Below, piece after piece: positions 1 through 64,000 of a stretch of 64,000 nucleotides of DNA. The DNA is taken from assembly GCF_019754295.1 (NCBI RefSeq), contig NZ_VIRV01000007.1:60509-124508 (forward strand), read 5' to 3'. The translations under genes were made by a program, and so were the position numbers. The notes beneath the pieces were generated by a model. It was not told the origin of the DNA. It saw only the letters and a program-made list of their open reading frames with translations, and ran no database searches. This stretch comes from Sellimonas caecigallum. Its GTDB lineage: Bacteria > Bacillota > Clostridia > Lachnospirales > Lachnospiraceae. How positions within the stretch are numbered: position 1 is the stretch's first letter; each line of letters starts with the position of its first letter.

Positions 1-1
1 G

Positions 2-484
2 GAGTTGTTGGCGGAATCTGGATATAATAACGAGAAAATCGTTCTCGTGACCACACCGGACTATGCAGAGATGTACAATGCGACACTTGTAGTACAGGAG
101 CAGCTGAAAAAGGCAGGATTTAATGCCGAGGTCGAAAGCTACGATTTCAGTACTTTCATGGAGCACAGAGCAGACCCGAACCAGTTCGATATGTTTATCA
201 CAAGTAATTCCTACAACATGCTTCCTATTCAGCTGTCTGTACTGGACAGTGGATGGGCAGGACTGGACAGACCAGAAGTGTCCGAAGGCATTTCCAAGAT
301 CCGTGGTGCGGCATCGGATGAAGAAGCGGCGGCAGCATGGGGAGATATCCAGACATTCCTTTATGAGTACGGAGCTGCTACGGTGCTTGGACATTACACT
401 GGCGTGAGTGCAATGGATGGCGGTGTAGAAGGTGTTGACTATCTGAGATTTAATATTTACTGGGGAGCAAGTGCTGCCGAATAA
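2..484 (+). CDS. ABC transporter substrate-binding protein, peptide/nickel type (C-terminal part)
   Basis: The reading frame is open from the window edge, so only the last 160 or so residues are present. They fit the C-terminal lobe of a family-5 solute-binding lipoprotein: a Val-Val-Gln-Glu-Gln-Leu-Lys-Lys-Ala-Gly-Phe helix (the typical 'ideal partner' region of these proteins), then a Phe-Asp-Met-Phe segment and an aromatic C-terminus. It would capture peptides or a similar ligand outside the membrane and pass it to the permeases encoded just downstream. The assignment rests on this tail and on the four neighbouring dpp/opp-like genes; substrate cannot be told. Confidence 0.85.
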   Translation, partial: ELLAESGYNNEKIVLVTTPDYAEMYNATLVVQEQLKKAGFNAEVESYDFSTFMEHRADPNQFDMFITSNSYNMLPIQLSVLDSGWAGLDRPEVSEGISKIRGAASDEEAAAAWGDIQTFLYEYGAATVLGHYTGVSAMDGGVEGVDYLRFNIYWGASAAE

Positions 485-490
485 AGATTA

Positions 491-524
491 CAAAATGGCG
501 GGGTGCAGATGCAGTCCGCCATTT
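491..524 (+). terminator. intercistronic stem-loop after binding-protein gene
   Basis: AAATGGCGG at 493-501 pairs with CCGCCATTT at 516-524, in the short gap between the binding-protein and permease genes. No strong U-run follows, so it is more likely a partial terminator or mRNA-stabilising hairpin that keeps binding protein in excess over the membrane parts, as is common in such operons. Confidence 0.6.
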
Positions 525-555
525 CTGCTTGTAAAAAGGGAGGAGTACAGCACAT

Positions 556-1506
556 ATGTTGTCTTATATTTTAAAACGGATTTTATCGCTGATCCCTGTT
601 TTGTTTGTCGTGTCGTGTGTGGTTTTTCTGGTCGTATATATCATCCCAGGAGGGCCTGCTACGGCACTGCTTGGTCTGGAAGCAACACCGGATCAGATCG
701 AGGCGCTCAATACAGAACTTGGATTTAACAGGCCATTCTTTGTACAGTATGCAGACTGGTTTGTAAATGTATTGAAGGGAGATTGGGGAACATCTTATTT
801 CCTTCATCAGTCGGTGTTGGAGGCAATCGGAGAATATTTCCTTCCGACATTGAGTCTTGCCGTTTTGGCACAAATTTTTGCATTGATATTGTCGGTACCA
901 CTTGGAATACTTGCAGCCTATCGGAGAGGAACAGCACTTGATGTGACAGCCGTATCGGTATCTCTTGTGGGAGCAGCTTTGCCTGGTTTTTTGTTGAGTA
1001 TGTTTTTAATGCTTCTTTTTGGCGTACATCTTCAGATTTTTCCAGTTGCAGGGTATGCTGGACTGGAGGAAGGGCTGGCGGAGCATTTGCGTTATCTCTT
1101 TTTGCCAGCGTTGTCACTTGGGATCGTCCAGGCAGCCTATCTCACAAGAATGACCAGATCTTCTCTACTGGAAGTGTTGTATAAGAATTTTATACAGACA
1201 GCCCGGGCAAAGGGCATTAAAGAGAGCAAAGTGGTGCTGAAATATGCACTCAAGAATGGAGCCCCTGTCATTCTTACAGCAGTGGGACAATCTTTTGGAA
1301 GCCTCATTGCGGGTACGATTGTGACGGAAACATTGTTCAATATTCCGGGGCTTGGCATGCTTACACTGACATCTATCAACAGAAGAGATGTGTTTGTGAT
1401 CCAGGGGGTTGTTCTTTTTATAACATTACTGTATGTACTTGTAAATCTGGCGGTTGACATTCTGTATGGATTTGTAGATCCTAGACTTCGGCCGGGAAGG
1501 AAATAG
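556..1506 (+). CDS. peptide ABC transporter permease, DppB/OppB type
   Basis: 316 residues, the usual length for the first permease of a dipeptide/oligopeptide/nickel importer. It opens with a membrane segment after MLSYILKRIL and has about six hydrophobic segments. The cytoplasmic EAA-type loop is visible as ARAKGIKESKVVLKYALKN near residues 216-235; it contacts the ATPase subunits. A GGGAGGAG ribosome site precedes ATG 556. Second gene of a rightward five-gene operon; forms the membrane channel with the permease that starts 10 bases downstream. Confidence 0.93.
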   Translation: MLSYILKRILSLIPVLFVVSCVVFLVVYIIPGGPATALLGLEATPDQIEALNTELGFNRPFFVQYADWFVNVLKGDWGTSYFLHQSVLEAIGEYFLPTLSLAVLAQIFALILSVPLGILAAYRRGTALDVTAVSVSLVGAALPGFLLSMFLMLLFGVHLQIFPVAGYAGLEEGLAEHLRYLFLPALSLGIVQAAYLTRMTRSSLLEVLYKNFIQTARAKGIKESKVVLKYALKNGAPVILTAVGQSFGSLIAGTIVTETLFNIPGLGMLTLTSINRRDVFVIQGVVLFITLLYVLVNLAVDILYGFVDPRLRPGRK

Positions 1507-1516
1507 GAGGGGCGAG

Positions 1517-2413
1517 ATGAATTTGAGGAAAAGAAAAACTTCGGCGCTCAACCAGGCAATTTTCCGTGAGCAGCGGGAGATTAGAAAAGAGCGGCTTTTG
1601 GCCAGTCCAGCATTGATTATTGGGGCAGTGGGATTTTTGATTATTTTACTTTTGGCTGTTTTTGTACCATTATTAAATCCAACAGATCCAAACGCAATGG
1701 AAGTGGCGAACCGCCTGCAGCCGCCTAGCGGCAAATATCTGCTTGGAACGGATGAATTTGGACGAGATCTTTTTGTAAGAGTCATGTATGGGGCGAGAGT
1801 TTCCCTCTGGGTGGGAGGCTGTGTGGCTGTATTCTCATGTATTCTGGGAACGATCGTTGGTGTTTATGCCAGTTACTTTAAGGTGCTGGATCAGATTCTG
1901 ATGAGGATATGTGACGGTTTGATCGCCATACCCGGCATTCTGTTGGCCATCGCGTTGATTGCGGCTCTTGGAACATCAAGCTGGAATGTGATTCTGGCGC
2001 TGACAATCGTATATACACCGAGTGTGGCAAGAACTGTCAGGGCAAGTGCTATGGTCATCCGGGAGCAGGCGTATGTGGAAGCGGCAAAAGTACAGGGATT
2101 TGGCAATTTGCGGATTTTGTGGAGAATGATTCTTCCGGGCGTCATTTCGCCATTGACAGTTCAAGCTTCGTTTATCTTTGCTCAGGCTATCATTTCAGAA
2201 GCCTCGTTGAGCTTTCTGGGGGCGGGGATTCCGGCGCCTGCCGCAAGCTGGGGAAACATGCTGGAAGCCAGCAAACTGGTATTCTCCAAAGCACCGTGGA
2301 CGATGATTTGTCCTGGAGCAGCTGTCATTCTATGTGTGATGAGTCTGAACCTTTTGGGAGATGGACTCAGGGATTTCCTTGATCCAAGGGTAAAAGGGGG
2401 ACAGAAAAAATGA
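1517..2413 (+). CDS. peptide ABC transporter permease, DppC/OppC type
   Basis: 298 residues. The N-terminus carries the cytoplasmic stretch and first helix typical of DppC/OppC, followed by the conserved P-x-G-K-x-x-L-L-G-T-D-E-F-G-R-D motif (about residues 69-84) and an EAA loop near AAKVQGFGNLRILWR. Preceded by a GGAGGGG ribosome site 10 bases after the previous stop. Its stop TGA (2411-2413) overlaps the next ATG as ATGA, so translation is probably coupled to the ATPase gene. Confidence 0.93.
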   Translation: MNLRKRKTSALNQAIFREQREIRKERLLASPALIIGAVGFLIILLLAVFVPLLNPTDPNAMEVANRLQPPSGKYLLGTDEFGRDLFVRVMYGARVSLWVGGCVAVFSCILGTIVGVYASYFKVLDQILMRICDGLIAIPGILLAIALIAALGTSSWNVILALTIVYTPSVARTVRASAMVIREQAYVEAAKVQGFGNLRILWRMILPGVISPLTVQASFIFAQAIISEASLSFLGAGIPAPAASWGNMLEASKLVFSKAPWTMICPGAAVILCVMSLNLLGDGLRDFLDPRVKGGQKK

Positions 2414-3444
2414 TGCAGGAAAACAAAAAAGAAATAGAATCTATGCAGGATCCGATTTTGGAAATACGGAATCTGAGAGTATTGTTTCCGGTTCATAAAA
2501 AATGGCTTCCGGCTGTGGATGGAGTCGATCTTACAATTCAGCCGGGGGAGATCACGGGAATAGTAGGAGAGTCCGGATCTGGAAAGAGTGTGATGTCTCA
2601 GTCGGTTCTTCGCCTGAGAGACCACGATACAGCTGTCCGCTACGAAGGAGAGATCCTCTTTGAAAAGGAAAATCTGTTAAAATGGTCTTTAAAACAGATG
2701 AGGAATATTCGGGGAAATCGAATCTCCGTTATTTTCCAGGATCCGTTGAATTCCCTGAGTCCGGTGCATACTGTAGAAAGCCAGCTTATGGAGGTTCTTA
2801 TTCTTCATAAAAAAATTTCAAAAGAAGAGGCAAAGAAAAAAAGTGTGCAGATGCTGAAGATGATCGGTATTCCAAATCCGGAAAACTGTATGAAAAAATA
2901 TCCCTTTGAATTGTCGGGAGGGATGCAGCAAAGAGTGATGATCGCTATTGCGCTTGCATGTGAGCCAAAGCTGCTGATTGCGGATGAGCCGACTACTGCG
3001 CTGGATGTGACGATTCAGGAACAGATCTTGTATCTGATTCAGGATCTCAACAAAAAGCTGGGAATGTCGATTTTGTTCATTACGCATGACCTGGGCGCGG
3101 TATCCAATCTTTGTCATAGCGTGAAAGTTATGTATTTGGGGCAGATTGTAGAAGATGCAAAAACGGAGGAATTGTTCACACATCCGCTGCATCCGTATAC
3201 GAAGGGACTTCTGGCATGTATTCCTCATCTGGCAGTAGAAAGAAGAAAAGAGCTTCCGACCATACCCGGATCGGTACCGTCACTGTCTCATATACCAGAA
3301 GGATGCCATTTCTGCACAAGATGTCATGAAGCAGATGAAAGATGCAGGAAGATGCCGCCGCCAGTTGTGGAAGCAACACCGGGACACACTGTAAAATGCT
3401 GGAAATATGCAGAAGGCGGAAAGAAAAATGAGGTGGGAGTATGA
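2410..3444 (+). CDS. peptide ABC transporter ATP-binding protein, DppD/OppD type
   Basis: 344 residues with all ABC ATPase landmarks: Walker A GESGSGKS at residues 53-60, signature LSGGMQQR, Walker B LLIADEP, and the C-terminal oligopeptide-transporter extension with cysteines (C-x5-C ending in CWKYAEG). It energises the importer from the cytoplasmic side. Two start codons are possible (2410 or 2413); both sit in the ATGATG overlapping the upstream stop. Its own end overlaps the next gene by ATGA. Confidence 0.95.
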   Translation: MMQENKKEIESMQDPILEIRNLRVLFPVHKKWLPAVDGVDLTIQPGEITGIVGESGSGKSVMSQSVLRLRDHDTAVRYEGEILFEKENLLKWSLKQMRNIRGNRISVIFQDPLNSLSPVHTVESQLMEVLILHKKISKEEAKKKSVQMLKMIGIPNPENCMKKYPFELSGGMQQRVMIAIALACEPKLLIADEPTTALDVTIQEQILYLIQDLNKKLGMSILFITHDLGAVSNLCHSVKVMYLGQIVEDAKTEELFTHPLHPYTKGLLACIPHLAVERRKELPTIPGSVPSLSHIPEGCHFCTRCHEADERCRKMPPPVVEATPGHTVKCWKYAEGGKKNEVGV

Positions 3445-4409
3445 GTCATTTGATTGAGATCAATGGGTTAAAGAAGACTTTTCCTGTGTACGGAAAGACG
3501 GGAAAGATATTTAGCCAGAAAGAATATATGTGTGCGGTGGATAATCTGTCTTTTTACATCGAAGAAGGGGAAACATACGGGTTAGTCGGAGAGTCTGGAT
3601 GCGGTAAATCCACCACCGGACGTGCGATTGTCGGGCTAACGAAAGCGGATGGAGGATCTATTTTATATAAGGGAAAAGACTTGTGTAAACTAAATGACAA
3701 ACAGTTTCGCCCATTGAGAAAAGAAATACAGATGGTATTCCAAAACGCACTTTCCGCGTTGAATCCAAGGAGAAGAATCGGTGATATTTTGGGAGAGATA
3801 TTGGAGATCCATGGAATGAAAGATGCCGATGAAAGAAGAGAACAAGTGATAGAGACGCTGAAAAAGGTAGGTTTGTCGGAGGAGCATTATTTTCGGTTTC
3901 CGCATGAATTGTCGGGAGGACAGGTACAAAGGCTTGGAATTGCCAGTGCACTGATCATTGGGCCGAGGCTCATAGTATGTGATGAACCAGTGTCGGCTTT
4001 GGACGTGTCTATCCAGGCACAAATTTTAAATATGCTGATAGAGCTGCAAAAAGAACTTCGTATCAGTATGCTCTTTATTTCACATGACATTGGCGTCATC
4101 CGATTTATATCAGATAGAATCGGGGTAATGTATCTGGGGACCCTGACAGAAGAGGCGAGCACAGAAACTCTGTTTGCGAATCCGCTGCACCCATATACAA
4201 AGATGCTTTTCGATGCGGTACCCGATCCTTATATAACAAACAGAGAGTTTCATGCCTTGACTGGGGAGCAGCCGGTAAGGACCCAAGCTTTTCAGGGATG
4301 TGCATTTTATAACAGATGTCCATATGCGTCGGATCGATGCAAGATAGAAACACCAGAATTTAAAGAAGTGGAATCGGGGCATAAAGTAGCCTGCCATATG
4401 GTCAGTTAG
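3441..4409 (+). CDS. peptide ABC transporter ATP-binding protein, DppF/OppF type
   Basis: 322 residues; Walker A GESGCGKS, signature LSGGQVQRL, Walker B LIVCDEPVSALD, and a C-terminal CAFYNRCPYASDRC segment typical of DppF/OppF. Pairs with the preceding ATPase to power import. Last gene of the operon; its stop lies 7 bases from the 3' end of the convergent GGDEF-like gene, with no clear terminator between them. Confidence 0.95.
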   Translation: MSHLIEINGLKKTFPVYGKTGKIFSQKEYMCAVDNLSFYIEEGETYGLVGESGCGKSTTGRAIVGLTKADGGSILYKGKDLCKLNDKQFRPLRKEIQMVFQNALSALNPRRRIGDILGEILEIHGMKDADERREQVIETLKKVGLSEEHYFRFPHELSGGQVQRLGIASALIIGPRLIVCDEPVSALDVSIQAQILNMLIELQKELRISMLFISHDIGVIRFISDRIGVMYLGTLTEEASTETLFANPLHPYTKMLFDAVPDPYITNREFHALTGEQPVRTQAFQGCAFYNRCPYASDRCKIETPEFKEVESGHKVACHMVS

Positions 4410-4416
4410 AACAAGA

Positions 4417-5070
4417 TTATCCCCGGATTCCGGATGCTTTTACAAGATCATAGATGGAAACAAAGCGGCACTCGGCATTGTAGGCAGCGCCGGTGCGGTA
4501 CTGAATAGGAAGGAAGCCCGCCGTCCCATTGTGGATGCTGACTTCCTTTTCCAAATTTTGGAGGAGGGCAACACTTCGTTCATAGGAATTTCCATCTATG
4601 ACAGCAAGAAATTTCCGGCCGCTTTTCCGCGCCAGAAAACATCCGTCAGGGGCAGCGTCTGAAAGAATGTCGGCAAACTCTCGAAAGAGGATGTCGCCTA
4701 CATGTCGGCCGTAAGTGTGGTTTAGCGTATGGATATTCTCAAAAGAGATTGTGATGCAGGAGATGTCGTCTTTCAGAACAGTGCCGGAATATGTGGAAAG
4801 TCTATCCTGCAGGGATGATGGATCCGGAAGATTCGTAAGCCTGTCCAGACCAGCACAGTGTTCGGCCTCAGATAAAGAGGAAAGAAGACGGACAAGTGTG
4901 AATGCGTCACAGAGCAGAAAGCAGGCTGCCCCGATCAGCCATGCCCAAAAAAGAAAAAGGACAGGAATTGGTATAGAGAAAGTTGAGGTATGTACAGAAA
5001 GAGCAAACACGACGCAGAATGGAATTGTTATCGCACATTGTAAAATCTTATAAACAGGAAATTTTTTCAT
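4417..5070 (-). CDS. membrane protein with degenerate GGDEF domain
   Basis: 217 residues when started at ATG 5068-5070, which has AAGGAGG about 10 bases upstream; a longer frame to 5205 lacks a ribosome site. Residues 11-60 form two hydrophobic segments. A GGDEF-like fold begins at D76-R-L-T-N-L-P, but the catalytic GGDEF loop reads SGRKF (residues 150-154), so diguanylate cyclase activity is unlikely. Such degenerate domains can act as nucleotide sensors or scaffolds (inference). Monocistronic, convergent with the ABC operon. The partner or signal is unknown. Confidence 0.7.
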   Translation of the reverse strand: MKKFPVYKILQCAITIPFCVVFALSVHTSTFSIPIPVLFLFWAWLIGAACFLLCDAFTLVRLLSSLSEAEHCAGLDRLTNLPDPSSLQDRLSTYSGTVLKDDISCITISFENIHTLNHTYGRHVGDILFREFADILSDAAPDGCFLARKSGRKFLAVIDGNSYERSVALLQNLEKEVSIHNGTAGFLPIQYRTGAAYNAECRFVSIYDLVKASGIRG

Positions 5071-5164
5071 CTTCTTTTTTCCTCCTTCTTTGAAAACATG
5101 ATTTGACGGTTTACGGATATTTATTAGGATTATAGGAAAAAAAGAAGAAAAATATGCGTTTATT

Positions 5165-5199
5165 AAAAAAGTTGCCCAGCATGTTGCTGGGCAGCTTTT
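5165..5199 (-). terminator. rho-independent terminator
   Basis: On the minus strand GCCCAGC (5192-5186) pairs with GCTGGGC (5180-5174), extended by AGCT/AGTT pairs, followed by a run of six U. It lies directly downstream of the leftward gene ending at 5233. Confidence 0.85.
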
Positions 5200-5232
5200 G
5201 ATCATTATGTTGCTATCTGTCCGGTAATGCTG

Positions 5233-6105
5233 CTATTTGGATCGGCGCTTTTTCTCAAAGAAAAGGACTCCTCCAATCACAACGATCAGGGCGATACCGA
5301 TTGCGAAGATCCATATGATCGGCGAAGAGAGAAGTGTTTCTTTTTCCTGCAATTCTTGGCCGGACAGGTATGGAGCAACTTGAGAATCCTGAAGGACATT
5401 CATAACCTGCTCATAATTATAAAGCGTTGTATTTTCCAAACGTGCCTGCGGCATTTCTTCCAGCGCAGAGTAAGAGGATCCTAAGTCTTTCCAGTATTTT
5501 GCCTCTCCGTCAGCAAAACATAGAGCGATAGGATAATGAAGTCCTGGGATTCCGCCGATGAACACATGATCGTCTATCGGTGTTGTTTCTGTTTCCATCT
5601 GTTCTTTGTACGAATCTGTCGTATATGTCGCAACCTCAGTAATGCTCCATTTTCCTTCACTGGTATTGCTTTGTCCCACTTCCCCACCTGGCTGGATCTG
5701 AATATCCTGATTTGTCTCTCTTGCCACAGTCACAGAAAAGCTGGCGCCATCCAAAGATGCATCCACCGGGATGACCCATACGTAATTCTGGCTTTTTAAA
5801 TAGGACATGATCTCATCCTGGGAAGTGAAAGACTGTTCTTCCAAATTGGTATCGACATAAATTTTAGAAGCGTTGTCATATTCGATCTCCGGATGAAAAT
5901 CTTCTGGTATGTCCTGATCGATATAAATCATCTGTCCGATCCAGGTTACCATCTCTTCTTCCAGACTGCGGATCTGCGTATATTCCGGGCTGTCAGAAAG
6001 ATTTTTCGTATCACTGGCGGAGGAATCTTCGGCGTGTGCGACACTTGCTGCAGACGTCAGGATAAATAGGCATGCAAGGAAAAAACTGAATTTTTTCTTC
6101 ATCAT
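5233..6105 (-). CDS. secreted membrane-anchored protein of unknown function
   Basis: About 290 residues. An N-terminal signal peptide (MMKKKFSFFLACLFILTSA... AHA) and a single C-terminal membrane helix (IIWIFAIGIALIVVIGGVLFF) followed by a basic KKRRSK tail make it a type-I anchored, outward-facing protein. The start is ATG 6103-6105 (or 6102), 5-8 bases after AAAGGAGG; the GTG further upstream would overlap the ribosome site. The extracellular part shows no motif I can name. It has its own terminator and faces away from the DnaA-box region. Confidence 0.7.
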   Translation of the reverse strand: MMKKKFSFFLACLFILTSAASVAHAEDSSASDTKNLSDSPEYTQIRSLEEEMVTWIGQMIYIDQDIPEDFHPEIEYDNASKIYVDTNLEEQSFTSQDEIMSYLKSQNYVWVIPVDASLDGASFSVTVARETNQDIQIQPGGEVGQSNTSEGKWSITEVATYTTDSYKEQMETETTPIDDHVFIGGIPGLHYPIALCFADGEAKYWKDLGSSYSALEEMPQARLENTTLYNYEQVMNVLQDSQVAPYLSGQELQEKETLLSSPIIWIFAIGIALIVVIGGVLFFEKKRRSK

Positions 6106-6261
6106 GGACACCTCCTTTGTGACAATGCCTGTGCTTAGCGATCACTGGCATCAGGGTATACCGACGTGTTCTTCTACTTAAAATATAGCATGCAAAAAGA
6201 AAAAATACAAAAAAATCTTGACATCATTTTCTAGTATTGGAATGGAAAAGAGGACACAGGA

Positions 6262-6576
6262 TGTTGATAACTATGTGGAAAGAGTGGATAACTCTGTGGA
6301 CATGCGTAAAAATAGTAAGGTGAAACTTTGGATAAGATATGGAAAACATAAAACAGGTTTTCGACATAATAACGGGGAAAACGTGGAAGAAACCGAATGG
6401 AAACCAAAGGTGTGCAAAGATAGTTATCCACAGGCTGTAGAAAAATTGTCAAAAAGATGACAGAGTCAAGGAAAACTCTGAAAAACCAGATAAACAGGGG
6501 AGTTTGGGGATATTCGGCAAGAAAAATGTTTGGGGAGAAAAGGAGTTTCTGAAAAGTTATCCACAAATTATCCACA
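6262..6576. promoter_or_regulatory. cluster of DnaA-box-like sites in a 600-bp gene-free stretch
   Basis: The region 6112-6716 has no convincing gene. It holds three perfect DnaA boxes TTATCCACA (6424-6432, 6557-6565, 6568-6576; the last two 11 bases apart, one helical turn) and single-mismatch boxes in the other orientation at 6262-6270 (TGTTGATAA) and 6283-6291 (AGTGGATAA). Related TTTCCAC/GTGGAAA blocks recur at 6274-6282, 6380-6390, 6589-6597, 6631-6639 and 6650-6659. dnaA and dnaN are not nearby, so this is more likely a DnaA-titration or regulatory cluster than the replication origin. Confidence 0.55.
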
Positions 6577-6716
6577 ATATGTGCATAGATTTCCACGGGT
6601 TTTCCAAAGTGGAAGAAAAAGATGTGAAAAACGTGGAAAGGGCATGTTTTTTTCCACGCTCGTATGATACACTGTTAGGGATACGGGGAAAAGAGAAAAG
6701 GGAGGAAAATCAAAGA

Positions 6717-7181
6717 ATGGAAGAGGAAAAACTGGAAGAGATCTTTGATTATTATAAAAAGCAGGATACAGTATCCAGCCAGGAGACGCTGGTGGCAATG
6801 CTCAGAGAAATACAGGAAGAAGAAGGATGCATTCCGGAAGATATTCAGATACGGATAGAGGAGGAGATCGGCGTCAAAAAATCTGTCTTGTCCTATATCA
6901 TTAAGATGTATCCTAGTTTGAAAGCGGCTCCGTACCGGCACAGGATCGTGATCTGCAGTGGCGAACGCTGCAAAAATGCAGGGCAAAAAGAGATAATGGA
7001 TTTTATTAAACAGGAAATTCAGATCGGAAAAGACGGTATCTCAAAAGATGGAAGGATCTGTATCTCTGTGCAGAATTGTCTGAAACACTGCCGGACATCT
7101 CCGAATATGATGATCGATGGAAAAGTTGTGGAGCACGTGACAGTGGACAAGATAAAGCAGATCATGAAAACACTTCGGTAA
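6717..7181 (+). CDS. NuoE-like [2Fe-2S] thioredoxin-fold ferredoxin subunit
   Basis: 154 residues from ATG 6717 (GGGAGGAAAA ribosome site). The N-terminal helical part and the four-cysteine pattern C-x4-C (CSGERC) ... C-x3-C (CLKHC) match the 24-kDa subunit of NADH dehydrogenase and of NAD(P)-linked iron hydrogenases. In Clostridia it normally hands electrons between NADH and a NuoF-like flavoprotein, but no NuoF or hydrogenase gene is next to it, so it is a stand-alone copy whose partner is elsewhere. An earlier in-frame start at 6504 lies inside the DnaA-box region and lacks coding character. Confidence 0.8.
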   Translation: MEEEKLEEIFDYYKKQDTVSSQETLVAMLREIQEEEGCIPEDIQIRIEEEIGVKKSVLSYIIKMYPSLKAAPYRHRIVICSGERCKNAGQKEIMDFIKQEIQIGKDGISKDGRICISVQNCLKHCRTSPNMMIDGKVVEHVTVDKIKQIMKTLR

Positions 7182-7216
7182 GAGCTGAAAACAATTACAA
7201 ATGCAGAGAAGGAAGA

Positions 7217-8683
7217 ATGAACATGATAAGGAAAAAGTGGAAAAAGGCTCTGGCTGTCCTTTTGGCAGCAGCGGCTGTACTGGGGTGCAGCCAGGGAACT
7301 GTAAAGGCGGAGGATCCGGAAGAAGAGGCAAAAAAGGCCTACGAACTTCCGGTACAGAGCGATGAGACGAAAGAGTGGCCGCAAGGCCCAAAAGTATATG
7401 GACAGTCGGCCATTTTGATAGATGCGGATACGGGTGCGATTCTCTATGAGAAGAATATGGACGATCGACATTATCCTGCCAGCATCACGAAGACCCTTAC
7501 CGCGCTCCTGGCAGTGGAAAATGCAGATCTGAATGTGGATAAAGTGCTGTTTACAAAAGAGAGTGTGGATTTTCTGGAGCCTGGAGATGCGTATATAGCC
7601 ATGCGGCCAGGAGAGGAGATCACGCTGAAGGATGCGATGTATGGGATGCTTCTCGCCTCGGCCAACGAAGTGTCTTATGCGATTGCAGAAAATGTCGGGA
7701 ATAAGCTGCCTGGCGAGGGAACCGGATATGAGAAATTTATGGTTCGGATGAACGAAAGAGCAAAAGAGCTTGGGGCAAAGAATACCCATTTTGTCAATCC
7801 TCATGGACTGTTTGCGGAAGACCATTATACGACCGCATATGATATGGCGATGATTTCAAAAGAGCTGTTTCGTTATCCGGACGTGCTTCAGATCATGCAG
7901 ACCGGGCAGTACGCCATCCCGCCGACCAATCTGGAAAAGGAACAGAGGATTTTTCAGCAGAAGCACCAGATGCTGGTAAAGATCAGCGATAAGTATTATG
8001 AATACTGTGTGGGCGGAAAAACAGGGTACACAGATGAGGCTGGAAATACCCTCGTTACGCTGGCGGACAACGGGAAAATGAGACTTGTCTGTGTGGAGAT
8101 GGCGACGCGGGGAAATCATATTTACGATGATACAAAAAATATTCTGGAATATGGATTTCAGAACTTTTCGAAGCAGGAACTGCCTTCCTCTGTGACTGAG
8201 AAGATTGAAAAAGAGGGAAAGGTAAGCCTTTCCCAAAACAGTATGATGCAGGCGGCCCTTCCAAACGGGGCAAAGGCAGAAAATTTGGAATGGAAGGCGG
8301 AGAAAACGGACGACGGTACGCAGAATGTAAAAATCCAACTGACATACAACGGAAGAAAAGCAGGGGAGGTGTCCGGCGAAAAGCAGGAAGAGGACACAGG
8401 AAGCGGGAAAACAAAGAAGGAAACAAAGGGATGGACGTTCCGGCTTCCGGATCTTCCGAAGCTTCCGAAACTGGGCTTCCAAGTCGACTGGCGTATTGCG
8501 GCGGGGATCGGGGCAGGCGTCCTGGCACTGATCCTTCTCATCGTTTTTATCGTAAAAAGAAAGAGCAGGCGCAATTCCTTTATGCGGCACAGAAGAAAAC
8601 GGATTGCCAAAGAGAGGAGAAAAGCCCGCCGGATAAACCGGAAAATCAAAAAGAATCGGTCAAGAACAAGGAAAAGGTGGTAA
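7217..8683 (+). CDS. serine D-Ala-D-Ala carboxypeptidase (penicillin-binding protein 5/DacF family)
   Basis: 488 residues. Signal peptide to about residue 31, then the three active-site motifs of the family: S89-x-x-K (SITK), S148-A-N, and K-T-G in GGKTGYTDEAGN. It trims the terminal D-alanine of peptidoglycan stem peptides outside the membrane. The C-terminus has a membrane helix (about 440-460) followed by an unusually long, very basic tail of about 40 residues rich in Arg/Lys, expected to sit in the cytoplasm. ATG 7217 follows GAAGGAAG; it starts 35 bases after the ferredoxin gene, possibly co-transcribed. Confidence 0.9.
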   Translation: MNMIRKKWKKALAVLLAAAAVLGCSQGTVKAEDPEEEAKKAYELPVQSDETKEWPQGPKVYGQSAILIDADTGAILYEKNMDDRHYPASITKTLTALLAVENADLNVDKVLFTKESVDFLEPGDAYIAMRPGEEITLKDAMYGMLLASANEVSYAIAENVGNKLPGEGTGYEKFMVRMNERAKELGAKNTHFVNPHGLFAEDHYTTAYDMAMISKELFRYPDVLQIMQTGQYAIPPTNLEKEQRIFQQKHQMLVKISDKYYEYCVGGKTGYTDEAGNTLVTLADNGKMRLVCVEMATRGNHIYDDTKNILEYGFQNFSKQELPSSVTEKIEKEGKVSLSQNSMMQAALPNGAKAENLEWKAEKTDDGTQNVKIQLTYNGRKAGEVSGEKQEEDTGSGKTKKETKGWTFRLPDLPKLPKLGFQVDWRIAAGIGAGVLALILLIVFIVKRKSRRNSFMRHRRKRIAKERRKARRINRKIKKNRSRTRKRW

Positions 8684-8689
8684 AATCAC

Positions 8690-8719
8690 TTGACTGATCG
8701 GAAAAAAATAAAGTATAAT
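8690..8719 (+). promoter_or_regulatory. SigA promoter for ileS T-box transcript
   Basis: TTGACT (8690-8695), 18-base spacer, TATAAT (8714-8719). It begins 7 bases after the stop of the carboxypeptidase gene and would start transcription near 8726, at the head of the T-box leader. Confidence 0.75.
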
Positions 8720-8725
8720 AGCTAA

Positions 8726-8997
8726 GTATCATGTTAGAATAAATTGTAAAATACAGAAAAAGCTTTGACGAAGACAGTAAGGCAGAAGGAACGCAAAAGC
8801 GAGTCGGGGACGGTGAAAGCCCGGTGCAAGTAGATCTGTCTGAATATCACTTCCGAGCTGCAGCAGCTGAAAGGAATACTAAATAAGCGCTGCCGGGATT
8901 CTGCCGTTATAGAGAACGCATATGGAAGTATGCTGTAACAGGTGGTATAACGAAAGGTACTATGACTCTCGTCCTATTACGGACGGGAGTTTTTTGT
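8726..8997 (+). ncRNA. T-box leader of ileS (isoleucine specifier)
   Basis: Stem I can be drawn from AGCT near 8761 to AGCT near 8857 and contains the AGTAAGG motif and a specifier region GAATATCAC with codon AUC (8846-8848) for isoleucine. The antiterminator T-box sequence AGGTGGTATAACG (8940-8952) contains UGGU, which can pair with the ACCA end of uncharged tRNA-Ile. It is followed by a terminator: ACTCTCGTCC / GGACGGGAGT with six U (8964-8996). Uncharged tRNA-Ile would stabilise the antiterminator and switch ileS on. Confidence 0.92.
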
Positions 8998-9071
8998 CGT
9001 ATAGGAAATTCCTATGGAATCCTATTCTTTTGTACGGTCAGAGTTTATAAAAAAGAGAAGGAGAGAAGAAC

Positions 9072-12000
9072 ATGTATCAGAAAGTTTCCACAGATCTGAA
9101 GTTTGTTGATCGTGAAAAAGCGATTGAAAAATTCTGGGAAGAAAATCACATTTTTGAAAAGAGTATGGAGAACCGGAAACAAGGCGAGACGTACACATTC
9201 TACGACGGACCTCCGACTGCAAATGGAAAACCGCATATCGGACACGTACTGACACGTGTCATCAAAGATATGATCCCTAGATACCAGACGATGAAAGGAA
9301 AAATGGTGCCGAGAAAGGCAGGATGGGATACCCATGGTCTTCCGGTAGAACTCGAGGTAGAGAAGCTTCTTGGTCTGGACGGAAAAGAACAGATCGAAGA
9401 GTACGGACTCGTCCCGTTCATCGACAAATGTAAAGAGAGTGTCTGGAAATATAAAGGAATGTGGGAAGATTTCTCCGCTACAGTTGGTTTCTGGGCAGAT
9501 ATGGAACATCCATATGTAACATATGACAATAATTTTATCGAATCCGAATGGTGGGCATTAAAACAGATCTGGGAGAAGAAGCTCCTGTACAAGGGCTTCA
9601 AGATCGTTCCTTACTGTCCGCGCTGCGGAACGCCGCTCTCTGCGCAGGAAGTTGCCCAGGGATACAAAGATGTGAAGGAACGCTCCGCTGTCGTGCGTTT
9701 TAAAGTGAAAGACGAAGATGCCTACATTCTGGCATGGACGACAACTCCGTGGACACTTCCGTCAAACGTTGCACTCTGTGTGCATCCGGATGAGACGTAT
9801 GTGAAAGTAAAAACATGCGACGGATATACCTATTATCTTGCAGAGGCACTGGCTGAAAAGATCCTGGGAGAATTAAACAAAGAAAACCCGGAAGAGAAAG
9901 CGTACGAAATTCTGGAACGCTATACAGGAAAAGAACTGGAAGGAAAAGAGTATATCCCTCTTTATTCAGGCGCTCAGGAAACAGCGGATAAACAGAAAAA
10001 GAAAGCATTTTTTGTTGTGTGCGATACGTATGTAACACTGACAGACGGTACCGGAGTGGTACACATTGCTCCGGCATTCGGTGAAGACGACTCTAAGGTG
10101 GGACGCCGCTATGATCTCCCGTTCGTACAGTTTGTAAACGGGAAAGGGGAACTGACGGAAGAGACGCCGTTTGCAGGTGTATTCTGCAAGAAAGCAGACC
10201 CGATGGTTCTTGCCGATCTGGAAAAGAGAGGACTTCTCTTCTCTGCGCCGAAGTTTGAACACAGCTATCCGCACTGCTGGAGATGTGATACTCCACTCAT
10301 CTATTATGCAAGAGAATCCTGGTTTATCAAGATGACGGAAGTCAAGGAAGATCTGATCCGGAACAACAATACCATCAACTGGATTCCGGAAAGTATCGGA
10401 AAGGGCCGGTTCGGAGACTGGCTTGAGAATGTACAGGACTGGGGCATCAGCCGTAACCGTTATTGGGGTACACCGCTCAATATCTGGGAATGCGAATGTG
10501 GATGTCAGCATTCTATAGGAAGTATCGAGGAGCTCAAATCCATGTCCGACAATTGTCCGGACGACATCGAGCTTCACCGTCCGTATATTGACGAAGTGAC
10601 GATCAGATGTCCGAAATGCGGCAAAGAAATGCACCGCGTGCCGGAAGTGATCGACTGCTGGTTTGACAGCGGTTCCATGCCGTTTGCACAGCATCACTAT
10701 CCGTTTGAGAACAAAGAGCTGTTTGAGCAGCAGTTCCCGGCAGACTTTATCTCCGAGGCTGTGGATCAGACAAGAGGATGGTTCTACTCCCTGCTTGCCA
10801 TCTCTACGCTGATATTTAACAAAGCTCCGTATAAAAATGTCATCGTCCTTGGCCATGTGCAGGATGAGAATGGACAGAAGATGAGTAAATCCAAAGGAAA
10901 TGCCGTCGATCCGTTTAAGGCGCTTGAGACATACGGGGCAGACGCGATCCGCTGGTACTTCTATATCAACAGTGCACCGTGGCTTCCGAACCGTTTCCAC
11001 GGCAAGGCTGTACAGGAAGGCCAGAGAAAATTCATGGGAACACTGTGGAATACGTACGCATTTTTTGTACTGTACGCGAATATTGATGAATTTGACGCCA
11101 CAAAATATAAACTGGAATATGATAAATTATCCGTTATGGATAAATGGCTCTTGTCAAAACTGAACACACTGATCATGACAGTGGATGAAAATCTGTCCAA
11201 TTACCGCATTCCGGAGTCTGCAAGAGCACTTCAGGAGTTTGTGGATGATATGAGCAACTGGTACGTAAGACGCTGTCGTGAGAGATTCTGGGCAAAAGGA
11301 ATGGAACAGGATAAGATAAATGCATATATGACGCTGTATACGGCACTTGTTACCGTTTCGAAAGTCGCAGCTCCGATGATCCCGTTCATGTCAGAAGAGA
11401 TCTATCAGAACCTTGTGAGAAGCATCGATAAAGACGCAGAAGAAAGTATTCACCTTTGTGATTTCCCGACAGCGGATGAGAGCATGATCGATAAAGAACT
11501 GGAACGTTACATGAATGAAGTTCTGGATATCGTTGTCATGGGACGTGCATGCAGAAATGCAGCCAATATCAAGAACCGCCAGCCGATCGGCAAGATGTTT
11601 GTCAAAGGTGTGGAGGAGCTTCCGGACTTTTACAAGGATATCATCACAGAAGAATTAAATGTAAAAGAGATGGAACAGACAGAAGATGTCCGTGCATTTA
11701 CAACGTATACTTTCAAACCGCAGCTTAAGACTGTGGGACCAAAATACGGAAAACTGCTTGGAGGAATCAAAAAGGAACTGGAAACACTGGATGGAAATGC
11801 AGCCATGGATATTCTCGAAGAAAAGGGAGCTCTTACCTTTGAGATCAACGGTTCAGAAGTTGTTCTCACAAAAGAAGATCTTCTGATCGATATGGTTCAG
11901 ACAGAAGGTTATGTATCAGAGAGCGATTACGGCATTACGGTCGTGCTGGATACGAACCTCACTCCGGAATTACTGGAGGAAGGATTTGTCCGTGAAATCA

Positions 12001-12227
12001 TCAGTAAGATCCAGACAATGAGGAAAGAAGCAGATTTCGAAGTGACAGATAAGATTCATGTAACTTACAGCGGAAGTGAAAAGGCAGAAACAGTATTTGC
12101 AGAAAATGCAGATGAAATCAGACAGGAAGTACTCGCAGTATCCGCCGAAAAGAAAGATCCGGAAGGATTTGTAAAGGAATGGAAGATCAATGGAGAAGCC
12201 GTGATGATCGGAGTGGCAAGAGACTAA
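9072..12227 (+). CDS. ileS: isoleucyl-tRNA synthetase
   Basis: 1051 residues; class-I synthetase charging tRNA-Ile with isoleucine in the cytoplasm. The HIGH motif reads KPHIGHV near residues 54-60 and the KMSKS motif is intact (GQKMSKSKGN). The editing (CP1) insertion lies between them. The length and C-terminal region resemble the longer type-2 (eukaryote-like) IleRS, a class known to be less sensitive to mupirocin; that sub-typing is inference. A GAGAAGGAGAG ribosome site precedes ATG 9072. Controlled by the T-box just upstream. Confidence 0.97.
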   Translation: MYQKVSTDLKFVDREKAIEKFWEENHIFEKSMENRKQGETYTFYDGPPTANGKPHIGHVLTRVIKDMIPRYQTMKGKMVPRKAGWDTHGLPVELEVEKLLGLDGKEQIEEYGLVPFIDKCKESVWKYKGMWEDFSATVGFWADMEHPYVTYDNNFIESEWWALKQIWEKKLLYKGFKIVPYCPRCGTPLSAQEVAQGYKDVKERSAVVRFKVKDEDAYILAWTTTPWTLPSNVALCVHPDETYVKVKTCDGYTYYLAEALAEKILGELNKENPEEKAYEILERYTGKELEGKEYIPLYSGAQETADKQKKKAFFVVCDTYVTLTDGTGVVHIAPAFGEDDSKVGRRYDLPFVQFVNGKGELTEETPFAGVFCKKADPMVLADLEKRGLLFSAPKFEHSYPHCWRCDTPLIYYARESWFIKMTEVKEDLIRNNNTINWIPESIGKGRFGDWLENVQDWGISRNRYWGTPLNIWECECGCQHSIGSIEELKSMSDNCPDDIELHRPYIDEVTIRCPKCGKEMHRVPEVIDCWFDSGSMPFAQHHYPFENKELFEQQFPADFISEAVDQTRGWFYSLLAISTLIFNKAPYKNVIVLGHVQDENGQKMSKSKGNAVDPFKALETYGADAIRWYFYINSAPWLPNRFHGKAVQEGQRKFMGTLWNTYAFFVLYANIDEFDATKYKLEYDKLSVMDKWLLSKLNTLIMTVDENLSNYRIPESARALQEFVDDMSNWYVRRCRERFWAKGMEQDKINAYMTLYTALVTVSKVAAPMIPFMSEEIYQNLVRSIDKDAEESIHLCDFPTADESMIDKELERYMNEVLDIVVMGRACRNAANIKNRQPIGKMFVKGVEELPDFYKDIITEELNVKEMEQTEDVRAFTTYTFKPQLKTVGPKYGKLLGGIKKELETLDGNAAMDILEEKGALTFEINGSEVVLTKEDLLIDMVQTEGYVSESDYGITVVLDTNLTPELLEEGFVREIISKIQTMRKEADFEVTDKIHVTYSGSEKAETVFAENADEIRQEVLAVSAEKKDPEGFVKEWKINGEAVMIGVARD

Positions 12228-12265
12228 ATCGAATATCATTCTAGTTTAACAGGGGGAAGACCAAG

Positions 12266-14728
12266 ATGTACAGCAAAAGATTTGAGAAGGAAACATTCAA
12301 AGAAGAAGTAAGAAATAATATTAAAAATTTATACCGGAAAACAATCGAAGAGGCAAGCGGACAGCAGATTTTTCAGGCTGTTTCCCTTGCGGTAAAGGAT
12401 ACCATCATCGATAACTGGCTGGCGACCCAGGAAGTGATGGAAAAAGAAGATCCAAAGACGGTGTATTATATGTCAATGGAATTTCTTATGGGAAGAGCAC
12501 TTGGAAATAACCTTATCAACTTGACGGCGTACAATGAAGTAAAAGAAGCGCTGGACGAGATGGGGATCGACCTGAACGCCGTGGAAGACGAAGAACCGGA
12601 TGCAGCACTTGGGAACGGAGGACTTGGAAGGCTTGCAGCATGCTTCCTGGATTCGCTTTCCACGCTGGGATATCCTGCATATGGATGCGGAATCCGCTAC
12701 CGCTACGGAATGTTTAAACAGAAAATCGAGAACGGTTACCAGGTGGAAGTACCGGATAACTGGCTCAAAGACGGAAATCCGTTTGAAATCCGCAGAGATG
12801 AATATGCAAAAGAAGTGCGGTTCGGAGGAGATGTGCGGATCGAGTACGACCCGGTCACAAAAAGAAACAATTTCATCCAGGAAAACTACAGTTCAGTAAG
12901 AGCGATACCGTACGATATTCCGATCGTAGGATACGGCAATCATGTGGTAAATACCCTGCGGATCTGGGATGCGGAAGCGATTACCGACTTCCACCTGGAT
13001 GCCTTCAACAGAGGCGATTATCGCCATGCGGTAGAGCAGGAAAACCTTGCAAAGATGATCGTCGATGTTCTCTATCCTTGTGACGACCATTATGCAGGAA
13101 AAGAGCTGCGCCTGAAACAGCAGTATTTCTTTATCTCGGCGAGTCTCCAGACACTGCTGGCAAGATATAAGAAAAAACACGACGATGTGAGAAAACTTTA
13201 CGAAAAAGTGACAATCCAGATGAACGATACTCATCCGACTCTGGCTGTCGCTGAGCTGATGCACCTTCTGATTGACCAGGAAGGTCTCGAGTGGGATGAA
13301 GCGTGGGATGTGACGACGAAAACGGTTGCGTACACAAACCATACGATCATGGCAGAGGCACTGGAAAAATGGCCGATTGATCTGTTCTCCAGACTGCTTC
13401 CGCGTATTTATCAGATCATTCAGGAAATCGACCGCCGTTTCGTATTGGAAATCCGGGCAAAATATCCGGGAGACGAAGGAAAAGTAAAACGGATGGCAAT
13501 CCTCAGAGACGGACAGGTAAAGATGGCGCATCTTGCCATTGTTGCCGGATATTCCGTAAACGGGGTAGCCAGACTGCACACGGAAATCCTGAAACATCAG
13601 GAACTCAGAGATTTCTATGAAATGATGCCTCAGAAATTCAACAACAAGACGAACGGTATCACACAGAGAAGATTTCTTCTCCACGGAAATCCGCTTCTGG
13701 CAGAGTGGATAACAAAGCATATTGGTTCCGGCTGGATCACAGATCTGTCTGAAATGAGCAAGCTCAAACCGCTGGCCGAGGACACAAAAGCTCTGGCGGA
13801 ATTCCAGGATATCAAGTACAGAAACAAACTGCGTCTGGCCGAATATATCAAGAAGCACAATGGAATCGAGGTGGATCCGCGTTCCATCTTTGACGTACAG
13901 GTAAAACGTCTCCATGAATACAAACGTCAGCTTCTGAACATCCTGCATGTGATGTATCTTTACAATAAGATCAAAGAGCACCCGGAAATGTACTTCTATC
14001 CGAGAACATTTATTTTTGGAGCAAAGGCGGCAGCAGGATATGTGCGGGCGAAAGAAACGATTAAACTGATCAATTCCGTGGCAGATGTAATCAACAATGA
14101 CAGAAGCATCAACGGAAAGATCAAAGTCGTCTTCATAGAAGATTATCGTGTATCCAATGCAGAGCTTATCTTTGCAGCTGCAGATGTCAGCGAACAGATT
14201 TCTACCGCTTCCAAAGAAGCATCTGGAACAGGAAATATGAAATTCATGCTGAACGGCGCGCCGACACTGGGCACGATGGACGGTGCAAATGTGGAGATCG
14301 TGGAAGAAGTGGGTATCGAAAATGCGTTCATTTTCGGACTTTCTTCAGACGAAGTCATCAATTTTGAAAACCATGGAGGCTACAATCCGACAGATATCTA
14401 CTTCAATGACTGGGATGTCAAACGTGTGGTAGATCAGCTGGTTGACGGAACATACTCCAACGGAAATCATGAGATGTATCGTGATCTTTACGATTCTCTT
14501 GTAAATACACACGGCAGAGAACCGGCTGACAGGTATTTTATCCTGAAAGATTTCCGGGCATATGCAGAGGCACAGCAGAGAGTAGAGCAAGCATACCGCG
14601 ATCAGGAAGGATGGGCAAAAAAAGCGCTCTTAAACGTGGCTTGCTGCGGTAAATTCACAGCGGACAGAACAATCCAGGAATATGTTGATGATATTTGGCA
14701 TCTGGATCACATCGAAGTGGACGCCTAG
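12266..14728 (+). CDS. glgP: glycogen/starch/alpha-glucan phosphorylase
   Basis: 820 residues, typical size for the GT35 family. It releases glucose-1-phosphate from alpha-1,4-glucans using phosphate. The pyridoxal-phosphate signature is present (EASGTGNMKFMLNGA, lysine in NMKF), as is the N-terminal LGNGGLGRLAAC segment. It starts 38 bases after ileS with GGGGGAAG as ribosome site. No other glycogen genes are adjacent. The next gene follows a terminator-like hairpin. Confidence 0.96.
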   Translation: MYSKRFEKETFKEEVRNNIKNLYRKTIEEASGQQIFQAVSLAVKDTIIDNWLATQEVMEKEDPKTVYYMSMEFLMGRALGNNLINLTAYNEVKEALDEMGIDLNAVEDEEPDAALGNGGLGRLAACFLDSLSTLGYPAYGCGIRYRYGMFKQKIENGYQVEVPDNWLKDGNPFEIRRDEYAKEVRFGGDVRIEYDPVTKRNNFIQENYSSVRAIPYDIPIVGYGNHVVNTLRIWDAEAITDFHLDAFNRGDYRHAVEQENLAKMIVDVLYPCDDHYAGKELRLKQQYFFISASLQTLLARYKKKHDDVRKLYEKVTIQMNDTHPTLAVAELMHLLIDQEGLEWDEAWDVTTKTVAYTNHTIMAEALEKWPIDLFSRLLPRIYQIIQEIDRRFVLEIRAKYPGDEGKVKRMAILRDGQVKMAHLAIVAGYSVNGVARLHTEILKHQELRDFYEMMPQKFNNKTNGITQRRFLLHGNPLLAEWITKHIGSGWITDLSEMSKLKPLAEDTKALAEFQDIKYRNKLRLAEYIKKHNGIEVDPRSIFDVQVKRLHEYKRQLLNILHVMYLYNKIKEHPEMYFYPRTFIFGAKAAAGYVRAKETIKLINSVADVINNDRSINGKIKVVFIEDYRVSNAELIFAAADVSEQISTASKEASGTGNMKFMLNGAPTLGTMDGANVEIVEEVGIENAFIFGLSSDEVINFENHGGYNPTDIYFNDWDVKRVVDQLVDGTYSNGNHEMYRDLYDSLVNTHGREPADRYFILKDFRAYAEAQQRVEQAYRDQEGWAKKALLNVACCGKFTADRTIQEYVDDIWHLDHIEVDA

Positions 14729-14763
14729 CCTAATTTCAAATGATTTATAAATAATTCAGAAGC

Positions 14764-14797
14764 CCCTCTCATATACTTACCGTATGGGAGGGTCTTT
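14764..14797 (+). terminator. terminator-like hairpin containing the spoIID ribosome site
   Basis: CCCTCTCATA (14764-14773) pairs with TATGGGAGGG (14783-14792; one G-U) and is followed by TCTTTT. The 3' arm GGGAGGG is also the only good ribosome-binding site for ATG 14799. The hairpin can therefore end glgP transcripts and hide the spoIID start in read-through transcripts. Confidence 0.7.
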
Positions 14798-14798
14798 T

Positions 14799-15695
14799 AT
14801 GCTGCGCAAATGGAAAAAAGTCATATGCTATATATTTGTTTTGACGGCACTTCCGTATCTGATTACCATTTTTATAAATGGACCGATGCGATTATCCGCA
14901 CCGACACAAAAACAACAGGAAGTTGCGGTCATGTCGGAAGGAGACAGCAAGGCAAAATTCCTGTCTTTGGATGAGTACGGAATGGGAATGCTGGCGAGAG
15001 AGATTCCGATGTCTATGGATATCGAGGCGGTAAAAGCTCAGGCAATACTTGTACGGACAGGTATCTATAAAAAAATGGCAGAAAAGACTGGCAATGATCA
15101 AGTCGTATTTTCCGGGCCTTATTTTTCTGTGCAGGAAATGGAAAAAGAATGGGGCGACCATATGGAAGAATATTATTCCAAACTAAAAAAAGCCTGGAAT
15201 GAGACAAAAGAAAGAATTTTAACCTATGGTGGAAAACCAGCATACACGCCATTTTGCAGGCTCACAAACGGAAAAACCAGAAATGCAGCCGAGGCATTAA
15301 ATACGGATCAGTATCCGTATCTCAAAAGCGTGGACTGTTCGAAAGATATCGAGGCCAAAGGGGCGTTTCAGACAAAAGAGATAAAAGGGGATACATACGA
15401 GATTGCAAAGACCGACAGCACAGGTTATGTGCTCCAGGTAAAAAACGGGGAACAGATACTCGACGGAGATGCTTTTCGGGATCAGTTCGGCCTCGTGTCA
15501 TCCAGCTTTACTCTCAAAAAAGGAAAAGGAAAGACGGACGTGACGACAAAGGGCAATGGACACGGCCTTGGGATGAGCCAGAATACAGCAGACCAGATGG
15601 CAAAGGAAGGAAAAGACTATAAAGAAATACTGGCATATTTTTTTGAAGGAACTACACTGCAGGAAGTTGCAGAAATTTTGAGCGAGACAGAATAA
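14799..15695 (+). CDS. spoIID: stage II sporulation protein D, peptidoglycan lytic enzyme
   Basis: 298 residues: a membrane segment at the N-terminus (about 8-25) and the SpoIID/LytB domain with LDEYGMGMLAREIP, whose glutamate corresponds to the catalytic position, followed by EAVKAQAILVRT. SpoIID is part of the mother-cell DMP complex that degrades septal peptidoglycan during engulfment. The start is ATG 14799, behind GGGAGGG, rather than the in-frame ATG 14784 inside the hairpin. The spoIIQ gene lies immediately downstream, the usual clostridial pairing. Confidence 0.92.
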   Translation: MLRKWKKVICYIFVLTALPYLITIFINGPMRLSAPTQKQQEVAVMSEGDSKAKFLSLDEYGMGMLAREIPMSMDIEAVKAQAILVRTGIYKKMAEKTGNDQVVFSGPYFSVQEMEKEWGDHMEEYYSKLKKAWNETKERILTYGGKPAYTPFCRLTNGKTRNAAEALNTDQYPYLKSVDCSKDIEAKGAFQTKEIKGDTYEIAKTDSTGYVLQVKNGEQILDGDAFRDQFGLVSSSFTLKKGKGKTDVTTKGNGHGLGMSQNTADQMAKEGKDYKEILAYFFEGTTLQEVAEILSETE

Positions 15696-15737
15696 GCTCT
15701 ATCATTTCTGGCAAAGATAATGCCAGAGGTGATGAAG

Positions 15738-16565
15738 ATGAATAACAAGAAGCGGGCTCCTAAAAAAAGGCGGGGAGCAAAAATCGGATTGGCAGTATGC
15801 ATGGCAGCAGCAGTCGTTCTGACAGGAGTTTATACATTCAATCAATACAAAAGTAACGTCAGAAAAGAGATGGAAAAGATAGAGGAAGAAAGCCAGGCAA
15901 AGATCGATGAGTTTAAAAGTGCGGATGCAGGAAATCTGACGGAAGAGTACGCACCATACAATGAATGGGAAAATGAGTCTGACACCCAAGAAGACACTGC
16001 AAATAGTCCGGATACAGGTATGGATATGGGAACCCAAAATGCGGCAGATACAGACAGTATGAACGGAACGGAGACACAAAATACGGAGGACGGAACATCC
16101 GGAGAAACAGCAGACACCCAGGAGACGGCCGGAACAGGAAATCAGATCAACTTCAGCGAAAATGATACATTGATCTGGCCGGTAAGCGGGGCTGTACTCA
16201 TGAACTACAGCATGGATAAGACTGTATATTTCTCCACACTGGACCAGTATAAATATAACCCGGCGCTGATCATTGGCGGGGCAGTCAATGATCAGGTTAT
16301 CTCGGCAGGAAAAGGGCTCGTTAAATCCATCGATAGGACACCACAGCTTGGGACAACAGTTACTGTAGATATGGGAAACGGCTACGAAGCAATCTATGGA
16401 CAGCTCCAGAATGTACAAGTAAAGACCGGCGATCAGGTACAAGCCAAAACAGTACTCGGCTACCTTGCAGAACCGACAAGATACTACAGCGTCGAAGGCT
16501 GCAATCTGTACTTTGAACTGCGCAAAGACGGACAGCCGATCGATCCGACACAGTTTTTAGAATAA
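15738..16565 (+). CDS. spoIIQ: stage II sporulation protein Q-like M23 family protein
   Basis: 275 residues from ATG 15738, which follows AGAGGTGAT with good spacing. It has an N-terminal basic stretch and one membrane helix (about 15-33), a coiled, low-complexity linker rich in Asp/Thr/Asn, then a LytM/M23 domain (from about residue 145, LIWPVSG). The zinc-ligand motifs are lost: the usual H-x-G-x-D position reads N-P-A-L-I-I-G and the usual H-x-H-F-E reads NLYFE. This suggests a structural role, as for B. subtilis SpoIIQ in the SpoIIIAH channel across the forespore membranes. Confidence 0.9.
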   Translation: MNNKKRAPKKRRGAKIGLAVCMAAAVVLTGVYTFNQYKSNVRKEMEKIEEESQAKIDEFKSADAGNLTEEYAPYNEWENESDTQEDTANSPDTGMDMGTQNAADTDSMNGTETQNTEDGTSGETADTQETAGTGNQINFSENDTLIWPVSGAVLMNYSMDKTVYFSTLDQYKYNPALIIGGAVNDQVISAGKGLVKSIDRTPQLGTTVTVDMGNGYEAIYGQLQNVQVKTGDQVQAKTVLGYLAEPTRYYSVEGCNLYFELRKDGQPIDPTQFLE

Positions 16566-16570
16566 GACTA

Positions 16571-16612
16571 GGGGACGGGTTCCGAAGCGTCGGTACACGT
16601 CCCCGGTTTTTA
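16571..16612 (+). terminator. rho-independent terminator after spoIIQ
   Basis: GGGGACG (16571-16577) pairs with CGTCCCC (16598-16604), with inner pairing, followed by GGTTTTT. It closes the spoIID-spoIIQ transcript. Confidence 0.85.
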
Positions 16613-16635
16613 GTGCGATTTTTGTCAAGTACTAT

Positions 16636-16749
16636 TTGACTTTTTTTTTATTCCGTGATAACATAAGCAGGTATTGAACAAGTGTTATGTCAGATCATAT
16701 GGTTTTCCTGTTTCAGAATTAAACAGGCATATGGTCTTTTTATTTTGTG
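16636..16749 (+). promoter_or_regulatory. promoter and structured leader of MATE gene
   Basis: Promoter TTGACT (16636-16641), 17-base spacer, TAACAT (16659-16664). The leader then contains CCTGTTT/AAACAGG flanked on both sides by the self-complementary CATATG, giving a long hairpin (about 16696-16735) followed by GTCTTTTTATTTT. It looks like an attenuator. I do not recognise a known riboswitch class. Confidence 0.5.
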
Positions 16750-16799
16750 CGTTTGACTGTGTGGCAAGTGAAATGAGGAGGAAGGAGTAGAGTTGAGAG

Positions 16800-18143
16800 A
16801 TGGATAAGGATTTTATGAAGACGGGGCGTGTGTTTCCGCTTTTGATGTCGATGTCAGTGCCCATGATGCTTTCTATGTTGATCCAGTCGCTTTATAATAT
16901 TGTGGACAGCATCTATGTGTCCCGGCTAGGGACGGATGCGTTGACCGCGGTATCTCTTGCTTTCCCGCTTCAGAATATCGTGACTTCCGTCGCTGTTGGA
17001 GTGGGAGTAGGGATCAGTTCAGCTATTGCGATCTATCTTGGAGCAGGAAAGAGGGAGGAGGCTAATAAGGCGGCTACGATCGGGATTGGACTTACAGTTC
17101 TGCACTGTATCCTGTTTGTAGTGCTGGGGCTTTTAGTAACACGGCCGTTTATCGGTCTGTTTACATCCAATAATGCGATTGTTGAGGAGGCGTGCGACTA
17201 TACATATATTGTGCTGTGTGCCTCTTTTGGCTGTCTGCTTCAGATTGCCCTGGAGAAGATTTTCCAGGGGATCGGGGAGATGAAGATCACGATGATCTTG
17301 CTGGCGACCGGCGCTATCATAAACATCATTTTGGATCCGATCCTGATTTTTGGCTGGTTTGGTCTGCCTGCCATGGGAGTAAGGGGTGCAGCTGTGGCGA
17401 CCGTAATTGGACAAATCGCGGCTTTTCTTTTGTATATTGTAGTGTATAAAAGAAAAAGATTTGCAGTTTCTATTCATCCGAAATACCTTTGTCTTGATAA
17501 AAGGATCATCCTTCAGATTTACAGTGTGGGTATTCCATCCAGTATCATGCTGACCCTTCCTTCAGTTCTGGTCAGTGTTCTGAACAGCATTCTTTCTGCA
17601 TTCTCAGAGGTGTATGTGGCTGTTCTGGGAGTGTATTTTAAGCTTCAGACATTTATCTATATGCCGGCAAACGGGATCGTGCAGGGGATGCGTCCGCTCA
17701 TCGGGTATAACTACGGAGCAGGGGAGAAAGACAGGGTAAAGTCATTTATCCGTTACAGTATGATTTCTGCAGCCGTCATCATGATGATAGGAACCTTGCT
17801 TTCTTTGTTCATTCCTGAGCAGATATTTGCTCTGTTTGACGCGGATGAGATGCTTTTAAAGGCTGGTGTTCAGGCGCTTCGGATCATCTGCCTTGGTTTT
17901 CTTGTATCGACGGCAGGGGTTATCTATGCAGGCATTTTTGAGGCTATGGGGGAAGGAAAGCAGTCTCTTGTGATATCCCTTCTGCGCCAGTTTGCAGTGA
18001 CGATCCCAGTAGGATTTCTCCTGTCCAGAATCTGGGGAGCTGCCGGTGTGTGGGCTGCTTTCCCGATCGGAGAGCTTTGTGCGGCTATCGTGGCGCTGTT
18101 CCTTTTGAAAAAATATAAAGGCGGAGAATATTCTCCATTTTGA
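16800..18143 (+). CDS. MATE family multidrug/toxin exporter
   Basis: 447 residues with about twelve hydrophobic segments and the two-fold repeat of the family; starts with the typical TGRVFPLLMSMSVPMMLSMLIQ and has the internal-repeat counterpart around PSSIMLTLPSVLVSVLNSIL. MATE proteins export cationic compounds in exchange for Na+ or H+; substrate unknown. ATG 16800 sits behind GGAGGAAGGAG. The upstream leader carries an attenuator-like hairpin. The GIY-YIG gene begins 6 bases after its stop. Confidence 0.92.
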   Translation: MDKDFMKTGRVFPLLMSMSVPMMLSMLIQSLYNIVDSIYVSRLGTDALTAVSLAFPLQNIVTSVAVGVGVGISSAIAIYLGAGKREEANKAATIGIGLTVLHCILFVVLGLLVTRPFIGLFTSNNAIVEEACDYTYIVLCASFGCLLQIALEKIFQGIGEMKITMILLATGAIINIILDPILIFGWFGLPAMGVRGAAVATVIGQIAAFLLYIVVYKRKRFAVSIHPKYLCLDKRIILQIYSVGIPSSIMLTLPSVLVSVLNSILSAFSEVYVAVLGVYFKLQTFIYMPANGIVQGMRPLIGYNYGAGEKDRVKSFIRYSMISAAVIMMIGTLLSLFIPEQIFALFDADEMLLKAGVQALRIICLGFLVSTAGVIYAGIFEAMGEGKQSLVISLLRQFAVTIPVGFLLSRIWGAAGVWAAFPIGELCAAIVALFLLKKYKGGEYSPF

Positions 18144-18149
18144 GGAAAT

Positions 18150-18410
18150 ATGAATTACACGTATATTGTAGAATGCCATGATGGAAGCTTTTACACCGGA
18201 TGGACAAACAACCTGGATAAGCGGATAAAGGCTCACAACGATGGGAAGGGAGCCAAGTATACTAAAACAAGAAGGCCGGTAATCCTTCGGTACTATGAGA
18301 CATTTGAGACAAAAGAAGAAGCCATGTGCAGAGAAAGTAAAATCAAAAAGATGACAAGAAAACAAAAAGAAGAGCTGATAGAAAAAGCAGAAAAAGAGCC
18401 GGGAATCTGA
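18150..18410 (+). CDS. GIY-YIG nuclease-superfamily protein, YazA/YhbQ (UPF0213) type
   Basis: 86 residues. The GIY-YIG core is seen at the N-terminus (Y-T-Y-I-V-E-C then Y-T-G-W-T), with R25, H29 and N30 in the helix and E62 near CRESKIKKM. Small stand-alone members are common in Firmicutes; the cellular role is not settled. Co-transcribed with the MATE gene. Its last codons form one arm of a hairpin that also terminates the leftward hemolysin-III gene. Confidence 0.9.
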   Translation: MNYTYIVECHDGSFYTGWTNNLDKRIKAHNDGKGAKYTKTRRPVILRYYETFETKEEAMCRESKIKKMTRKQKEELIEKAEKEPGI

Positions 18411-18431
18411 GAAGATTTCCGGCTCAAACTG
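18394..18431 (-). terminator. shared terminator between convergent genes
   Basis: GAGCCGG (18394-18400) pairs with CCGGCTC (18419-18425), enclosing the GIY-YIG stop codon. On the minus strand the stem is followed by TTTTTCTGCTTTTTC, so it mainly serves the leftward gene ending at 18444. Confidence 0.7.
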
Positions 18432-18443
18432 TTTCTGAAATAT

Positions 18444-19094
18444 TTAGAGAATGAAAGCATACATTACGATAAAGTGGCACATACTTCCACCCATGACGAA
18501 AAGATGAAAGATTTCGTGGGAACCAAAATTTTTGTGTTTTTTATTGAAAAGCGGCAGTTTCAGAGCATAAATCACACCGCCCACAGTGTAAATGATACCG
18601 CCTGCCAGAAGCCATCCAAATGCTGCCGGAGACAGGGAATTGAGTATCTTTGTGAAAGCCAGCACACAAGTCCATCCCATGCCGATGTACAGGACAGAAG
18701 ACACCCATTTTGGACAGAATACCCAGAATGCTTTCAGGATGATGCCCACAATAGCGATTCCCCATACAAGAGAGAGAAGGATGATTCCGGTTGTACCCTT
18801 CAGAGTAATCAGACAGATCGGGGTATAACTTCCTGCGATGAGGACAAAGATCATCATATGGTCAATTTTTTTCAGAATCGTATTTGCCTTTTCAGACAGA
18901 TCAAACGTATGATATGTCGTACTAGCCGCATATAGAAGAATCAGGCTGGCTGCATAGATGGCCAGAGAAATCAGGTAAATGGAATCCGGTTCATGTGCGG
19001 CTTTTATCAAAAGCGGAACTGCGGCAAAGATTGCCATGAGCATTCCGATAAAGTGTGTAATAGCGCTGCCAGGGTCTTTGATGTGTTTTGTCAT
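18444..19094 (-). CDS. hemolysin III / PAQR family membrane protein
   Basis: 216 residues from ATG 19092-19094, preceded by AGGAGGT six bases away; the longer frame to 19112 would place the start inside the ribosome site. Seven predicted membrane segments and the family motifs DPGSAITHFIGM, TYHTFD and a C-terminal H-E-I-F-H-L-F-V with histidines that bind a metal in PAQR proteins. Despite the name, haemolysis is not the general role; members are thought to be metal-dependent membrane hydrolases. Monocistronic. Confidence 0.9.
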   Translation of the reverse strand: MTKHIKDPGSAITHFIGMLMAIFAAVPLLIKAAHEPDSIYLISLAIYAASLILLYAASTTYHTFDLSEKANTILKKIDHMMIFVLIAGSYTPICLITLKGTTGIILLSLVWGIAIVGIILKAFWVFCPKWVSSVLYIGMGWTCVLAFTKILNSLSPAAFGWLLAGGIIYTVGGVIYALKLPLFNKKHKNFGSHEIFHLFVMGGSMCHFIVMYAFIL

Positions 19095-19305
19095 AAGTTT
19101 ACCTCCTAACACTGATAAAATGACATGTGGTTTTTAATACTACATACAACATATGTTAATATTATACCCAGGATGACAAAAAAGCAATACTATTTTCCGA
19201 AAAACTTAACTGGACTGGTCTAAAATACAATAACTGGATATTTTGAAGGATCCACTTTAGTGATAAGATAGGAAAGCAAAGAGAAAAGAAAGAAGGATCA
19301 AAGTT

Positions 19306-19914
19306 ATGGAACGAAGAAACACAAATATTATGAAACTTGCAGAGACGGCTGTTTTTGCGGCTCTCTGTTATGTAACCTTCACATTTTTGCAGATCAAGAT
19401 CCCGATGCCGGGAGGAGATGCGACATCTCTGCACATAGGAAATGCTTTTTGTGTGCTGGCAGCATTGATTCTGGGAGGAGGATACGGCGGAATTGCCGGA
19501 GCTATCGGTATGACAATCGCAGATATCATGGATCCTGTCTATATTGTAAGCGCGCCGAAGACATTTGTTCTGAAACTATGTATTGGTCTGATTACAGGGT
19601 TAGTGGCACACCGTATTGCCCATATTAATGAAAGTTCAGACAGAAAGTATGTTCTTAAGTGGAGCATTTTGGCATCCGTTGCAGGACTTGGCTTTAATGT
19701 CATAGCAGACCCTTTGGTTGGATATTTCTACAAGCAGATCATTTTGGGACAGCCGCAGCAGATGGCAGAAGTCTTGGCAAAATGGAGTACAGCTACCACT
19801 TTTGTAAATGCGGTTATCTCGGTTGTTCTTGTTGGTTTTCTCTACAATGCAGTAAGGCCGATCCTTTTAAAGAGCGGAATCGTGACGGTGGATCAAAAGA
19901 GAAGGGCAGTATAG
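19306..19914 (+). CDS. ECF transporter S-component (first of a tandem pair)
   Basis: 202 residues, about six membrane helices, with the S-component hallmarks: an alanine-rich first helix (AETAVFAALCYVTF), PMPGGDATSLHIGN and GGGYGGIAGAIGMTIADIMDP. Belongs to the substrate-binding subunits of energy-coupling-factor vitamin importers (PF07155-like); the ATPase and T subunits would be supplied from elsewhere. Ligand not deducible: no riboswitch was recognised in the 200 bases upstream. AAGAAGGA is the ribosome site. Confidence 0.85.
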   Translation: MERRNTNIMKLAETAVFAALCYVTFTFLQIKIPMPGGDATSLHIGNAFCVLAALILGGGYGGIAGAIGMTIADIMDPVYIVSAPKTFVLKLCIGLITGLVAHRIAHINESSDRKYVLKWSILASVAGLGFNVIADPLVGYFYKQIILGQPQQMAEVLAKWSTATTFVNAVISVVLVGFLYNAVRPILLKSGIVTVDQKRRAV

Positions 19915-19917
19915 GAT

Positions 19918-20475
19918 ATGCGAGACAGAAAAGTCAAAAACGTTGTAAGTATGGCATTTTTTGCGGCAGTTACCTTTCTAGGGATACAGGTTTTTCGGAT
20001 TCCGGTACCAGCGGCTGTCGGCACGCCGTTCATTCATTTCGGACATGTGTTTGTTGTATTAGGCATGCTTCTTCAGGGCGGAAAGCGCGGTGTAGCATCA
20101 GGTACGGCAGGACTTGTAATATTTGATCTGCTGAATGGTTTTGTTCAGTCCATCCCTCAGGTTTTCTGTGAAACCATCATCAAATGCCTTCTTGTAGGGG
20201 CGTTGTTCTCAATTCTGAAGGAAAGGGCAAAGAATGACCGCAAGAAAGAATGGAAAGCAGCAGTGCTTTGTGCGGTTGTCTACGCGGTGCTGAATATTGT
20301 GATTGAATGGATAATGCAGACCATTTTGCTTTTGGTAAGCGGAAGCGGCTTTGCAGCTGCGGCTGCCGCTTCCACAGCTTCTATCCCGGCAACGGTGGTA
20401 AATGCAGTGTTCATGGCTATGATTGTAAGCATTCTTTATATGCCTGCAGCAAGAGCGTACAGAAAATTCATATAA
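19918..20475 (+). CDS. ECF transporter S-component (second of a tandem pair)
   Basis: 185 residues, similar in plan to the gene 3 bases upstream: AFFAAVTFLGIQVFRIPVP, PFIHFGHVFVVLGMLLQGGKRGVASGTAGL, then membrane helices including an alanine-rich one (residues 140-152). The pair probably arose by duplication and may bind related ligands. It shares a transcript with its neighbour and ends at a strong bidirectional terminator. Confidence 0.85.
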   Translation: MRDRKVKNVVSMAFFAAVTFLGIQVFRIPVPAAVGTPFIHFGHVFVVLGMLLQGGKRGVASGTAGLVIFDLLNGFVQSIPQVFCETIIKCLLVGALFSILKERAKNDRKKEWKAAVLCAVVYAVLNIVIEWIMQTILLLVSGSGFAAAAAASTASIPATVVNAVFMAMIVSILYMPAARAYRKFI

Positions 20476-20507
20476 AAACGGAAGGTAAAGGGTACCTTCC
20501 GTTTTTT
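20475..20507. terminator. bidirectional rho-independent terminator
   Basis: AAAACGGAAGGTA (20475-20487) and TACCTTCCGTTTT (20493-20505) pair perfectly around a 5-base loop, with U-runs available on both strands. It separates the S-component pair from the leftward rubrerythrin gene. Confidence 0.95.
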
Positions 20508-20521
20508 GGTGTATAGGAGTT

Positions 20522-21058
20522 TTAGTAATTTTCTGCTTTTCTTTCGAAGTAAGCCTTCGGATGTGCGCACACAGGGCATACTTCCGGAGCTTCTTCTCCT
20601 TCGTAGATGTATCCGCAGTTGTTGCATTTCCATCCAAGAGGAGCATCGCCTTTGAACGTATTTCCTGCTTCAAATGTAGCAAGCAGTTTATTGTAGCGTT
20701 TTTCATGGGCAGCTTCTACTTCGCCTACGAGCTCAAACTTTGCAGCAAGTTCATCAAAGCCTTCTGCACGAGCTTCTTCAGCCATTGTTTTGTACATATC
20801 TGTCCATTCGTAATTTTCGCCTGCAGCAGCATCTTTTAAGTTTTCAGCAACATCGCCAATTCCGTGGAATTCTTTGAACCACATTTTAGCATGTTCTTTT
20901 TCCTGATTGGCAGTCTCTTCAAAGATATTTGCAATCTGCACATATCCGGCTTTTCTTGCCTGGGAAGCGTAGAAAGTATATTTATTTCTCGCCTGGGATT
21001 CCCCTGAGAATGCTGTCATCAAGTTCTGTTCTGTTTTTGTTCCTGCATATTTAGACAT
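20522..21058 (-). CDS. rbr: rubrerythrin
   Basis: 178 residues: an N-terminal four-helix di-iron domain with two E-x-x-H type ligand sets ([29 protein letters not shown]) and a C-terminal rubredoxin domain with CNNC and CPVC. Reduces hydrogen peroxide in the cytoplasm of anaerobes. It sits 63 bases behind the reverse rubrerythrin on the same strand and is probably co-transcribed from the same promoter; AAGGAGG ribosome site. Confidence 0.96.
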
Positions 21059-21121
21059 ACGATTTTCCTCCTTGTAGTGTAAATGCCGACAACCAATTCA
21101 ATCCTGTTAATGATTCAAGTA

Positions 21122-21664
21122 TTAAGCGAAGTATCTCTTAAGAAGTCCTTCGAATGCTTTTCCGTGACGAGCTTCATCTCTTGCCATTTCGTGAACTGTG
21201 TCATGGATTGCATCCAGGTTAGCAGCTTTCGCACGTTTTGCAAGGTCGAATTTACCAGCTGTTGCACCGTTCTCAGCTTCTACTCTCATTTCGAGGTTTT
21301 TCTTTGTGCTGTCTGTTACAACTTCGCCTAATAATTCAGCGAATTTTGCAGCGTGTTCTGCTTCTTCCCATGCAGCTTTTTCCCAGTATAATCCGATTTC
21401 CGGATATCCTTCTCTGTGAGCAACTCTTGCCATAGCAAGGTACATACCTACTTCAGAACATTCTCCTTCGAAGTTTGCTCTTAAATCTGCGATGATATCT
21501 TCGCTGACACCCTGAGCAACACCTACAACATGTTCAGCAGCCCATGTTCTTTCACCAGCCATTTCCTGGAATTTATCTGCCGGAACATGGCACTGAGGAC
21601 ATTCTGCCGGAGGATTTTCTCCTTCATAAACATAACCACAAACTGTACATACCCATTTTTTCAT
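21122..21664 (-). CDS. reverse rubrerythrin (N-terminal rubredoxin, NADH-peroxidase type)
   Basis: 180 residues with the domain order reversed: a rubredoxin at the N-terminus (CTVC at 6-9, CPQC at 22-25), then the di-iron helical domain ([32 protein letters not shown]). In Clostridium this type is a strong peroxide and oxygen reductase under PerR control. Its promoter (21703-21731) carries a palindrome in the spacer and the PerR gene is directly upstream. Confidence 0.95.
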
Positions 21665-21702
21665 AGTAATTGTCTCCTTTTCTTTTTTATTTTCCCTAGT
21701 TA

Positions 21703-21731
21703 ATAATATTAGTAATTGTTACTGATATCAA
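21703..21731 (-). promoter_or_regulatory. reverse rubrerythrin promoter with PerR-like palindrome
   Basis: Minus strand TTGATA (21731-21726), 17-base spacer, TATTAT (21708-21703). The spacer holds AGTAA-CAA-TTACT (21723-21711), an inverted repeat similar in size to a PerR box. Repressor binding here would block the polymerase. Confidence 0.55.
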
Positions 21732-21776
21732 TATAGCATCTTTTTCCGTAACTGTCAATCCATATTTAAAAAATTT

Positions 21777-22184
21777 TTAAACAGCTGTTGCTTTTGTATC
21801 GTGATGTAAGCAGGAAACACATTTTCCATAAAATGTGACTGTGTGTGAGTCAATCTCTCCTTCGAAATTTTGCCCAGCCACTTCATTAATCTGAGAGAGG
21901 GGCGCCATATCCAGATCCATCATGCATCCGCATTCGTTGCAAAAGAAATGATAGTGAGGGGTGGTGCGCCCATCGAAACGATCCGCTCCATCCGGGGTTG
22001 TGATCTTGATGATTTCCCCCATATCTGCCAGCAGATTTAAGTTTCGGTAGACGGTTCCGAGACTGATATTCGGAAATGTCTCTTTTACATGGAGATAGAC
22101 CATGTCCGCGGTAGGATGGGAAGAAGTATGCATAAGAAAATTTTTGATGGATTCCCTTTGGCGGCTGTATTTCAAAGCTGTCAT
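21777..22184 (-). CDS. perR: Fur-family peroxide-responsive regulator
   Basis: 135 residues with an N-terminal winged helix (HPTADMVYLHVKE, SLGTVYRNLNLL), a DRFDG.. PHYHFFC regulatory-metal segment and two C-x-x-C structural zinc motifs (CNEC, CVSC). Upstream of peroxide-reductase genes, this points to PerR rather than Fur or Zur: it would repress them until peroxide oxidises its metal-binding histidines. Own promoter at 22227-22255. Confidence 0.9.
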   Translation of the reverse strand: MTALKYSRQRESIKNFLMHTSSHPTADMVYLHVKETFPNISLGTVYRNLNLLADMGEIIKITTPDGADRFDGRTTPHYHFFCNECGCMMDLDMAPLSQINEVAGQNFEGEIDSHTVTFYGKCVSCLHHDTKATAV

Positions 22185-22226
22185 AAAAGTCCTCCTTTCA
22201 ATAATAATAATAATTACTATATTTAG

Positions 22227-22255
22227 AATATAGCTTATAAAGAAAAAAATGTCAA
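22227..22255 (-). promoter_or_regulatory. perR promoter with overlapping palindrome
   Basis: Minus strand TTGACA (22255-22250), 17-base spacer, TATATT (22232-22227). The palindrome CTATATT-TAG-AATATAG (22218-22234) covers the -10 element, compatible with autorepression. Confidence 0.65.
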
Positions 22256-22286
22256 GACGTTGCGAAAAAAAGAGTTCATTTAGGGG

Positions 22287-22314
22287 TTGACAAAGAATTG
22301 AAATATGTTAGAAT
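22287..22314 (+). promoter_or_regulatory. promoter of the NlpC/P60 gene
   Basis: TTGACA (22287-22292), 16-base spacer, TAGAAT (22309-22314). The expected transcript start is close to 22321, followed by a 75-base leader. Confidence 0.75.
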
Positions 22315-22329
22315 ACAAAACGTAATATT

Positions 22330-22346
22330 TGTAACAAATATGTAAC
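22330..22346 (+). promoter_or_regulatory. WalR-like binding site
   Basis: TGTAAC-AAATA-TGTAAC is an exact match to the WalR (YycF) box of B. subtilis, TGTWAH-N5-TGTWAH. It lies just downstream of the promoter of a cell-wall hydrolase, the class of gene WalRK controls. The same bases also form the palindrome ATATTTG-TAA-CAAATAT (22325-22341). Confidence 0.6.
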
Positions 22347-22395
22347 AAATACAGAAGAGAATACATAACACAAAAATTAAGGAGGAAAAACGTTT

Positions 22396-23322
22396 ATGCA
22401 TTCTTTTATGAAAAAAGGACTGTTTATTGTGGCGGCGGCAGGAATGATAGGATCTTTTCAGATGGAAACATCTGCGGCTGATACAGCAAATGCAGGAACC
22501 TTGTCCATCAGTATGGAGGCTGTATTAAAAGAGACAAAAGATGAGTATATTAATAAAGAAGATACGCAGACGGTTATAATGCAGGAAGATACAGAAGAAA
22601 GTGTTGTGGTGCCGGAGCAGAAGGGGAAGTATTTGAATATGGCATTTGCCAATATATCTTCAGGTTATATTGAAGTTAAAAGCTCACCTTCACAGGACAG
22701 TGACTGGGTGGGGAAATTATACTCCGGTTCCGCAATGACTGTTCTTGGTCCTGTGGGAGAGTGGACGGCGATACAATCAGGCAATGTGAAAGGCTTCGTG
22801 GAGACAAGTTCTATTATGGTAGGAGAAGAAGCGCAGCAGGAAGCCAGAGAGCGGGAAGCGCAGGCATTTGCAGAGAATAAAGAAGTCACTTTTTCTTATG
22901 GGGAGACAAAGGAAGAAGAACAGGCGCGTCTTCAAAGAGAAGCGGAAGAAAAGAGAAGAAAGGAAGAAGAGCAGAGAAGAAAGAGCGGACAGGCTGTCGT
23001 GGATTTTGCAAAACAATTCATCGGAAATCCATATGTATGGGGTGGTACGAGCCTGACAAATGGGGCAGATTGTTCTGGATTTGTCCAGTCAGTATACGCA
23101 CACTTTGGTTTCTCACTTCCGAGAACATCCACTGCGCAGAGAGGCGTCGGAAGAGCTGTATCTTACGCAGAGGCGCAGCCGGGAGATATCATCTGTTATA
23201 ACGGTCATGTGGGAATCTACGCAGGGAATGGACAGATTGTAAATGCGCAGGACCCGGCACATGGGATCGGACTTTCACCGGCTACGTACACAAGTATCGT
23301 GACAGTACGAAGAATGTTCTAA
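22396..23322 (+). CDS. secreted NlpC/P60 endopeptidase with SH3 domain
   Basis: 308 residues: signal peptide (to about residue 28), bacterial SH3 domain (about 92-140, SSGYIEVKSSPSQDSDWVG), a charged Glu/Arg coiled linker (about 145-200), and an NlpC/P60 domain with catalytic C226 (ADCSGF) and H271 (GHVGIYAG). It would cut stem peptides of peptidoglycan outside the cell. Promoter, WalR-like box and GGAGG ribosome site are all upstream; a long hairpin terminator follows. Gene is monocistronic. Confidence 0.92.
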   Translation: MHSFMKKGLFIVAAAGMIGSFQMETSAADTANAGTLSISMEAVLKETKDEYINKEDTQTVIMQEDTEESVVVPEQKGKYLNMAFANISSGYIEVKSSPSQDSDWVGKLYSGSAMTVLGPVGEWTAIQSGNVKGFVETSSIMVGEEAQQEAREREAQAFAENKEVTFSYGETKEEEQARLQREAEEKRRKEEEQRRKSGQAVVDFAKQFIGNPYVWGGTSLTNGADCSGFVQSVYAHFGFSLPRTSTAQRGVGRAVSYAEAQPGDIICYNGHVGIYAGNGQIVNAQDPAHGIGLSPATYTSIVTVRRMF

Positions 23323-23460
23323 ACAGACATTTTTGATGCAAAAGAAAAAAATAGCAAAATGCACAATTTTGTAAAATAATGTAGAAAAAAGAAAAATGGG
23401 ATAAAAATGGTTTTCCACACGAAAAAGCGAGAAAGATATGAAAACTACAGTGTTTTTCAA

Positions 23461-23514
23461 AAGTTATCCCCATTATCCACATAAAATCTTGTGGATTGTG
23501 GGGATAACTTTTTG
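23461..23514 (+). terminator. long hairpin terminator containing DnaA-box sequence
   Basis: AGTTATCCCC (23462-23471) plus ATCCACA (23475-23481) pair with TGTGGAT (23490-23496) plus GGGGATAACT (23500-23509), then a U-run. The 5' arm contains a perfect TTATCCACA. It lies 140 bases after the hydrolase stop; 23323-23460 holds nothing else apart from a TTTTCCACA at 23411. Confidence 0.75.
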
Positions 23515-23666
23515 TATTTAAAAGAACGCACGTTTTGTTAACATATAATAAAAATCAAGATTTGTCGAAAAAACGGGAAAAAAGCATTGACTTTTTCGTA
23601 ATCAAAATACAGAAAAAAACTTATAAAAAATTTAGAAAATTCTGATAATTATAAACTGTTTTAGGG

Positions 23667-23695
23667 TTGCGATTTAGAAAAAATGGTATTATAAT
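23667..23695 (+). promoter_or_regulatory. promoter of the DUF1858 gene
   Basis: TTGCGA (23667-23672), 17-base spacer, TATAAT (23690-23695). It is followed by AAAGGAGGA and ATG 23734. Confidence 0.75.
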
Positions 23696-23733
23696 TATGA
23701 GTACGTAATTCATAGCAAAGGAGGACAAGTATC

Positions 23734-23946
23734 ATGTATCAGGTGGAAAAAACTACAACGATCGGCGAAGTCGTAAATACACATCCGGAAGTAGCTCCGA
23801 TCCTTATGGAAATCGGTATGCACTGCCTTGGATGCCCTGCATCTCAGATGGAATCTCTGGAAGAGGCGGCGATGGTGCATGGAATCGATGCAGATTTGTT
23901 AGTAGAAAAGATTAATGCATTTTTAAAAGCGAATGCAAATGCATAA
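23734..23946 (+). CDS. DUF1858 (ScdA-N-like) small redox protein
   Basis: 70 residues. The fold is recognised from [29 protein letters not shown], with the characteristic C-L-G-C pair at the end of the second helix. Members occur alone or fused to hybrid-cluster or iron-sulphur repair proteins; a role in handling iron-sulphur or nitrosative stress is suspected but not shown. It has its own promoter and terminator, so it is expressed alone. Confidence 0.85.
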
Positions 23947-23963
23947 GAGATAGAAAAGAAAGA

Positions 23964-24009
23964 ATACCGCGGACATCAGGATATGCTCCTGTGCCAGCGG
24001 TATTTTTTT
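23964..24009 (+). terminator. rho-independent terminator
   Basis: ATACCGC (23964-23970) pairs with GCGGTAT (23997-24003), with an inner CAGGA..TCCTG stem and seven U. It ends the DUF1858 transcript and lies 3' of the leftward mecA. Confidence 0.9.
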
Positions 24010-24047
24010 ACGCTGTCTGTCGGCTGAGAAAAGATGTACAGCCGATC

Positions 24048-24776
24048 CTACAAAGATGAAAGTTGCTGGATGGCAGTTCCGGACAGGATCGTTTCACAGT
24101 GCTCCTCGAGAAATGCGAGGGACGCTGGCGTGCTTTTTTCCAGAGCGCCGTATTCCGTAAGCATGTTGCAGATTTTGTTGAAATCACTTTTGGTAAGTTC
24201 GGACTGAGCAATGGCAAGGATATAAAAATCCTCTGCCGGGTCTTTGTATAAAGTATTGATACCATTGTACATTGGTGCAAGAAGGCGGGATGCCTCGATG
24301 ACCCGTTCAAAGGTACCGAATGAGAAGAGACGGACGGCCTGTCTTGCGGATGATGTTCCCGCAGGCTTTTGCTTGGCCGGCATGTCGGCAACTGCCTCTT
24401 TTACTTTGTTGAGGAGCTGAAGAAACTCGTCGGCTCCCTCCAGTTTATCCGGAACCGCTTTGCGAGGCTCTTCGGTCTCAGCAAGCGGAGAAGGTGCAAA
24501 TTTGGAAAATCTGGTATCCAGTTCTTCCGGATCTTCGACTTTTGTAATGACAAGCACGATAGAATCCGAAGAAGAAGGGATCGCCTCAATCATAAGAGGG
24601 ATATCGTCTGCCTCAAAACCGAATTCAAAGGCTGCCTGCTGCATCATGTCGTGGAAAAGTGATTTCGCTTTTTCCGTGCCGTAGGCAAGTTCGCTGATTT
24701 TCAGCTGGCGGTCTTCCAGGTCAGCACGGGTAAGTGTACAGCGTATTTGATTGTCATTGATTTTTTCAATTTTCAT
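24048..24776 (-). CDS. mecA: MecA-type adaptor protein for ClpC
   Basis: 242 residues. N-terminal MKIEKINDNQIRCTLTRADLEDR is the target-recognition domain; an acidic, proline-containing linker (about 90-130) leads to the C-terminal ClpC-binding domain with FGTFERVIEASRLL and LYKDPAEDFYILAI. MecA feeds specific proteins to the ClpCP protease; in B. subtilis these include ComK. Monocistronic on the minus strand; promoter not obvious. Confidence 0.93.
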   Translation of the reverse strand: MKIEKINDNQIRCTLTRADLEDRQLKISELAYGTEKAKSLFHDMMQQAAFEFGFEADDIPLMIEAIPSSSDSIVLVITKVEDPEELDTRFSKFAPSPLAETEEPRKAVPDKLEGADEFLQLLNKVKEAVADMPAKQKPAGTSSARQAVRLFSFGTFERVIEASRLLAPMYNGINTLYKDPAEDFYILAIAQSELTKSDFNKICNMLTEYGALEKSTPASLAFLEEHCETILSGTAIQQLSSL

Positions 24777-24868
24777 GTCATCACTTCCTCTTCGTAAATA
24801 TTCTTATACTTACTCAATAGTAGTATAATCAAAAAAAGAAATTATGTAAATAAATTTTCAAAAAATAC

Positions 24869-24896
24869 TTGCTTTTGGAAAAAACAGGTGTATAAT
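24869..24896 (+). promoter_or_regulatory. promoter of a hairpin-rich, apparently non-coding transcript
   Basis: TTGCTT (24869-24874), 16-base spacer, TATAAT (24891-24896). No good start codon follows at a suitable distance; instead a series of hairpins begins at 24965. Confidence 0.55.
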
Positions 24897-24902
24897 GGCA
24901 CA

Positions 24903-25110
24903 CAAGAGGTAGCATTCCCCACGGTCATGTACACTGTAAAGGAGGGGATAGAAAAATACGAAAGAGGTATCAGATACCTTATTCTAACATTCATTTTTCC
25001 GGTATGGTGTTCCATTCGGAAAATCTTCGGATTGCCGTACACCAGGCAATATCTCATCGATCGATAGAATCAAAAGACACAATTCACATTCATTCTTGAT
25101 TCAAAAATTC
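24903..25110 (+). ncRNA. candidate structured RNA (four consecutive hairpins)
   Basis: Downstream of a good promoter lie four local hairpins: AGGTAT/ATACCT (24965-24979), TTTTCCG/CGGAAAA with inner ATGG/CCAT (24995-25023), TTGCC/GGCAA (25032-25049) and GAATCAA/TTGATTC (25067-25102). A perfect ribosome site AAAGGAGGGG (24938-24947) has no start codon at normal distance. Short ORFs here have no recognisable product. I cannot assign it to a known RNA family; it could also be a leader of the gene at 25169. Confidence 0.4.
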
Positions 25111-25168
25111 ATCAACAAAGCTTACAAAAGAGAAAACTGGGATAAGATTTTGAAAAAACAGGGATATA

Positions 25169-25552
25169 GTGTTACCTTTTTCAGCAAATGGATATCCTTA
25201 TAATATATCACGAACAGAAGCAAGTATGTACCTTCCTCTTCCGGATATCCTGCGCCGTGGCCGTACGTTTGCAAAGTCCCCCCAGGACATGGGAAAAAAT
25301 ATGAAAGAACAGATAAGACAGGAGATTATGGAAAGCGCGCAATGTCGGGATCTGTATACAGAACTGACAGAGTATGAGCGCAGAGGAATCCGTATCAAAA
25401 TGAACGGAGATCCGGCAAGCCCGCTCCAGATTGCATCGGCATATGCGGTGCGGGAAGAACCATCGTACATGAGAGATTATATTGCGGATGACGAAGGGAT
25501 GGTAAAGGAAGTTTGTTTCGTAGAACTCGAGGACGATGATGTCAGACGATAA
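25169..25552 (+). CDS. hypothetical protein, start uncertain
   Basis: Up to 127 residues from GTG 25169, or 108 from ATG 25226, or 86 from ATG 25292; none has a strong ribosome site. The C-terminal part (RQEIMESAQCRDLYTEL, ERRGIRIKMNGDPASPLQIA, then an acidic DDEGMVKEVCFVELEDDDVRR end) has normal coding composition and is likely real; the first 20 codons do not look coded, and a TATAAT at 25199-25204 may mark a promoter inside them. No family recognised. A GH18 gene follows 106 bases downstream. Confidence 0.5.
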   Translation: MLPFSANGYPYNISRTEASMYLPLPDILRRGRTFAKSPQDMGKNMKEQIRQEIMESAQCRDLYTELTEYERRGIRIKMNGDPASPLQIASAYAVREEPSYMRDYIADDEGMVKEVCFVELEDDDVRR

Positions 25553-25607
25553 TCCCCCTCAATGGCGATCAAAGAAAAGAGAGGAGATCCCGAACGCTAA
25601 AAAGTTA

Positions 25608-25636
25608 ATGACGTGCAGAAAAATTATTGATATAAT
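25608..25636 (+). promoter_or_regulatory. putative promoter of the GH18 gene
   Basis: ATGACG (25608-25613), 17-base spacer, TATAAT (25631-25636), 22 bases before ATG 25659 with its AGGAGG site. The -35 is weak, so an activator may be needed or transcription may come from upstream. Confidence 0.45.
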
Positions 25637-25658
25637 GGGCGTATACAGGAGGTATGAC

Positions 25659-27422
25659 ATGGACGAAAGACGAGACAGAAGAAGACGTCCAAATCCGGAA
25701 GGAAGAAGGACGGACAGAGCAAGAAGACGGAAACTTCAAAGGCAGAGGAAGCGCAGAAGAAGGATCTTCATTTCTATTGTTGTGCTCCTTATTGCCGTGA
25801 TCGCAGCAGCCATCGTTATATGGAAAAAATATGGCCCGTCGCATGCGGATGCAGATTTGAATAATTATTTTGGTATAAAAGAAAAAAATCAGGCGGCGCT
25901 TACGATCAACAATGAGATACCGGACGTTCAGGCAAAGAAAGAAGGAAGCCAGATCTATGTTGAGTATACTGCGGTACGGGATTATATCAATTCGAGATTT
26001 TACTGGGACTCCAACGAGAACAAACTGCTTTACACGCTGCCGGACCGCACGCTTTCCATCAGCGCGGGCGCGACAGAGTATGATACTGCAGACGGAACTC
26101 AGACGACCGATTACGAAATCGTGAAATCCGAAGGTGGGATTGCGTACATTGCCCTGGATTTTGTAAAGGAATTTACGGATATGGAAGTCAGTGTTCAGGA
26201 AAATCCGGATCGGGCTGTGATCGTGACAAATAAGAAAGAAAACCATGCTTCTGTTCAGAAAGATACGGAAGTGCGCGTGCTTGGCGGAGTGAAAAGTCCA
26301 GTCCTCACAAAGGTATCAAAGTCTGATGAAGTGGTGGTTATCGAGGAAGCCGGCGATTGGAAAAAGATAAGGACAAAAGATGGATTTATCGGATATGTCA
26401 AGGCAGGAAGTCTTGGAAAAGAAGAGGAAAAGACGAGGGAATCCACCTATCAGGAGCCGGAATACACGAATATCCAAAAAGATTATAAGATCAATATCGG
26501 ATGGCACCAGGTAACGAGCCAGGCAGCCAACGACAATGTTTCTTCCGTGGTGGCCAACACGAAAGGGCTTACGACTTTATCCCCGACATGGTTTTCTATC
26601 GCGGATACGAATGGAACAATCACTTCCCTTGCAAGCAAATCGTATGTAGATTACGCCCATCAGCAGGGAATGGAAGTATGGGGACTGATCGACAACTTTA
26701 GCAACCAGGTAGATACCCTTGCTGTTCTCAGCAATACGCAGAGCAGGGCAAATATTATCAGCCAGCTCATCGCGGAGACCGATTCGGTAGGGATGGATGG
26801 AATCAACGTGGATTTTGAACAGATTACGACAGAGATGGGAGAACACTATATCCAGTTTATCAGGGAGCTTTCCGTAGCCTGCCGTGCCAAAGGGCTCGTA
26901 CTGTCTGTGGACAACTATGTGCCGAAAGGATATACGTCTCACTATAACCGGAAAGAACAGGGAATTGTGGCCGATTACGTCATCATTATGGGATATGATG
27001 AACATTATTCCGGCTCAGAAGAGGCCGGTTCCGTCGCATCGATCGGTTTTGTACAGGAAGGAATTGAGGAGACCTTGAAGGAAGTTCCGAAAGAAAAGGT
27101 AATCAATGGTATTCCTTTCTTCACAAGACTTTGGAGCGAATCTGAAGCAGACGGTGTGCAGAGCACGGCTATGGGAATGGAAGAAGCGGCAAAAGCAGTT
27201 GCCGATGCCGGTGCGTCTGTAAGCTGGGATGCTGAAACAGAGCAGAACTACGCCAAATGGACTGCGGACGGTAAGACATACCAGATTTGGTTTGAGGATG
27301 GAAAGTCTATCGAGAGCAAACTGAAAGTAATGAAGGAATATGACCTTGCCGGAGCTGCAGCATGGAAACTTGGATTTGAAACATCGGATATCTGGGATAT
27401 TATGGCGCAGTATCTGAACTAA
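25659..27422 (+). CDS. membrane-anchored GH18 glycosidase with SH3 domain (SleL/YaaH-like)
   Basis: 587 residues from ATG 25659 (AGGAGG site). A very basic N-terminus (about 20 Arg/Lys in the first 35) precedes one membrane helix (36-54). The extracytoplasmic part has a beta-rich domain like the N-terminal domain of copper amine oxidases (about 75-190), an SH3 domain (about 205-255) and a GH18 barrel with the catalytic motif DGINVDFE, acid E387. Related proteins cut glucosaminidic bonds in spore cortex or wall; the spore gene cwlD is next. It has its own terminator. Confidence 0.88.
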   Translation: MDERRDRRRRPNPEGRRTDRARRRKLQRQRKRRRRIFISIVVLLIAVIAAAIVIWKKYGPSHADADLNNYFGIKEKNQAALTINNEIPDVQAKKEGSQIYVEYTAVRDYINSRFYWDSNENKLLYTLPDRTLSISAGATEYDTADGTQTTDYEIVKSEGGIAYIALDFVKEFTDMEVSVQENPDRAVIVTNKKENHASVQKDTEVRVLGGVKSPVLTKVSKSDEVVVIEEAGDWKKIRTKDGFIGYVKAGSLGKEEEKTRESTYQEPEYTNIQKDYKINIGWHQVTSQAANDNVSSVVANTKGLTTLSPTWFSIADTNGTITSLASKSYVDYAHQQGMEVWGLIDNFSNQVDTLAVLSNTQSRANIISQLIAETDSVGMDGINVDFEQITTEMGEHYIQFIRELSVACRAKGLVLSVDNYVPKGYTSHYNRKEQGIVADYVIIMGYDEHYSGSEEAGSVASIGFVQEGIEETLKEVPKEKVINGIPFFTRLWSESEADGVQSTAMGMEEAAKAVADAGASVSWDAETEQNYAKWTADGKTYQIWFEDGKSIESKLKVMKEYDLAGAAAWKLGFETSDIWDIMAQYLN

Positions 27423-27439
27423 CTGAATAAGGACAATGG

Positions 27440-27468
27440 ATGCCTCGGCCTTTGGCCGGGGCATTTTG
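27440..27468 (+). terminator. rho-independent terminator after GH18 gene
   Basis: ATGCCTCGGCC (27440-27450) pairs with GGCCGGGGCAT (27454-27464) around TTT, then TTTT. Its 3' arm and U-run overlap the -35 of the putative SigE promoter of cwlD. Confidence 0.9.
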
Positions 27469-27489
27469 CGGTTTGCGGCGTCATATACT
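27461..27489 (+). promoter_or_regulatory. putative SigE-dependent promoter of cwlD
   Basis: GCATTTT (27461-27467), exactly 14 bases, CATATACT (27482-27489). Compared with the B. subtilis SigE consensus GHATATT-N14-CATACAHT, 6 of 7 and 7 of 8 positions agree. It lies 36 bases before the cwlD start. SigE is the early mother-cell sigma factor. Confidence 0.55.
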
Positions 27490-27525
27490 TTTTTGAAGGC
27501 AAGTGTTTTGTAAAGGGCCGATTTT

Positions 27526-27768
27526 ATGAAAGAAAAGATGAAATGGATTGTGCTGCTTTTCATGATGGCAATGGTTCTGTGGGGGATCCAGAAAGCGGAA
27601 AGTGTTGTGACGGAGGGCAAGTCAAGGATGCAAAAGGCGGATGTCGTTATTGATGCGGGACATGGCGGCTCTATAGTGCGCGGACGATACAGAAAAGGAA
27701 ACAAAATGTATAAGAAAGTCATCGAAAAAAGAACAAGCATAAAACCAGAGGAGGCGGACATAAGCTGA
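27526..27768 (+). CDS. cwlD: CwlD N-terminal part, interrupted by the recombinase element
   Basis: Codons 1-46 (to 27665) are genuine cwlD: a membrane anchor (MKEKMKWIVLLFMMAMVLWG) and the Amidase_3 start VVIDAGHGG with the first zinc-binding histidine. After the repeat ACATGG (27660-27665) the frame runs 34 codons into the element and stops at 27768, so the product as it stands is inactive. The rest of the gene continues at 29570. CwlD, an N-acetylmuramoyl-L-alanine amidase, begins muramic-delta-lactam formation in spore cortex, needed for germination. An AAAGGG ribosome site precedes the ATG. Confidence 0.9.
   Translation: MKEKMKWIVLLFMMAMVLWGIQKAESVVTEGKSRMQKADVVIDAGHGGSIVRGRYRKGNKMYKKVIEKRTSIKPEEADIS
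27650..27677 (+). promoter_or_regulatory. possible promoter created across the left junction
   Basis: TTGATG (27650-27655, in cwlD), 16-base spacer spanning the ACATGG repeat, TATAGT (27672-27677, in the element). It could drive the element genes only while the element is integrated here. Weak -35/-10 match; inference only. Confidence 0.25.
27660..27665 (+). repeat. left attachment core (attL) of the cwlD element
   Basis: ACATGG, in context GCGGGACATGGCGGCTC. The same six bases occur at 29564-29569. Recombination anywhere within them joins cwlD in frame. Confidence 0.85.
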
Positions 27769-27799
27769 AAACAAAGAAATCTCTTTTAAGGAGGGAAAA

Positions 27800-27943
27800 T
27801 TGGAAGAGAGACAGGACGCTTCATATACGATCCAAAGAGAATTTCTAGGGGAATATTCCGAAGAAGAACTTCTGATCCGCATCATCAGAGAACATGTAAG
27901 ACAGGAACAATGGAAAGAAGAGGAGAAAATCAGAAAGGAATGA
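27800..27943 (+). CDS. small protein upstream of recombinase, possible directionality factor
   Basis: 47 codons starting with TTG 27800, 6 bases after an excellent AAGGAGG site. Predicted sequence is charged and helical with Y-T-I-Q-R-E-F-x-G-x-Y-S-E-E-E-L-L-x-R-I-I-R, a pattern reminiscent of small TnpW-like proteins found with clostridial recombinases. Its stop overlaps the recombinase ATG (ATGA), so the two are translationally coupled. Large serine integrases need a small partner to excise; this is the only candidate in the element. Function is inference. Confidence 0.6.
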   Translation: MEERQDASYTIQREFLGEYSEEELLIRIIREHVRQEQWKEEEKIRKE

Positions 27944-29628
27944 AGACAAAAGAAAAAGATAAGGAAAAGCTGCCGACGGCCATCTATATACGCCTTTCCC
28001 AGGAGGATGGCGATAAAGAAGAGAGCGACAGTGTGGGAAATCAGCGGAAAATTCTTACAGAATATATTTCCAGGATGGATGACATGCTTCTTTGCGGGGA
28101 GTATATAGACGATGGATATACAGGGACAAACTTTCAGCGGCCTGGCTTTCAGGAGATGCTTTTCGATATGGAGAAAGGCAGGATACGGTGTGTGGTCGTG
28201 AAGGATCTGTCCAGATTTGGGCGGGATTACCTGGATGCAGGGCGGTATCTGGAGAGGATCTTTCCTGAGATGGGTATACGGTTCGTCTCGGTAGCTGATG
28301 GGATAGACAGTGCACGCCAGTCCTATGATATTCTCCTGCCCATAAAAAATCTCTTTAATGAACAATATGCGAGGGATATATCAAATAAAATCCAGGCAAC
28401 TGTGAAGACGAAGCAAAGAGCAGGCGAATTTATTGGATCTTTTGCAAGCTATGGGTATCAAAAAGCGCCGTACAACAAAAATAAACTGATCATTGATCCC
28501 TATGCGGCATCGGTGGTCCAAAAGATCTTTTCCCTGTATACAGGAGGAATGGGAAAACAAAGTATCGCGAAGCAGCTGAATGCAGAGGGTATTCTTTGTC
28601 CATCGGAGTATAAAAAAGTAAACGGAGAGAATTATAAAAACGGGAATCGTCTTGCGGGTACATCTTACTGGACATACTCTACGGTCAACAGTGTGCTGAG
28701 AAATGAATTGTATATCGGAAATATGGTTCAGGGAAAGAAACATCAGCGGATGCGGGGAAAACAGCAAGTGATGGATCCTGAACAGTGGATCCGCGTTTCC
28801 GGGACACATGAGCCGATCATAGAAGAGGAGGTGTGGAAGAAAACACAGAGACTTCTTTCCAGGAGACAAAGGGAGATCAATCTGAAAGAAGGAAGAAATA
28901 TCTTCGCAGGTATGATAAAATGCGGCGACTGCGGAAGAGCGATGACGAAAACATGCTGGACAAAAGCGGATAAAATGAGAGTATATTCCTTTTGCTGCGG
29001 AACATACAAACGAAACGGGAAAGCATACTGCAGTCCGCATATTCTGCGAATGAGCATACTGGAAAAAGTAATCTTAGACGATCTGCAGACGATCATCAGG
29101 AATGTATCAGACCTCAAAGAGCTGGTCAAAAGACAAAGGATTTTCCCTGTGAAGCCTAAGAAAATAGCGCCTGTGCAGGCAGAAAGGCTCCGCAAAGAAA
29201 AGGAGCATATTTCCTGTTTAAAAAAAGGACTGTATGAGGATTACAAAGAGGGACTGCTTACGAGGGATGAATTTCTTTCATACAAGGAAACATATCGAAA
29301 GAAAGAGGAAAATTGCCAAAAGCAGATAGAATGTCTGAAAGAGGCAAAGAGACAAGGAGCACAGACAGACAAACAGATCTTGGACACTCCATGGTTACGC
29401 CAATTTTTGGAAAGCAAAGAAAATATCTGTCTGGACAGGGATATCATCATAGAGATGGTAGATGAGATACTTGTGTATGAAGGAAATAGGATCAAGATCC
29501 GTTATCGATTTTCAGGGGGATCCCTTACTCGTGAATCATCATACGGCACAAGTAAGCTCCAGCACATGGAGGAAAAGACCCGGGAAAGATCGGGACAGGA
29601 GGGCAGCAGGAAAAAGATATCAACCTGA
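27940..29628 (+). CDS. large serine recombinase
   Basis: 562 residues from ATG 27940 (overlapping the upstream stop); ATG 27910 in the same frame is an alternative. Resolvase domain: catalytic S20 in YIRLSQED and the DLSRFGRD motif near residues 89-96. A 'recombinase' domain follows (about 165-300), then a zinc ribbon (CGDC near 328-331, later FCC and C) and a coiled-coil region (about 400-480). The last 19 codons lie beyond the right repeat and are cwlD DNA read in another frame; in the excised circle the protein would instead end M-A-A-L-stop. It should catalyse integration and excision of the element. Confidence 0.93.
   Translation: MKTKEKDKEKLPTAIYIRLSQEDGDKEESDSVGNQRKILTEYISRMDDMLLCGEYIDDGYTGTNFQRPGFQEMLFDMEKGRIRCVVVKDLSRFGRDYLDAGRYLERIFPEMGIRFVSVADGIDSARQSYDILLPIKNLFNEQYARDISNKIQATVKTKQRAGEFIGSFASYGYQKAPYNKNKLIIDPYAASVVQKIFSLYTGGMGKQSIAKQLNAEGILCPSEYKKVNGENYKNGNRLAGTSYWTYSTVNSVLRNELYIGNMVQGKKHQRMRGKQQVMDPEQWIRVSGTHEPIIEEEVWKKTQRLLSRRQREINLKEGRNIFAGMIKCGDCGRAMTKTCWTKADKMRVYSFCCGTYKRNGKAYCSPHILRMSILEKVILDDLQTIIRNVSDLKELVKRQRIFPVKPKKIAPVQAERLRKEKEHISCLKKGLYEDYKEGLLTRDEFLSYKETYRKKEENCQKQIECLKEAKRQGAQTDKQILDTPWLRQFLESKENICLDRDIIIEMVDEILVYEGNRIKIRYRFSGGSLTRESSYGTSKLQHMEEKTRERSGQEGSRKKIST
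29564..29569 (+). repeat. right attachment core (attR) of the cwlD element
   Basis: ACATGG in context CTCCAGCACATGGAGGAAAA, direct repeat of 27660-27665. The right-hand flank GGAGGAAAAGACCCG resumes the cwlD frame. Confidence 0.85.
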
Positions 29629-30107
29629 AGATTGCAAAAAAGCTGAAAAAAGAGTTGGAAGCCCGCGGACTGAAAGTGAAAATGACGAGAAAAGACGATG
29701 CAGGACTTTACGATGAGTCGGCGGAAAACAAAAAGGTACAGGATCTGAAACGAAGAGTAGAACTGATCAATGAGACACAGCCGGATATCGCGGTCAGCAT
29801 CCATCAGAACAGTTACCCAAGTGCCGATGTGAAGGGGGCGCAGGTATTCTATTATGCAGATTCCCCAGAAGGAGAGAAGATGGCGGGAAAGCTGCAGAAA
29901 AGGCTGGCTGCTCTGGATGAGAAGAATGACCGTGCGATAAAGGCAAACGATACATATTTTCTTCTGAAACGGACGGAAGTACCGACGCTGATCGTAGAGT
30001 GCGGATTTCTGAGTAATCCGGAAGAGGAAAAACTTCTTACCGATGACGAATATCAGGAAGAAATGTCGAAAGCCATCGCAGAAGGGATCATGGATTGCCT
30101 GAAGTGA
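29570..30107 (+). CDS. cwlD: CwlD C-terminal part, separated from its start by the element
   Basis: Open frame continuing cwlD at G-K-D-P-G-K-I-G, then EKDINLKIAKKL, VKMTRKDD, SIHQNS (second zinc histidine), GAQVFYY, and IVECGFLSNPEEEKLL with the catalytic glutamate. The order and spacing follow B. subtilis CwlD closely. There is no start codon or ribosome site at its 5' end, so it can be made only after excision of the element. Its reading is intact to the stop at 30107, which argues against decay into a pseudogene. The Sua5 fusion gene follows 39 bases later. Confidence 0.9.
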
Positions 30108-30146
30108 GACTTTCACAATAGAAGAGATTATGTTATAATAAAGGTC

Positions 30147-31706
30147 ATGAAAACAAGAATAGAAAAAATCGATAGAACAGCGATCGACAGGACAGTGATA
30201 GAAGAAGCGGGAAAAATATTAAAAGAAGGCGGCCTTGTCGCGTTTCCGACAGAAACGGTATATGGGCTTGGTGCAAATGCGCTTGATGAGGAGGCGGCGA
30301 AAAAGACATACGCGGCAAAGGGAAGGCCTTCAGACAATCCATTGATTGTTCATATCGCAGAGAAGGAAGCATTGTACGACATTATAGAAGAGATTCCGGA
30401 GGACACAGCCAAGATTGCGGATAGGTTTTGGCCGGGTCCTCTTACAATGATTTTCCGAAAGAGTGAGAAAGTACCGTACGGAACGACGGGAGGACTTGAC
30501 ACGGTAGCTGTCCGCATGCCGGATGATGAGATTGCAAGAGAACTTATACGTGCAGGAGGCGGATATGTGTCTGCACCGAGTGCCAATACCTCCGGGCGGC
30601 CAAGTCCTACGATGGCTCAGCATGTAGCGGAAGATCTGGATGGAAAAATTGATATGATCCTGGACGGAGGCAGCGTCAATATCGGGGTGGAATCTACCAT
30701 CCTGGATATGACATCCGTCCCACCTGTGATCTTGCGGCCAGGTGCAGTCACAAAAGAGATGCTGGAGGAAGTTGTCGGGGAAGTAGATATAGACAAGACG
30801 ATTCTCTCCGATGACAGTACACAGATTCCGAAAGCGCCGGGAATGAAATATCGCCATTATGCACCGAAAGCACAGATGGTTCTGATCGAGGGGGATCCTT
30901 TTGACGCTGTGCGTGCCATCAAACAACTTACTTACGATAAGGTTAAATTTGGAAAAAAAGAAAACGGAGAGCCATACAGGATTGGTATCATTGCCACTGC
31001 TGAGACAATGAAGGACTATACATACGGCATTGTGAAAAGTATCGGTAGCAGGGAAAACAGAAAGACCATCACAAAAAATCTGTATGGAGTTCTGAGGGAA
31101 TTCGATGAAGAAAATGTGGACATCATTTACAGTGAAGCTTTTTCGGGAGAAGAAATTGATGCGGCGATTATGAACCGGCTTGCAAAGGCGGCGGGACATA
31201 AGATCATACCGGCATCCGAGATTGTAAAACTTCAGCCATACCGGAGAATCATCTTTGTAAGTAAGGATGATAACTGCCGAGGGCCGATGGCGGAGCGGAT
31301 ATTACAGACGGAGGTCCTTTTCCAGGAGTACGATATCGAATCAAGAGGAATCGCAGTGCTCTTTCCGGAACCGCTGAATCCGGCAGCAGAAGAAACGATG
31401 CGCAGACACGGGGTCAATACGGAAAACCATGAGGCATTGGCTTTTGATGAGACGGCTATCTCGCCGGAGACACTGATCCTGACAATGGAAAAAGCGCAAA
31501 AATGGAAGATCGTCAACGAATATGGGTTCGACAGCAACATATATGCACTGAACGAATATATCAATATGCCGGACGAAGTGGAATCCATGTATGGAAAGTC
31601 GCTGGAAGAGTATGAGACGGCATACAACAATCTGGAACAGTACATGAAAATCTTAGCGGACAAGCTGAACAGGGAGGCTAGAGAAATATGGGCGGAATAC
31701 ATGTAA
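30147..31706 (+). CDS. L-threonylcarbamoyladenylate synthase fused to a low-molecular-weight phosphatase-like domain
   Basis: 519 residues. Residues 1-205 form the YrdC/Sua5 domain ([33 protein letters not shown]) that makes threonylcarbamoyl-AMP for t6A37 of tRNA; residues 205-360 form the Sua5 C-terminal domain ([10 protein letters not shown]). From about 366 a low-molecular-weight protein phosphatase fold follows, as in separate YwlE proteins, but the nucleophile motif C-x5-R reads S372-K-D-D-N-C-R378: the catalytic cysteine is serine, so it is probably inactive. It begins a transcript with upp, which it overlaps. Confidence 0.93.
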
Positions 31707-32317
31707 TGGATCATCCTCTGCTTCGACATAAGATTGATTACATCAGGAGAAAAGAAGTAGGGACAAAAGAATTTCGGGAAATTATCGAGGAAATTTCCAT
31801 GCTCATGTGCTACGAAGCGACACGTGAGCTGAAACTAGAAGACGTGGAGATAGAGACACCAATCTGTACAATGCAGGGAAAGGAGCTGGCAGGAAGAAAA
31901 CTGGCAGTGGTTCCGATCCTGAGAGCAGGACTTGGAATGGTAGAAGGGATCCTCCACATGATCCCGGCAGCCAAAATCGGACACATCGGTCTTTACCGGG
32001 ATCCTGAGACACTGGAGCCGGTAGAATACTACTGCAAGCTTCCGGCAGACTGCGATAAAAGGGAAGTTTTTGTTGTAGATCCGATGCTTGCAACAGGAGG
32101 ATCCAGTGCGGCGGCTATCACAATGCTCAAAGAAAAAGGAGTAAAGAATATTCGCTTCCTCTGTGTCATCGCGGCACCGGAAGGTGTGGAAAAGATGAAA
32201 AAAGAGCACCCGGATGTGGATATCTATATCGGTGTTTTGGATGAAAAACTGAATGAACATGGGTACATTGTACCGGGCCTGGGAGATGCCGGAGACAGGA
32301 TATTCGGCACGAAGTAG
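31688..32317 (+). CDS. upp: uracil phosphoribosyltransferase
   Basis: 209 residues, normal length. Converts uracil and PRPP to UMP in pyrimidine salvage. The PRPP-binding loop reads [12 protein letters not shown] and the C-terminal uracil-binding [13 protein letters not shown] is present. The start ATG 31688 has GGGAGG nine bases upstream and overlaps the previous gene by 19 bases. A dCMP deaminase gene follows, giving a small nucleotide-salvage group. Confidence 0.97.
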
Positions 32318-32360
32318 GGCAGCATAAGAGGAATCCAGGATTGTGAAAGGAAGCGGAAAT

Positions 32361-32849
32361 ATGAGCAGCAAAAGAGCGGACTATCTGACATGGGACGAGT
32401 ATTTTATGGGCATCGCGATGCTCTCAGGGATGCGTTCGAAAGATCCAAGTACCCAGGTAGGGTGCTGTATTGTAAGCCAGGACAACAAGATTCTCTCCAT
32501 GGGATATAATGGACTTCCAAACGGATGCTCGGATGATGAATATCCATGGGAAAGAGACGGAGAAGACCCTCTGGAGACGAAGTATGTCTATACAGTCCAC
32601 AGTGAACTGAACGCGATCCTCAACTATGGAGGCGGAAGTCTGAAAGGATCAAAGATTTATGTATCCTTGTTCCCGTGCAACGAGTGTGCAAAAGCGATCA
32701 TCCAGGCAGGGATCAAGGAAGTGATCTATGAAAGCGATAAATACGAAGATACCGCATCGGTCATTGCATCCAAGAGAATGATGGATTCAGCAGGAGTACG
32801 GTATCATAAGTACCGCAGAACAGACAGAGAAATCAAGATCAAATTGTAG
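32361..32849 (+). CDS. dCMP deaminase family protein
   Basis: 162 residues from ATG 32361 (AAAGGAAG site). The zinc-binding deaminase motifs are seen: HSELNAI (H-x-E) and PCNECAKAI (P-C-x-x-C), as well as STQVGCCIV near the N-terminus. It converts dCMP to dUMP on the way to dTMP; close relatives are named ComEB in Bacillus. Directly downstream of upp and followed by a terminator. Confidence 0.93.
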   Translation: MSSKRADYLTWDEYFMGIAMLSGMRSKDPSTQVGCCIVSQDNKILSMGYNGLPNGCSDDEYPWERDGEDPLETKYVYTVHSELNAILNYGGGSLKGSKIYVSLFPCNECAKAIIQAGIKEVIYESDKYEDTASVIASKRMMDSAGVRYHKYRRTDREIKIKL

Positions 32850-32864
32850 ACAGGATAAACAGAG

Positions 32865-32900
32865 AGGACCCACCCACAGAATGTGGAGGAGGGTCCTTTT
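32865..32900 (+). terminator. rho-independent terminator
   Basis: AGGACCC (32865-32871) pairs with GGGTCCT (32891-32897), inner CCAC/GTGG stem, then TTTT. It ends the upp-deaminase transcript. Confidence 0.9.
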
Positions 32901-32963
32901 GCAGTGTAAAAATAAGAGTTTCGGATACCTGGATGAAGAGGCAATCAGATGTCCGGCATACTG

Positions 32964-33200
32964 TCAGGAGGAAGCGACGAAAAGGTTTTTAGCTTGTTTT
33001 AGCAGAAAGCTGTAGCGCTTGCGCGCAGCGTTTCCCTGAAAGATATAGCTGTCGATGAGATCCGGATCGGAAGCGTTTTGGAACAAGTTGTCAGCAGTTT
33101 CGATTTCTTCCTTTGTGCGGTCGATTTCCTTTCTCAGTTCAGAGAAGGAGGTTTTTCGGTAGATATCTGATTCCATATGGCGCAACGTTTTTTTCTGCAT
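32964..33200 (-). CDS. DUF2508 (YaaL-like) small protein
   Basis: 78 residues. The C-terminal half has the DUF2508 pattern D-P-D-L-I-D-S-Y-I-F-x-x-x-A-A-x-x-R-Y-x-x-L-L-K-Q-A-K. In Bacillus, yaaL is next to bofA; here the two are neighbours but divergent. Function unknown. An AGAAGGTAG site precedes the start. Confidence 0.8.
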   Translation of the reverse strand: MQKKTLRHMESDIYRKTSFSELRKEIDRTKEEIETADNLFQNASDPDLIDSYIFQGNAARKRYSFLLKQAKNLFVASS

Positions 33201-33325
33201 AAGAACTACCTTCTTTCATCTATTTATGTATAGTATGTACAAAAACAGGAATAAAATACCAGTTTTCCGCAATATATATAAGTGATACCAGATGCCGGCG
33301 TCTTAGCAGGGAAGAAAGGAAGGCT

Positions 33326-33535
33326 ATGAAAGAGAGAGGAAGCGGATTTGTGGTTAATTTCATCGTGCGGGTAATCGTGGGGATGGCGGTCATTTTTTTC
33401 ATCAATCAGTTTTTGGAATCCCAGGGAATGGACAGGACAGTCGGGATCAATCTGGTCTCTTTTTTGACAAGCGGTTTCCTTGGATTACCTGGGGTTGCGC
33501 TCCTTTATGGAATTTTGTTGTGGGAAATTTTGTGA
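33326..33535 (+). CDS. bofA: pro-sigmaK processing inhibitor BofA family protein
   Basis: 69 residues with two membrane helices and the BofA ending G-L-P-G-V-A-L-L-Y-G-I. In B. subtilis BofA holds the SpoIVFB protease inactive in the mother cell until the forespore signals. The match and the YaaL neighbour support the name; no SpoIVFB is in this window. A GGAAGG ribosome site precedes the ATG. It belongs to the spore-related genes scattered through this window. Confidence 0.85.
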   Translation: MKERGSGFVVNFIVRVIVGMAVIFFINQFLESQGMDRTVGINLVSFLTSGFLGLPGVALLYGILLWEIL

Positions 33536-33571
33536 GTGTTTCACAAAAAGCGAGGATTTTTAGAAAACAGG

Positions 33572-33600
33572 TAGACAAACAAAAAAGGCAGGTTTATAAT
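33572..33600 (+). promoter_or_regulatory. promoter of the tad operon
   Basis: TAGACA (33572-33577), 17-base spacer, TATAAT (33595-33600). Transcription would begin near 33607, leaving a leader of about 98 bases. Confidence 0.7.
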
Positions 33601-33629
33601 ACACATCACAAATAAGAATTCATTTATAC

Positions 33630-33700
33630 ATCCGAGAGATCGGATATTCAAAAGAGTGTTGGGAAGCACTCGTCTATTTCTTGCCGAATCGGCGTTTTTA
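33630..33700 (+). promoter_or_regulatory. hairpin-rich leader of the tad operon
   Basis: Three hairpins in 65 bases: ATCCGA-GAGA-TCGGAT (33630-33645), GAGTG/CACTC (33654-33671), and GCCG-AAT-CGGC (33683-33693) followed by GTTTTTATTTC and directly the ATG at 33705. The last looks like a weak terminator; no ribosome site separates it from the start codon. Possible attenuator or riboswitch; not matched to a known class. Confidence 0.45.
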
Positions 33701-33704
33701 TTTC

Positions 33705-34808
33705 ATGAACAGACAAATGATTATATGCGGGGAAGAAGAGCTTTATGTGCTGCGCCTTGCTGATATGATTGCGGAGAGAGGGGAGTTGGATCTGCAGATA
33801 CAAGTCTGTACTTCTTTTGAACAGGCGGAAGCTCTGGAAGAGATCCATTGTGCCGAAATCATGATCATCGGAGAAGAAATCCCTTATGAAAAAAGAAAAG
33901 AAAGCAGAGCTGCAAAGAGATTTGTTCTTGTGGGACAAGAAGGAAGAGAAGTCGGGGAAGAGGAGACTTCTGTTTATAAATATCAGTCTGTAAGCAGGAT
34001 CTTTTCCAGGATCATGGAAGTATGCCTGGATATGGATAAGGCAGGGATGTTTCAGGTTCCCCACAGAACCGGACAAAGTCTGATCGCAGTATATTCCCCC
34101 ATCCACCGGATCGGAAAAACAGCTTTTGCAAGAAAACTCGGAAGGGAACTTGGGAAAAAGGGTCCTGTTTTGTATCTCAATATGCAGGAATACCCGGGGA
34201 CAGCGGAGGAGGACAGGGATCGGCCGACACTTGCAGATCTGATCTATTACTCCAGACAGGAGAGGAATCATCTCGGCCTTCGGATTTCCTCTATGGTGTA
34301 TCAGCGGGAAGGGATGGATATATTGGCTCCGATCCCGGTAAGCCAGGATCTCAAAGAGGTGGAAGAAGGAGAGTGGGGAATCCTGCTGTCCCAGATCCTC
34401 CAGAAAGGTCCGTATCAGTACATTATCCTGGATCTAAGTGAGAGCGTGCACGGACTTTGGGAGATTCTGAAAATGAGCGATACTTGGTATTTGCCGTTTA
34501 TTCAGGAAGAGGCGGAGGAGAGGAAGATGGATCAGTTTTTTGAAACGCTTGACAAGCTTGGGTATTCCGCACTGGCAGGGAGAGCCAGGATGGTAGAAAT
34601 GAGGGGAGGTGCAGAAGGATGTGCAAAGAGGGCATTACAGTATGACAAGGTCAGCACACATGGAAAGGCTTCAGGAGCAGATCATGGAGAGGATGGATCT
34701 GTCGAGAGAAATCGAGGATGGAGAACTGGTCGAATTGATCTATCAGGTGCTGGAAGAGTACACAAAAGACCGCTATCTTCCTTTGAAGACAAAGATGGAG
34801 TTTGGTAA
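33705..34808 (+). CDS. TadZ/CpaE-like MinD-superfamily ATPase
   Basis: 367 residues. A receiver-like N-terminal region (about 1-110) precedes a MinD-type ATPase domain with a weak P-loop SPIHRIGKTAFARKLG and the later YIILDLSESV. TadZ places the pilus machine at the membrane. The start ATG 33705 lacks a ribosome site. The last 55 or so codons overlap tadA in another frame and have unusual composition, so the natural C-terminus may be shorter. First gene of the tad (type IVb pilus) operon. Confidence 0.8.
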   Translation: MNRQMIICGEEELYVLRLADMIAERGELDLQIQVCTSFEQAEALEEIHCAEIMIIGEEIPYEKRKESRAAKRFVLVGQEGREVGEEETSVYKYQSVSRIFSRIMEVCLDMDKAGMFQVPHRTGQSLIAVYSPIHRIGKTAFARKLGRELGKKGPVLYLNMQEYPGTAEEDRDRPTLADLIYYSRQERNHLGLRISSMVYQREGMDILAPIPVSQDLKEVEEGEWGILLSQILQKGPYQYIILDLSESVHGLWEILKMSDTWYLPFIQEEAEERKMDQFFETLDKLGYSALAGRARMVEMRGGAEGCAKRALQYDKVSTHGKASGADHGEDGSVERNRGWRTGRIDLSGAGRVHKRPLSSFEDKDGVW

Positions 34809-35853
34809 AGATCTTTTTAATTCCTTTCGAAAGCTGGATATCCTGCAGGAACTTCTTGAGGACGACGGGATTACGGAGATCATGATCAATGGCTTGGAAA
34901 ACATATTTGTGGAGAAGGAGGGACGGATCAGACAGCATGAAAAGAGATTTGCATCAAAGAAAAAGCTGGAAGATATTGCGCAGCAGATTGCCTCCGGCTG
35001 CAACAGGACAGTCAATGAAGCGGATCCCATCGTAGATGCAAGGCTGCCGGATGGATCCCGTGTCAATCTTGTACTTCCGCCTGTGGCGTTGAACGGCCCG
35101 ATCATCACGATCCGAAAGTTTCCCCAGGAAGGGATCACGATGCAGCGGCTTGTGTCCTGGGGAAGTATTACCCAGGAGGCGGCGGAATTTTTAAAGAAGC
35201 TTGTGAAGGCAAAGTACAACATGTTTATAAGCGGAGGGACAGGTTCCGGGAAGACGACCTTTCTGAATGCGCTGTCCCAGTTTATACCGGAAGATGAGAG
35301 GATCATTACCATAGAAGACAATGCAGAACTGCGGCTGCAGTCGCTCCCCAATCTGGTCAGTCTGGAGGCAAGAAATGCCAATATGGAGGGAGAGGGAGAG
35401 ATTACTATAAGGGAGCTGATCCGGACCGCGCTCCGGATGCGGCCAGACCGTGTCGTGGTAGGCGAAGTCAGAGGAGCGGAGACGATCGATATGCTGCAGG
35501 CCATGAATACAGGGCATGATGGATCCCTTAGCACCGGGCACAGCAACAGTCCGAAAGATATGATCAGCAGACTGGAGACTATGGTGCTGATGGGGATGGA
35601 AATCCCTATAGAGGCAGTGCAGCGGCAGATTGCTTCGGGTATTGATATCATCATCCACCTGGGAAGACTGCGGGATAAAAGCAGAAAAGTACTCGAGATC
35701 CTTGAGATTACCGGGTATGAAAATGGAGAGATACAGATGCATACGCTCTATGGGTTTGAGGAAACAGGAAAAAAGCACGGAAAGGTAAGGGGATGTCTTG
35801 TTAAAAAGGATGAACTTCAGAAAAAGGAAAAATTGCTGGCGGCAGGATTTTAA
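34642..35853 (+). CDS. tadA: TadA/CpaF-type pilus assembly ATPase
   Basis: 403 residues from ATG 34642, which has AGAGGG nine bases upstream; a longer frame from GTG 34609 has no better signal. VirB11/type II secretion ATPase features: GGTGSGKTTFLNAL (Walker A), TIEDNAELRL (Asp box), RPDRVVVGEVRG (Walker B) and the TGHDGSLSTGHSNS histidine box. It drives polymerisation of Flp pili. It overlaps tadZ by 167 bases and tadB by 56. Confidence 0.93.
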   Translation: MTRSAHMERLQEQIMERMDLSREIEDGELVELIYQVLEEYTKDRYLPLKTKMEFGKDLFNSFRKLDILQELLEDDGITEIMINGLENIFVEKEGRIRQHEKRFASKKKLEDIAQQIASGCNRTVNEADPIVDARLPDGSRVNLVLPPVALNGPIITIRKFPQEGITMQRLVSWGSITQEAAEFLKKLVKAKYNMFISGGTGSGKTTFLNALSQFIPEDERIITIEDNAELRLQSLPNLVSLEARNANMEGEGEITIRELIRTALRMRPDRVVVGEVRGAETIDMLQAMNTGHDGSLSTGHSNSPKDMISRLETMVLMGMEIPIEAVQRQIASGIDIIIHLGRLRDKSRKVLEILEITGYENGEIQMHTLYGFEETGKKHGKVRGCLVKKDELQKKEKLLAAGF

Positions 35854-36568
35854 AAAAAGGGAATATGTAGAAGGTATATTAGAGGCGGCAGGAGTCACAG
35901 CGCTGATAGCAGGGCTTTTTTATCAGTCCATCCTGGCAGGAGCAGTGCTTTTTTTTCCGGTCTGCATTCTATATATGCGGATCTGGGAGAAGGAAAAGAC
36001 ACAGAAAAAGAGGCGGGAGTTTGGAAGACAGTTTCTCGATGCGCTGCAGTCTTTGTCGGCAGCTTTGAATGTGGGGTATTCTTTTGAGAATGCAATGGCA
36101 GAGGCAAATAAAGAGCTGAAGGTCATTTATCAAAAGGAGGATCGAATCCGAAAAGAGTGGGAATACATGACCCGTCAGATGAAGATCAATGTCAGCCTGG
36201 AGCAGATCTTAGAGGAATTTTCAGACCGTGTGGACCAGGAAGATGTAAAGAACTTTGTGACAGTGTTGGCCGCAGTTAGAAAAAGCGGAGGCAGTACGGC
36301 AAAAGTGGTGCGACAGACAATGCAGCAGATACAGGAGAAAGAAGAGGTAAGCCGTGAAATCGACACGATGATCGCAGCAAAAAAGATGGAATTTTTGATC
36401 ATGGCAGCGATTCCTTTTGGGATGATCGCCTATATGTCCTTGAGCTTTCCAGATTTTGTAGAGCGTTTGTATACAGAGTTCGCCGGAAAATGTGTCATGA
36501 GCGCATGCCTGCTCTTCTATCTTGCCGCATTCTGGATGGGAATGAGGATCATAAGGATTGAGGTGTAA
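35798..36568 (+). CDS. tadB: TadB-like type II secretion F-domain membrane protein
   Basis: 256 residues from TTG 35798 (AAGGGG six bases upstream) or 252 from ATG 35810. Two hydrophobic segments near the N-terminus, a T2SSF cytoplasmic domain (LDALQSLSAALNVGYSFENA, FVTVLAAVRKSGGSTAKVV) and C-terminal helices. It forms the inner-membrane platform with TadC. Overlaps the end of tadA. Confidence 0.88.
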   Translation: MLKRMNFRKRKNCWRQDFKKREYVEGILEAAGVTALIAGLFYQSILAGAVLFFPVCILYMRIWEKEKTQKKRREFGRQFLDALQSLSAALNVGYSFENAMAEANKELKVIYQKEDRIRKEWEYMTRQMKINVSLEQILEEFSDRVDQEDVKNFVTVLAAVRKSGGSTAKVVRQTMQQIQEKEEVSREIDTMIAAKKMEFLIMAAIPFGMIAYMSLSFPDFVERLYTEFAGKCVMSACLLFYLAAFWMGMRIIRIEV

Positions 36569-36573
36569 GGAGA

Positions 36574-37896
36574 ATGGGATATGCGGAACTTTTTGTAACG
36601 GTTATGATTTATGGCGTGCTTGGATTTGGATATCTGAAATACCATAGCGAGCAAAAGAAAACAACGCGATCGAAGATCATTCGAAAAAGCCTATGCTTTT
36701 TCTTTCTTCTGAATACACTAAGCCTTGTAGTTTTTGTCTTGGCAGAAAAGACAAGCAAAGTAGAAAATGGAGCGATCGAAAGAAATGTTCAGGGAGAAGG
36801 GGAAAAGAAAGAGGAGGTGCTTGTCTCGGTCGAGGGAATGTGCGAAGAGATTCCGATAGTAATCAACGTAAGTGAAAAGGGATATACCCAGGAGGAGATG
36901 GAAAAAATCCTGGTAAGGGAAGCAGACAAGCTTGGCAGCCGTATTCTTGGGGAAAACAAGTCAAGAAGCCATGTGTCAAAGGATTTGCATCTTCCGTCAG
37001 ATGCGGAAGGGCTGCCGGTTGCGATCCAGTGGGAACAGGACAGCTATAAGTACATGGAAACAACAGGAGAACTAAAGGAAGACATTCCGGAGAAGGGGCA
37101 GAAGGTCCACCTTACAGCAGTTTTGACCTTTCATCAGGGCGGGGAGAGGACGGCACAGAGAACATGGGAAACCGACGTCATGCTCTACCCGCCGGATCTG
37201 GAGAATAAAGAGGAGGTACTGGAAGAGCTGAGGAGGAGGATAGAAAAAGAAGATGAAACAGGATTGATGGACGATGCTCTTGTCCTCCCAGAAGAAGTGG
37301 ATGGGAGAAAGGTAGAGTGGACGACAAAAAAGCAGATCAGCGGTTATCACATCCTCGGCATCGGATCGTTCGCTTTCCTGCTGTTTTTCTGGGCGAGAAG
37401 GCAGAAGGAAGAGGAAAAAAGAAAGCAGAGAAAAGATCAGCTGATCAGTGATTACCCGGAGATACTGGAACAATTCTGCCTGCTGATTGGTGCAGGTATG
37501 ACAGTGAAAGGTGCATGGCTCAAGATTGTCGGAAATTATCAGGAAAGAAAGAAGGAGATGGGGATAAGACCTGCATACGAAGAGATGGAACGGACTTGCT
37601 ATGAAATGCAGGGAGGGATTTCAGAAAGAGAAGGATATGAGAACTTCGGAAAAAGGTGTCAGATACAGGAATATATGCGACTTGGACTTTTGCTGTCCCA
37701 GAATCTGAAAAAAGGAACTCGTGGCCTTACAGAACTTTTGAGTCTGGAGGCGATCCATGCTTTTGAAGAAAGGAAAGCGAGAGCCAGGCGAAAAGGAGAA
37801 GAAGCCGGGACGAAACTTTTGGCCCCTATGGTCATGATGCTTGGGATCGTGCTGATCATCGTTGTCGTACCGGCGTTCTGGTCTATGGGAATATGA
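36574..37896 (+). CDS. tadC: TadC-like platform protein with large extracytoplasmic insertion
   Basis: 440 residues. The C-terminal third is a T2SSF domain (PEILEQFCLLIGAGMTVKGAW, MRLGLLLSQNLKKGTRGL) with a final membrane helix. In front is a long polar region of about 200 residues between two helices (about 37-58 and 252-270), larger than in typical TadC; it probably faces outside. Starts 6 bases after tadB with AAGGAGA as ribosome site. Confidence 0.8.
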   Translation: MGYAELFVTVMIYGVLGFGYLKYHSEQKKTTRSKIIRKSLCFFFLLNTLSLVVFVLAEKTSKVENGAIERNVQGEGEKKEEVLVSVEGMCEEIPIVINVSEKGYTQEEMEKILVREADKLGSRILGENKSRSHVSKDLHLPSDAEGLPVAIQWEQDSYKYMETTGELKEDIPEKGQKVHLTAVLTFHQGGERTAQRTWETDVMLYPPDLENKEEVLEELRRRIEKEDETGLMDDALVLPEEVDGRKVEWTTKKQISGYHILGIGSFAFLLFFWARRQKEEEKRKQRKDQLISDYPEILEQFCLLIGAGMTVKGAWLKIVGNYQERKKEMGIRPAYEEMERTCYEMQGGISEREGYENFGKRCQIQEYMRLGLLLSQNLKKGTRGLTELLSLEAIHAFEERKARARRKGEEAGTKLLAPMVMMLGIVLIIVVVPAFWSMGI

Positions 37897-37914
37897 AAAG
37901 GAGGAGAGGATACT

Positions 37915-38115
37915 ATGTTATGGATAAGAATGAAGATGCAGGAAATGTGGCAAAGAGTGGTTCAGTGCCTGAAAGACGAGAGTGGGATCGGTGTGGTGGA
38001 AATTATCCTGATACTGGTCGTTCTGATCGGCCTTGTGATCATCTTCAAGTCACAACTTACGAGTCTGGTGCAGACAATTTTTGAAAAGATCACAAGTGAA
38101 AGCAGTACGATTTGA
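37915..38115 (+). CDS. Flp1-type type IVb pilin
   Basis: 66 residues. Short basic leader, then a prepilin cleavage site G | I-G-V-V-E with glutamate at mature position 5, and a hydrophobic stretch ILILVVLIGLVIIFK that forms the pilus core helix. The prepilin peptidase encoded at 40522 should cut after the glycine (residue 24). This is the major pilin candidate of the operon. Confidence 0.9.
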   Translation: MLWIRMKMQEMWQRVVQCLKDESGIGVVEIILILVVLIGLVIIFKSQLTSLVQTIFEKITSESSTI

Positions 38116-38122
38116 GAAAAGG

Positions 38123-39550
38123 ATGAAAGGGTTGGCAAAATGGATTTCAAAGAATGTGGTACGAAGAAAAGAAAAGGGAGAGATTACCGTACTGTTAAGT
38201 CTCTTTCTGCTGCTCCTTCTCATATTCGTCATGGCAATCCTGGAGAGCGCCTCTATACAGATTGCCAAAAATATAAGGAGAGCAGACGTGGAGAGAGCGG
38301 TAGAATCGGTCTTTGCCGAATATCAAAAAGAACTGCTCCGGGAATACGACATTTTTGCTCTGGACGGGACGTACGAAACGGGCAGCTATGGAGAAGACAA
38401 AATCAGAAAACGGCTAGGCATATACGGAGCAGTGGAAGACGAGGCTGAGATCGAGGGAATCCGGTTCTTGAGTGATGAGAATGGAAGAGAATTTCTGATA
38501 CAGATCAAACACTATATGGAAAACCGCTTCGGGATTGATGCCATAGAAGATATGACACAGAAAGAGGAAGAGATCAAAAGACAGGAGGAAGAAATCAAAA
38601 AATATGAGGAAGAGCAGGAAAAGAATGATCAGATGTTGGACGAGCTTTTGGAACAGATGCCGGAAGAAGGCGGAGCAGACGCAGCAGATGGGGAAGAGAC
38701 GGACAATCCGCTGGAAATTCTTCAGAATCTCAAGAGGAAGGCCATTGCGGAGATGGTACTGCCAAGAGATAAGAAAGTATCCGGAAAAACAGTCCGGGGA
38801 ATGGATGGAGTGTCTGTGAGAGAAAAAAGGGAAGGAAAAGGCAGCCTCCCGGCTGTCGGGGAAGACAGCACAGGCGAGAGACTGTATCTGTTAACCTATA
38901 TTTCCGAACACTTTGAGACTTATCTGAAGACAGATGAGGAACGGCCTCTGGAATATGAGACAGAGTACCTCATCGCAGGACAGACCGAAGATATGGAGAA
39001 TCTTAAGATCGTGCTGGATAAGATCAAAAATATCCGGTTTGTACCGAATTATCTCTATCTGCAAAGCGATGAGGAAAAGAAGGCGGAGGCAAAAGCTCTG
39101 GCAGCAGTGATCAGCACTCTGCTTGCCAATCCGGAGCTTATCCCAGTCATACAGCAAGGCCTTCTGGCAGCATGGGCATACGGGGAAAGCATCATGGATC
39201 TGAGAGCTTTGGCGGCAGGGAAAAAGGTACCGGCCATAAAGACAAAAGAGACATGGAAGCTCAGTCTTTCCAATCTTTTGAAACTTGGCACTTCCGAAGA
39301 TGCCGGGACAGATTCGGGGGAAGACGATGGAACTGATTATGAGGATTATCTGAAGATTCTGCTTCTTATGGAAAAGCAGGACACGATCACAATGAGGATG
39401 CTGGATCTGATCGAGTGGAATATGCAGATGCGGATGGACTGCCCGTTTTTCCAGGCTGACGCATGCGTCACAAGGATGAAGATACAAAGTAGATGCAGAC
39501 TGAGATCCGGGGTGTCTTATCACTTTTCAACATACTACGAGTATCGTTGA
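38123..39550 (+). CDS. DUF5702-type tad-operon protein
   Basis: 475 residues from ATG 38123; an in-frame TTG at 38081 would overlap the pilin. N-terminal pseudopilin-like segment with a basic leader, E-I-T-V-L-L-S and a hydrophobic helix (about 24-46), then a long extracytoplasmic region with an acidic Glu/Lys coiled coil (about 145-185) and an Asp/Gly-rich stretch (about 395-415). Such proteins are regular members of clostridial tad operons; their role, perhaps in the pilus tip or wall passage, is not known. Confidence 0.78.
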   Translation: MKGLAKWISKNVVRRKEKGEITVLLSLFLLLLLIFVMAILESASIQIAKNIRRADVERAVESVFAEYQKELLREYDIFALDGTYETGSYGEDKIRKRLGIYGAVEDEAEIEGIRFLSDENGREFLIQIKHYMENRFGIDAIEDMTQKEEEIKRQEEEIKKYEEEQEKNDQMLDELLEQMPEEGGADAADGEETDNPLEILQNLKRKAIAEMVLPRDKKVSGKTVRGMDGVSVREKREGKGSLPAVGEDSTGERLYLLTYISEHFETYLKTDEERPLEYETEYLIAGQTEDMENLKIVLDKIKNIRFVPNYLYLQSDEEKKAEAKALAAVISTLLANPELIPVIQQGLLAAWAYGESIMDLRALAAGKKVPAIKTKETWKLSLSNLLKLGTSEDAGTDSGEDDGTDYEDYLKILLLMEKQDTITMRMLDLIEWNMQMRMDCPFFQADACVTRMKIQSRCRLRSGVSYHFSTYYEYR

Positions 39551-39619
39551 GAAATGCCCTTCTATCTGCCTGTTCAGACAAAAATACGATGAGGAAAACA
39601 AGAGGAAAGGAGGTAAAAT

Positions 39620-40537
39620 ATGGTGCCTTTTTATGGCTGTTTCAATAATATGACATTTCTTATGCAGATGTTTATAAATGAATTTCCAAACCAAAAAACA
39701 AAAAAGAGAAAGGAGAGAAACTCTGATTCGCATGATAAGATGATATATTCTTCCCAACCACCGGCAGCCTGCAAAGAGGCACCATCTTTTACCTCCTTCC
39801 AAAAAGGAAGTATGACGGTGGAGGCGGCATTTGTTCTCCCACTGTTTCTCTTTGCAGTCCTGGCTATGATCTATCTTCTGGAAATCATGGCCATACAGAC
39901 AAATATACGGGCTGGAATGCAGTATGCCGGGAAACGTTATGCCGAAAATGCCTATCTGACAGCTTTTGCGCATAAGGAAACTTTGGAAAAAGACATCGTG
40001 GAGAGTATAGGAGAGAGTCGGATCAACACAAGCGTGATCCGGGGAGGGAGTGCAGGCATTGACTGCAGTGCATCTTATCTGGATCCGATTCGGCAGATCC
40101 TTTTTCTGAAAACAAAATACACCATGAAAATCCCGATTCCTGTATTTGGAATTTTTGATATAAAAAGAGAAGAGACGATGCGCATCAAAGGTTGGAATGG
40201 GTATACCTCATCTATTCCGACGTCGCCGGAACAGAGAATTGTCTACGTGACAGAGCACGGTACGGTCTACCATCTGGATCAGCATTGTACTTATCTGGAT
40301 CTTTCTGTCCGTATGGTTTCCCAGGCAGATCTGGAAATACTTCGGAATCAATCAGGCGGAAAATACTACCCCTGTGACAAATGCGGCGGTCAGGCTGGCT
40401 GGGGTGTCTATGTGACAGATTACGGCGACAGGTATCATACATCTTTGTCGTGCAGCGGGTTAAAAAGAAAGGTTTATGCAGTTCCGATATCGGAGACAGC
40501 AGGGAAAGGAGCGTGTTCAAAGTGTGGAAATTCATAG
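39620..40537 (+). CDS. TadE-like pseudopilin with cysteine-rich C-terminus
   Basis: 305 residues from ATG 39620 behind a perfect AAAGGAGG. Unusually long polar leader (about 62 residues) before G-S-M-T-V-E-A-A-F and a hydrophobic helix, the TadE signature. The C-terminal part carries paired motifs H-x5-C/C-D-K-C and H-x4-C/C-S-K-C (HLDQHC.. CDKC; HTSLSC.. CSKC), which look like two small zinc-binding repeats. Minor pilin of the tad system; the repeats are odd for an exported protein. Confidence 0.82.
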   Translation: MVPFYGCFNNMTFLMQMFINEFPNQKTKKRKERNSDSHDKMIYSSQPPAACKEAPSFTSFQKGSMTVEAAFVLPLFLFAVLAMIYLLEIMAIQTNIRAGMQYAGKRYAENAYLTAFAHKETLEKDIVESIGESRINTSVIRGGSAGIDCSASYLDPIRQILFLKTKYTMKIPIPVFGIFDIKREETMRIKGWNGYTSSIPTSPEQRIVYVTEHGTVYHLDQHCTYLDLSVRMVSQADLEILRNQSGGKYYPCDKCGGQAGWGVYVTDYGDRYHTSLSCSGLKRKVYAVPISETAGKGACSKCGNS

Positions 40538-40947
40538 GGACAGAGGTTTTGTATCTTTTTTTGATGACAGCCGGGACATGGTTTGATATCAGGACAAAAC
40601 AGGTTCCAAGATGGCTTCTTCTTACGGGGAGCGGCATTGCGGCGGCCTCCAGACTTTGGATACAGTCTGAAGGCCTGTGGATATATGTGTGGGGAAGCCT
40701 GCTTGGCGGTGTGTTTCTTCTTCTCAGCAAATGCACGAAAGAATCGCTTGGGTATGCGGACAGCTGGCTGATCTTTAATCTGGGACTATACCTTGGGATC
40801 TGGAAACTTTCGGTCATTCTTTGCACTGCATTTCTGGGAGCAGGAATGTGGGCGGCGGTGCTTCTTGTCCGAAAGAAAGGGCGGAAGGAATCGATTCCTT
40901 TCATCCCCTTTCTCACGGCAGGTTATCTGGGAGTGATCGGATGGTAA
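40522..40947 (+). CDS. prepilin peptidase, TadV/CpaA type
   Basis: 141 residues from GTG 40522 (AAAGGAG ten bases upstream), overlapping the previous gene by 16 bases. Membrane protein with the two aspartates of A24 peptidases: GTWFDIRTKQVP and the G-x-x-D motif L-G-Y-A-D-S-W. It should cleave the leader of the Flp and TadE-like prepilins inside the membrane. The longer frame to 40381 is not supported by a ribosome site. Confidence 0.88.
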   Translation: MWKFIGTEVLYLFLMTAGTWFDIRTKQVPRWLLLTGSGIAAASRLWIQSEGLWIYVWGSLLGGVFLLLSKCTKESLGYADSWLIFNLGLYLGIWKLSVILCTAFLGAGMWAAVLLVRKKGRKESIPFIPFLTAGYLGVIGW

Positions 40948-41366
40948 GAAAAAAATATCAAAGAGGAAGTTTCACGGTGGAAGCTGCGATTTTGACATCC
41001 ATGATCCTTTTTATTTTGTATGGGATCATTCTGATCTTGTTTTACTATCATGACAAAAATATTTTGACTGGAGCAGCATATGAGACAGCCGCTGTGGCTG
41101 CAAGAAAAAACAGTATGGAACCACCGTTTCAGGAAGAAGATATAGAAAAACTATTGAAAGAAAGAATTTCCGGGAAAATGATCTTTTTCCGGGGAGCAGA
41201 GGTACAATCAGAATGTCAGAACAATTATGTGTGGATTTCAGTACAAGCATCGAGAAATATAATGAGGATCAAGGCAGAAGTAACGTCCGCAGTTACAGAG
41301 CCGCAGAAAAAAATCAGGGATATAAGAAAATTGGAGAAGATCCCGCAGAAGAGCGATGGAAAATAG
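40941..41366 (+). CDS. TadE-like pseudopilin
   Basis: 141 residues from ATG 40941, overlapping the peptidase gene by 7 bases. Short basic leader, G-S-F-T-V-E-A-A processing motif and a hydrophobic helix (ILTSMILFILYGIILILFYY). The rest is a small extracytoplasmic domain without a named family. Second minor pilin of the operon. Confidence 0.85.
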   Translation: MVRKKYQRGSFTVEAAILTSMILFILYGIILILFYYHDKNILTGAAYETAAVAARKNSMEPPFQEEDIEKLLKERISGKMIFFRGAEVQSECQNNYVWISVQASRNIMRIKAEVTSAVTEPQKKIRDIRKLEKIPQKSDGK

Positions 41367-42142
41367 GGTATAAAAGAGATTTGAACACGGCATATTTTGT
41401 GGTGGAATCCGGCGCTTTTTATCAGACGGACTATCAGATGAAGATGATCTCAGCCAATGACATACCTGGAATCCTGAAAATAAAGGGAAAGGGAGTCAAC
41501 GGAAGAAGCAGATACGAGTATGATATACAGGGAAAACATTCTCTGGAATTTATGACAAAAAAAGAGCCGGTCACATACGATATGATCATCGGAATCATCA
41601 CAGATCTCCTGGACACGATCGAAGAAATGAGGGACTATCTGCTTAGTCCCAATCAGCTTCTGATGGACCCAAGAAGCATCTTTTTCGGTAACGGAAGATA
41701 CAGCTTCTGTTATTATCCGCCGAACGATAAAGGGATCGCGGAAGGTTTCCATGAGCTTACGGAATTCTTTGTGAGGGAGGCGGATTATCAGGATCGGTCA
41801 GGAATCTATATTGCCTATGCGCTTCACAAAATGACGCTTGGGGAAAATTATCAGATACGTCAGGTTATCGAGGAAATCCTTCGAAATCAGGAAGAAGAAT
41901 GGCAAGATCAAGAGGAAGAGCCGGAGAAAGATGCGGATCCGGAAGAGACTGACGAAGACTGGAATGTGGAAGAATATGTATACGGAGAGACGGAGGATTC
42001 TTCACAAGATGACAGTATGTACGACGATTGGGGCCTAGAAGATAAGCCATTTGCGGAAACGGTAAAGGAAAAATTGCAAGGCTGGAAACGGGTAAAAGAA
42101 TTGCTGTTCGGTAAGAAAAAACTATTGAAAGACCTAAGGTAA
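41213..42142 (+). CDS. DUF6382 protein of the tad operon
   Basis: 309 residues from ATG 41213 (AGAGGT site), overlapping the pseudopilin gene by 154 bases; no later in-frame start gives a better signal. The core (about 50-220, YKRDLNTAYFVVE, LLMDPRSIFFGNGRYSFCYYP, DYQDRSGIYIAYALHKMT) matches DUF6382, usually followed by an FHA domain. Here the FHA domain is absent; the tail is acidic (about 225-285) and ends in a basic KKKLLKDLR. Cytoplasmic; probably a regulator of the pilus system by analogy. Confidence 0.75.
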   Translation: MSEQLCVDFSTSIEKYNEDQGRSNVRSYRAAEKNQGYKKIGEDPAEERWKIGYKRDLNTAYFVVESGAFYQTDYQMKMISANDIPGILKIKGKGVNGRSRYEYDIQGKHSLEFMTKKEPVTYDMIIGIITDLLDTIEEMRDYLLSPNQLLMDPRSIFFGNGRYSFCYYPPNDKGIAEGFHELTEFFVREADYQDRSGIYIAYALHKMTLGENYQIRQVIEEILRNQEEEWQDQEEEPEKDADPEETDEDWNVEEYVYGETEDSSQDDSMYDDWGLEDKPFAETVKEKLQGWKRVKELLFGKKKLLKDLR

Positions 42143-42194
42143 TGCGATAAACTAAAATAATAGAAACAAATGAAAGACAGCAGTGGGAGTATCT

Positions 42195-42818
42195 ATGGAT
42201 TACCAGAAAAAGGCAGTATGCACGATAGGCATTGTCCTTATCAATGTGATTGTTTTTTTATATCTATCATTTCAGGGGATGACAGAAAGCGGGAGCTTTA
42301 TTTTGAAGCATGGCGGTCTGTACATTCCCTATATGCAACAATACGGGAAATACTACCGCTTGGTTACCAGTATGTTTCTTCATTTTGGTTTTGCACATCT
42401 GTGCAACAACATGGTCATCCTGTTTTTCACAGGGTGGAATCTGGAATTGGAGATAGGAAAAATCAAATTTCTTTTGATCTATTTTCTTGGAGGAATCGGT
42501 GGGAACCTGCTGTCTGCAGCGGAAGAATTATGGACCGGGGAATATGCAGTGTCAGCAGGTGCCTCCGGGGCGATTTTTGCAGTTATCGGCGCACTTTTAT
42601 ATATAGCGATCCGAAATCACGGACACATTGGAAATGTATCCGGAAAAGGAATCATCTTTATGGTATTTTGCAGTCTTTATGCAGGATTTACGAGTACGGG
42701 AGTCGGAAACTTTGCTCATATCGGCGGGTTTGTTTCGGGATTCCTGCTGGCTGTGATTTTATATAGGAAGAAAGATAAAAAACACAGTGCCGGATCCTAC
42801 GGCGGATTCTACAGATAG
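42195..42818 (+). CDS. rhomboid family intramembrane serine protease
   Basis: 207 residues from ATG 42195 (GGGAG site). Six or seven membrane helices; catalytic serine in GASGA and histidine in NFAHIGGFVSG, with the HLCNN oxyanion segment. Rhomboids cut transmembrane helices. It ends the tad operon and could act on one of its membrane proteins (inference). Its last 60 bases overlap the 3' end of the opposite histidine-kinase gene. Confidence 0.9.
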   Translation: MDYQKKAVCTIGIVLINVIVFLYLSFQGMTESGSFILKHGGLYIPYMQQYGKYYRLVTSMFLHFGFAHLCNNMVILFFTGWNLELEIGKIKFLLIYFLGGIGGNLLSAAEELWTGEYAVSAGASGAIFAVIGALLYIAIRNHGHIGNVSGKGIIFMVFCSLYAGFTSTGVGNFAHIGGFVSGFLLAVILYRKKDKKHSAGSYGGFYR

Positions 42819-43484
42819 ACGCCCGTGATGGGCAGTGATAATATTCTGCACAACCGGGAGACCAAGTCCGGTGCCGCCGGATTTATAGGTAACGAACGGT
42901 GTGAAGGCTGTTTCCAGTACTTCAGAGTTCATACCGCAGCCTGTATCCCGGATTTCCACGACGATACCGCCATCTTTTGCGTCTGCGGATAAAAAGATGG
43001 ATCCCGGCCCTTCGATAGATTGCTCTGCATTTCGGAGGAGATTTAAAAATGCCTGCCGAAGTTTGGTCTGGTCTCCGGTTATTTCCGGAAGATCTCCAAG
43101 GCGAGATGTAAATTCGATCGCGGTGTTCTCCGTGGACGCGGCAAAGGACAGGACAAGCCGCTCCATAAAACTTCGAAAAGAAAACCGTTCCATCGTCATA
43201 GCTGAACTGTTGTTATATTGAGAAAGTTCGGCCAGCAGACTTTCGATATAGGAAAGATCCTCACAAAGTGTATTCCAGTGCGCAAAAGATTTTGTCTCCG
43301 GGTGCTGTGTCTCGATGAGCTGTAATGTGCTGGAGACAAGCGTGAGAGGATTCCGGATTTCATGGCATATTTTATGGAGTTCAAATTTGTGGGCTTCCAG
43401 AAGTTTTTGGAAAAGGGCGGAAGCTTCGTCATTTTGATTGAGAAAATCTTGGAGTTTTTTCATATCATCGGGTGTAAAGGACAT
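42759..43484 (-). CDS. orphan soluble sensor histidine kinase
   Basis: 241 residues, no membrane segment. Phosphoacceptor H41 in CHEIRNPLTLVSS; N box FLNLLRNAEQSI, G1 DTGCGM and G2 GGTGLGLPVV of the HATPase domain. No response-regulator gene is adjacent. Small soluble orphan kinases in Clostridia often feed Spo0A phosphorylation; this is a possible role given the spore genes around, not shown. Convergent overlap of 60 bases with the rhomboid gene. Confidence 0.9.
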   Translation of the reverse strand: MSFTPDDMKKLQDFLNQNDEASALFQKLLEAHKFELHKICHEIRNPLTLVSSTLQLIETQHPETKSFAHWNTLCEDLSYIESLLAELSQYNNSSAMTMERFSFRSFMERLVLSFAASTENTAIEFTSRLGDLPEITGDQTKLRQAFLNLLRNAEQSIEGPGSIFLSADAKDGGIVVEIRDTGCGMNSEVLETAFTPFVTYKSGGTGLGLPVVQNIITAHHGRLSVESAVGSGTVFFIFLPI

Positions 43485-43574
43485 AGTACAAAACCACCTT
43501 TCTGAATTAGGGATATCCTCAGTTTAGCATTGGTGGAGAAAATATTCAATTCATAACAAAAGGAGTGTAAGAGA

Positions 43575-43985
43575 ATGAAAGATGAAAATTGTATTTTTTG
43601 TAAATTAGCTAACGGTGAGATTCCGACGGCAACACTTTATGAGGACGATGATTTCCGCGTAATTCTCGATGCAAGTCCGGCTTCCAAGGGACATGCTTTG
43701 ATCCTGCCAAAAGAGCATTATCAGGATCTTTATGATCTGGATGATGAGATTGCGGCAAAAGCGCTTGTCCTGGCAAAGAAGATGGTAACTAAAATGACAG
43801 AATTACTCGGATGCGATGGCTATAATATCGTGCAGAACAATAAGCCGGCAGCAGGGCAGACTGTTTTTCACTTTCATATTCATCTGATTCCACGATACAA
43901 CGGCGATAAAGTGGGTCTTGGCTGGAAGATGGGAAAACTTGAGGATGATGAGAAGGAAGAAATCCTGGCAAAAATTCGCGGATAG
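43575..43985 (+). CDS. HIT family nucleotide hydrolase/transferase
   Basis: 136 residues. N-terminal C-I-F-C-K zinc-type start and the histidine triad HFHIHLIPRY near residue 98. Members hydrolyse nucleoside phosphoramidates or dinucleotides. The start ATG 43575 follows AAAAGGAG. A sigma-factor gene begins 39 bases downstream and may share its transcript. Confidence 0.93.
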   Translation: MKDENCIFCKLANGEIPTATLYEDDDFRVILDASPASKGHALILPKEHYQDLYDLDDEIAAKALVLAKKMVTKMTELLGCDGYNIVQNNKPAAGQTVFHFHIHLIPRYNGDKVGLGWKMGKLEDDEKEEILAKIRG

Positions 43986-44024
43986 AAACCTCAGAGCAAA
44001 AAGACAGGGTATTAGTAAACTCAT

Positions 44025-44561
44025 ATGAACGAAATAAGATTTAACGATATCTATAAAAATTATGTGGATTTAGCTCTGAAGACAGCGGTATATTACTGCA
44101 AAGATAAAACGGCGGCAGAAGATATTGTACAGCTGGCATTTGCAAAATTATATGTAAACTACGATGAGATCCGAAATAAAGAGGCGATCGGAGCCTGGCT
44201 GATCACAACCATCCGCTATCTTGCGTTCAGCCAGGGGCGCAAAATGAACCGGGAGATTCCAACAGAGGACTGCCAATTGAGAATGCATATGAATGAAAAC
44301 ACGGTAGATGCAGAAGAGGTTATTTTCATGGAAGAGCGTCGGAAACAGACAGAAATATTTACAGAAGACCTTCTCAAAGCAGTTTATGAACATAATCCGA
44401 GATGGTACGATGCGGTACTGAAAGCTTATGTGCTGGACATGCCTCAGAAAACGATTGCTGATGAGATGGGTATTCGTCTTGAGGCATTCCAGTCCATTTT
44501 GTTCAGAGCCAGAAAATGGATTATAAGAAAATATGAGACCCAATATCGAAAAATAGAATAA
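44025..44561 (+). CDS. sigma-70 family (ECF-like) RNA polymerase sigma factor
   Basis: 178 residues. Region 2 (YCKDKTAAEDIVQLAFAKLYVNYDEI, then AWLITTIRYLAFSQGRK) and region 4 (YDAVLKAYVLDMPQKTIADEMGI) are recognisable; there is no region 1 or 3. No cognate anti-sigma gene lies next to it, although the DUF4367 membrane protein at 45875 has an anti-sigma-like layout. Ribosome site weak (AGGG, 16 bases away), suggesting low or coupled expression. Confidence 0.85.
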   Translation: MNEIRFNDIYKNYVDLALKTAVYYCKDKTAAEDIVQLAFAKLYVNYDEIRNKEAIGAWLITTIRYLAFSQGRKMNREIPTEDCQLRMHMNENTVDAEEVIFMEERRKQTEIFTEDLLKAVYEHNPRWYDAVLKAYVLDMPQKTIADEMGIRLEAFQSILFRARKWIIRKYETQYRKIE

Positions 44562-44564
44562 TCA

Positions 44565-44598
44565 TAAAAAACAGGTGCCGTTTCGACACCTATTTTTT
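44565..44598. terminator. bidirectional terminator
   Basis: AGGTGCCG (44573-44580) pairs with CGACACCT (44584-44591; one mismatch), with A-runs before and U-runs after it, between the convergent sigma factor and murG genes. Confidence 0.8.
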
Positions 44599-44619
44599 AA
44601 ATGCAGATATAATCCATTT

Positions 44620-45687
44620 TTATCTGGAAGACGCCTTTTCGATCAGGTTGATGATGGTTTCGATGGAATTTTGCATATCCGAATTTTTCATGGCGGATAT
44701 GAAGCGTTCGCGATCTTTGTAAAGACGGTTGATCTCAGAAAGGAGCAGATCGTCTGTAAGTTTTTCTTCTTCGATTACGATACTGAATCCCTGGCGCTCA
44801 AACGAGCGGGCATTCAGGATTTGGTCTCCTCGGCTTGCATTGGCTGAGAGAGGGATCAGAATATTTGGCTTATGTAATGCAAGAAGTTCGCAGATGGCGT
44901 TTGCACCCGCACGCGAAATCACAATGTCCGTCAAGGCAAACAGATCTTTCAGCTCTTTCTGAATATATTCAAACTGAACGTATCCATCGATTCCTGCGAG
45001 GGAAGCGTCCAGTTTACCTTTTCCGCAGAGATGGATGATCTGGAAGTTTTCAAGCAGCTTCGGAAGGATGCTGCGGACAGCCTTGTTTACCGCGGCAGCT
45101 CCCAGGCTTCCACCGATGATCAAAATGACAGGCTTATCGCTGGTAAAGCCGCAGAATTTTTTTGCAGCTTCGCGATCTCCGGATAAGAGCTCCTGCCGGA
45201 TCGGCGAACCGGTCAGAACGGCCTTCTCTTTTGGAAGATGTTCCAATGTCTCCGGGAAATTGCAGCAAATCTTTGTCGCGGAAGACATGGCCAGCTTGTT
45301 TGCAAGCCCCGGCGTCATGTCGGATTCGTGGATGATGACAGGAACACGGTTGTGCTTGCCGGCCATCACAACGGGAACACTGACAAAGCCGCCTTTTGAG
45401 AAGATGACATCCGGCTTCAGAGTACGGATCAGCTTATTCGCTTCGTGAAAGCCCTTCAACACGCGAAACGGATCTGTAAAATTTTTTACGCTGAAATAAC
45501 GGCGCAGTTTTCCGGATGAAATTCCGTGATACGGGATCTGAAAAGGTGCGATCAGCTCCTTTTCGATTCCATTATAAGAACCAATATAGTGAATATCATA
45601 CTGAAGTTCTTTCAGGCGCGGCAGAAGGGCGATGTTTGGAGTGACATGTCCTGCGGTGCCGCCGCCGGTTAAAATGATACGTTTCAT
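44620..45687 (-). CDS. murG: UDP-N-acetylglucosamine--N-acetylmuramyl-pyrophosphoryl-undecaprenol transferase
   Basis: 355 residues. MurG motifs: GGTAGHVTPNIA near the start (G loop 1), SKGGFVSVPV, IIGGSLGAAAVNKAV and SRAGANAICELLALHKPNILIPL for UDP-GlcNAc binding. It makes lipid II at the inner face of the membrane. The gene stands alone, away from a mur/division cluster, which is common in this family. GGAGGCATATT site; the 190-base region upstream forms several hairpins. Confidence 0.96.
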   Translation of the reverse strand: MKRIILTGGGTAGHVTPNIALLPRLKELQYDIHYIGSYNGIEKELIAPFQIPYHGISSGKLRRYFSVKNFTDPFRVLKGFHEANKLIRTLKPDVIFSKGGFVSVPVVMAGKHNRVPVIIHESDMTPGLANKLAMSSATKICCNFPETLEHLPKEKAVLTGSPIRQELLSGDREAAKKFCGFTSDKPVILIIGGSLGAAAVNKAVRSILPKLLENFQIIHLCGKGKLDASLAGIDGYVQFEYIQKELKDLFALTDIVISRAGANAICELLALHKPNILIPLSANASRGDQILNARSFERQGFSIVIEEEKLTDDLLLSEINRLYKDRERFISAMKNSDMQNSIETIINLIEKASSR

Positions 45688-45724
45688 AATATGCCTCCAA
45701 GAATGTTTTATAATTATTTATATG

Positions 45725-45808
45725 ATGCCAGGGGCAAAATACATTTGCCTCTGGTATGCGCTCCAAGAGGATACGCAGGCAATACCAAAATGGTTGTGAC
45801 CTTGGTAT
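45725..45808 (-). promoter_or_regulatory. hairpin-rich leader of murG
   Basis: Two strong inverted repeats: ATACCAA/TTGGTAT (45808-45782) and ATACCAGAGGCAAA/TTTGCCCCTGGCAT (45757-45725) in the minus-strand leader. No T-box or known riboswitch motif is visible. They may be an attenuator. Confidence 0.35.
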
Positions 45809-45874
45809 CATATTAAACACAATTGAATCAAAGGTCAAGTAACAGCAATCAAAACGTAGAAAAAGGGGACAAAA

Positions 45875-46852
45875 ATGAAGAATGACGATATATTTTTAAA
45901 AGAACTCGTGACGAGGGAAATGGAAAAAGAAGCAGAAAAAATAAAAAATAAAATCGAAAAAGACGAGAGCCTCGACGATATAGAGGTACCGGACGATTTC
46001 GAAGACAGAATTATGGAGAAAGCACAGGAACTTCAGAAGGAAAAGGAAACTTTTGCAAATCTGTCCAAGGCGGATCAGGAAGCATTGATGCTGGGGAGAG
46101 AGCTGCAGCTGCGCCGGGAAGAAAAAGAGACAGAAGAATTTGCGGAAGAACTTGTACCGGATTTGGATCATGAGTTGCCCGCAGCCGTCGGAGCAGAAGA
46201 GTTTACAGAAACTACGCCCAACACAGAAGCCGGAAGTTCCGATTCAACAAAATCAAAGCGGAAAGTACGCAGATGGAGACGAAAGACGATGGTGGGGCTT
46301 GCCGCTGCACTTGTGGCAGCTCTGGGAGTCGGCGTGACCACATTTGGCGATAAAGGGTATGTGACGGATAGAGTGAACCAGTTTTTAGGAGGAAGAAAAA
46401 GTACTAATATTGATACAGAAAGAAAAAACAAAGATATTGTGACCTCTGATGAAGAAGAAAAAGTCTTCCAAAAGATTAAGGATGAGTTTGGATTCGATGC
46501 TGTGAGGCTGGATTATAAGCCTAAGGAGATGAAAATAGTAGATTCATTGACTGATTCGTCTTATTTATCAGCAGATATTTTTTATGAATACAATGAACAA
46601 ATTTTAACGTATAGTATTATACCAAACTATCGAGATTTCTCCTACGGATATGATATTGAAGATAAGATAGTGGATGAATATACGAAAACAGTAAATGAGA
46701 CAGAAATTTACATTACAGAATATCTGATCGAAGAATCAGGGCAGACAGAATATTCGGCAAAATTTGAGTACGGAGATATCGAATATATCCTTACAGGAGT
46801 GATCGAAAAAGAGGAATTTGAAAAAATTTTGGAGAATTTGCATTTTTTTTAA
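45875..46852 (+). CDS. single-pass membrane protein with DUF4367-like extracytoplasmic domain
   Basis: 325 residues. Highly charged cytoplasmic N-terminus (1-137, Glu/Lys-rich), membrane helix (about 142-158) after a KRKVRRWRRK stretch, then an outer domain of about 165 residues ending EEFEKILENLHFF, as in DUF4367 proteins. The layout resembles anti-sigma or stress-sensing proteins. GGGGACA ribosome site. A small secreted-protein gene follows, and the ECF sigma factor is 1.3 kb upstream beyond murG. Confidence 0.7.
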   Translation: MKNDDIFLKELVTREMEKEAEKIKNKIEKDESLDDIEVPDDFEDRIMEKAQELQKEKETFANLSKADQEALMLGRELQLRREEKETEEFAEELVPDLDHELPAAVGAEEFTETTPNTEAGSSDSTKSKRKVRRWRRKTMVGLAAALVAALGVGVTTFGDKGYVTDRVNQFLGGRKSTNIDTERKNKDIVTSDEEEKVFQKIKDEFGFDAVRLDYKPKEMKIVDSLTDSSYLSADIFYEYNEQILTYSIIPNYRDFSYGYDIEDKIVDEYTKTVNETEIYITEYLIEESGQTEYSAKFEYGDIEYILTGVIEKEEFEKILENLHFF

Positions 46853-46909
46853 AAAAAACCGAAAGATTTTTGAAGTTCGCGCGTCTATATAATATAAGGA
46901 GATGAGAGC

Positions 46910-47356
46910 ATGAGAAAAAAAGTAAAAAAGATCATATCTATGTTACTTACAATGACACTGATTTTAGGTATCGGTATCGGCGTGTCTGGGAAAAAGGTTC
47001 AGGCGGCAGAGGAGATTCAAGAAGAAATAGGATACACAGATATTCAAACACGAGGAATATATTTGCAGAGTGGCTCTTCGAAAATCAGCAAGGTAGGAAG
47101 TGGTAAGATTAATGCAGGCGGACAGACGATAGCGCAAAAAAAGGTTGGTACAGTAAGTATTAATGTCAATATTGAAAGAAAAGTAAATGGGGAATGGGAA
47201 CAGTATACATCCTGGACGACAACGAAATATAATACCATTTCTGTCCTCAGCCATAAGACACTTACTGTTCCAAAAGGCTACTACTACCGGGTAAAGAGTG
47301 TGCACTACGCGAATTCGGATGTCAGCAGTTCAGGTACAAATGGTTTATACGTTTAA
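46910..47356 (+). CDS. small secreted protein, DUF6147-like
   Basis: 148 residues with a clear signal peptide (to about residue 31, VQA | AEE). The mature part is about 115 residues, beta-rich, with I-Y-L-Q-S-G-S, alternating Val/Ile strands and a V-P-K-G-Y-Y-Y-R-V-K-S motif, like the DUF6147 family of secreted proteins. Function unknown. AAGGAGATG ribosome site, 57 bases after the DUF4367-like gene; the two may be co-transcribed. Confidence 0.72.
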   Translation: MRKKVKKIISMLLTMTLILGIGIGVSGKKVQAAEEIQEEIGYTDIQTRGIYLQSGSSKISKVGSGKINAGGQTIAQKKVGTVSINVNIERKVNGEWEQYTSWTTTKYNTISVLSHKTLTVPKGYYYRVKSVHYANSDVSSSGTNGLYV

Positions 47357-47409
47357 CAACTATCCCCACTATCTTACTTAGACTTGAAGTTATGATCCTT
47401 ATTGGATAG

Positions 47410-47575
47410 CGGGAGAGTTATTGCGGGCACTGTTCCACATACAAGCATACATAAAAAAGTCGGGAGTCTTTTTTGGTATCACATTATCCTTTAATCCTTA
47501 AGCAAGCAACCCGGAATTCTGTAATGTAGAAAGCAGAACTTCCTATGTGGAACAGTGGCTGCAATAGCTCTTCCG
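47410..47575. repeat. 166-bp structure bounded by 32-bp inverted repeats
   Basis: 47410-47441 and 47544-47575 are inverted copies matching at 28 of 32 positions (core CACTGTTCCACATA perfect). The interior of about 100 bases has no gene. Candidate MITE-like element or a very long RNA hairpin; no target-site duplication is evident. Confidence 0.5.
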
Positions 47576-47588
47576 TTCATTTCTTATC

Positions 47589-47644
47589 CGGCATTCGCCG
47601 GTCGGTTTTCATGATATAGGGAACAATTTGTTTCCTATATCATA
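47589..47644. other. two further hairpins in the same gene-free stretch
   Basis: CCGGC-ATTC-GCCGG (47589-47602) and ATGATATAGGGAACAA/TTGTTTCCTATATCAT (47611-47644). The first, followed by TCGGTTTTC, may be the terminator of the secreted-protein gene. The rest of 47357-47738 holds no gene. Confidence 0.5.
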
Positions 47645-47694
47645 GAGTCTCTTTGGGGAAAAGGGGAAGATAGAGGAAAGTAAGAATAGAGAAG

Positions 47695-47737
47695 AAAACG
47701 GCAGGTTTCAGTGGAAAAAGAAACCTGCCGTTTTTTT
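47695..47737. terminator. bidirectional rho-independent terminator
   Basis: AAAACGGCAGGTTTC (47695-47709) pairs perfectly with GAAACCTGCCGTTTT (47720-47734). U-runs on both sides. It closes the leftward TSCPD gene. Confidence 0.93.
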
Positions 47738-47738
47738 A

Positions 47739-47990
47739 TTATTGCGCGGATGCAAGACTTGCCTGAATCGCTTTTGCAAGCTGATCCGGGCAGGATGTGT
47801 TTTTTATGCCGCATGTAATTCCGGATAGACGCTGGAGAGCTTCCTGAGCATTCATTCCTTCTATAAGGCTTGAGATGCCTTTCAGATTTCCGTTGCATCC
47901 GCCGGTAAACTGGACATCGTGGATACAGTTGTTGTCATCAAGTGTAAATTCAATGAGCCTGGAGCATACTCCGGTTGGCCTGTACTGCAT
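47739..47990 (-). CDS. TSCPD-domain protein (TIGR03905 type)
   Basis: 83 residues: T-G-V-C-S-R at the N-terminus, FTGGCNGNLKGI, and the name-giving T-S-C-P-D near the end, with conserved cysteines. These short proteins are widespread in Clostridia and related to a C-terminal domain of B12-dependent ribonucleotide reductases; the role is unknown. ACGGAGGA ribosome site. The 316 bases upstream (47991-48306) contain no gene that I can support. Confidence 0.88.
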   Translation of the reverse strand: MQYRPTGVCSRLIEFTLDDNNCIHDVQFTGGCNGNLKGISSLIEGMNAQEALQRLSGITCGIKNTSCPDQLAKAIQASLASAQ

Positions 47991-48306
47991 ATTGATTCCT
48001 CCGTTTCTTGTTTCTTCGAGTAGTGTTTGAGTTGGAAGAACTGTATTTTATGGGATTCACGGATTGTTCCGAAAGTCCTGTGTGTTTTGATTTCTTCCGC
48101 CAAAAAGTATAGCAGACAGAAGACGGGAAATCCATATTTTTGCGCAGATTCCCATAGCTTTTTCTTATAACATTTATAGTATTTCTTATAGATGGAAAGG
48201 CGGAAAATTTTCATTTTGTTCTGGCTTTGCGCGTGACAGCTTGATACAATAAACAGGAAAGAGAAAAGCAAAAAACAAACAGGGAAGAGAAAGGCAGGAG
48301 AGAAGC

Positions 48307-48999
48307 ATGTTAGGAATCATTGGTGCAATGGAAGAAGAAGTTGCAGAGTTAAAAAGAAGAATGGAGATAGAGGAAGTAAGTGAAGTGGCGTCCATGTCAT
48401 TTTACCGTGGAAAACTGGAAGACAAAGAGGTGGTCATCGTAAGAAGTGGAATCGGCAAGGTCAACGCGGCAGTGTGCGCGCAGATCCTGATTGACCGTTT
48501 TCATGTGGATACGTTGATCAATACAGGAATCGCAGGCTCTCTGGATGCGCAGATTGATATCGGAGATATGGTCATTTCTACTGATGCGGTAGAGCATGAT
48601 ATGGATGCGTCCGCTTTTGGAGATCCGGTGGGGCAGGTCCCTCAGATGGATACATTTTCCTTTCCGGCGGATGAGAAGCTTATAAAACTTGCAAAAGAGG
48701 TCAACGAGAGAATCAATCCGGACATTCATACATGGACCGGGCGTATCGTGAGCGGGGACCAGTTTGTGGCATCCAGCCAGGTAAAGGAGAGGTTGATTGC
48801 TCTTTTCGGAGCCAAGTGTACGGAAATGGAAGGTGCAGCGATTGCCCACACTGCTTATCTGAACAAAATTTCGTGCGTCATCATTCGGGCCATTTCGGAC
48901 AAAGCTGACAACAGTGCGGAGATGGATTATCCGGCTTTCGAAGAGCTCGCAATCCGCCACAGTGTAAGGCTTGTCTGTGCATTGGCGGCTGAGATGTAG
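48307..48999 (+). CDS. mtnN: 5'-methylthioadenosine/S-adenosylhomocysteine nucleosidase
   Basis: 230 residues. MLGIIGAMEEEV start, NTGIAGSLD, SGDQFV, and CTEMEGAAIAH with the catalytic/ligand residues, then ISDKAD with the catalytic aspartate. It removes adenine from MTA and SAH in methyl-group recycling, giving S-ribosylhomocysteine. Monocistronic; the following gene lies behind a hairpin of its own. Confidence 0.96.
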   Translation: MLGIIGAMEEEVAELKRRMEIEEVSEVASMSFYRGKLEDKEVVIVRSGIGKVNAAVCAQILIDRFHVDTLINTGIAGSLDAQIDIGDMVISTDAVEHDMDASAFGDPVGQVPQMDTFSFPADEKLIKLAKEVNERINPDIHTWTGRIVSGDQFVASSQVKERLIALFGAKCTEMEGAAIAHTAYLNKISCVIIRAISDKADNSAEMDYPAFEELAIRHSVRLVCALAAEM

Positions 49000-49076
49000 G
49001 GAGGACAGGCGTGGAAAATCGGCAAAATGTGGCTGATTCTGAGCTTGGGATAAAAAAGATGTAGAACGGTTAGGGA

Positions 49077-49138
49077 GCCTTTTTCCGTGAATTTCAGTTA
49101 TACTGAACGTATCAATGAAAACGGAGGAGGCTCTTTTT
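49077..49138 (+). terminator. terminator-like hairpin that includes the next gene's ribosome site
   Basis: GAGCCTTTTTCCGT pairs imperfectly with ACGGAGGAGGCTC, enclosing a small TTCAGT/ACTGAA hairpin, and is followed by TTTTT and directly ATG 49139. GGAGGAGG in the 3' arm is the only ribosome site. Same layout as at spoIID. Confidence 0.6.
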
Positions 49139-50011
49139 ATGGTAAACGCAGTGTGGGAGTATGGCATTTTATTTTATGTCATCGGAGTAATGTGTATTCT
49201 TGGAGTGTTCAGCAAACTGATCGTACAGTTTACACTCCGAAGACTTGTACGGGAAGCAGGCAGGATGGGAAAAAGTCTGCATCCGCTGATGAAACTTGTG
49301 AGAGCGAAGTTTGAACACACGTGTATGATAAGTGACAAGGTGCAGAATGTACGGGCTTTTGTGGATAAATATATGTTTGAGTACAAGGTGCTGGGGATAA
49401 AGCTCCACAGTTGGCGACAGATCGAGAAAGCATCGGCATGGGCTAGCCTCATTATCGGCGGTATTGGAGCTGCCAGAGGATATTTTGAGAATGCCGGTCT
49501 TGAGACCATTGGCCAGTATGCCGTTGCAGGAGCTGCGGGGGCGGTGCTGCTGTTTGCCCTGAGAATGGTCACGGATGAAGGGTATCAGCTGGAAGCAGCG
49601 AAAAATTACATGGTTGATTTCCTGGAAAATACATATGCCCGCAGGTATGAAAGGATCAATCAGCGACAGGAGCAGGAGACAGCAGAGGAAAAGAGTGTGG
49701 GAGAAGAGCTGCAGGCAGTGAAAGAGGCAGTGGAAGAAGAGCTGCCGAAGGAAGAAATTTTTGCTGATCCGCAGCCTGAGATTGTGCTCGAAGAAACTGT
49801 GCAGGAACAGCCGAAAATGAAGTACACAAAAAAGCAGCAGAAGGGACGTCAAAAAGAAGTACAAAAAGAAACACAGAAAGAAGAAGTCGAATCGGAACTG
49901 ATCAGTCTTATGAAAGAGGAAGAAAAGAAGCAGGAAAAAACAAAGCAGTCGGAGGAAAAAAAGAGAGACGAACAGATGATCAGAGAGATCCTTGCGGAGT
50001 TTTTAGCTTGA
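49139..50011 (+). CDS. membrane protein with long charged C-terminus, unknown function
   Basis: 290 residues from ATG 49139. Helix 1 (about 8-27), a cytoplasmic-looking region, then two helices (about 110-130 and 135-155: ASLIIGGIGAARGYF, YAVAGAAGAVLLFALRMV). From about 185 the chain is almost entirely Glu, Lys and Gln, probably a coiled or disordered cytoplasmic tail. No family recognised. It precedes pgi by 76 bases; a functional link is not evident. Confidence 0.7.
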   Translation: MVNAVWEYGILFYVIGVMCILGVFSKLIVQFTLRRLVREAGRMGKSLHPLMKLVRAKFEHTCMISDKVQNVRAFVDKYMFEYKVLGIKLHSWRQIEKASAWASLIIGGIGAARGYFENAGLETIGQYAVAGAAGAVLLFALRMVTDEGYQLEAAKNYMVDFLENTYARRYERINQRQEQETAEEKSVGEELQAVKEAVEEELPKEEIFADPQPEIVLEETVQEQPKMKYTKKQQKGRQKEVQKETQKEEVESELISLMKEEEKKQEKTKQSEEKKRDEQMIREILAEFLA

Positions 50012-50087
50012 TTAATAGAGTGCCTTTTGCTAGAATGTAACCAGAGAAATCCAGCAGAAACTGGAAAAATAGAAAGGAATGATAACG

Positions 50088-51434
50088 ATGGCAAAGGTAA
50101 CGTTCGACTATTCAAAAGCAGCTCCGTTCATCAAAGATCATGAAATGGAGTCTATGAAAGACATTGTACTGGCGGCGAAGGACAAGCTGCTGGCACGAAC
50201 AGGGGCAGGAAATGACTTCCTCGGATGGATCGATCTTCCGGTGGATTATGATAAAGAAGAATTTGCCCGCATTCAGAAAGCGGCAGAGAAGATCCAGGGA
50301 GACTCGGATGTCCTTCTCGTAATCGGGATCGGAGGATCTTACCTCGGAGCAAGAGCTGCGATCGAATTTTTAAGACACAGCTTTTACAACATGGTTTCCA
50401 AGGAAATCCGCAAAGCACCGGAAATCTATTATGTGGGAAACAGTATCAGCAGTACATACCTGAAAGATTTGATCGATGTGATCGGAGACAGAGATTTCTC
50501 TGTAAATATTATTTCCAAATCTGGTACGACGACAGAACCTGCGATCGCATTCCGCATTTTCAAAGAAATGCTGGAAAAGAAATATGGTAAAGAAGAGGCT
50601 GCAAAGAGAATCTACGCTACAACAGACAAAGCAAGAGGAGCACTGAAAAACCTGGCTACGGAAGAAGGGTATGAATCCTTCGTAGTTCCGGATGATGTGG
50701 GAGGCCGTTTCTCCGTACTGACAGCAGTCGGTCTTCTGCCGATCGCAGCCAGCGGTGCGGACATCACAAAGCTGATGGAAGGCGCTGCATCCGGAAGAAA
50801 GGCTGCCATGGAACTTGCATTCGAAGAAAACGATGCTCTCAAATATGCGGCAGTGAGAAATATTCTCCATGCAAAAGGAAAAGCAGTGGAAGTGCTGGCA
50901 AACTACGAACCAAGTCTTCACTATGTTTCCGAATGGTGGAAACAGCTCTACGGGGAAAGCGAAGGAAAAGACCAGAAGGGTATCTTCCCGGCATCTGTAG
51001 ATCTTACGACAGACCTTCATTCTATGGGACAGTTCATCCAGGACGGAAGCCGTATCATGTTTGAGACTGTCATGAACGTGGAGAAATCAAGAGAAGAAGT
51101 CATCATCGGAGAGGAACCGGTGGATCTGGACGGACTGAACTATCTTGCAGGACAGACAGTTGACTTTGTAAACAAGAGCGCCATGAACGGTACAGTGCTT
51201 GCGCATACAGACGGAAATGTGCCAAACCTGATGATAAACATTCCGGAGCAGAGCGAATTTTATCTCGGAGAACTGTTCTACTTCTTCGAATTTGCCTGTG
51301 GTGTAAGCGGATACATTTTGGGCGTCAATCCGTTCAACCAGCCAGGTGTGGAAGCATATAAGAAAAATATGTTTGCACTTCTTGGAAAACCGGGATATGA
51401 AAAAGAGCGCGAAGAACTGATGAAGAGATTATAA
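50088..51434 (+). CDS. pgi: glucose-6-phosphate isomerase
   Basis: 448 residues from ATG 50088, typical of the shorter bacterial form. Interconverts glucose-6-phosphate and fructose-6-phosphate. Motifs: [28 protein letters not shown] (sugar-phosphate site), and the C-terminal [12 protein letters not shown] with the catalytic lysine. An AAAGGA site lies 11 bases upstream; ATG 50079 is too close to it. Followed by a strong terminator. Confidence 0.96.
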
Positions 51435-51456
51435 ATCAAAGATATTGATCGAGCGG

Positions 51457-51490
51457 CAGGGCTGTGCAGGATGCACGGCCCTGTTTTTTT
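51457..51490 (+). terminator. rho-independent terminator after pgi
   Basis: CAGGGCTGTGCA pairs with TGCACGGCCCTG around GGA, then seven U. Confidence 0.95.
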
Positions 51491-51693
51491 CATAGGAAAA
51501 TCCTCTCTACTCCTTGCGTAATAAAAAGCCATACGGGCGGGATGCACACGCGCAAAAACGGGATTTTAGGTAGGCTTACCACTTTATTCTGTATAGGAAC
51601 TTATAAAAAAATATGTAGAAAACCTGACGGATTTTATAGTAAATATTCACAAAAAAATATGCTTTTTTATAGGAAGATTGTGAAAACGAATAT

Positions 51694-51722
51694 TGACTTT
51701 TCAAGTACCGAGGAGTAAAGTA
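51694..51722 (+). promoter_or_regulatory. putative promoter of the atp operon
   Basis: TTGACT (51694-51699), 17-base spacer, TAAAGT (51717-51722). It is the best match in 51491-51745, a stretch with no gene. An AAAGGAGGG ribosome site follows at 51745-51753. Confidence 0.5.
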
Positions 51723-51807
51723 AGCTGGAAATGAAAATAAGAGAAAAGGAGGGAGCGAGACGGGTAATTTAGCAGAGAAGCTGACAGAAGAACTGAACTG
51801 TAAAGTC

Positions 51808-52446
51808 GTGTTCACGATACCGGTCGGAAAAGGACTTCCGATCTACGAATCCGTCGTCGTGACATGGATCGTTATGGCAGTTCTCGTATTGCTTTCCATG
51901 ATTTTAGTGCGGAACCTGAAGGTAGAAAATCCGGGGAAAAAGCAGCTTGCACTTGAGTCCGGGTATTTATTTTTCCGCAATTTCTTTTACAACCTGTTAG
52001 GGGAACACGGAGCGCGCTATATTCCTTATATGATCACGGTTATCCTTTACATCGGACTTGCCAATATCATGGGAGTATTCGGTTTTGTCCCGCCAACGAA
52101 GGATATGGGCGTGACGATCGCGCTTTCGCTGATGAGTATTTTCCTCATAGAGTACGCAGGAATCAGGCACAAAGGGACGAAAGGGTGGATCAAAGCATTT
52201 GCCCAGCCGGTTGCCGTGATGCTGCCCATCAATATTCTGGAGATATTCATCCGGCCATTATCGCTGTGTATGCGGCTTTTTGGAAATGTGCTGGGTTCCT
52301 ATGTGGTAATGAAGCTGATCGAGATCATTTGTCCGATTTTGCTTCCTATACCGTTCAATCTATATTTTGATTTTTTTGACGGATTCATTCAGGCATATGT
52401 GTTTGTATTTTTGACATCACTATTTATCAACGAAGCGGTTGAGTAA
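51808..52446 (+). CDS. atpB: F1Fo ATP synthase subunit a
   Basis: 212 residues from GTG 51808, the first canonical start. Five to six membrane helices; the functional arginine lies in the helix with FIRPLSLCMRLFGN. It forms the proton half-channels against the c-ring. The frame is open 16 codons further upstream (N-L-A-E-K-L-T-E-E-L-N-C-K-V), and the only strong ribosome site (51745-51753) points to position 51760, where the in-frame codon is ACG; the true start may be this non-standard codon. First gene of atpBEFHAGDC; no atpI is present. Confidence 0.9.
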   Translation: MFTIPVGKGLPIYESVVVTWIVMAVLVLLSMILVRNLKVENPGKKQLALESGYLFFRNFFYNLLGEHGARYIPYMITVILYIGLANIMGVFGFVPPTKDMGVTIALSLMSIFLIEYAGIRHKGTKGWIKAFAQPVAVMLPINILEIFIRPLSLCMRLFGNVLGSYVVMKLIEIICPILLPIPFNLYFDFFDGFIQAYVFVFLTSLFINEAVE

Positions 52447-52479
52447 ACATTATTCGAAACAAGAAGGAGGAAACAAACT

Positions 52480-52704
52480 ATGACATCATTAATCGCAATC
52501 GGAGCAGCAATTGCTGTTTTCACAGGTATTGGAGCAGGTATTGGAATCGGACTTGCTACAGGAAAGGCTGCTGAGTCCATCGCAAGACAGCCGGAAGCGG
52601 AAGGAAAAATCAGAAGTACACTGCTTTTAGGTTGTGCCCTTGCAGAAGCAACAGCGATCTACGGCTTTGTTATCGGTTTGCTGATCATCATCTTATTAGG
52701 CTAA
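52480..52704 (+). CDS. atpE: F1Fo ATP synthase subunit c
   Basis: 74 residues, two helices joined by A-R-Q-P-E. The ion-binding glutamate is in [10 protein letters not shown] (E54). Compared with Na+-type rings, the glutamine of helix 1 is Ile ([11 protein letters not shown]) and the serine after the glutamate is Ala, which favours proton coupling; Thr and Tyr of the Na+ motif remain. AAGGAGG ribosome site. Confidence 0.95.
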
Positions 52705-52725
52705 CAGAAAGGCAGGTAGAGGCAG

Positions 52726-53226
52726 ATGCTGACATTAAGTCCGATTACGATCATCGGGACGATCATAAATCTGCTTGTTCTGTATTTTTTGCTGCAGCAT
52801 TTCTTATTTAAGCCGATTCAGAAGATCATGGATAAACGCGAAGAGATCATAAAAGGGCAACTTCAGGATGCCGAGGAGCAGAAAAAGTCCGCCTATCAGC
52901 TGAGGACGCAGTATGAACAGGCTCTGTCCCAGGCGAAAGAGGAGTCCGGCCAGATCGTTGAGAGGGCCAGGACAGAAGCGGCGCTCCAGGCAGATGCCAT
53001 CGTGCAGAATGCAAATACAGAGGCAGTCCAGATCGTCGAGAAGGCAAGAAAGACAGTCGAGCTTGAGCGTGAACAGGCAATGCAGGAGATGAAAGCACAG
53101 GTTGCAGACATTGCCCTTGCAGCGGCTTCTAAAATTATGGGAGATAAGAACAGCAGCGAGAAAGATTTGGCACTTTATGACCGATTTTTAGAAGAAGCAG
53201 GTGATTCCGATGACACAAACAGCTAG
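52726..53226 (+). CDS. atpF: F1Fo ATP synthase subunit b
   Basis: 166 residues: a membrane helix (about 8-26) and a long charged helix, the peripheral stalk. R-K/E-rich heptads (YQLRTQYEQALSQAKEE) are typical. Starts 21 bases after atpE and overlaps atpH by 17 bases. Confidence 0.95.
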   Translation: MLTLSPITIIGTIINLLVLYFLLQHFLFKPIQKIMDKREEIIKGQLQDAEEQKKSAYQLRTQYEQALSQAKEESGQIVERARTEAALQADAIVQNANTEAVQIVEKARKTVELEREQAMQEMKAQVADIALAAASKIMGDKNSSEKDLALYDRFLEEAGDSDDTNS

Positions 53227-53710
53227 AAATTATGCGAAAGCATTATATGAACTGAACGTGGATGCGGAATCCATAAAAACGACAGAGGATATCCTGGAAG
53301 AAGTAAAGGAGCTTCGCGAAAGTCTTGCGAACCCGATCGTTTCTTTCCGGGTAAAAGAAAAGATCATAGATCGCGTGTTCCCGAAGGGAACCGCTAATTT
53401 TTTGAAAGTAGTCTGCAGGAATCAGAAGGCCGACATTCTTCTGGATATTTTTGAGGCGTACCATGATGCCGAAAGAAAGGCGAGAGGAGTGCTGAGGGCA
53501 AATCTGATCTACGTGACAGCACCGACCAAGGAGCAGGAGGAAAAGATCAAAGCGTTCCTCTGTAAGACATACCACGTGAAAAGTGCAGAGCTTTCCATGA
53601 AAGAGGATAAAAGCCTCATCGGAGGATTTATCCTTCAGGCAGAAAACAGGGAATTCGACTGGAGTCTTCGCGGACGTTTCCAGTCTTTATCCCAGGCTTT
53701 AAAACATTAA
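53210..53710 (+). CDS. atpH: F1Fo ATP synthase subunit delta
   Basis: 166 residues from ATG 53210, which has AGGTGAT five bases upstream inside atpF. OSCP/delta features: ARNYAKALYELN at the N-terminus and LIGGFILQ near the C-terminus. It links the b stalk to the top of F1. Confidence 0.94.
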   Translation: MTQTARNYAKALYELNVDAESIKTTEDILEEVKELRESLANPIVSFRVKEKIIDRVFPKGTANFLKVVCRNQKADILLDIFEAYHDAERKARGVLRANLIYVTAPTKEQEEKIKAFLCKTYHVKSAELSMKEDKSLIGGFILQAENREFDWSLRGRFQSLSQALKH

Positions 53711-53726
53711 TGCGGAGGTGACGTAA

Positions 53727-55238
53727 TTGAGTACGATCAATTCAGACGAAATAATCTCCATTTTGAAAGAAGAAATTCAAAATTATGACGAAATCAGCAA
53801 AGATAAAGAAGTCGGGACGGTCGTAAGCGTTGGGGACGGTATCGCAAATATCTATGGTATCGATCACGCAGCATACGGCGAGATCGTGACATTCGAAAAT
53901 GGGCTCAAAGGGATGGTCCAGGATATCCGTCAGAACAGTATCGGATGTATCCTTTTTGGCGACGACCGGGAGATCAAGGAAGGGACGAAAGTATTCCGTA
54001 CCGGAAAAAGCGCTGGCGTACCGGCAGGAGAAGGCTTTATCGGCCGTGTTGTGAATGCCCTGGGCGCGCCGATCGACGGCAAAGGGGAAATACCGTGCGA
54101 TGAATACAGACCCGTGGAATATCCGGCGCCGTCCATTGTGGACAGAAAGTCTGTCAGTGTTCCTATGGAGACAGGAATCCTTTCAATCGACTCCATGTTC
54201 CCGATCGGGCGCGGACAGCGTGAGCTGATTATCGGGGACCGGCAGACAGGAAAGACTTCCATTGCCATCGACACGATTTTGAACCAGAAAGGAAAAGATG
54301 TCATCTGTATCTATGTAGCTATCGGTCAGAAGGCGTCTACCGTGGCGAAGCTGGTTTCCACTCTTGAAAAATATGGAGCTTTAGAGTATACAACAGTATT
54401 TTCAGCGACAGCAAGCGACTGTGCGCCGCTTCAGTACATTGTGCCGTATGCGGGAACAGCCCTTGCCGAATATTTTATGTATAGAGGAAAAGATGTCCTG
54501 ATCGTCTATGACGACCTGTCCAAGCATGCGGTAGCTTACCGTGCTCTTTCCCTTCTTCTGGAGAGACCGCCTGGACGTGAGGCATATCCGGGGGACGTAT
54601 TCTATCTGCATTCCAGACTTCTGGAGCGTTCCAGCCGTCTGAGCGATGAGGCAGGAGGAGGTTCTATCACAGCGCTTCCGATCATTGAGACGCAGGCAGG
54701 GGATGTATCCGCTTATATTCCGACCAATGTCATTTCCATTACAGACGGACAGATTTTCCTGGAGAGCGATTTGTTCTTCTCCGGTATGCGCCCGGCTGTC
54801 AATGTAGGGCTTTCCGTATCCCGTGTCGGCGGTGCAGCACAGACTAAGGCGATGAAAAAAGCATCCGGAAGCATCCGTATCGATCTGGCACAGTACAGGG
54901 AAATGCAGGTGTTTACCCAGTTCTCATCAGACCTTGACGAGTCTACAAAGGCGCAGCTTGAATACGGAAGCTGTCTGATGGAACTTCTCAAACAGCCGCT
55001 GTGCAGCCCGTTGTCCCTGCATGAGCAGGTTATTACCTTGTGTGTGGCGACCAACAAGAAGATGGTCGGCATCCCGCTCAAGGAGATAAAGAAATACCAG
55101 AAAGAGATTCTCGAGTATTTTGACAGTGTTTATCCGGAGATCGGACGAGAGATCGAAGAGAAGAAAGTCCTCACAGAGGAGCTTACAGAAAAGATTTTGA
55201 AAGCGGCAGAAGAATTCAGAGATAAGAGCAGGTGTTAG
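53727..55238 (+). CDS. atpA: F1Fo ATP synthase subunit alpha
   Basis: 503 residues, starting with TTG 53727 six bases after GGAGGTGA. P-loop [11 protein letters not shown], and the conserved [17 protein letters not shown]. It carries non-catalytic nucleotide sites of F1. Gene order and spacing are standard. Confidence 0.97.
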
Positions 55239-55239
55239 T

Positions 55240-57533
<2,294 letters not shown>

Positions 57534-57545
57534 AGGGGTGCGTAT

Positions 57546-57962
57546 ATGGGCCAGAGTACATTTGGACTGGAAATCTACGCCAGCGACCGTCAGTTTTATA
57601 CAGGAAGAGGGAAAAGCATCACGATCCCTGTGGACGACGGCGAGATGCAGATCCTTCCTCATCACGAAGATATGATCGCTGCGATCATACCAGGCGAGAT
57701 GAGATTTACGGACGCGGAAGGTCTGGAGGTAGACGTGGCGGTAAGCGCCGGATTTGTGGAAGTGCTTAACAATCGTGTGAAAGTGTTCGCACTTACGGTA
57801 GAGCGACCGGAGGAGATCGATATCCGGCGAGCAGAGGAGGCAAGGGAGAGAGCGGAAGAACAGCTCCGTCAGAAAAAGAGCCTCCAGGAGTACAATGCCA
57901 ACCAGATGGCGCTTGCAAGAGCGATGTCACGACTGAGAGTAACACACAGAAGAGATATATAA
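57546..57962 (+). CDS. atpC: F1Fo ATP synthase subunit epsilon
   Basis: 138 residues: N-terminal beta-sandwich (ILPHHEDMIAAIIPGE) and C-terminal two-helix part (RAEEARERAEEQLRQKKS). It couples rotation and inhibits ATP hydrolysis. Last gene of the operon, closed by a terminator. Confidence 0.95.
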   Translation: MGQSTFGLEIYASDRQFYTGRGKSITIPVDDGEMQILPHHEDMIAAIIPGEMRFTDAEGLEVDVAVSAGFVEVLNNRVKVFALTVERPEEIDIRRAEEARERAEEQLRQKKSLQEYNANQMALARAMSRLRVTHRRDI

Positions 57963-57976
57963 TATTAAGATACAAA

Positions 57977-58010
57977 AGGTGCATCTTCAATTTGAGGATG
58001 CACTTTTATT
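57977..58010 (+). terminator. rho-independent terminator of the atp operon
   Basis: GTGCATC (57979-57985) pairs with GATGCAC (57997-58003), with further AAG/TTT-type pairing, then TTTT. Confidence 0.85.
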
Positions 58011-58129
58011 GTGTGCAGCAAATGAGTGTGTTACACTGAGAGAAGAAAAAGGTGGCTGAGAAAAAGAGAAATGCGGCCGGAAATATATGGATCATAAGGT
58101 AACAATAAATAGGAAGAAAGGAAAACAGT

Positions 58130-59860
58130 ATGAAGAAAGAAGAGCTGAAAAAACTGATCGACACGGCGGCGGGAAGGATCCCGGCGGATGTTGTCATAAA
58201 AAACTGTAAGATTGTAAATGTATTCTCAGGTACGATCACTGAGGGGGATATTGCCCTCTGCGGAGGACAGATCGCAGGGATCGGGGAGTATGAAGGCAAA
58301 GAAACGGTAGATGCCCAAGGCCGCTATGCGGTTCCTGGATTTATAGACAGCCATATCCACATTGAATCTTCCTATGTAAGTCCGGAAGAGATCGGCCGCC
58401 TTCTTGTGCCGCATGGGGCGACGACTATCATCGCAGATCCACATGAGATTGTCAACGTATGCGGAATCAAAGGGTTGGACTACATGATGGAAGCGGCAGA
58501 AGGAACGAAACTTGACATCAAATATGTCCTTCCGTCCTGTGTGCCGGCCACACCGTTCGAACATGCGGGGGCAGTCATCGGCGCGCCGGAAATGGAAGAG
58601 CCGATCCGCAGGGACGAAATACTGGGACTCGGGGAATTCATGAATTTTCCGGGGGTGATCCAGGCGGACGACGCCGTGCTTGAGAAGATTTTGACAGCAA
58701 AGCGGGTCGGAAAGATCATCGACGGACATGGACCTGGAATCACTGGGAAAGAGCTGAATGCCTATGCTTCCGCGCGAATCCTGGCAGATCATGAATGCTC
58801 CACAGTAGAAGAGATGAAAGAACGTCTGGAACGGGGGATGTATATTCTGCTGCGCCAAGGATCAGCCTGCCACAATCTTCGGACGCTGCTCAAAGGAGTC
58901 ACGCGGGAGAACGAAAGAAGATGTCTTCTCTGTTCAGATGACCGCCAGCCAAAGACAATCCTTCAGGAAGGACACTTGGACAATCATCTGAAGATCTGTG
59001 TGGAAGAAGGGCTCGATCCGGTAAGTGCCATCCGGATGGCCACCCTCAATGCGGCTGAATGCTTCCGGCTTTACGACAGAGGTGCCATCGCTCCGGGATA
59101 CCGTGCGGACATCGTCCTTTTGGATGACCTGAAAGAATTCCGCGTGGACAGAGTCTGGATCGATGGGGAACTCACGGCCCAGGAAGGGAAGTATTTGCCG
59201 GAAGTACACAGACACGATATCGCTTCGGTAAAAAGAAGTGTGGTTGTCAAAGATTTCAGCAGGGAAAAACTGAAGATGCATCTTTCTTCGGACCATGTAC
59301 ATGTCATCGAAATCCTTCCGGGCGGGGTTGTGACGAAAAAGACGACGGCAAAGATCACTCTCGACCAAGAGGGAGAATTCGTGTGGAATCCAGACGAAGA
59401 CATCGTGAAGGTGGCCGTGGTAGAAAGACACCAGGGAACTGGAAACGTAGCCTGCGGATTCCTGAAAGGGTACGGGATAAAAGAAGGGGCAGTCGCTCTT
59501 TCCATTGCCCACGATTCCCACAATATCATTGCAGTTGGAGTCAATGATGAGGAGATGGAATATGCTGTCCGTAGTCTGATCGCTCAGAATGGAGGAATCG
59601 TGCTTGTGAAGGAAGGGAAAGTGATCGAGAGTATGCCGATGCCGATTGCAGGACTTATGAGTGACCGAAGCGGAGAGTGGGTAGATGAAAAGCTGAACGC
59701 GATTCATGAGAAAGCTTATACGGAGCTTGGAATCTGTGGGGAAGTGGAGCCGGTAATGACACTTTGCTTTATGTCACTCCCTGTGATACCGGAACTGAAA
59801 CTGACGGATATGGGACTCTTTGATGTGAATGCATTTTCCTTTATACCGGTGGAAGCATAA
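58130..59860 (+). CDS. ade: adenine deaminase
   Basis: 576 residues, typical of the AdeC family. Amidohydrolase metal site PGFIDSHIHIESS, ADPHEIVNV and LCSDDRQP; C-terminal PMPIAGLMSD. Converts adenine to hypoxanthine and ammonia in purine salvage. AAGGAAA ribosome site. Monocistronic, followed by a terminator; adenine-responsive control was not seen in the 120-base leader. Confidence 0.96.
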   Translation: MKKEELKKLIDTAAGRIPADVVIKNCKIVNVFSGTITEGDIALCGGQIAGIGEYEGKETVDAQGRYAVPGFIDSHIHIESSYVSPEEIGRLLVPHGATTIIADPHEIVNVCGIKGLDYMMEAAEGTKLDIKYVLPSCVPATPFEHAGAVIGAPEMEEPIRRDEILGLGEFMNFPGVIQADDAVLEKILTAKRVGKIIDGHGPGITGKELNAYASARILADHECSTVEEMKERLERGMYILLRQGSACHNLRTLLKGVTRENERRCLLCSDDRQPKTILQEGHLDNHLKICVEEGLDPVSAIRMATLNAAECFRLYDRGAIAPGYRADIVLLDDLKEFRVDRVWIDGELTAQEGKYLPEVHRHDIASVKRSVVVKDFSREKLKMHLSSDHVHVIEILPGGVVTKKTTAKITLDQEGEFVWNPDEDIVKVAVVERHQGTGNVACGFLKGYGIKEGAVALSIAHDSHNIIAVGVNDEEMEYAVRSLIAQNGGIVLVKEGKVIESMPMPIAGLMSDRSGEWVDEKLNAIHEKAYTELGICGEVEPVMTLCFMSLPVIPELKLTDMGLFDVNAFSFIPVEA

Positions 59861-59878
59861 TGATAACATCTAAAATTA

Positions 59879-59915
59879 AATCGCCCCTTTTGCTTAGCAA
59901 CTGGGGCGATTTTTT
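59879..59915. terminator. terminator between ade and the leftward TetR gene
   Basis: AATCGCCCC (59879-59887) pairs with GGGGCGATT (59903-59911), then TTTT; on the minus strand an AT-rich run also follows. Confidence 0.9.
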
Positions 59916-59933
59916 GCATCAATATGGCAGTTT

Positions 59934-60527
59934 CTATCTTTTTGTGATCCGTGCCACGAAGGCGGATATGATCCGTTCGGCATACTGGGACAGAGAATAA
60001 CGGCGCTGCTTTAAAAGCCAGTCGTATGTAAGTCCTCTCTCAAGAATGGTATAGTATTCTGTCAGCTCGTTGGGCGAGAGCTCGCTCTGGAAACAGCCGG
60101 ACTCCAGCCCCTCTTTGATGATCGACAGGACGATCTGATAATATTTTCGATCCGGGTTGATGATAGGACGTCCATATTCGGTCATGACTTCCAGGCCGTA
60201 AAGGCAAGGCAGGAGGGTCACAAAGCGGGACGTCTCCAGTCCTTTCATAACATATTGGCTGAAACGCAGAAGCTTTTGATCCGGGGAAATATCCGACGGT
60301 ACATTATCCAGCCAGTCTTCGTATGTGCTGTCATAGTGGGACGCAAGCTGGAAGAGGAGTTCCTCTTTCCCGCGGAAATGATGGTAAAAAGCCCCTCGGG
60401 AAGTACCGGACTCTTCAATAATCTGATTGATGGTCGTGTTTGCATAGCCCTGATCCAGAAAAAGTTTCCAGGAAGCATCTAGTATTTTTGTGCGAGCACT
60501 TGTCTCTTTTTTCTTATAGTAAGCCAT
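59934..60527 (-). CDS. TetR/AcrR family transcriptional regulator
   Basis: 197 residues. N-terminal helix-turn-helix ARTKILDASWKLFLDQGYANTTINQIIEESGTSRGAFYHHFRGKEELL is textbook TetR (residues about 11-58); the C-terminal ligand domain is unassigned. It is divergent from the giant M14 peptidase gene, which it may control. Putative minus-strand promoter TTGTAC-N18-TATAAT near 60560-60590. Confidence 0.93.
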   Translation of the reverse strand: MAYYKKKETSARTKILDASWKLFLDQGYANTTINQIIEESGTSRGAFYHHFRGKEELLFQLASHYDSTYEDWLDNVPSDISPDQKLLRFSQYVMKGLETSRFVTLLPCLYGLEVMTEYGRPIINPDRKYYQIVLSIIKEGLESGCFQSELSPNELTEYYTILERGLTYDWLLKQRRYSLSQYAERIISAFVARITKR

Positions 60528-60620
60528 AACTTTTCCTCGATTTGTATATTATTACTAAATATTATAGCGGAAACAGGCAGAAATGTACAACTCTTTTTTG
60601 TTATAAAGTTATCACTCTTC

Positions 60621-60649
60621 TTGACAGTAAAATTTCAGCGTGATAAACT
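60621..60649 (+). promoter_or_regulatory. promoter of the M14 peptidase gene
   Basis: TTGACA (60621-60626), 17-base spacer, TAAACT (60644-60649), 66 bases before ATG 60715. No clear TetR palindrome was found next to it. Confidence 0.65.
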
Positions 60650-60714
60650 TTAGAAAAATAGGAATGCAGTACGGATTTTAGTATCCGAATTTCAGCATTT
60701 CAAGAGGAGCAGAT

Positions 60715-63700
60715 ATGGAAAAATTGCAAATCAAAGAGAACATGGGAAAAGAGGAAATGAGATATGCCGTCGAAGCGGCCCGTTTGCTTGGATTCCAGAC
60801 AGAAGCGGCTGTTTTTCCCGTCACATGTACTGAGGGAGGCATTTTGGCACCACAGAATGAAGACGAGCTGCAAGAGCTGTGGGCGCTGTCGGAAAAAGGC
60901 GCACCGGAGGGGTATTTGCAGGCGAAAGGCAATCCGGAGCCGATGTTTGATCTGGAGTTTCGGGAACAAACGGGGTTGGAGTACATATTCAGCAAAGGGC
61001 CGTTTTTGAAAGACGAGGACTTTGACTTTCTGCCGGACAAACTGGATGTGAAGCTTGTTCTGCCGGATAACGCGGATCATTTTCTTGTAGCTTCAGCGTG
61101 CAATATCGCTTTTCGGCTCGGCATGGAGACGACCGGATATGAGGGAGATATTGTGGCAGAAGAAGGATACAAGGGAAATGCCTTTGTGTTTGAGAACGCG
61201 GCAAAGACAGAGATGGTCTTGGAAGAGTCTGAGAAGGCAGTAAGAGTCATTGTACGTGGACAGGGACAGGAACTTCTGGATTTTACGGCCTATATCTGTG
61301 AACATTTCCCTTCAGCAGCGGGATTCCAAAATTGGCGGGATGTCCTGATGAATATGACGGATGATTTTATTTTGCGCGGAGCGGACGGACAGCTTGCAGC
61401 GTTGGATGCCTGCGGGGAAGAGGATGAGGAAAATACATTTACTGTATATGGATCGCCTGAGATCACAGAACAGCAGAAAAGCGGTTTCCCACGGGCAGTC
61501 TTTGAGAATTATAAAGCGGGCAGGCAGGTATACGAAAAGACATACACACTTCCTTGGGAAGTAGAAACATTCGAAAGAATCCTGGAGGAAGAACTTTATC
61601 CGAAACTTAGAAACGGGGATCGGATCCGGATTCAGGGAGCAGTAAGTGAAGACTTGGAAGTCCGGGAGAAACTGAAGGCAAAAATACAAGAAAAAGTAAA
61701 GGAAAAAGGAGCAGAGACGGAAAATCTTGACATCTTTTGTGCATATAAGCAGGGATTTTCCTGGCTGGATGAAAAGATCATCCCGTCTGTGCGCAGCTCG
61801 AAACCGGATAAGATTGAAATCTTCTTTAAGCCGTTTCTGCCAAAAGGACAGAAAGAGTGGCTGGACGAAAATGGAGCTACACCATCGTACCACAACCTAA
61901 AGGCAGACAATCCGGACAAATGGTACGATCTGCCGATCCGCTACTTGCAGGAGCTGTATCCTATCGAGGATGTGCTCGTAAGGGAGCTTGGCCTTTCGAG
62001 GGATGATGTTGTCTTCCTTCCGTACGAAGGGGAGGAGGATATTACCTACCGCTGCAAAGTGTACTGTGGAGATGAGATTTGCCTTGAAGAGACCTACCGG
62101 GCTTGGTATTCAGAGCGGCCATATATGGACGAGTATCCGCAGATGGGAAAGGTACATCCTTCCACAGGATATATTACTGTCTCCATCAATGGGGAGGAGA
62201 GCCTTTCCCGCAGAGTTCGGACAGACCTGGAGGAAATCTGGGATACGTATCAGGCGGAAGTCCTTCCAGACTGCAGAAAATATATAGAAGAAAAATATGA
62301 CGGAAAGATAACCGAGGACCTGCAGCCGTTTTTCCAGGAACTTCTTCTGGATGTGACGGTAAGCGAACCGGACTACCGGGTTGGATGCAGGGAAGACTTG
62401 ATTTCTTCTCTGGACGCACTGCATGAAGATATGTACTTTGCAGGCAGCGATTATTTTAAGAACTACGGGGTACAGAATATCAATGTTATGCTGGACGCAC
62501 CGGGGCTTATCCTTCCGGCTATCCACAAAAAAGAAGGCCCGCCCGTATTTCGCGTTGTGCTTTCGGAAAAACTTACGGAGAAACCTTGTATTGTCCGCAA
62601 TGATGAAATCCTCTGCGGTCAAAGAGAACGGGGCGAAGTTTCTGCATGGATCACGAGAATTGCATGGGAAGACAGCAGGCCGCTGGTAGAAATACAGACT
62701 GGCTGCGTGGCAGACGCACTGCTTGCTTCTTATGCCAACCTTCTCCAAAAGGGAATCTTGCATCTTTCTGAAGAGCTTACCTATACAGGAAAGATCGTCT
62801 TTGTTTCCGAAAACGGCAGCAAGTATGAGTCGAGCATCCGGGGAAAGAAGAAGTGTTCCAAGGAGAAGCGGATCGAGGATATCGATCTGCACGAAAAAGA
62901 GCTGATCGGTTACGACATGTACCGTTCCATCATCGAGGAACTGAAGGAAGTGCCGGGTATCGAAGTATTTCGGACGGCTCGTTCCTATACAGGAAGAGAA
63001 CTTTATGCCATCTGGATCCGACCGGACAAAGAAGGATATATCTCAATGACGAAGCGGCTTACACTGCATCCGAGCGAGATAATCAATGCAAGACATCATG
63101 CCAATGAAGTGTCAAGCACGAACGCGTCTTTCATCCTTCTTAGGAAGCTGCTTACAAAAGAAGAATATAAAGAACTTCCGGAAAAGCTGAATCTCATCCT
63201 TGTGCCGATGGAAAATGTGGATGGGGCGGCTATCCATTACGAGCTGCAGAAAGAGCATCCGTTCTGGAAATTCCATGTAGCGCGGTTTAATTCCCTCGGG
63301 AAGGAATTTTTCTCCGATCACTTCCGGAAAGACACGATCCACAGCGAGGCCATGGGACTTAGCCGGCTGTATGAACGGTATGTGCCGGATATGATCGTGG
63401 ATAACCACGGAGTGCCAAGCCATGAGTGGGAGCAGCAGTTTTCCGGCTATACGTCTCCGTCTTACAAGGGATTCTGGCTTCCGAGATCGCTTCTTTATGG
63501 ATACTTCTGGTACGTAACAGACGAAGCGTACAAAGATAACTATCCGGTCAACAAAGAGATGGAAGACGTGATCGCCGATGAGATCGCAAAAGACGGGGAG
63601 ATGACGGCGCTCAATAAAGAATGGAGCAAACAGTTTGAAAAATACGCCCATGCCTGGATGCCAAAACTTTTCCCGGCAGATTATTATAAAAATATGATCA

Positions 63701-63972
63701 ACTACTGGATCCCATACAAAGCGGATCCGGGACACAAGTATCCGTCTATCCGATTCCCTTGGATCACGACGGTGTCCTACACGAGCGAGGTGGCGGACGA
63801 GACGGCACAGGGAGATTACCTGAACCTTTGCGCCAGAGCACATGTGGCTCACGATGAGGCGACGCTTCGGATGCTGATGTGTGCAAAGACGCCGACAGAA
63901 TGCAGTTTCGACTGTATGGGGGGAAGGATTTTAGCCAGATACAAAAGGAGACGCCCGATGATCATACGGTAG
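60715..63972 (+). CDS. very large M14-family zinc carboxypeptidase-like protein
   Basis: 1085 residues, no signal peptide. The first 700 or so residues match nothing I can name. From about 740 an M14 domain follows: ARHHANEVSS with the zinc motif H-x-x-E (residue about 790), LVPMENVDGA, and MIVDNHGVPSHEW with a further zinc histidine. Substrate unknown; cytoplasmic location is likely. AAGAGGAG ribosome site. The last 25 codons are very basic (ARYKRRRP) and use rare codons; an alternative frame ends more naturally, so a frameshift near 63880-63920 is possible. Confidence 0.8.
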   Translation: MEKLQIKENMGKEEMRYAVEAARLLGFQTEAAVFPVTCTEGGILAPQNEDELQELWALSEKGAPEGYLQAKGNPEPMFDLEFREQTGLEYIFSKGPFLKDEDFDFLPDKLDVKLVLPDNADHFLVASACNIAFRLGMETTGYEGDIVAEEGYKGNAFVFENAAKTEMVLEESEKAVRVIVRGQGQELLDFTAYICEHFPSAAGFQNWRDVLMNMTDDFILRGADGQLAALDACGEEDEENTFTVYGSPEITEQQKSGFPRAVFENYKAGRQVYEKTYTLPWEVETFERILEEELYPKLRNGDRIRIQGAVSEDLEVREKLKAKIQEKVKEKGAETENLDIFCAYKQGFSWLDEKIIPSVRSSKPDKIEIFFKPFLPKGQKEWLDENGATPSYHNLKADNPDKWYDLPIRYLQELYPIEDVLVRELGLSRDDVVFLPYEGEEDITYRCKVYCGDEICLEETYRAWYSERPYMDEYPQMGKVHPSTGYITVSINGEESLSRRVRTDLEEIWDTYQAEVLPDCRKYIEEKYDGKITEDLQPFFQELLLDVTVSEPDYRVGCREDLISSLDALHEDMYFAGSDYFKNYGVQNINVMLDAPGLILPAIHKKEGPPVFRVVLSEKLTEKPCIVRNDEILCGQRERGEVSAWITRIAWEDSRPLVEIQTGCVADALLASYANLLQKGILHLSEELTYTGKIVFVSENGSKYESSIRGKKKCSKEKRIEDIDLHEKELIGYDMYRSIIEELKEVPGIEVFRTARSYTGRELYAIWIRPDKEGYISMTKRLTLHPSEIINARHHANEVSSTNASFILLRKLLTKEEYKELPEKLNLILVPMENVDGAAIHYELQKEHPFWKFHVARFNSLGKEFFSDHFRKDTIHSEAMGLSRLYERYVPDMIVDNHGVPSHEWEQQFSGYTSPSYKGFWLPRSLLYGYFWYVTDEAYKDNYPVNKEMEDVIADEIAKDGEMTALNKEWSKQFEKYAHAWMPKLFPADYYKNMINYWIPYKADPGHKYPSIRFPWITTVSYTSEVADETAQGDYLNLCARAHVAHDEATLRMLMCAKTPTECSFDCMGGRILARYKRRRPMIIR

Positions 63973-64000
63973 TATCAGGCTGAAAAATAAATTTATATTA

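Follow-up and report, generated by a model that had tools for sequence, protein, structure and literature searches.

The closest described systems to the locus reported here are elements that split a gene of their host. According to those parts of its report that bear on it (PMC5595907), gin in gerE of Bacillus cereus ATCC10987 is a non-phage element that lies within a sporulation coding sequence and uses a serine recombinase, and joining at its short common core of 9 bp restores the reading frame. The element in cwlD described below resembles gin in all these respects, including the shortness of its core, but it measures 1.9 kb and has one recombinase gene whereas gin measures 28.6 kb and has three, and its excision is predicted only whereas that of gin has been demonstrated with GirC and GirX. 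The skin element in sigK of C. difficile also carries a serine recombinase and splits a mother-cell gene; in contrast to the cwlD element it is prophage-like and far larger, and, in the sections of PMC5025042 that concern it, its recombinase is constitutive, the timing being derived from a recombination directionality factor (RDF) under sigma-E control. In yin, located in yabG of C. botulinum, the first ORF to follow the yabG 5' half is the recombinase gene, a feature shared with the cwlD element; unlike the latter, however, yin is a prophage, and its excised form is present at all time points in the relevant part of PMC10747680.

Two further relatives are Tn916-like conjugative elements that turned up in the present analysis (loci L100 and L101, identical with L018 and L011, respectively). 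Their recombinases are 62-64% identical to the one studied here, they interrupt cwlD at the same HGG codons, and they have CCAGCACATGG at the right end. They differ, however, in being at least 11-15 kb long, in carrying conjugation genes for TcpC and a VirB4-like protein (AAA_10), and in having the recombinase at the far right end, remote from the promoter of the host gene. TnpX of Tn4451 works in a transposon, and its target choice differs from that of the cwlD element. Among recombinases with a solved structure TnpX is the nearest by sequence (catalytic domain, PDB 2mhc, E 3.5e-26). The serine of the YIRLS motif in our recombinase aligns with that of YERLS in TnpX, and we take this serine to be the catalytic nucleophile.

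The window, that is, the whole 64-kb stretch of DNA analysed, contains cwlD in two pieces on the + strand. The 5' half (27526..27665) encodes a membrane anchor followed by VVIDAGHG and matches CwlD of the sister genomes over residues 1-46; its open frame continues past the left repeat to a stop at 27766-27768. The 3' half (29564..30107) runs from HGGKDPGK to the stop codon and encodes most of the catalytic domain. Between them lies an element of 1904 bp (27666..29569, +), marked by two direct copies of ACATGG 1904 bp apart, one at 27660..27665 (the core of attL) and one at 29564..29569 (the core of attR, with CCAGC directly ahead as in several related elements), and cwlD is thereby interrupted at its zinc-site codons. 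An earlier note on this DNA had proposed this split and a clean 225-codon join through GHGG, and both proposals held. Fusion of the flanks at ACATGG gives 678 bp (225 codons and a stop), which read through DAGHGGKDPGK with no internal stop and no frameshift. The note had also suggested looking for uninterrupted cwlD in related genomes; such a gene is present in both same-genus genomes and aligns with residues 1-225 of the joined form at 63-64% identity, indicating that the restored frame is not due to chance. The short direct repeat at each end and the precise in-frame join are as in the skin/gin/vfbin/SPbeta-spsM class. In the joined element ends, a symmetry peak is centred on the CA of ACATGG (11 of 25 pairs; mean 6, s.d. 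2.3), and a single second centre, located 6 bases further left, scores equally. An assembly artefact was ruled out, many sequences being present in the clusters of both the recombinase (36 members) and the 3' half (29 members).

The best family of the joined protein is TIGR02883 (spore_cwlD), where its score of 218.6 bits falls 3 bits short of the curated equivalog cut-off (221.55 bits), a value that is reached in only 7 of 61 genomes, with 54 below it; the unsplit cwlD genes of the two same-genus genomes scored 206 and 220 bits. The 3' half by itself, which likewise has TIGR02883 as its best family, scored 206 bits against it (profile positions 9-188) and 171 bits against Amidase_3, and it matched the C. 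difficile CwlD structure 7rag_B with E 9.6e-36. Judged from this best family, the full-length match to the sister genes and the structural neighbour 7rag_B, the joined product is classed as CwlD-like. That the two halves would work separately, unjoined, appears unlikely, since the 5' piece holds the first zinc-ligand motif and the 3' piece all other conserved residues; the zinc-ligand roles of these residues are presumed.

About 1.77 of the 1.90 kb is filled by two ORFs. The larger one (27940..29628, +) encodes a large serine recombinase of 562 aa with Resolvase, Recombinase and zinc ribbon domains, all three above cut-off. The ATG at 27940 is very likely its start, as this gives the 562 aa found in database cluster P0001, and the frame crosses the right repeat before stopping at 29628, its last residues being read from the 3' half of cwlD. 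The recombinase recognised in the earlier note is indeed present and intact, but the note had missed its likely start, its stop beyond the repeat and the small ORF ahead of it. This acidic ORF of 47 aa (27800..27943, +; 14 acidic and 9 basic residues) has a TTG start behind AAGGAGG and overlaps the recombinase start by 4 bp (ATGA). Of 24 relatives, 16 have a comparable small ORF ahead of the recombinase, 13 of these ORFs having been aligned; among the remaining eight are several whose contig starts too close by to show one. Protein P0241 matched the 47-aa sequence with 98% identity, the protein search hit its own lineage only, no Pfam or NCBIfam family was found, and PHROGs gave nothing useful (best E 0.03). 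We regard the small protein as a candidate RDF, the role of which is doubtful because a 1647-bp element in an Amidase_3+SPOR gene of another genome consists of the recombinase only and lacks the small ORF. No conjugation gene lies between the attachment sites of the 1904-bp element, which is thus not classed as an integrative conjugative element. A viral origin was rejected after viral contigs had been scanned with the recombinase, which confirmed no relative, and with P0140, which gave only one amidase with 34% identity.

With regard to transcription, a sigma-E-like promoter match (GCATTTT-N14-CATATACT, 27461..27489, +) is located 37 bp before the cwlD ATG and agrees with 12 of 14 consensus positions. 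It is a match only: when CATA is demanded and the spacer may measure 13-16, each strand of the 64-kb window has three sites with at least 12 matches, and one of these sites falls within the recombinase gene. The CATAT box upstream of cwlD is, by eye, kept in genomes G001, G002 and G201, and the sister genomes do not share the -35 match. Both the 47-aa ORF and the recombinase gene are oriented as cwlD and lie behind this site, so transcription from the cwlD promoter would cross them both. A promoter inside the element as the timer of excision was rejected, as no sigma-E-like site occurs at 27666-27940. In C. difficile, cwlD is under sigma-E control in the mother cell, as stated in the pertinent part of PMC6021603, which agrees with the analogy to skin drawn in the earlier note.

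The sequence shows two halves that join in frame, short repeats and an intact recombinase, the lineage of which interrupts related genes at the same codons in other genomes. The reading that we favour, and consider probable, is that the 1904-bp element is excised by its own recombinase when the mother cell sporulates, thereby rejoining cwlD. The cwlD promoter would be sigma-E dependent, and its activation in the mother cell would yield the recombinase, which, perhaps with help from the 47-aa protein, would recombine attL and attR at ACATGG. The resulting circle would be lost along with the mother cell whereas the forespore chromosome would retain the element, and the joined CwlD would take part in making muramic-delta-lactam, enabling the spores to germinate. 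It is rather improbable that excision and re-integration instead proceed at a low level in all growth phases, leaving a fraction of cells with an intact cwlD, although yin in yabG behaves in this way, its integrated and its excised form both being present at every time point (PMC10747680, in part), and the C. difficile skin recombinase is likewise described as constitutive (PMC5025042, in part). A sigma-70-like match spans attL (6 such matches found versus 4.6 expected by chance), and expression of the recombinase need therefore not depend on sporulation. On the other hand, the only promoter-like feature supported by related genomes is the one upstream of cwlD, and a search of 5.8 billion proteins with joined CwlD gave no full-length protein of more than 65% identity, though assemblies would overlook a minor form.

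In the same search, CwlD of this lineage was found only as a 150-aa fragment of the 3' half (P0126, 29 member sequences, 96% identical), and its recombinase as cluster P0001, which has 36 members and the next match at 64%. Every CwlD found for the lineage is thus split, neither a joined nor a decayed cwlD being seen. This bears on whether the insertion has simply killed the gene, the spores germinating poorly or by another route, or sporulation having been lost altogether. In favour of such an outcome, cwlD of C. difficile is dispensable for forming spores, its deletion affecting only germination, which falls by 2-3 logs (PMC6021603, in the portion dealing with the mutant). We nevertheless consider a dead insertion unlikely, as both halves are open, the recombinase domains are complete and sporulation genes are present in the genome (Spo0A, SpoIVA, a sigma-E-like gene and PdaA, the partner of CwlD). 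Moreover, the 3' half retains 60 of 66 conserved columns, the unsplit sisters retaining 60 and 62, and it shows no acceleration relative to 14 outgroups; in the 5' half only four conserved columns could be scored. The contention that both halves are maintained is thereby upheld, with the qualification that the conservation may in part be older than the insertion.

The rest of the genome (99.7% complete) was also inspected. A second intact cwlD, named in the earlier note as a finding that would speak against it, was not encountered: of the other three Amidase_3 matches, two are genes that lack the GHGG motif, and the third, on contig C23, is an Amidase_3+SPOR 3' half. Two pattern searches of the genome found no 5' half for the latter, which is therefore counted as an orphan, and its candidacy as a third split gene was dropped. 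This apparently broken gene lends some weight to a dead insertion, since it shows that this genome can lose genes of this type, and because its frame is still open, open frames alone are weak evidence for maintenance. The sigK gene is split by 25,433 bp (25.4 kb) with a serine recombinase of its own and joins in frame at AAATG, providing a second split sporulation gene in the same genome. None of the five other serine-recombinase loci of the genome adjoins a severed spore-wall gene. All in all, the earlier interpretation is partly supported, and its statement that an intervening element in cwlD had not been described agrees with our finding none in the openly licensed literature. What did not stand was its treatment of the element as a one-off.

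As many as 31 of 40 distinct relatives of the recombinase are found beside the severed 3' half of a spore-wall gene (CwlD in 5 cases, Amidase_3+SPOR in 15, other Amidase_3 in 2 and PdaB in 9), and no such host gene was detected near the other nine (L019, L021, L027, L034, L075, L076, L078, L082 and L086). Near L021 there is a DVGHGG 5' half, and a DAGHGG 5' half is located about 12 kb upstream of L019. The window recombinase falls in a clade of 21 rows (99/98), 17 of which adjoin an amidase gene, and in four of the five small elements for which both host halves were found, the recombinase gene lies behind the host 5' half on the same strand. Five near-identical recombinases (L015, L016, L017, L018 and L024) occur in different families of bacteria, where they are lodged in CwlD, in Amidase_3+SPOR and in further Amidase_3 genes, indicating that the site is recognised rather than the gene.

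These near-identical copies in differing amidase genes would also fit a small element that moves by itself among such genes and sits in cwlD by chance, with no tie to sporulation. We judge this to be very improbable, as the window recombinase forms a single lineage with nothing above 64% elsewhere and its GC3 is host-like (0.481; the 3' half of cwlD and three genes nearby range over 0.486-0.514), which fits long residence over frequent movement. Hopping among amidase genes is in itself compatible with excision in sporulation. Returning to developmental excision, the relatives suggest that the element may descend from an integrative conjugative element for which the GHGG codons of Amidase_3 genes served as attachment site, and that only the genes for excision have been retained. 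More generally, and as a tentative proposal that could well prove wrong, this serine-recombinase lineage may land in the catalytic-site codons of cwlD, cwlC-like and pdaB genes across bacterial families, and may on more than one occasion have shrunk to a self-timed DNA intron of less than 2 kb, excised in the mother cell by way of the sporulation promoter of the interrupted gene. On this proposal, the same genome would carry out at least two rearrangements, in sigK and cwlD, within one sporulation.

If the favoured reading is correct, cwlD, which acts in spore germination, would join the list of rearranged genes. Known elements of this kind, as described in the papers cited, measure tens of kb and contain much unrelated DNA, and it is therefore hard to tell from them what developmental excision requires. 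The 1.9-kb element and its 1.65-kb relative would define a minimum, namely a recombinase acting on two sites, the promoter of the host gene and possibly one helper. Conjugative and reduced elements in the same spore-wall genes would indicate how a mobile element could turn into a developmental switch, and where a genome annotation reports cwlD as absent or damaged, the gene may simply be split.

The cwlD gene is divided into a 5' piece (27526-27665, plus strand) terminating in VVIDAGHG and a 3' piece (29564-30107, plus strand) opening with HGGKDPGK. Each junction carries a copy of ACATGG, the two copies lying 1904 bp apart, and joining the halves at this repeat gives 225 codons and a stop. The joined protein matches the unsplit cwlD of both same-genus genomes (G001 and G002) over residues 1-225 with 63-64% identity; sequence and alignment thus confirm the split and restored frame described in the earlier note, and provide the uninterrupted relatives it had suggested searching for. 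The best NCBI family was spore_cwlD (218.6 bits, narrowly missing the curated cut-off of 221.55, a value that 54 of 61 genomes likewise fail to reach), and the nearest solved structure by sequence was C. difficile CwlD (7rag_B, E 1.3e-39). A second intact cwlD elsewhere, named in that note (together with decay of this copy in related strains) as evidence against its reading, was not found in the 99.7% complete genome, nor was any further CwlD; of the remaining three Amidase_3 matches, two lack GHGG and the third is an orphan Amidase_3+SPOR 3' half.

The joined CwlD was queried against 5.8 billion proteins; the 7997 candidates sharing most words were scored and the best 120 listed. None of the matches listed was a full-length protein more than 65% identical to the query. 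The window lineage's CwlD appears among them as cluster P0126, a 150-aa 3'-half fragment (29 member sequences, 96% identity) that, apart from its start, differs from the window 3' half at five positions; had the database included a joined version for this lineage, it would have headed the ranking. Among these best 120 of 7997, DxGHG was found in 115, four were 3' halves (P0126, P0136, P0140 and P0176), and only P0214 fitted neither pattern. P0136 and P0140 are severed CwlD 3' halves starting APHGG and PPHGG, 72-75% identical to the window's and closer to it than the unsplit same-genus copies are; cwlD of these nearby lineages is probably split by other recombinase types.

Compared with 14 outgroup CwlDs, the window 3' half was closer than that of G001 in nine cases, equal in one and farther in four, and closer than that of G002 in eight and farther in six; it is therefore as close to the outgroup as the unsplit copies are. 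Both halves are intact, as the earlier note held; the 3' half retains 60 of 66 conserved columns (60 and 62 in the same-genus genomes) and the short 5' half all four of its own. Over 179 positions the window protein shares 115 and 117 identities with those of the two genomes, fewer than the 157 that these share with each other. Open frames call for caution, since in the same genome the orphan Amidase_3+SPOR 3' half is likewise open and its 5' half was found nowhere in the genome. This orphan (C23:114089-114577; L002, L114) starts TAHGG behind a MATE-like gene (named by eye) and has an arm resembling the right ends of related elements; contig C23 contains no recombinase relative.

The element encodes a large serine recombinase of 562 aa with Resolvase, Recombinase and zinc-ribbon domains, which retains the RLS motif in a catalytic-domain alignment with TnpX and whose frame stops at 29628, beyond the right ACATGG repeat. 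Upstream lies a 47-aa acidic ORF (14 acidic and 9 basic residues) in ATGA overlap with the recombinase start. It is a candidate directionality factor, since 16 of 24 relatives have a comparable small ORF in front of the recombinase; known factors include the small acidic proteins CD1234 and SprB (PMC5025042). When the element-end arms were joined, the top symmetry was centred on CA of ACATGG, equalled by one other centre, and when the ends of two relatives were combined, this CA stood out clearly as the best centre. GC3 was 0.481 for the recombinase, near the values for neighbouring genes (0.486-0.498) and the cwlD 3' half (0.514), while 15 recombinase relatives spanned 0.209 to 0.565.

Recombinase relatives comprised 24 (33-64% identity) and 22 more, the latter from 22 genomes among 396 others of the family. 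At 34 of these 46 loci the 3' half of a CwlD, Amidase_3+SPOR, other Amidase_3 or PdaB gene lies on the same stretch, mostly less than 300 bp from the recombinase. Six loci were repeats with an identical recombinase, leaving 40 distinct loci, 30 of which have such a host gene, or 31 counting L073, where a larger flank revealed a split pdaB. The 31 hosts are CwlD (5), Amidase_3+SPOR, here called CwlC-like (15), other Amidase_3 (2) and PdaB (9). A check that the 3' halves are truly severed held at 35 of 35 places, counting repeats: the sequence directly upstream of the 3' half is foreign to the gene. Representative 3' halves were named by NCBIfam and Pfam (PdaB 190 bits, cut-off 237; Amidase_3 plus SPOR). 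Because the search covered these gene types only, the nine remaining loci may have other targets. None of these host genes was found near five other serine-recombinase loci of the window's genome.

The window recombinase falls in a 21-row clade (support 99/98), in which 17 rows, the window included, lie beside an amidase gene. The recombinases of L015, L016, L017, L018 and L024 are more than 95% alike by branch length and occupy CwlD, CwlC-like and other Amidase_3 genes in three bacterial families, so the target is the conserved GHGG codons rather than one gene. Sister recombinases split PdaB-like deacetylase genes directly before WGNED (L026, L028, L031, L032, L070, L072, L084, L085 and L145, the 5' half of the last terminating in FDAAW). 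At L146 (G107:C49) two related serine recombinases lie about 2.6 kb apart, possibly as stacked elements, the second adjoining a pdaB 3' half. At L104 (G201:C14) a related recombinase has a cwlD-like 5' half (DAGHGG, near 7207) some 12 kb upstream and no amidase after its right end.

Elements splitting cwlD at L100 (= L018) and L101 (= L011) carry TcpC, NlpC/P60 and VirB4-like AAA_10 genes; in these conjugative elements the recombinase lies at the far right end. Both host halves were found for five small elements: those of the window (1904 bp), L079 (1647 bp), L023 (4640 bp), L025 (about 5.3 kb) and L029 (6265 bp). The smallest in this analysis, L079 (G130:C17, 278-1925), is recombinase-only; it interrupts an Amidase_3+SPOR gene at GHGG, and the halves of that gene join cleanly as DPGHGGRDPG. 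Four of these five elements (all but L025) have the recombinase directly behind the host 5' half on the same strand, the layout expected if the host promoter drives it.

A sigma-E-like promoter match, GCATTTT-N14-CATATACT (27461-27489, plus strand), lies 37 bp upstream of cwlD; its CATAT box is conserved in three relatives and its -35 is not. Five other window sites score at least as high, one inside the recombinase gene, and the part of the element that precedes the recombinase has no such site. C. difficile cwlD is controlled by mother-cell sigma-E, and its deletion leaves spore numbers normal and lowers germination by 2-3 logs (PMC6021603). The window's genome contains Spo0A, SpoIVA, PdaA (290 bits, below the cut-off of 298) and one sigma-E-like gene; judged by this gene content, the host appears to be a spore former. 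In the simplest model, excision would be started by sigma-E: cwlD transcription would be switched on in the mother cell, both element proteins, the small one and the recombinase, would be made from the same transcript, the element would leave the chromosome, and the remainder of the transcription unit would then be the whole gene.

The sigK gene of this genome is also split (C1:57323 and 82756; L105, L106, L010), by 25,433 bp with its own serine recombinase at the right end, and an in-frame join at AAATG restores RCIENELLMLLRSRKK; the genome thus already has one classical skin-type element. sigK is unsplit in G001 and was not found in G002 at the threshold used. Contig C24 of the same genome (L126, 16.6 kb) carries a serine recombinase with 36% identity, together with an ORF resembling, by eye, a ribosomal-protection tetracycline resistance protein.

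Skin, vfbin and SPbeta/spsM are the same kind of element as the window's, as are gin (28.6 kb, in gerE; PMC5595907) and yin (PMC10747680). In agreement with the earlier note, which knew of no intervening element in cwlD, none was found in the openly licensed papers searched, and the word 'amidase' is absent from the main text of a study surveying 6,207 recombinases and their attachment sites (PMC10083194). Since the kind is already known and the cwlD case was not found in those papers, what is new here is the host gene cwlD, how small the element is, and its recombinase lineage, which it shares with conjugative elements landing in spore-wall genes.
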